Below, piece by piece: positions 1 to 12,116 of a DNA stretch of 12,116 nucleotides. The position numbers and the translations under genes were made by a program. Numbering within the stretch: position 1 is the first letter of the stretch; every line of letters starts with the position of its first letter. The notes below the pieces were generated by a model that was given only the letters and a program-made list of their open reading frames with translations, searched no databases and had not been told where the DNA came from. Where the stretch lies: assembly GCA_009786735.1 (NCBI GenBank), contig WQRM01000033.1, positions 1-12,116 of the forward strand, read 5' to 3'. This stretch comes from Oscillospiraceae bacterium (lineage in GTDB: Bacteria > Bacillota > Clostridia > Oscillospirales > Acutalibacteraceae).

Positions 1-156
1 CACATAGTCCATGTCTTCACGCATTACGCCATAGTTGATGATGTTGGCCGTGAGCGTGGGCAGCAGCAGCGTGCCTGCCATCTGCAGGGTGATGAACAGC
101 ATGAGCATGAACACACGCGTTTTACCTAGCTGTGCTTGCTTGAATAACTGAATCAC
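1..156 (-). CDS. ABC exporter, N-terminal fragment (5' end of gene only)
   Basis: The first 52 codons of a gene that runs off the left edge. It starts with GTG at 156-154, which overlaps the TGA stop of the TetR gene (GTGA), and has an AAAGGAGG ribosome site about 10 nt upstream inside the end of that gene. The peptide starts MIQLFKQAQLGKTRVFM and continues into a hydrophobic stretch (residues about 16-33) ending in LTANIINYGV. This matches the first transmembrane helix and following loop of type I ABC exporters (fused membrane and ATPase half-transporters) that often follow TetR regulators in Firmicutes. Export of drugs or other toxic compounds is the family expectation; the substrate is unknown. 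The ATP-binding domain lies outside the window, so the assignment rests on this fragment and on the TetR-exporter gene order. Confidence 0.7.
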   Translation of the reverse strand, partial: MIQLFKQAQLGKTRVFMLMLFITLQMAGTLLLPTLTANIINYGVMREDMDYV

Positions 157-785
157 TGGTCTTTCGCCTCCTTTTTATAGAAACATGTTCTGAAAATATC
201 CAAATACCCGCGCAGGGTATCTAAGAATTGCTCGTAGTCATCGTCTTGCTCGCCGTCGATGAGGCCGTCCATGGCGGTTGCAATGATGTCAATGGCTTTT
301 TCGGCATCGATGTCATCGCGGAACAAGCTTAGGTCGCAACGCGAATACAGCTCGTCGTAAGCGGCTTGCTGCTCTTCCTCCAGCTGCGCATTCTCCACCG
401 CCGGGGCATCAGCTTGGTGGATATACATGCCGTTGGTGAAGTCGTTGAGGTACGGATACTGACTGCTCATGTCTTTTTTCAGCAGCGCCGTTTGCCAAAA
501 CACTTCCAGGATATCCGCGTTGCCCTCGTTGAGCAAGTCGAAATAGTTACGGTTGACTAGCTCATTTGCATGCCGCACCAAGAACACATACAGTTGCTCT
601 TTAGACACGAAGTAGTGATACAGCAAGCCCTTTGAGATGCCTGCGATTTTCACAATGGCATCCGTCGAGGCCTTTTTGTAGCCATAGCGGAACTCCTTCA
701 TCGCTGCGTTGATGATACGGTTGCGCTTGCTTTCGTCTAACCTCATGAATTTTTCGAGATTAGCAATTTTGACCGATCCGTCCAT
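153..785 (-). CDS. TetR/AcrR-family transcriptional regulator
   Basis: A 210-residue protein of normal TetR length. The N-terminal DNA-binding domain is clear: an initial helix (residues about 16-36, ESKRNRIINAAMKEF) followed by the helix-turn-helix at about 40-63, with the family-typical TDAIVKIAGISKGLLYHYF. The rest is the variable helical ligand-binding and dimerisation domain, rich in acidic residues. The start at 785 is supported by AGGAGG 8 nt upstream; a start at M14 is possible but lacks such a site. The gene overlaps the downstream exporter gene by 4 bp, so the pair is co-transcribed. TetR proteins are usually ligand-released repressors of their own operon; the large inverted repeat over the promoter (801-855) suggests autoregulation here. 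The ligand is unknown. Confidence 0.93.
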   Translation of the reverse strand: MDGSVKIANLEKFMRLDESKRNRIINAAMKEFRYGYKKASTDAIVKIAGISKGLLYHYFVSKEQLYVFLVRHANELVNRNYFDLLNEGNADILEVFWQTALLKKDMSSQYPYLNDFTNGMYIHQADAPAVENAQLEEEQQAAYDELYSRCDLSLFRDDIDAEKAIDIIATAMDGLIDGEQDDDYEQFLDTLRGYLDIFRTCFYKKEAKDQ

Positions 786-800
786 AAAACGACCTCCTGT

Positions 801-855
801 TGACTGTTTTGGTTTGTCTGTGCTATTATTATATCACGACCAACCAAAAAAGTCA
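801..855. promoter_or_regulatory. Candidate TetR operator: long inverted repeat across the promoter
   Basis: Arm 801-818 (TGACTGTTTTGGTTTGTC) and arm 838-855 (GACCAACCAAAAAAGTCA) are reverse complements at 16 of 18 positions, separated by 19 bp. The gap holds the -10 box and the right arm overlaps the -35 box, so a bound protein would block RNA polymerase. The arms may be two separate binding sites. Binding by the adjacent TetR protein is inference from position. Confidence 0.6.
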
Positions 856-856
856 A
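828..856 (-). promoter_or_regulatory. Promoter of the TetR-exporter operon
   Basis: On the minus strand TTGACT (856-851) and TATAAT (833-828) are separated by exactly 17 bp, a near-consensus vegetative sigma-A promoter. Transcription would start near 821, giving a short leader before the AGGAGG site and the ATG at 785. The flanking sequence is strongly AT-rich. Confidence 0.85.
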
Positions 857-889
857 TAGTTTTTTGAAAAATATTTTTTTGGTCAATTT

Positions 890-1134
890 TGCATAAATTG
901 CGGTCTACATATTAACGAAAGCCCTCTTTCAATATAAGACAAAAGAGGGGCTCGGCGATTTTTTGTTGATGACCTTTAATTTAAGAGTACGGACAGGGGG
1001 CTCGGATTGCTTTGCGTAATATCGCAAGCAGGCACGAGTGAGCAGTTTGAGGTCGTCGTATCGCGTGCTATGGCTTCGATATGAGTTTTGTCGCATTTTG
1101 CTAACTCTTTGACAGCGCGGCTTTTCAACCTGTA
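890..1134. other. Hairpin-rich intergenic stretch without a convincing gene
   Basis: Between the TetR promoter and the tRNA terminator I see several inverted repeats but no supported gene. Arms 920-929 and 942-952 (AGCCCTCTTT / AAAGAGGGGCT, one bulge) form a strong stem; on the minus strand it is followed by TTTCGTT and could end a leftward transcript. Around 1010-1031, TGCTTTGCG and CGCAAGCA form a stem with one bulged base and a six-base loop. A weaker TATCG/CGATA pair lies near 1057-1082. An 86-codon minus-strand reading frame (929-1189) crosses the region and ends in the loop of the first stem, but it lacks a ribosome site and overlaps the tRNA terminator. Confidence 0.45.
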
Positions 1135-1177
1135 AATACCAAACGAGCCACCCAAACCGGGCGGCTCGCTTGGTATT
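1135..1177 (-). terminator. Hairpin downstream of tRNA-Arg
   Basis: AATACCAA-A-CGAGCC pairs with GGCTCG-C-TTGGTATT across a short C/A-rich loop, giving a long stem (about 14 paired bases broken by one mismatch, plus inner CC/GG pairs). It lies 19 bp beyond the CCA end of the tRNA in the direction of tRNA transcription. The minus-strand tail after it is only moderately T-rich, so it may act as a terminator or as a processing or stability hairpin. Confidence 0.65.
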
Positions 1178-1195
1178 AAATTTTGTCATTTAATA

Positions 1196-1272
1196 TGGCG
1201 CGCCTGGAGGGATTCGAACCCCCGCCCTTCAGAATCGGAATCTGCTGCGATATCCAGCTTCGCCACAGGCGC
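1196..1272 (-). tRNA. tRNA-Arg (anticodon CCG), CCA encoded
   Basis: Read on the minus strand, a complete cloverleaf fits 1272 to 1199. The acceptor arms are GCGCCTG and CAGGCGC, the D stem is GCGA/TCGC, and the D loop is AGCTGGATA. The seven-base anticodon loop TTCCGAT gives anticodon CCG, reading CGG arginine codons. The variable loop has five bases and the T arm carries TTCGAAT between GGGGG and CCCTC. The discriminator base G and an encoded CCA follow (1198-1196). The outermost anticodon-stem pair (position 27 G with 43 A) is mismatched, which is tolerable. The gene has its own promoter. Confidence 0.95.
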
Positions 1273-1303
1273 ATGTGGGTCTCATTGTTGCGAGACAACC
1301 TTG

Positions 1304-1332
1304 ATTATACCACAAAACCGACTGCATGTCAA
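1304..1332 (-). promoter_or_regulatory. Promoter of tRNA-Arg
   Basis: The minus strand carries TTGACA (1332-1327) and TATAAT (1309-1304) with a 17 bp spacer, a perfect consensus. Initiation near 1297 would leave a leader of about 25 nt before the tRNA 5' end; this leader contains a small GTCTC/GAGAC inverted repeat (1279-1283 with 1292-1296). Confidence 0.85.
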
Positions 1333-1377
1333 GTGCAATCGGGCGTTGGTTGCATATTTTCCCCACGGTTGCTTTGC

Positions 1378-2829
1378 CTACAGCGCTCGCCCCATGTAGT
1401 TCGCGCGCCGGGTGATAAAATCCAGTAGGAAGTCCACATGACCCGGATGCGTGGCGATGGCGACCATCTGCGGTGGCGTGCGGTTTGGCCACACGGCAGT
1501 GCCTAGAATTGGATGCCGCACAAAGTTGCGCGCGAAGCAGGCTTGGTAGCGTGTTGCAAGCTGGCGCACATGAGTTGTTGTGTTGGTGATTGCCGGGCGC
1601 GCAATGCTGTTGAACCGTTGCGCCAACAGCGAGCGAAACTGCCGCGTTTGCATCAGGTTTTGGAACCAATAATGCTGCCCTTGCAAAAACAAACCATTGG
1701 GCGAAATGTCGTGGTACCAGTTGCCGAAGGTGGTGTCGAAATCCCATATCGGGCCCATGTACAGCCTGCGGTTGTCGCCTTGTCCGCGAATTTGCATGAA
1801 CCAGCTGGAAAATCCGGCGTCGGGGTTGCGGGTGAGTTCTTGCACGATCATGAAATCAGCCATTGAGTTAACATCAAGCACGGCAGAAATTGCGGCAAAA
1901 TCTCGCGAGCGGATGGCACGGCTCACTCGCTCGACGAACGCGCGTGCATATTCCATGTGACCGGGCGTGGCGTTGGGCCAGCGGATTTCATACAGCGAGT
2001 CGCGGTTTGACACACCAGCGTGGGTGTTGTTCACATAACCTGCGGCGCTGGTGTTGATGCGGAAAAAGTCCACCCCTTGTGTGCCATTGCGATACAGCCG
2101 CCAGTCCATCTCCAGCAAGTATTCACTGATGGCGGGGTCTGTGTGGGCAGTGAGGCGCGCGCGCCCAGGACCGATGTCGCGTTCGTCCGCGAGGGTATAC
2201 ACGCCCATGTATCGCCCGTTCACATACAGATGCACATTGCGCGCAAAGGGTGTCCAATATAGCCCGGTGAGCTGTGCGCCAATGTGCAGTGTGGCATAGT
2301 TGCGCAGCAAGCTCATGTCGCCATGGTTGGCAAGCAGTATCCACTCACGGTGCGCGTGACCGGAATCCAGCATGGGCTGTGCGCTGCTGAACTGAATGCG
2401 CAGCGGACGCTTGCCCGGCAAGTCCCACCAGGTTGAGTTCCCGCGCCCACGAATGCGACCTGTTGCGTCTGCAAAGTGGTGCGCGCTGTTGCCGCCGCCG
2501 GCGAGCTCGAAGGTCGAGTCTATCCACAAATTGCGCTCCACAAAGGGCGTGCCATTGGCGCGAATGTGCAGCGACGGCAGACCATCTGTGGTTGTTGGTG
2601 TCCACACAATGGGGGTGATGTCGCCGTTGTCGTTGTCGTTATCATTGTGGTCGTCATTATACGCCTCGTTTTGCTCTTCATTTTCGTCGTCGTATGGCGG
2701 GTATGTTTCAACTTCTTGCGTGGTTGCGGGTTCGGTTTCGTCCGGGTCAGTTGCTGCCGTGCAAGCGGGCAACAGCAGCACCGCCGCCAGCATCGCAGCG
2801 GCCAACAAGGCACAGAAAATCTTCTTCAT
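1378..2829 (-). CDS. CotH-kinase-family lipoprotein
   Basis: A 483-residue exported protein. Residues 1-23 are a lipoprotein signal peptide (MKKIF, hydrophobic core, lipobox LPAC with Cys23). Residues 24-80 are a low-complexity linker rich in D, E, N and T, expected to hold the domain away from the membrane. From about residue 85 the CotH domain follows: RGRGNSTWW (127-135), GKRPLRIQF (139-147), WILLANHGDMSLLRN (163-177), NVHLYVNGRYMGVYTLADE (198-216) and PIWDFDTTFGNW (360-371). CotH is a spore-coat protein kinase in Bacillus, but the family is large and includes surface and cellulosome-associated proteins; its phosphorylating role here is inferred. The lipid anchor and vegetative-type promoter argue for a cell-surface protein rather than an inner spore-coat protein. 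AAAGGGGGAG precedes the start at 2829. No terminator is evident before the tRNA promoter. Confidence 0.9.
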   Translation of the reverse strand: MKKIFCALLAAAMLAAVLLLPACTAATDPDETEPATTQEVETYPPYDDENEEQNEAYNDDHNDNDNDNGDITPIVWTPTTTDGLPSLHIRANGTPFVERNLWIDSTFELAGGGNSAHHFADATGRIRGRGNSTWWDLPGKRPLRIQFSSAQPMLDSGHAHREWILLANHGDMSLLRNYATLHIGAQLTGLYWTPFARNVHLYVNGRYMGVYTLADERDIGPGRARLTAHTDPAISEYLLEMDWRLYRNGTQGVDFFRINTSAAGYVNNTHAGVSNRDSLYEIRWPNATPGHMEYARAFVERVSRAIRSRDFAAISAVLDVNSMADFMIVQELTRNPDAGFSSWFMQIRGQGDNRRLYMGPIWDFDTTFGNWYHDISPNGLFLQGQHYWFQNLMQTRQFRSLLAQRFNSIARPAITNTTTHVRQLATRYQACFARNFVRHPILGTAVWPNRTPPQMVAIATHPGHVDFLLDFITRRANYMGRAL

Positions 2830-2858
2830 GTCTCACACTCCCCCTTTTTGATGCACCT

Positions 2859-2887
2859 ATTATAACACAGACATGTTGGCTTGTCAA
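2859..2887 (-). promoter_or_regulatory. Promoter of the cotH-like gene
   Basis: The minus strand shows TTGACA (2887-2882) and TATAAT (2864-2859) with 17 bp between them, a perfect sigma-A-type promoter about 30 bp before the start codon. A short inverted repeat, GCTTGT-N4-ACAAGC (2879-2894), covers the -35 box and could be a regulator site. Confidence 0.85.
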
Positions 2888-2917
2888 CACAAGCGTCACG
2901 GCGGGGCAAAAAATTGC

Positions 2918-2947
2918 TTGACAATCGCGCCGAAGGCATTGTATAAT
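2918..2947 (+). promoter_or_regulatory. Promoter of the five-gene ThDP/transketolase operon
   Basis: TTGACA (2918-2923) and TATAAT (2942-2947) are separated by 18 bp. The site is divergent from the cotH-like promoter, with 30 bp between the two -35 boxes, so the two transcripts could share regulation. Initiation is expected near 2954, at the edge of a 12-bp palindrome. Confidence 0.85.
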
Positions 2948-2955
2948 AATAAAAA

Positions 2956-2967
2956 TTAACGCGTTAA
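2956..2967. promoter_or_regulatory. Palindromic candidate operator TTAACGCGTTAA
   Basis: A perfect 12-bp palindrome lies just after the predicted transcription start, and its last two bases belong to the AAGGAG ribosome site (2966-2971). Placement between promoter and ribosome site is typical for a repressor that blocks transcription. No regulator gene for it lies beside the operon in this window. The type of regulator cannot be told. Confidence 0.5.
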
Positions 2968-2979
2968 GGAGAAATGCCT

Positions 2980-4740
2980 ATGAAACTCACCGGCGGAGAA
3001 ATTGTACTGAAACAACTCGTGGCACAAGGTGTGCCCTACATCGCGGGGATTCCCGGGCACGGCTGCCTGGCGTTGTTCGACGCCATACGCCGCGAAGAAG
3101 AAGCAGGCAACATCAAATACCTGCAAGTGAAGCACGAACACACCTCGGCCGCCATCGCCGACGGCTACTACCGCACCAAAGGCGAGCCCATGGCGGTGTT
3201 TGCCTCCATCGGCCCGGGCACGCTGAACCTGAGCATCGGCATCGGCAACGCCTATGTGGATTCCACCGCATTGCTTGCGCTGTGCGGCGACACCCATGTG
3301 CACATGATGGGCACCGGTGTGCTGCAAGAAATTGAGCGCTACCAAGACAGCAACATCATCCGCAGCCTCGAGCCCCTAGCCAAGCGCACCTGGCGTGCCG
3401 AAAACGCTCGCCAGCTGCCGCGCATGATGTCACGCGCGTTCCGGCAGATGCTGCAAGGTCGTCCGGGGCCATGCGTGATCGCGCTGCCCATGGACGTGCA
3501 GGCCGAAGCGATTGACTGCAACATCGCAGCGGTCGAGCCGCCTGCGGTGCCCTGTGCGGATGCCGCGAGCATCGCCAAAGCGGCAGCGGTGATGAAAACC
3601 GCCAAGCGTCCGGTGATTATGGTCGGTGGCGGTGCGCTGTATGCCAAAGCTGGGGAGCTCATCACCCAGCTGGCCGAAGCTTGGGGTGCTGCGATCATCA
3701 CCACCATGGCGGGCAAAGGCACGGTTGCCGAAACCCACCCGCAAGTGGGCTTTCATACCGGCAGCAAAGGCACAGCCATTGGCGTGGAGCTCACCCGCAA
3801 GGCCGACGTTGTGCTGGCAGTGGGCACGCGCTTTGCCGACGAAACCACCTGTTCATACCGCAAAGGGGCTGCGTTTAACTTCCCCGAAACCAAGCTCGTG
3901 CACATCGACCTTGACGCGGGCGAGCTGGGCAAGAACTACACGCCTGACGTTGCCATCAACGCGGACTTGTGTGACAGCTTACGCCAGCTGCTGGGGCACG
4001 ACTTTGCCGCCAACGCAGACTATCTCGCGGAAATCAAGCAGCTGCGTGAAGACTGGTTTGCTTATCTCGCGCAAGTGCGTGCACAGCCAACCGACCAACT
4101 CACCATCTCGCAGCTCACCGGCATTTTGAACGAAACCCTGCCGGAGAATACCATCATTTCCACATCCTCGGGCAACACGCAGGCGCAGTTGTTCCAAGAG
4201 TATTGCTACCCGCAAGCCGGCTGCAACCTCACCACGGGTGGGTTTTCCACCATGGGCTGGGCAGTGCCTGCGGCCATGGGCGCGAAGCTCGCCGCACCCG
4301 ACCAACCCGTCATCGCCTACCTCGGCGACGGCGACTTCATGATGACCATGCAGGAGCTTTCCACCATCGCGCAGTACGACATCCCCGTGGTCGTCGTTCT
4401 CGCAGACAACCACGGCTGGATGGCCATCAAAGACCTGCAAATCGGCGCGCTGGGTGCCGAAACCGCCTTTGGCAACGACTTCGCGCCCGGCACGGACTTC
4501 GCCGCCATCGCCGAAGCCTTTGGTGTGGCTGCATGGCGTGCAAACACCGCAGATGAAGTCAAGCAAGCGCTGAATGAATCCATCGCAAGCGGAAAGCCGG
4601 GCTTTATCCACATTAACGTGTGCCGTGAACACCCGAACTCGGGCGGTCGCGCATTCGGGTGGTGGGATGTGCCCGTGCCTGCCTATCTGGAAGAACGCCG
4701 CGAAGTCTATGAACAAGCCGCAAAGGAGGAGTTAGTGTGA
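2980..4740 (+). CDS. ThDP-dependent enzyme, IolD / acetolactate-synthase-like
   Basis: A 586-residue protein with the three-domain layout of acetolactate synthase-type enzymes. An N-terminal ThDP-pyrimidine domain (about 1-170) holds the activating glutamate E53 in VKHEHTSAAIADGYYR and SIGPGTLN. A central domain follows (about 185-330). The C-terminal ThDP-diphosphate domain (about 365-560) holds GDGDFMMTMQELS (from G449) and ADNHGW, fitting the GDG-X26-N cofactor motif. The C-terminal WWDVPVPAYLEE resembles the end of IolD, the diketone hydrolase of myo-inositol catabolism, as I recall it, but the protein is shorter than IolD (about 640) and there is no IolE, IolB or IolC. Sulfoacetaldehyde acetyltransferase or carboligase activities remain possible. 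I prefer the ATG at 2980 (8 nt from AAGGAG) over the one at 2974, which is only 2 nt away. First gene of the operon; its TGA overlaps the next ATG by one base. Confidence 0.85.
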   Translation: MKLTGGEIVLKQLVAQGVPYIAGIPGHGCLALFDAIRREEEAGNIKYLQVKHEHTSAAIADGYYRTKGEPMAVFASIGPGTLNLSIGIGNAYVDSTALLALCGDTHVHMMGTGVLQEIERYQDSNIIRSLEPLAKRTWRAENARQLPRMMSRAFRQMLQGRPGPCVIALPMDVQAEAIDCNIAAVEPPAVPCADAASIAKAAAVMKTAKRPVIMVGGGALYAKAGELITQLAEAWGAAIITTMAGKGTVAETHPQVGFHTGSKGTAIGVELTRKADVVLAVGTRFADETTCSYRKGAAFNFPETKLVHIDLDAGELGKNYTPDVAINADLCDSLRQLLGHDFAANADYLAEIKQLREDWFAYLAQVRAQPTDQLTISQLTGILNETLPENTIISTSSGNTQAQLFQEYCYPQAGCNLTTGGFSTMGWAVPAAMGAKLAAPDQPVIAYLGDGDFMMTMQELSTIAQYDIPVVVVLADNHGWMAIKDLQIGALGAETAFGNDFAPGTDFAAIAEAFGVAAWRANTADEVKQALNESIASGKPGFIHINVCREHPNSGGRAFGWWDVPVPAYLEERREVYEQAAKEELV

Positions 4741-5939
4741 TGAATAAGCTCAAATTTGTGTTGATTGGCTGTGGTCGCATTGCAAGCCTGCATGTTGCGG
4801 GCTACAAAGACCACCCGCAAGTGCAACTGTGGGGCGTGTGTGACATCAACAAAAGCGCCGCGCAAACCTTCGCCCAAGAGCACGGCGTGCCGCATGTATA
4901 CGACAGCTTTGACGATGTGCTCGCCGACCCCGAAGTCGTTGCCGTGGAGCTGCTGATTCCGCACCACCTGCACTGTGAATATAGCGTGCGGGCGTGCAAC
5001 GCGGGCAAGCATGTGAGCGTGCAAAAGCCCATGGCGATGAATCTGGCGCAGTGCGATGAGATGATCGCCGCCGCAAAAGCGAACAACGTGACGCTCAAAG
5101 TCTACGAAAACTTTGTGTTCTACCCACCCTATCAACTGGCGAAAAAGCTGCTGGATGACGGCGAAATCGGCAGCCCCCGTGGCATCCGCTTGAAGATGAA
5201 CAACGCGGGCTTGGCCTCCAGCAACCTGCCGATTGACAAAAAAGTCAAACGCGGCGACGTGGCTGCCGGCGAGCTTGTGGAAAAAACCGGCTGGGCAATT
5301 GACCCGAAAAGCTGGCTGTGGCGCTTTAACGAAACGCTCAGCGGTGGCGGGCCCACGGTGTTTGATGATGGCTACCACAAGTTCAGCGTGGCGATGTATT
5401 TGCTGGGCGACGTGGAGAAGGTTTGCGCGTGGATTGACAGCACGCAAATTCTGCCCGGCGTTGCGCTGGATACCCCGGCGACGATCATGTTCAAGTACAA
5501 AGACCGCCCGCTGTATGGCGTGTGGGACGTGATGAGCAGCGACGAAATGTATGTGCAAAGCAAGTATTACACTTGCGATGAGCGCGTGGAAATCACGGGC
5601 TCGCGCGGGGTGATTTGGATTACGCGCTGCACGGCAGTTATGCAGCCCGAGGTCGCGCCGGTGATCATGTATCGCGACGGCGAAACCACGGAATATTGGG
5701 ACATGAAGCACGACTGGGCGGATTCGTTTGAACATTGCTCGCTGGATTTCATCGACAGCGTGGTCAACCAACGCGAGCCGATGCTCACCGGCGAACGCGG
5801 GCGCGAGGTGCTCAAGTTTGCCCTAGCGGCCATTGATTCCTCGGCGCAGAACAAAGAAATCCACCTCGACGACTACGAAGACAAAGCCGTGCTGAAACAA
5901 AGAGGCTTGCTTGGCTCGCTGTTTGGGAGACACAAATGA
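4740..5939 (+). CDS. Gfo/Idh/MocA-family NAD(P)-dependent dehydrogenase
   Basis: A 399-residue oxidoreductase. The N-terminal Rossmann fold shows FVLIGCGRIASLHVAGY (residues 6-22), the dinucleotide-binding GxGxxA pattern. The usual catalytic EKP motif reads QKP (95-97), keeping Lys96. The second domain carries GGGPTVFDDGYHKFSVAMYLLG (starting at about 202), containing the Asp and His (D210, H213) expected in the active site. Family members oxidise hydroxyls of inositols, sugars and sugar acids (for example IolG) to ketones. The ATG at 4740 is preferred to an overlapping GTG at 4737, because AAAGGAGGA (4722-4730) lies 9 nt before the ATG. It overlaps the preceding gene by one base and the following gene by 4 bp (ATGA). 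It probably supplies the keto substrate for the ThDP enzymes; the substrate itself is unknown. Confidence 0.9.
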   Translation: MNKLKFVLIGCGRIASLHVAGYKDHPQVQLWGVCDINKSAAQTFAQEHGVPHVYDSFDDVLADPEVVAVELLIPHHLHCEYSVRACNAGKHVSVQKPMAMNLAQCDEMIAAAKANNVTLKVYENFVFYPPYQLAKKLLDDGEIGSPRGIRLKMNNAGLASSNLPIDKKVKRGDVAAGELVEKTGWAIDPKSWLWRFNETLSGGGPTVFDDGYHKFSVAMYLLGDVEKVCAWIDSTQILPGVALDTPATIMFKYKDRPLYGVWDVMSSDEMYVQSKYYTCDERVEITGSRGVIWITRCTAVMQPEVAPVIMYRDGETTEYWDMKHDWADSFEHCSLDFIDSVVNQREPMLTGERGREVLKFALAAIDSSAQNKEIHLDDYEDKAVLKQRGLLGSLFGRHK

Positions 5940-6742
5940 ACATAACCGAAACGAGGAAAGCCGCAGCGGAAATCCGCAAACTGACCATCGCCGCCATGCA
6001 GTCGGCAGGTTATGGTCACATTGGCGGCAGCATGAGCATCGCCGATGTGCTGGCGGTGCTATACACCGACATCATGCGCGTTGACCCAAAGAATCCACGC
6101 GACCCAAACCGCGACTGGCTCGTGTTGTCCAAAGGACACTGCGCGCCGGGGCTGTGCGCGGCACTGGCACACAAGGGCTACTTCCCCAAAGAGGAAGTGC
6201 TCACGCTCAACCAAAACGGCACACGTCTGCCCAGCCACTGCGACCGCCTGAAAACCCCCGGCGTGGACATCAGCACCGGCAGCCTGGGGCAAGGGATCTC
6301 CATGGCAAGCGGGGTTGCGCTGGGCAACGCCATGCAGGGCATCAACAGCCACGTGTATGTCATCTTGGGTGACGGCGAGCTCAACGAAGGTCAAAACTGG
6401 GAGACTGCGCAGTTCCTCGCGCACCGACAGATGGACAACATCACCGTGATTGTGGATGCCAACCAGCGCCAGCTCGATGGCTACACCGAGGACGTTTGCA
6501 AGCAGTTTGACATTGCGGAGAAATTCCGCGCCTTTGGGTTGCACACCTTGGAATGCGATGGTCACGATGTGCGCGCGCTCCACGATGCGCTGGTGCAAAA
6601 ACCGGCAGTGCTTGTGATGCACACGGAGAAAGGTCACGGCTGCAACTTTGCCGAGATACCGGGCTTCAACCACTACATGGTCATCACCGACGACATGGCG
6701 CGCGCCGCCTGCGAAGAAATTGACAGGAGGCTGACCGCATGA
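5936..6742 (+). CDS. Transketolase, N-terminal (ThDP-diphosphate) subunit
   Basis: A 268-residue protein matching the first third of transketolase, made as a separate subunit. Visible motifs are GHIGGSMSIADVLAVLY near residue 27, LSKGHCAPGL near 65, DISTGSLGQGISMASG near 110, and the cofactor motif GDGELNEGQNWE (from G145) ending at Asn176 in VIVDANQ. Together with the next gene it should form a complete enzyme moving a two-carbon unit from a ketose to an aldehyde acceptor. Split transketolases are common in Clostridia and archaea and are often used in specialised pathways rather than the central pentose phosphate route. The ATG overlaps the stop of the dehydrogenase gene (ATGA), with GGGAG upstream. 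The operon context suggests an unusual ketose as substrate. Confidence 0.93.
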   Translation: MNITETRKAAAEIRKLTIAAMQSAGYGHIGGSMSIADVLAVLYTDIMRVDPKNPRDPNRDWLVLSKGHCAPGLCAALAHKGYFPKEEVLTLNQNGTRLPSHCDRLKTPGVDISTGSLGQGISMASGVALGNAMQGINSHVYVILGDGELNEGQNWETAQFLAHRQMDNITVIVDANQRQLDGYTEDVCKQFDIAEKFRAFGLHTLECDGHDVRALHDALVQKPAVLVMHTEKGHGCNFAEIPGFNHYMVITDDMARAACEEIDRRLTA

Positions 6743-7701
6743 CATATCCCCTTGAGCAAATCAAGCTCGACACCGTTGAGCTGCGTGCCGCCTACTGCGC
6801 AGCACTCATCGCCGCCGCCGAGCAAAACGACCGCATCGTCGCCGTTGACGCAGACGTGCAGTTTTCCATGGGCACAAAGCCGTTTTACGAGAAATTCCCC
6901 CGCCGCGGCGTGAACTGCGGCATCATGGAGGCACACGCCGTGGGCATGTGCGCCGGCATGAGCGCCACGGGCTTGGTGCCGTTTTTCCATGCGTTTGGGG
7001 TGTTCGCCACCCGCCGCGCGTTTGATCAAATCTTCCTCGCCTGTGCCTACCAAGACCTCAACGTGAAGCTCATCGGCGGGGACGCAGGCGTAACCGCAAC
7101 GATGAATGGCGGCACGCACATGCCCTTGGAGGACATGGGGCTGATGCGCACCATCCCGGGCGCGACGATTATCGAGCCCGCCGACGCCGCCATGTTGCCC
7201 GCCGCTGTGCAGCATATGGCAAGCACTTGGGGCGTGCATTACATGCGCTCAAGCCGCCGCAACGCCATGCGGGTGTATCGCGACGACGCGCAGTTCACCA
7301 TCGGCAAAGCCAATGTCCTCGCTCGCGGCAGCGAAGTGTGCATCATCGCCTGCGGCATCATGGTGTATGAAGCGCTGCGGGCGCACGCCATGCTGGCGCA
7401 GCAGGGTATCCGTGCCACGGTGCTGGACATGCACACCATCAAGCCCATCGACGAAGCCGCAGTCATCCACGCTGCAATGGCGTGCGGTGCGGTGGTCACA
7501 GCCGAAAACCACAACGCCATGAGCGGGCTGGGTTCGGCCGTGGCGGAGGTTCTCGTTGAGCACTGCCCGGTGCCCATGGAACGCGTGGGCGTGTTTGAGC
7601 AGTTCGGCGAGGTGGGCACACAAGGCTATCTGCAAGAAAAATTTGGCCTCACGGGCGAGGAAATCGCGCGCAAGGCAATCAAAGCAATGGGGAGGAAATA
7701 A
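6739..7701 (+). CDS. Transketolase, C-terminal (pyrimidine-binding) subunit
   Basis: A 320-residue partner of the preceding subunit. The pyrimidine-binding domain includes Glu64 in GIMEAHAVGMCAG, the position of the glutamate that activates ThDP in this family. FHAFGVFATRRAFDQI and GGTHMPLEDMGLMRTIPG follow, and the C-terminal domain (about 195-310) contains CIIACGIMVYEAL and AVVTAENHNAMSGLGSAV. Length is normal for a split transketolase or the beta half of a 1-deoxyxylulose-5-phosphate synthase-like enzyme; the DXS alternative is unlikely because the N-terminal subunit is short and transketolase-like. The ATG overlaps the stop of the N-terminal subunit (ATGA), so translation is coupled and subunits should be made in equal amounts. 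A GGAGG ribosome site precedes it. Confidence 0.93.
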   Translation: MTYPLEQIKLDTVELRAAYCAALIAAAEQNDRIVAVDADVQFSMGTKPFYEKFPRRGVNCGIMEAHAVGMCAGMSATGLVPFFHAFGVFATRRAFDQIFLACAYQDLNVKLIGGDAGVTATMNGGTHMPLEDMGLMRTIPGATIIEPADAAMLPAAVQHMASTWGVHYMRSSRRNAMRVYRDDAQFTIGKANVLARGSEVCIIACGIMVYEALRAHAMLAQQGIRATVLDMHTIKPIDEAAVIHAAMACGAVVTAENHNAMSGLGSAVAEVLVEHCPVPMERVGVFEQFGEVGTQGYLQEKFGLTGEEIARKAIKAMGRK

Positions 7702-7703
7702 CC

Positions 7704-8282
7704 ATGAAAATCGCAGTAATCAGCGAAGTCTCGGCGCGCGACAAAAACGGCATGATCGTCAAAGCCTTGCAAGAGGCAACGGACGCAGAAATCCTCAACC
7801 TTGGCATGAGCGAAAGCGGCGACGAGCCGGAGCTCACCTATGTGCACACCGGGCTGATGGCAGCACTGGTGCTCGACCAGAACATCGCGGACTTTGTGGT
7901 GGGCGGTTGCGGCACCGGGCAGGGCTTTTGCATCAGCGCCATGCAATATCCCGGCGTGACCTGCGGGCTGATTCAAAACCCGCTTGACGCATGGCTGTTT
8001 TCGCAAATCAACGCGGGCAACTGCGTTTCGCTTGCGCTGAACTACGGCTTTGGCTGGGCAGGCGACCTCAACCTGCGCGACCTGTTCGCCAAGCTCTTTG
8101 CCGACCCCGCCGGTCAAGGCTATCCCTTGCACCGCAGCGAAAGCCAAGCCGCCAGCCGCGCGGCGTTGGCGGGCATCGAAGCCGTGGTCAAACGCAACAT
8201 GCGCGATGTCCTGCCCCAGCTGGACCAAGACATCGTTGGTCGTGTGTTGAATCACGCGCCCTTCAGCGCCCTTTTCGCATAA
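7704..8282 (+). CDS. RpiB/LacAB-family isomerase, long DhuI-like type
   Basis: A 192-residue protein, longer than standard ribose-5-phosphate isomerase B (about 150). The core motif is FVVGGCGTGQGFCISA, with Cys69 at the catalytic position of the family. The segment after it reads QNPLDAWLFSQINAGNCVSL, where ordinary RpiB has a conserved CHD-type sequence, so that histidine is absent. GFGWAGDLNLRDLFAKLF and GYP follow. From memory this pattern matches the subgroup containing DhuI, which isomerises an unphosphorylated 4-deoxy-5-hexosulose uronate from unsaturated uronic acids, so the substrate may not be a sugar phosphate. GGAGG lies 8 nt before the ATG, only 2 bp after the transketolase stop. 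Last gene of the operon, followed by a strong terminator. Confidence 0.88.
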   Translation: MKIAVISEVSARDKNGMIVKALQEATDAEILNLGMSESGDEPELTYVHTGLMAALVLDQNIADFVVGGCGTGQGFCISAMQYPGVTCGLIQNPLDAWLFSQINAGNCVSLALNYGFGWAGDLNLRDLFAKLFADPAGQGYPLHRSESQAASRAALAGIEAVVKRNMRDVLPQLDQDIVGRVLNHAPFSALFA

Positions 8283-8298
8283 TCTAAACCAGATAACG

Positions 8299-8333
8299 AA
8301 CCCCCGCAGGCTGACGTAGCTTGCGGGGGTTTT
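8299..8333 (+). terminator. Rho-independent terminator of the five-gene operon
   Basis: AACCCCCGCA (8299-8308) pairs perfectly with TGCGGGGGTT (8322-8331) around a 13-base loop, and a short T run (8330-8333) follows. It begins 16 bp after the last stop codon. The stem would also form on the minus strand, but no leftward gene needs it. Confidence 0.92.
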
Positions 8334-8353
8334 GTCGCGCGCCCTTGAACCGC

Positions 8354-8401
8354 AATCGGATAAAAACACTAAAAATCGGATGTTTAGACGAAAAATTCGG
8401 A
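8354..8401. repeat. Phased AATCGGAT repeats upstream of the HTH-gene promoter
   Basis: AATCGGAT occurs at 8354-8361 and exactly 20 bp later at 8374-8381; a third related copy, AATTCGGA, lies at 8394-8401. Spacing near two helical turns would put all copies on one face of the DNA, just before the -35 box at 8420. They could be binding sites for the HTH protein encoded downstream. This is inference from spacing and position. Confidence 0.45.
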
Positions 8402-8419
8402 GAAATATTTGAAAAACAC

Positions 8420-8448
8420 TTGACAAGCCCGCTGTTTCATGGTATAAT
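8420..8448 (+). promoter_or_regulatory. Promoter of the HTH / small-peptide operon
   Basis: TTGACA (8420-8425) and TATAAT (8443-8448) with a 17 bp spacer form a perfect consensus, placed about 22 bp before the start codon. Transcription would begin around 8455, so the leader is very short and begins close to the GGAGGAGG ribosome site. Confidence 0.88.
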
Positions 8449-8470
8449 GGGTTGGGAGGAGGGAATTTTT

Positions 8471-8842
8471 ATGTCTAAAGAACTCGGCAAGGTTTTGTAT
8501 GCGGTTTTGCAACGCAACTTAGCGCCAGGCATGACAATCGCCAGTCTTGAAAAAGCAGCCAAATGTTCCGAGGGTACCGTTCGCAAAATGAAGATAGATG
8601 GCTCTATACCAAGAGCGGATGCGCTGCATCGACTAGCCAATGTGCTGGGAACAACTTCTGATGAGCTAATGAGAGCAGCCATGGATGAGCTCGCCAAGGT
8701 GGAGCAAGGCGCTGAAGAAGCAGGTGTTATAGAAAAAACAGAAACCTTTCATAACTTCCTGCGCACAGTAGAACTCTTCCCAGATCGAGAGATTGAGTAC
8801 CGCAAAGGAAACGAACGAATAAACTTGCTGCCAAAACGATAA
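8471..8842 (+). CDS. Small HTH (XRE/Cro-like) DNA-binding protein
   Basis: A 123-residue protein starting MSKELGKVLYAVLQRN. Residues about 22-67 read as a helix-turn-helix: TIASLEKAAKCSEGTVRKMK, then SIPRADALHRLANVLGTTSDEL. The latter is the usual closing helix of XRE-type domains (short helices, L-x-x-L-A-x-x-L pattern, then a T/S-x-x-E-L turn). The C-terminal half is charged, with no recognisable domain (residues 72-123), and may serve oligomerisation. GGAGGAGG lies just before the ATG; upstream in-frame extension to 8321 is rejected because it would cross the promoter. The gene has lower GC than the neighbouring operons and ends 21 bp before a small membrane-peptide gene, with which it must share a transcript. 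It probably regulates its own promoter. Confidence 0.8.
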   Translation: MSKELGKVLYAVLQRNLAPGMTIASLEKAAKCSEGTVRKMKIDGSIPRADALHRLANVLGTTSDELMRAAMDELAKVEQGAEEAGVIEKTETFHNFLRTVELFPDREIEYRKGNERINLLPKR

Positions 8843-8863
8843 ATAAACATAGGAGGAGACAGT

Positions 8864-9022
8864 ATGACCTGGTTACAACTTGTAGTCGCAGCAACCCTGC
8901 CGGTTCTCCTGAAGCTAGCCATCGATCTTATCTGGCGATGGCGAACTTCAAGGCCGCCACGACCACCGCGCCGCCGAACTCGTCGCGCCCAAAAGCACGA
9001 CGACGAGAACCCGGAAAGTTAG
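8864..9022 (+). CDS. Small single-span membrane peptide, possible type I toxin
   Basis: A 52-residue product with a strong AGGAGGAG ribosome site (8851-8858) before its ATG. It starts MTWLQLVVAATLPVLLKLAI; residues 4-24 form one hydrophobic helix that ends in WRWR. The tail is rich in Arg and Pro (RPPRPPRRRTRR) and finally acidic (HDDENPES). Length, a single N-terminal helix and a charged tail resemble small membrane toxins of the Fst/Ldr and TxpA kind, and the LVVA...P...L pattern recalls Fst, but this is a loose resemblance. Its 3' part and downstream sequence (8976-9045) are repeated at 9117-9185 inside a convergent small RNA gene, as expected for an RNA-controlled toxin. A plain small membrane protein partnered with the HTH protein is the alternative. 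Confidence 0.62.
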   Translation: MTWLQLVVAATLPVLLKLAIDLIWRWRTSRPPRPPRRRTRRAQKHDDENPES

Positions 9023-9045
9023 CAGTGCCTCCGTCAAAAGTCAAC
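8976..9045 (+). repeat. Direct repeat copy R1 (end of peptide gene and 3' UTR)
   Basis: R1 shares two blocks with R2. The first, 8976-9003, is 28 nt with one mismatch. The second, GCCTCCGTCAAAAGTCAAC at 9027-9045, is 19 nt and exact. A GAACCCG heptamer lies between them, and R1 has three extra bases (CGA) before it. The first block contains CTCGTCG and CGACGAG, which fold into a stem (8979-8985 with 9001-9007). R1 encodes the last 15 or so residues of the small peptide plus the start of the 3' UTR. Confidence 0.85.
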
Positions 9046-9053
9046 TGTTAACA

Positions 9054-9092
9054 AGCGCCCTCTGCATGCAACAAACACATGCGGAGGGTGTT
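9054..9092 (+). terminator. Terminator hairpin of the HTH / small-peptide operon
   Basis: Bases 9054-9068 and 9078-9092 pair over 15 bp, including four G-T wobbles, around the loop CAACAAACA. The tail TTACTTTAT is moderately T-rich on the plus strand. The hairpin lies 31 bp after the peptide stop codon. On the minus strand the tail is poorer, so I call it as a plus-strand terminator. Confidence 0.6.
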
Positions 9093-9110
9093 ACTTTATA
9101 AGCAACAAGC

Positions 9111-9197
9111 AAAAAAGAACTCGTCGCACCCAAAAGCACGACGAGAACCCGAAGCAACAAACGGCAGCCTCCGTCAAAAGTCAACCGCCTATCGCCG
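9111..9197 (-). ncRNA. Candidate antisense (antitoxin) RNA of about 87 nt
   Basis: A consensus promoter (9204-9232) would start a leftward RNA near 9197. The RNA runs through the whole of repeat R2, then meets an intrinsic terminator: CTCGTCG (from 9145) pairs with CGACGAG (ending at 9120), followed by TTCTTTTTT (to 9111). No reading frame with a ribosome site lies inside it. Because R2 is a direct repeat of R1, this RNA is complementary in trans to the 3' part of the small-peptide mRNA: 27 of 28 nt in one block and 19 of 19 in the other. Both partners can form hairpins exposing loops in the shared block. That architecture fits type I toxin-antitoxin loci. Start and end are predicted, not measured. 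Confidence 0.6.
9117..9185 (-). repeat. Direct repeat copy R2 (inside the candidate antisense RNA)
   Basis: The partner of R1, 141 bp to its right. Differences from R1 are one substitution (A9128), a missing CGA triplet and a divergent 13-15 nt spacer. Only this copy is followed on the minus strand by a T run, so only R2 works as a terminator. The stem (9120-9126 with 9139-9145) is intact in both copies although flanking bases differ, which suggests selection on structure. Confidence 0.85.
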
Positions 9198-9203
9198 CTG
9201 ATT

Positions 9204-9232
9204 ATTATACCACAACTGAGCAAGTTTGTCAA
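9204..9232 (-). promoter_or_regulatory. Promoter of the candidate antisense RNA
   Basis: The minus strand carries TTGACA (9232-9227) and TATAAT (9209-9204) with a 17 bp spacer, a perfect consensus. It points left toward the small-peptide gene. No protein-coding gene with a ribosome site follows it, which supports an RNA product. Confidence 0.85.
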
Positions 9233-9316
9233 CCCCAAATCTCAGCTTGACACAGTCCTCCTCAAACCAAAGTGAATGCTATGTGCCGCTGGCGCGCCTT
9301 AACCTCAATGCAGTCC
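9233..9316. other. Short intergenic gap, no gene or terminator seen
   Basis: Between the candidate antisense promoter and the end of the ABC ATPase gene I find no credible gene and no terminator hairpin for the leftward ABC operon. A minus-strand GAGGAGG near 9259-9265 is followed only by a three-codon frame. Confidence 0.5.
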
Positions 9317-10081
9317 CTACAAATAATATTCCTGCTCCACCTCTGCGGCAAAGTCCAGGCGCTTGAGCAGCCGCTTGCGCAGGTCTGCGAAGTCCGACGT
9401 GCCGCGATTGCGCGGGTAACCCATGGGCACGTCAATAATTTCGGCAATGCGTCCCGGGCGCGGCGCCATCACAATGATTCGGTTGCTCAGATAGATCGCC
9501 TCGTCCACATCGTGCGTGATGAGCACCATGGTGTTGCCGCGCGCCTGCCACAGGCGAATGATTTCGTCTTGCAGCACCATGCGCGTGAAGCTATCGAGAG
9601 CACCCAGCGGTTCGTCCAGCAGCAGCACATCCGGCGACACCGCAAGCGAGCGGATCAATGCCGCGCGCTGGCGCATCCCGCCCGACAATTGGTGCGGGTA
9701 GGCGTCTGCGAACTCCGCAAGCCCTGCTGTTTCCAGCAGTGCGCCCACGCTGCCGCCGTTTGCGCCGTAGCGCCCCGACGCCTTGAGCGCGAAGATGACA
9801 TTTTTGCGCACCGTTAGCCAAGGGAACAACGCGTGCTCCTGGAACATCAGCCCGCGGTCGGGGCTGGTGCCGTGCACCGGCTTGCCGCCGCACAGGATTT
9901 CGCCGCCGGTGGGCGCTTCAAGCCCTGCAATCGTGCGCAGCAAAGTGGACTTCCCGCAGCCGCTTGTGCCAACGATGGACACGAACTCGCCCGCCGCAAT
10001 GGTTAGGCTTAGGTCCTCAATTGCGCAGAACTCGTCGTCGAATGTTTTGTTCAAGTGTTTGATTTCGATTGTACCGGTCAT
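9317..10081 (-). CDS. ABC transporter ATPase, nitrate/sulfonate/taurine (SsuB/TauB) type
   Basis: A 254-residue cytoplasmic ATPase. Walker A GTSGCGKS (residues 38-45), Q-loop Gln81 in MFQEHALFPWLTV, signature LSGGMRQRAAL (132-142), Walker B VLLLDEP (152-158) and the switch histidine H190 in ITHDVDEA are all present, so it should be active. The sequence style (RGLMFQEHALFPW, DSFTRMVLQDEI) is that of the SsuB/TauB/NrtD group. The start at 10081 is chosen over longer in-frame options because it begins with MTGTIEIKHLNKTF, has AAGGAGGG upstream and overlaps the permease stop (ATGA). It energises the adjacent permease. No terminator is apparent after the stop, and the transcript may run toward the candidate antisense RNA promoter. 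Confidence 0.95.
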   Translation of the reverse strand: MTGTIEIKHLNKTFDDEFCAIEDLSLTIAAGEFVSIVGTSGCGKSTLLRTIAGLEAPTGGEILCGGKPVHGTSPDRGLMFQEHALFPWLTVRKNVIFALKASGRYGANGGSVGALLETAGLAEFADAYPHQLSGGMRQRAALIRSLAVSPDVLLLDEPLGALDSFTRMVLQDEIIRLWQARGNTMVLITHDVDEAIYLSNRIIVMAPRPGRIAEIIDVPMGYPRNRGTSDFADLRKRLLKRLDFAAEVEQEYYL

Positions 10082-11034
10082 GCTCCGCCCTCCTTCCAGC
10101 GCAATGCGCGGCGGCGGGCTACGCCAAGCACGGCGTTCACGGCGAAGAATGTCACCGCGATAATCACCACCGCGCCATACATCCCCGCGAACTCTGCCCA
10201 GCCGCGTTGCCAGTTGATGTACCAACCGAGCCCGGCTTCCACGCCCATCATTTCGGCAATCAGCAGCGCCGTGCAGGCGATGGACATCCCCTGCGTTAGC
10301 CCTTGAAAGATAAACGGCGATGACGCGGGAATCGCGACCTTGAAGATCATCCCCGGTTTTGACACGCCGAAGGTACTTGCGGCCTCAAAGGTGCTTTTGG
10401 GCACGTTGAGCACGCCGTTCATCGTGGTCGCCGTCACGGGATACCACACCGCAAGGGCGATGAGAAACACCGCGCCGCCGAACAAGCTGCCTGCTAAGAT
10501 TAGGATAATCGGCAGCCAGGTGACAGGCGGGATTGAGCCGAAAAGTTTCGTCAACGGTTGCACCCAATAGCGCGCCTTCACCGACCACCCCGCCGCCACG
10601 CCCGTGATGATGCCCAGCACCACGCCAATGGCATAGCCCGTGAACAACAGCCGCAGCGAATGCCCCAGCGAGGTTAAAAGTATTGCACGATCGCGGATGA
10701 TGGCGTTGAGAATAGCGTCCGGCCAGGGAACAAACGGCTGCGGCAGCCAGCCGGTTTTCAGTGTGGCGAAATCAAACAGCAGCACCAACAAAAAGACGAC
10801 CGTGAGCAGCGGCGCGCGACGGCGCAACTGGGTGTGGGCGCGTTTGGAGAACACGGCGGCAACATTCCACGCGGCAAACGCCAAGGCAAAGAAGCCCATG
10901 AACCAAAGCCAGACATTGGTTGGCGCATTTTGGTCAAGCGGTGTGAACTCGCGAAAATTCGGCACAAGCACGTATTGCAACATGACCAGCACCGAAACGA
11001 CGAGCGGCAATGTGCAGATGATACGATTTTTCAT
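10078..11034 (-). CDS. ABC transporter permease, SsuC/TauC type
   Basis: A 318-residue integral membrane protein of the binding-protein-dependent transport family. Hydrophobic segments appear at about 6-24, 42-62, 76-91, 127-149, 171-200, 248-265 and 286-304. The cytoplasmic loop that docks onto the ATPase (EAA motif) reads EAASTFGVSKPGMIFKVAIP (217-236). The two or three N-terminal segments before residue 100 make it longer than the usual SsuC (about 260), so it has an N-terminal extension. The ATG at 11034 has AGGAGG 6 nt upstream; a TTG further out at 11049 would place the ribosome site inside the gene and is rejected. The gene overlaps the ATPase gene by 4 bp and starts 36 bp after the binding-protein gene. 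Confidence 0.93.
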   Translation of the reverse strand: MKNRIICTLPLVVSVLVMLQYVLVPNFREFTPLDQNAPTNVWLWFMGFFALAFAAWNVAAVFSKRAHTQLRRRAPLLTVVFLLVLLFDFATLKTGWLPQPFVPWPDAILNAIIRDRAILLTSLGHSLRLLFTGYAIGVVLGIITGVAAGWSVKARYWVQPLTKLFGSIPPVTWLPIILILAGSLFGGAVFLIALAVWYPVTATTMNGVLNVPKSTFEAASTFGVSKPGMIFKVAIPASSPFIFQGLTQGMSIACTALLIAEMMGVEAGLGWYINWQRGWAEFAGMYGAVVIIAVTFFAVNAVLGVARRRALRWKEGGA

Positions 11035-11070
11035 GGTTAGCCTCCTCAATAGCCAAATGGTTAAGCACTT

Positions 11071-12116
11071 CTATCGTGCGCAGCAGGGGGGCAGTTCATC
11101 ACCGCCGATGTGTTGCAGTTGTGCGAGCGCGGATGCCAATGCGGGATCAAGCTCGACGTGCTGTTCACTTGAACTGCTGTCGATGCCTAACGGATGCCAC
11201 ACTTGCGCGCGCACCACCGCGGGGTCAAGCGCCGGATTGACCACCCCCATGGCTTGGAACTCGTGAATCGAGGTCATCAGCGTTTGCTCAGTCAGGTCGT
11301 GCGGCATGCCCCAACGCCAGTTGCTCATCAGTCCAACAACATAGTCAATGTCCACCCCTGCGCTAACATATCCGTGCTCAATCATCAACTGCACGCCCAA
11401 GCGTTTGTTTTCATCGCTTTCGTCAAGCCAACGTGACACACGATACACCGCGCGGGTGATGCGCTCGGCGGTTTGCGGGTTCGCGTCAATGAACGCGCCT
11501 GTCATGCCCAGCACACAGCAGTTGTCGTCGACAAAATCTTCGTCGTCCAGCGAGCGAATCACCCGCAGCAGACCATCTTCCACAAAGCGCATGCCCACTT
11601 GGTCGGGGATGACGGCCACTTGCACATCACCGTTTTGCAGCGCAATCACGGCTTCTGCCGCGGGGAAATCACGAAAAGTAAAATCGCCCGGTGCAAGCCC
11701 TGCACGATACGCAAAACGCAGCGCAATGTTATGAAACGCCCCGCCAATTGCCCCGCTCACCGCGATGTTCTGCCCGGGTGCAAGCGCGGTGATGTCGGAA
11801 TCCGCCAGCACAAACGCAGATGCGCAACCCGTGTGCAGCCCCAGCGTGAAGCGGATGTCGATGCCCTGCGTCACCGGCACGAACCAGCCTGCGAGCATCC
11901 CCGCCACGGTGTCGATGTGCCCGGCAGCCAGTGCGTCGCGCGAGCTAACCAGATCACCCGTGACGACGATTTCAGTGTCCAGCCCTTCCTCGGCAAAAAA
12001 GCCCATGATGTGTGCGAGGGGGATCGCAGCTTGGCACAGCCCGCCTTCAAAGCCCAAGCGAATGGTGCGCGTGCCACCGGCTTCTTCCTCAAATGTGGCA
12101 GGCGGAGCAGCCGGCG
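11071..12116 (-). CDS. ABC transporter substrate-binding protein, SsuA/NMT1-like (5' end missing)
   Basis: The reading frame stays open to the right edge, so the start and signal peptide lie outside the window. The first visible part, PAAPPATFEEEAGGTRTIRL, looks like the flexible linker after a lipoprotein anchor. The folded domain starts GFEGGLCQAAIPLAHIMGFF, then AEEGLDTEI, the typical opening of SsuA/TauA/ThiY-like proteins, with AVSGAIGGAFHNIALRFAYR and IALQNGDVQVAVIPDQVG further on. It should capture a small solute outside the membrane and deliver it to the permease. Family members bind aliphatic sulfonates, taurine, nitrate, bicarbonate or thiamine-precursor pyrimidines; I cannot choose among them. 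The mature domain ends with HIGGDELPPCCAR, an unusual double-cysteine tail. First of the three genes in the transcript visible here; its promoter is out of view. Confidence 0.9.
   Translation of the reverse strand, partial: PAAPPATFEEEAGGTRTIRLGFEGGLCQAAIPLAHIMGFFAEEGLDTEIVVTGDLVSSRDALAAGHIDTVAGMLAGWFVPVTQGIDIRFTLGLHTGCASAFVLADSDITALAPGQNIAVSGAIGGAFHNIALRFAYRAGLAPGDFTFRDFPAAEAVIALQNGDVQVAVIPDQVGMRFVEDGLLRVIRSLDDEDFVDDNCCVLGMTGAFIDANPQTAERITRAVYRVSRWLDESDENKRLGVQLMIEHGYVSAGVDIDYVVGLMSNWRWGMPHDLTEQTLMTSIHEFQAMGVVNPALDPAVVRAQVWHPLGIDSSSSEQHVELDPALASALAQLQHIGGDELPPCCAR

Follow-up and report, generated by a model that had tools for sequence, protein, structure and literature searches.

Can an antisense RNA control a message when its own gene lies outside the gene of its target? 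This question is raised by positions 8420–9232 of a 12,116-nucleotide stretch of DNA (the window), which is contig C33 in the draft genome of an Oscillospiraceae bacterium (1.59 Mb in 227 contigs, 71% complete). A preliminary description read the region as a type I toxin–antitoxin module, related to known ones and differently arranged. The analysis presented here supports the RNA half of that reading well in silico; what speaks for the toxin half is the resemblance of a small peptide to known toxins. The RNA pair is likely real, and a toxin role for the peptide is plausible from its sequence. The reading that we favor, with somewhat better than even confidence, is a type I toxin–antitoxin-like module in which two kissing loops bring the antisense RNA onto the mRNA's 3′ end, with decay by RNase III as the probable outcome.

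Results

A regulator and a membrane peptide share an operon

The region is flanked by an isomerase-like gene (7704–8282, PF02502) and by leftward ABC transporter genes (9317 onward). Its GC content is 46–55% in 300-base windows across 8300–9499, compared with 56–67% in most windows further out. The plus-strand operon promoter (8420–8448) matches TTGACA-17-TATAAT at 12 of 12 positions, with a TG before the –10 element, and the first gene (8471–8842, plus strand) encodes a 123-residue HTH protein of the Cro/CI (XRE) type (PF13443, E 8.9e-5, 23.1 bits against a cut-off of 22). Its structure model is confident for about residues 1–75 and has pLDDT values of 45–63 after residue 80; no similar solved structure was found below E 0.05. 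The HTH domain matched the PADLOC profiles RmrA (1.1e-4) and capH (4.7e-4). DicA, RstR and other repressors of the phage type gave weak matches below cut-off. Its sequence and model suggest that the protein is plausibly an autoregulator of the operon.

The second gene, which the preliminary description had not placed in an operon with the HTH protein, begins 21 nt downstream, so the order is regulator, then peptide. Behind the ribosome-binding site AGGAGGAG (8851–8858, plus strand), an ATG opens a frame (8864–9022, plus strand) for a 52-residue peptide with a single membrane span (best 19-residue hydropathy 2.06; helix predicted at residues 3–28 by a single-sequence model with mean pLDDT 71.7). 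Type I toxins are hydrophobic single-span peptides of typically fewer than 60 residues, and the candidate has each of these features. Such a gene is hard to obtain by chance. Among 5000 dinucleotide shuffles of 8843–9115, a Shine–Dalgarno (SD) site with a frame of at least 45 residues occurred 37 times, an SD site with at least 30 residues and a hydrophobic span once, and an SD site with ATG, at least 45 residues and a membrane span never. The single-span peptide and strong ribosome site of the preliminary description are borne out by these results, and likeness to type I toxins suggests that the peptide is probably toxic when overproduced.

Profile searches assign the peptide to no family. 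No Pfam Fst match appeared up to E 1 (DUF1639 alone matched, at E 0.094, below its cut-off), NCBIfam gave no match up to E 1, and PADLOC gave nothing. The PxxxG(C) motif of the Fst hydrophobic domain, as defined in the available excerpt of PMC7472228, is absent, the span of the peptide having PVLLK, and no similarity to a toxin of the TxpA/RatA group was found.

An opposing promoter and terminator predict a short antisense RNA

On the minus strand, a promoter at 9204–9232 again matches TTGACA-17-TATAAT at 12 of 12 positions with a TG before the –10 element. The perfect opposing promoter described earlier is confirmed, although four other 12/12 sites lie in the 12-kb window; with five in all, a perfect promoter is not rare here. 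A promoter scan of 8000–9600 gave 4 promoter-like sites against 0.8 expected, and the terminator scan gave 5 terminator-like sites against 2.6 expected. The antisense promoter resembles that of a tRNA-Gly gene in the same genome (87% over 31 nt of the promoter region), and two of the three similar stretches checked in other genomes lie in loci with tRNA genes. The only Rfam match above cut-off is a tRNA at 1199–1272. Elsewhere in the window, two 12/12 promoters stand back to back (2859–2947; leftward at 2887, rightward at 2918) before a TPP-enzyme gene at 2974.

Transcription from the antisense promoter would yield an RNA of about 87 nt (9111–9197, minus strand), as had been proposed, ending at an intrinsic terminator whose presence at 9145–9120 was confirmed. 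The predicted RNA folds at –38.3 kcal/mol (z –4.74), and none of 200 shuffles was as stable. Hairpin I (9153–9196, minus strand) has a 13-pair stem (9196–9184 with 9165–9153; six G–U pairs, counted by hand) and a loop at 9183–9166. Hairpin II (9120–9145, minus strand) is the terminator itself, with 11 pairs, a loop of 4 and a T-rich tail.

Two further features of the minus strand were observed. A hydrophobic frame of 39 codons runs from a TTG (9160), with a GGAGG (9172–9168) 7 nt ahead of it, to 9041; the antisense terminator would end transcription within this frame. Upstream (9233–9600), no site of the terminator scan separates the antisense promoter from the end of the ABC transporter genes (9317), and transporter read-through across this terminator-free stretch (9233–9317) could raise the level of the antisense RNA. 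The par locus EF0409 has a comparable gap, according to the available excerpt of PMC7472228.

The predicted antisense RNA is templated by a copy of the message end

The link between the two transcripts is a direct repeat. R1 (8976–9045, plus strand), the predicted pairing target, starts 112 nt after the peptide start codon and takes in the stop codon, with the last 14–15 codons before it and the first part of the 3′ untranslated region (UTR) after it. R2 (9117–9185) templates most of the antisense RNA on the minus strand and contains hairpin II. The copies share three blocks in the same order: one of 28 nt with a single mismatch, an exact one of 14 nt that overlaps it, and an exact one of 19 nt. 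The first and the third agree with the preliminary description; the whole pair aligns at 81% over 74 columns. Five of the six duplicated 16-mers in the window belong to R1 and R2, and in the bacterium's own, incomplete genome the 19-nt block at up to three mismatches occurs only in these two copies. A GC-rich exact duplicate of 16 nt (8964–8979, just upstream of R1, and 10468–10483, in the permease gene region) is probably due to chance. R2 can be read in the peptide frame for a while, the first gap between the copies being 3 nt. Just past R2, but not past R1, there is a T-run that would serve leftward termination. The promoter, the terminator and R1/R2 thus predict the partner expected of a type I system, an antisense RNA with its own promoter that is complementary to the peptide message.

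Loops are kept and stems differ between the copies

Three hairpins are predicted at the end of the message, all on the plus strand. Hairpin B (8979–9007; z –3.44, with z –3.31 on the other strand) has CCCAAAAG in its loop. Hairpin A (9018–9052) surrounds the stop codon, with a stem formed by 9018–9026 and 9045–9052 and a loop at 9027–9044. The 3′ hairpin (9054–9092; –25.5 kcal/mol, z –6.68) is terminator-like with a weak T-run (ACTTTATA). The message had been held to end at this hairpin, so that the two transcripts need not overlap. The hairpin is indeed strong; an mRNA end near 9092–9100 is, however, less certain than was implied, because the T-run is weak and the terminator scan omitted the hairpin, whose loop of 9 exceeds the limit of the scan. 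The predicted ends (9092–9100 and 9111) do not overlap, and transcription continuing through the weak T-run would create an overlap.

The exact 19-nt block (9027–9045 and 9167–9185) coincides, give or take one or two bases, with the loops of hairpins A and I. The stems of these hairpins differ: their 5′ parts align poorly (about 8 of 13 positions matched with free gaps), and hairpin I takes its outer arm from sequence beyond R2. Folding is also strand-specific. Hairpin I (9150–9197) is stable leftward (z –3.29, 1 of 200 shuffles as stable) and not rightward (z +1.10, 177 of 200), as its complement cannot form the hairpin because six of the 13 pairs are G–U. Hairpin A shows the opposite preference (rightward z –3.90, none of 200; leftward z –0.51, 51 of 200). 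This pattern therefore favors exactly the two transcripts that the preliminary description had proposed. The second shared block forms hairpins B and II, again with complementary loops, but both fold on both strands (z –3.3 to –5.0) and say little on strand because the stem is self-complementary; only the A/I pair is strand-informative. Conservation between R1 and R2 follows RNA structure, loops being kept and stems being different. A Fisher test of the shared blocks against the middle gave p values of 9e-5 to 8e-4, for counts entered by hand after the pattern was seen. The strand-specific folding and the divergence of stems around constant loops are new beyond the preliminary description, which had not presented the pairing blocks as loops.

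Pairing would start at two loops

Trans pairing over 28 nt (one mismatch) plus 19 nt exact, as proposed earlier, agrees with the repeat blocks and with the duplex energy: –120.3 kcal/mol for antisense RNA and mRNA against a mean of –68.8 (s.d. 4.2, best –90.9) for 300 shuffled antisense RNAs, a difference that mostly restates the repeat. Contact energies of the free loops are –31.5 kcal/mol for loop A and –9.8 kcal/mol for loop B. Blocking R1 lowered the openness of the SD site in all three segments, by an amount that depends on the segment (0.64 to 0.52, 0.59 to 0.54 and 0.56 to 0.25; 0.64 to 0.52 in the full mRNA), and made the start codon less open in one of the three; blocking loop A alone had no effect on the SD site. 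In these models a start-site effect of the kind that SR4 exerts on bsrG is possible, and it is not strong in the full mRNA.

We propose the following mechanism. A single mRNA (about 8455–9100) would encode the HTH regulator, probably autoregulatory, and the membrane peptide, probably toxic if overproduced. From R2, the copy of the operon's 3′ end, a short antisense RNA would be transcribed in the opposite direction; as its complementarity comes from this copy, its gene need not overlap the mRNA in the genome, and it would act in trans. The loop of hairpin I would contact hairpin A of the mRNA, around the stop codon, and the terminator loop would contact hairpin B in the last codons. From these kissing contacts the RNAs would zip into a duplex across R1, and RNase III cleavage with message decay would keep the peptide off, perhaps with a smaller additional effect on the start site. 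We put RNase III decay first because the start-site effect is not strong in the full mRNA and because txpA/ratA and yonT/SR6 provide precedent.

The module has no credible relatives

The peptide found only itself among about 5.8 billion proteins, and the HTH protein found in the same collection only its own cluster of two sequences on two contigs (the longest 42,394 bases). Viral contigs held no relative of either; genome contigs held one distant HTH protein (L055, 32% identity), whose next gene does not encode a small peptide. A tblastn search with the HTH protein gave two weak plasmid matches (E 0.06 and 0.1) and no phage match. The module DNA matched no plasmid; two Caulobacter phage records match 8949–8992 in coding sequence (E 0.009).

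Closer genomes gave the same picture. At a lax E ≤ 1, the module DNA matched 331 of 398 family genomes (best non-self 2.2e-4 over 25 nt) and the peptide 156 of 398 (best non-self 1.5e-4, with three stops inside). Both are taken as chance at that number of genomes, the peptide hits being seen via a repeat scan of 96 loci. Among 391 class genomes, only the bacterium's own matched the module DNA at E ≤ 1e-4. The HTH protein matched 2 of 60 relatives at E ≤ 0.001 (its own genome and one weak match) and 38 of 396 family genomes at E ≤ 0.01, its own included. Our script placed the match in 20 of 29 non-self HTH loci (the wrong one in L093) and missed 9; none of the 20 combines a gene for a span peptide with an SD site after the HTH gene and an R1/R2-like pair. 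Sites within three mismatches of the 19-nt block occur in 5 of 14 genus genomes; in four of these every such site has three mismatches, and a reversed control also gave 4 sites. The isomerase gene is present in 4 of these 14 genomes, including the bacterium's own; the module was not found beside it in the other three.

We also scanned for the composite design (a promoter of at least 10/12, a terminator within 170 nt and a repeat copy within the 600 nt that follow) across 112 loci totaling 646,155 bases, keeping the window and excluding five loci that overlap it. Of 56 short promoter–terminator units, the window's own and two in L096, a viral contig with dispersed 82-nt repeats, have a repeat copy ahead. 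L096 was rejected as a similar design since its repeats are dispersed intergenic copies, three in number, between small genes at 4617–5325; it is also one of three viral contigs matched by a 16-nt pattern, and the sole one inspected. L073 combines an HTH gene and a peptidase-like gene with two repeats spaced much as R1 and R2 are; it was rejected because these repeats contain a promoter and inverted arms instead of the tail of a gene. In this locus two copies of a 50–54-nt element with inverted arms follow the two genes (576–803). An 11/12 promoter with a strong terminator behind it overlaps one copy and may give a short RNA against the operon's 3′ end.

The module is an orphan, with no credible relative of peptide, HTH protein or RNA. 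The conservation of repeat pair and peptide frame that the preliminary description looked for in relatives was not found in these searches, which reflects an absence of relatives rather than loss in relatives, and R1 against R2 is the sole evolutionary comparison that remains.

Discussion

The module resembles both par/Fst and TxpA/RatA and lacks defining features of each. With par/Fst–RNA II of pAD1 and its relatives, including Lpt, it shares convergent promoters, a small single-span peptide with a charged C-terminus, and direct repeats that make the two RNAs complementary, contact beginning at a terminator loop (available excerpts of PMC7472228 and PMC5608710). Unlike par, it has two separate terminators (9054–9092 and 9145–9120) instead of a shared bidirectional one, repeats at the end of the peptide gene instead of over the toxin translation start, an antisense terminator inside a repeat, an HTH gene before the peptide and no Fst profile match. 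In TxpA/RatA, BsrG/SR4 and YonT/SR6 of B. subtilis, too, the antisense RNA pairs with the toxin message at its 3′ end (excerpts of PMC4147584 and PMC5848175). RNase III decay is described there for txpA/ratA (PMC4147584) and for yonT/SR6 (PMC5848175), and yonT also occurs in a polycistronic mRNA. Those genes, however, overlap on opposite strands, whereas the module uses a separate repeat copy, and no sequence similarity to the three systems was found.

Other type I systems share single features. In TisB/IstR-1, ShoB/OhsC, Zor/Orz and DinQ/AgrB the antitoxin gene lies beside the toxin gene and complementarity is short (excerpt of PMC4147584), as here, but those pairs are divergent with pairing in the 5′ UTR, and the module is convergent with pairing at the 3′ end. 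The C. difficile modules have peptides of 50–53 residues without homologs, which the candidate peptide matches in size and composition, and convergent antisense RNAs (PMC6563280). In the Microcystis pair MsoT1/MsoA1, the complementarity of MsoA1 covers the coding region's 3′ end together with the 3′ UTR (PMC12390103); in both cases the genes overlap, and the available excerpts describe no repeat-encoded antitoxin. In the available parts of the open-licence literature, to which our search was confined (subscription literature being outside its scope), we found no type I system whose antitoxin gene is a copy of the 3′ end of the toxin gene.

Could the same features arise without a toxin? The antisense RNA might instead limit the HTH protein together with a harmless membrane peptide, as the switch of a mobile element or its leftover. 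We consider this unlikely, though it has points in its favor: the first gene is of the Cro/CI type, with its weak matches to DicA and RstR, and the GC dip (8300–9350) would suit an acquired piece. In phage lambda, moreover, the message for cII, an HTH-type regulator, is targeted at its 3′ end by the short antisense RNA OOP, although the OOP and cII genes overlap and no toxin peptide is involved. Against such a switch, R1 lies at the end of the peptide gene and not in the HTH gene, inspection of the open reading frames and a Pfam scan of nine of them found no phage or integrase gene in the window, and the peptide features are unlikely by chance. The order of regulator and peptide, 21 nt apart, might also point to a protein-based toxin–antitoxin or a signaling pair (a regulator with a secreted or membrane peptide) with the RNA as secondary fine tuning, much as antisense tuning of a type II pair is described for mazEF in the excerpt of PMC8749433; this we regard as improbable, the HTH protein being short, poorly modeled in its C-terminal part and devoid of a visible peptide-binding domain.

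It is just as improbable, in our judgment, that in R2 part of the peptide gene end was duplicated and is now decaying, with an unrelated leftward promoter and terminator or a non-functional RNA. That R2 still reads in the peptide frame for some distance, that the first gap between the copies is 3 nt, and that perfect promoters are common in the window, would fit mere decay; exact retention of the loop block beside differing stem arms would not, nor would a hairpin I that recruits sequence outside R2 and is stable only leftward, or a T-run placed just beyond R2 and not beyond R1.

For the type I-like module that we favor, the comparison of R1 with R2 suggests an origin, which we put forward tentatively, at a little under even confidence: the antitoxin gene would have arisen by copying the 3′ end of the toxin gene and transcribing the copy backwards, after which the loops were locked as two kissing pairs and the stems rebuilt independently, with the co-transcribed HTH repressor as a second lock on the operon. 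On this copied-tail reading, the antitoxin gene can sit outside its target because the loops stayed locked while the stems were rebuilt. A single orphan case cannot show how frequent such a design is, and the overlap-based search of a 2025 study cannot, by that study's own account, find non-overlapping antitoxins (excerpt of PMC12390103). If the reading is true, a duplicated tail with loops kept and stems replaced would be a route for an antisense antitoxin to escape overlap with its target, and one with a searchable signature: a repeat pair, an opposing promoter and a terminator inside the far copy.
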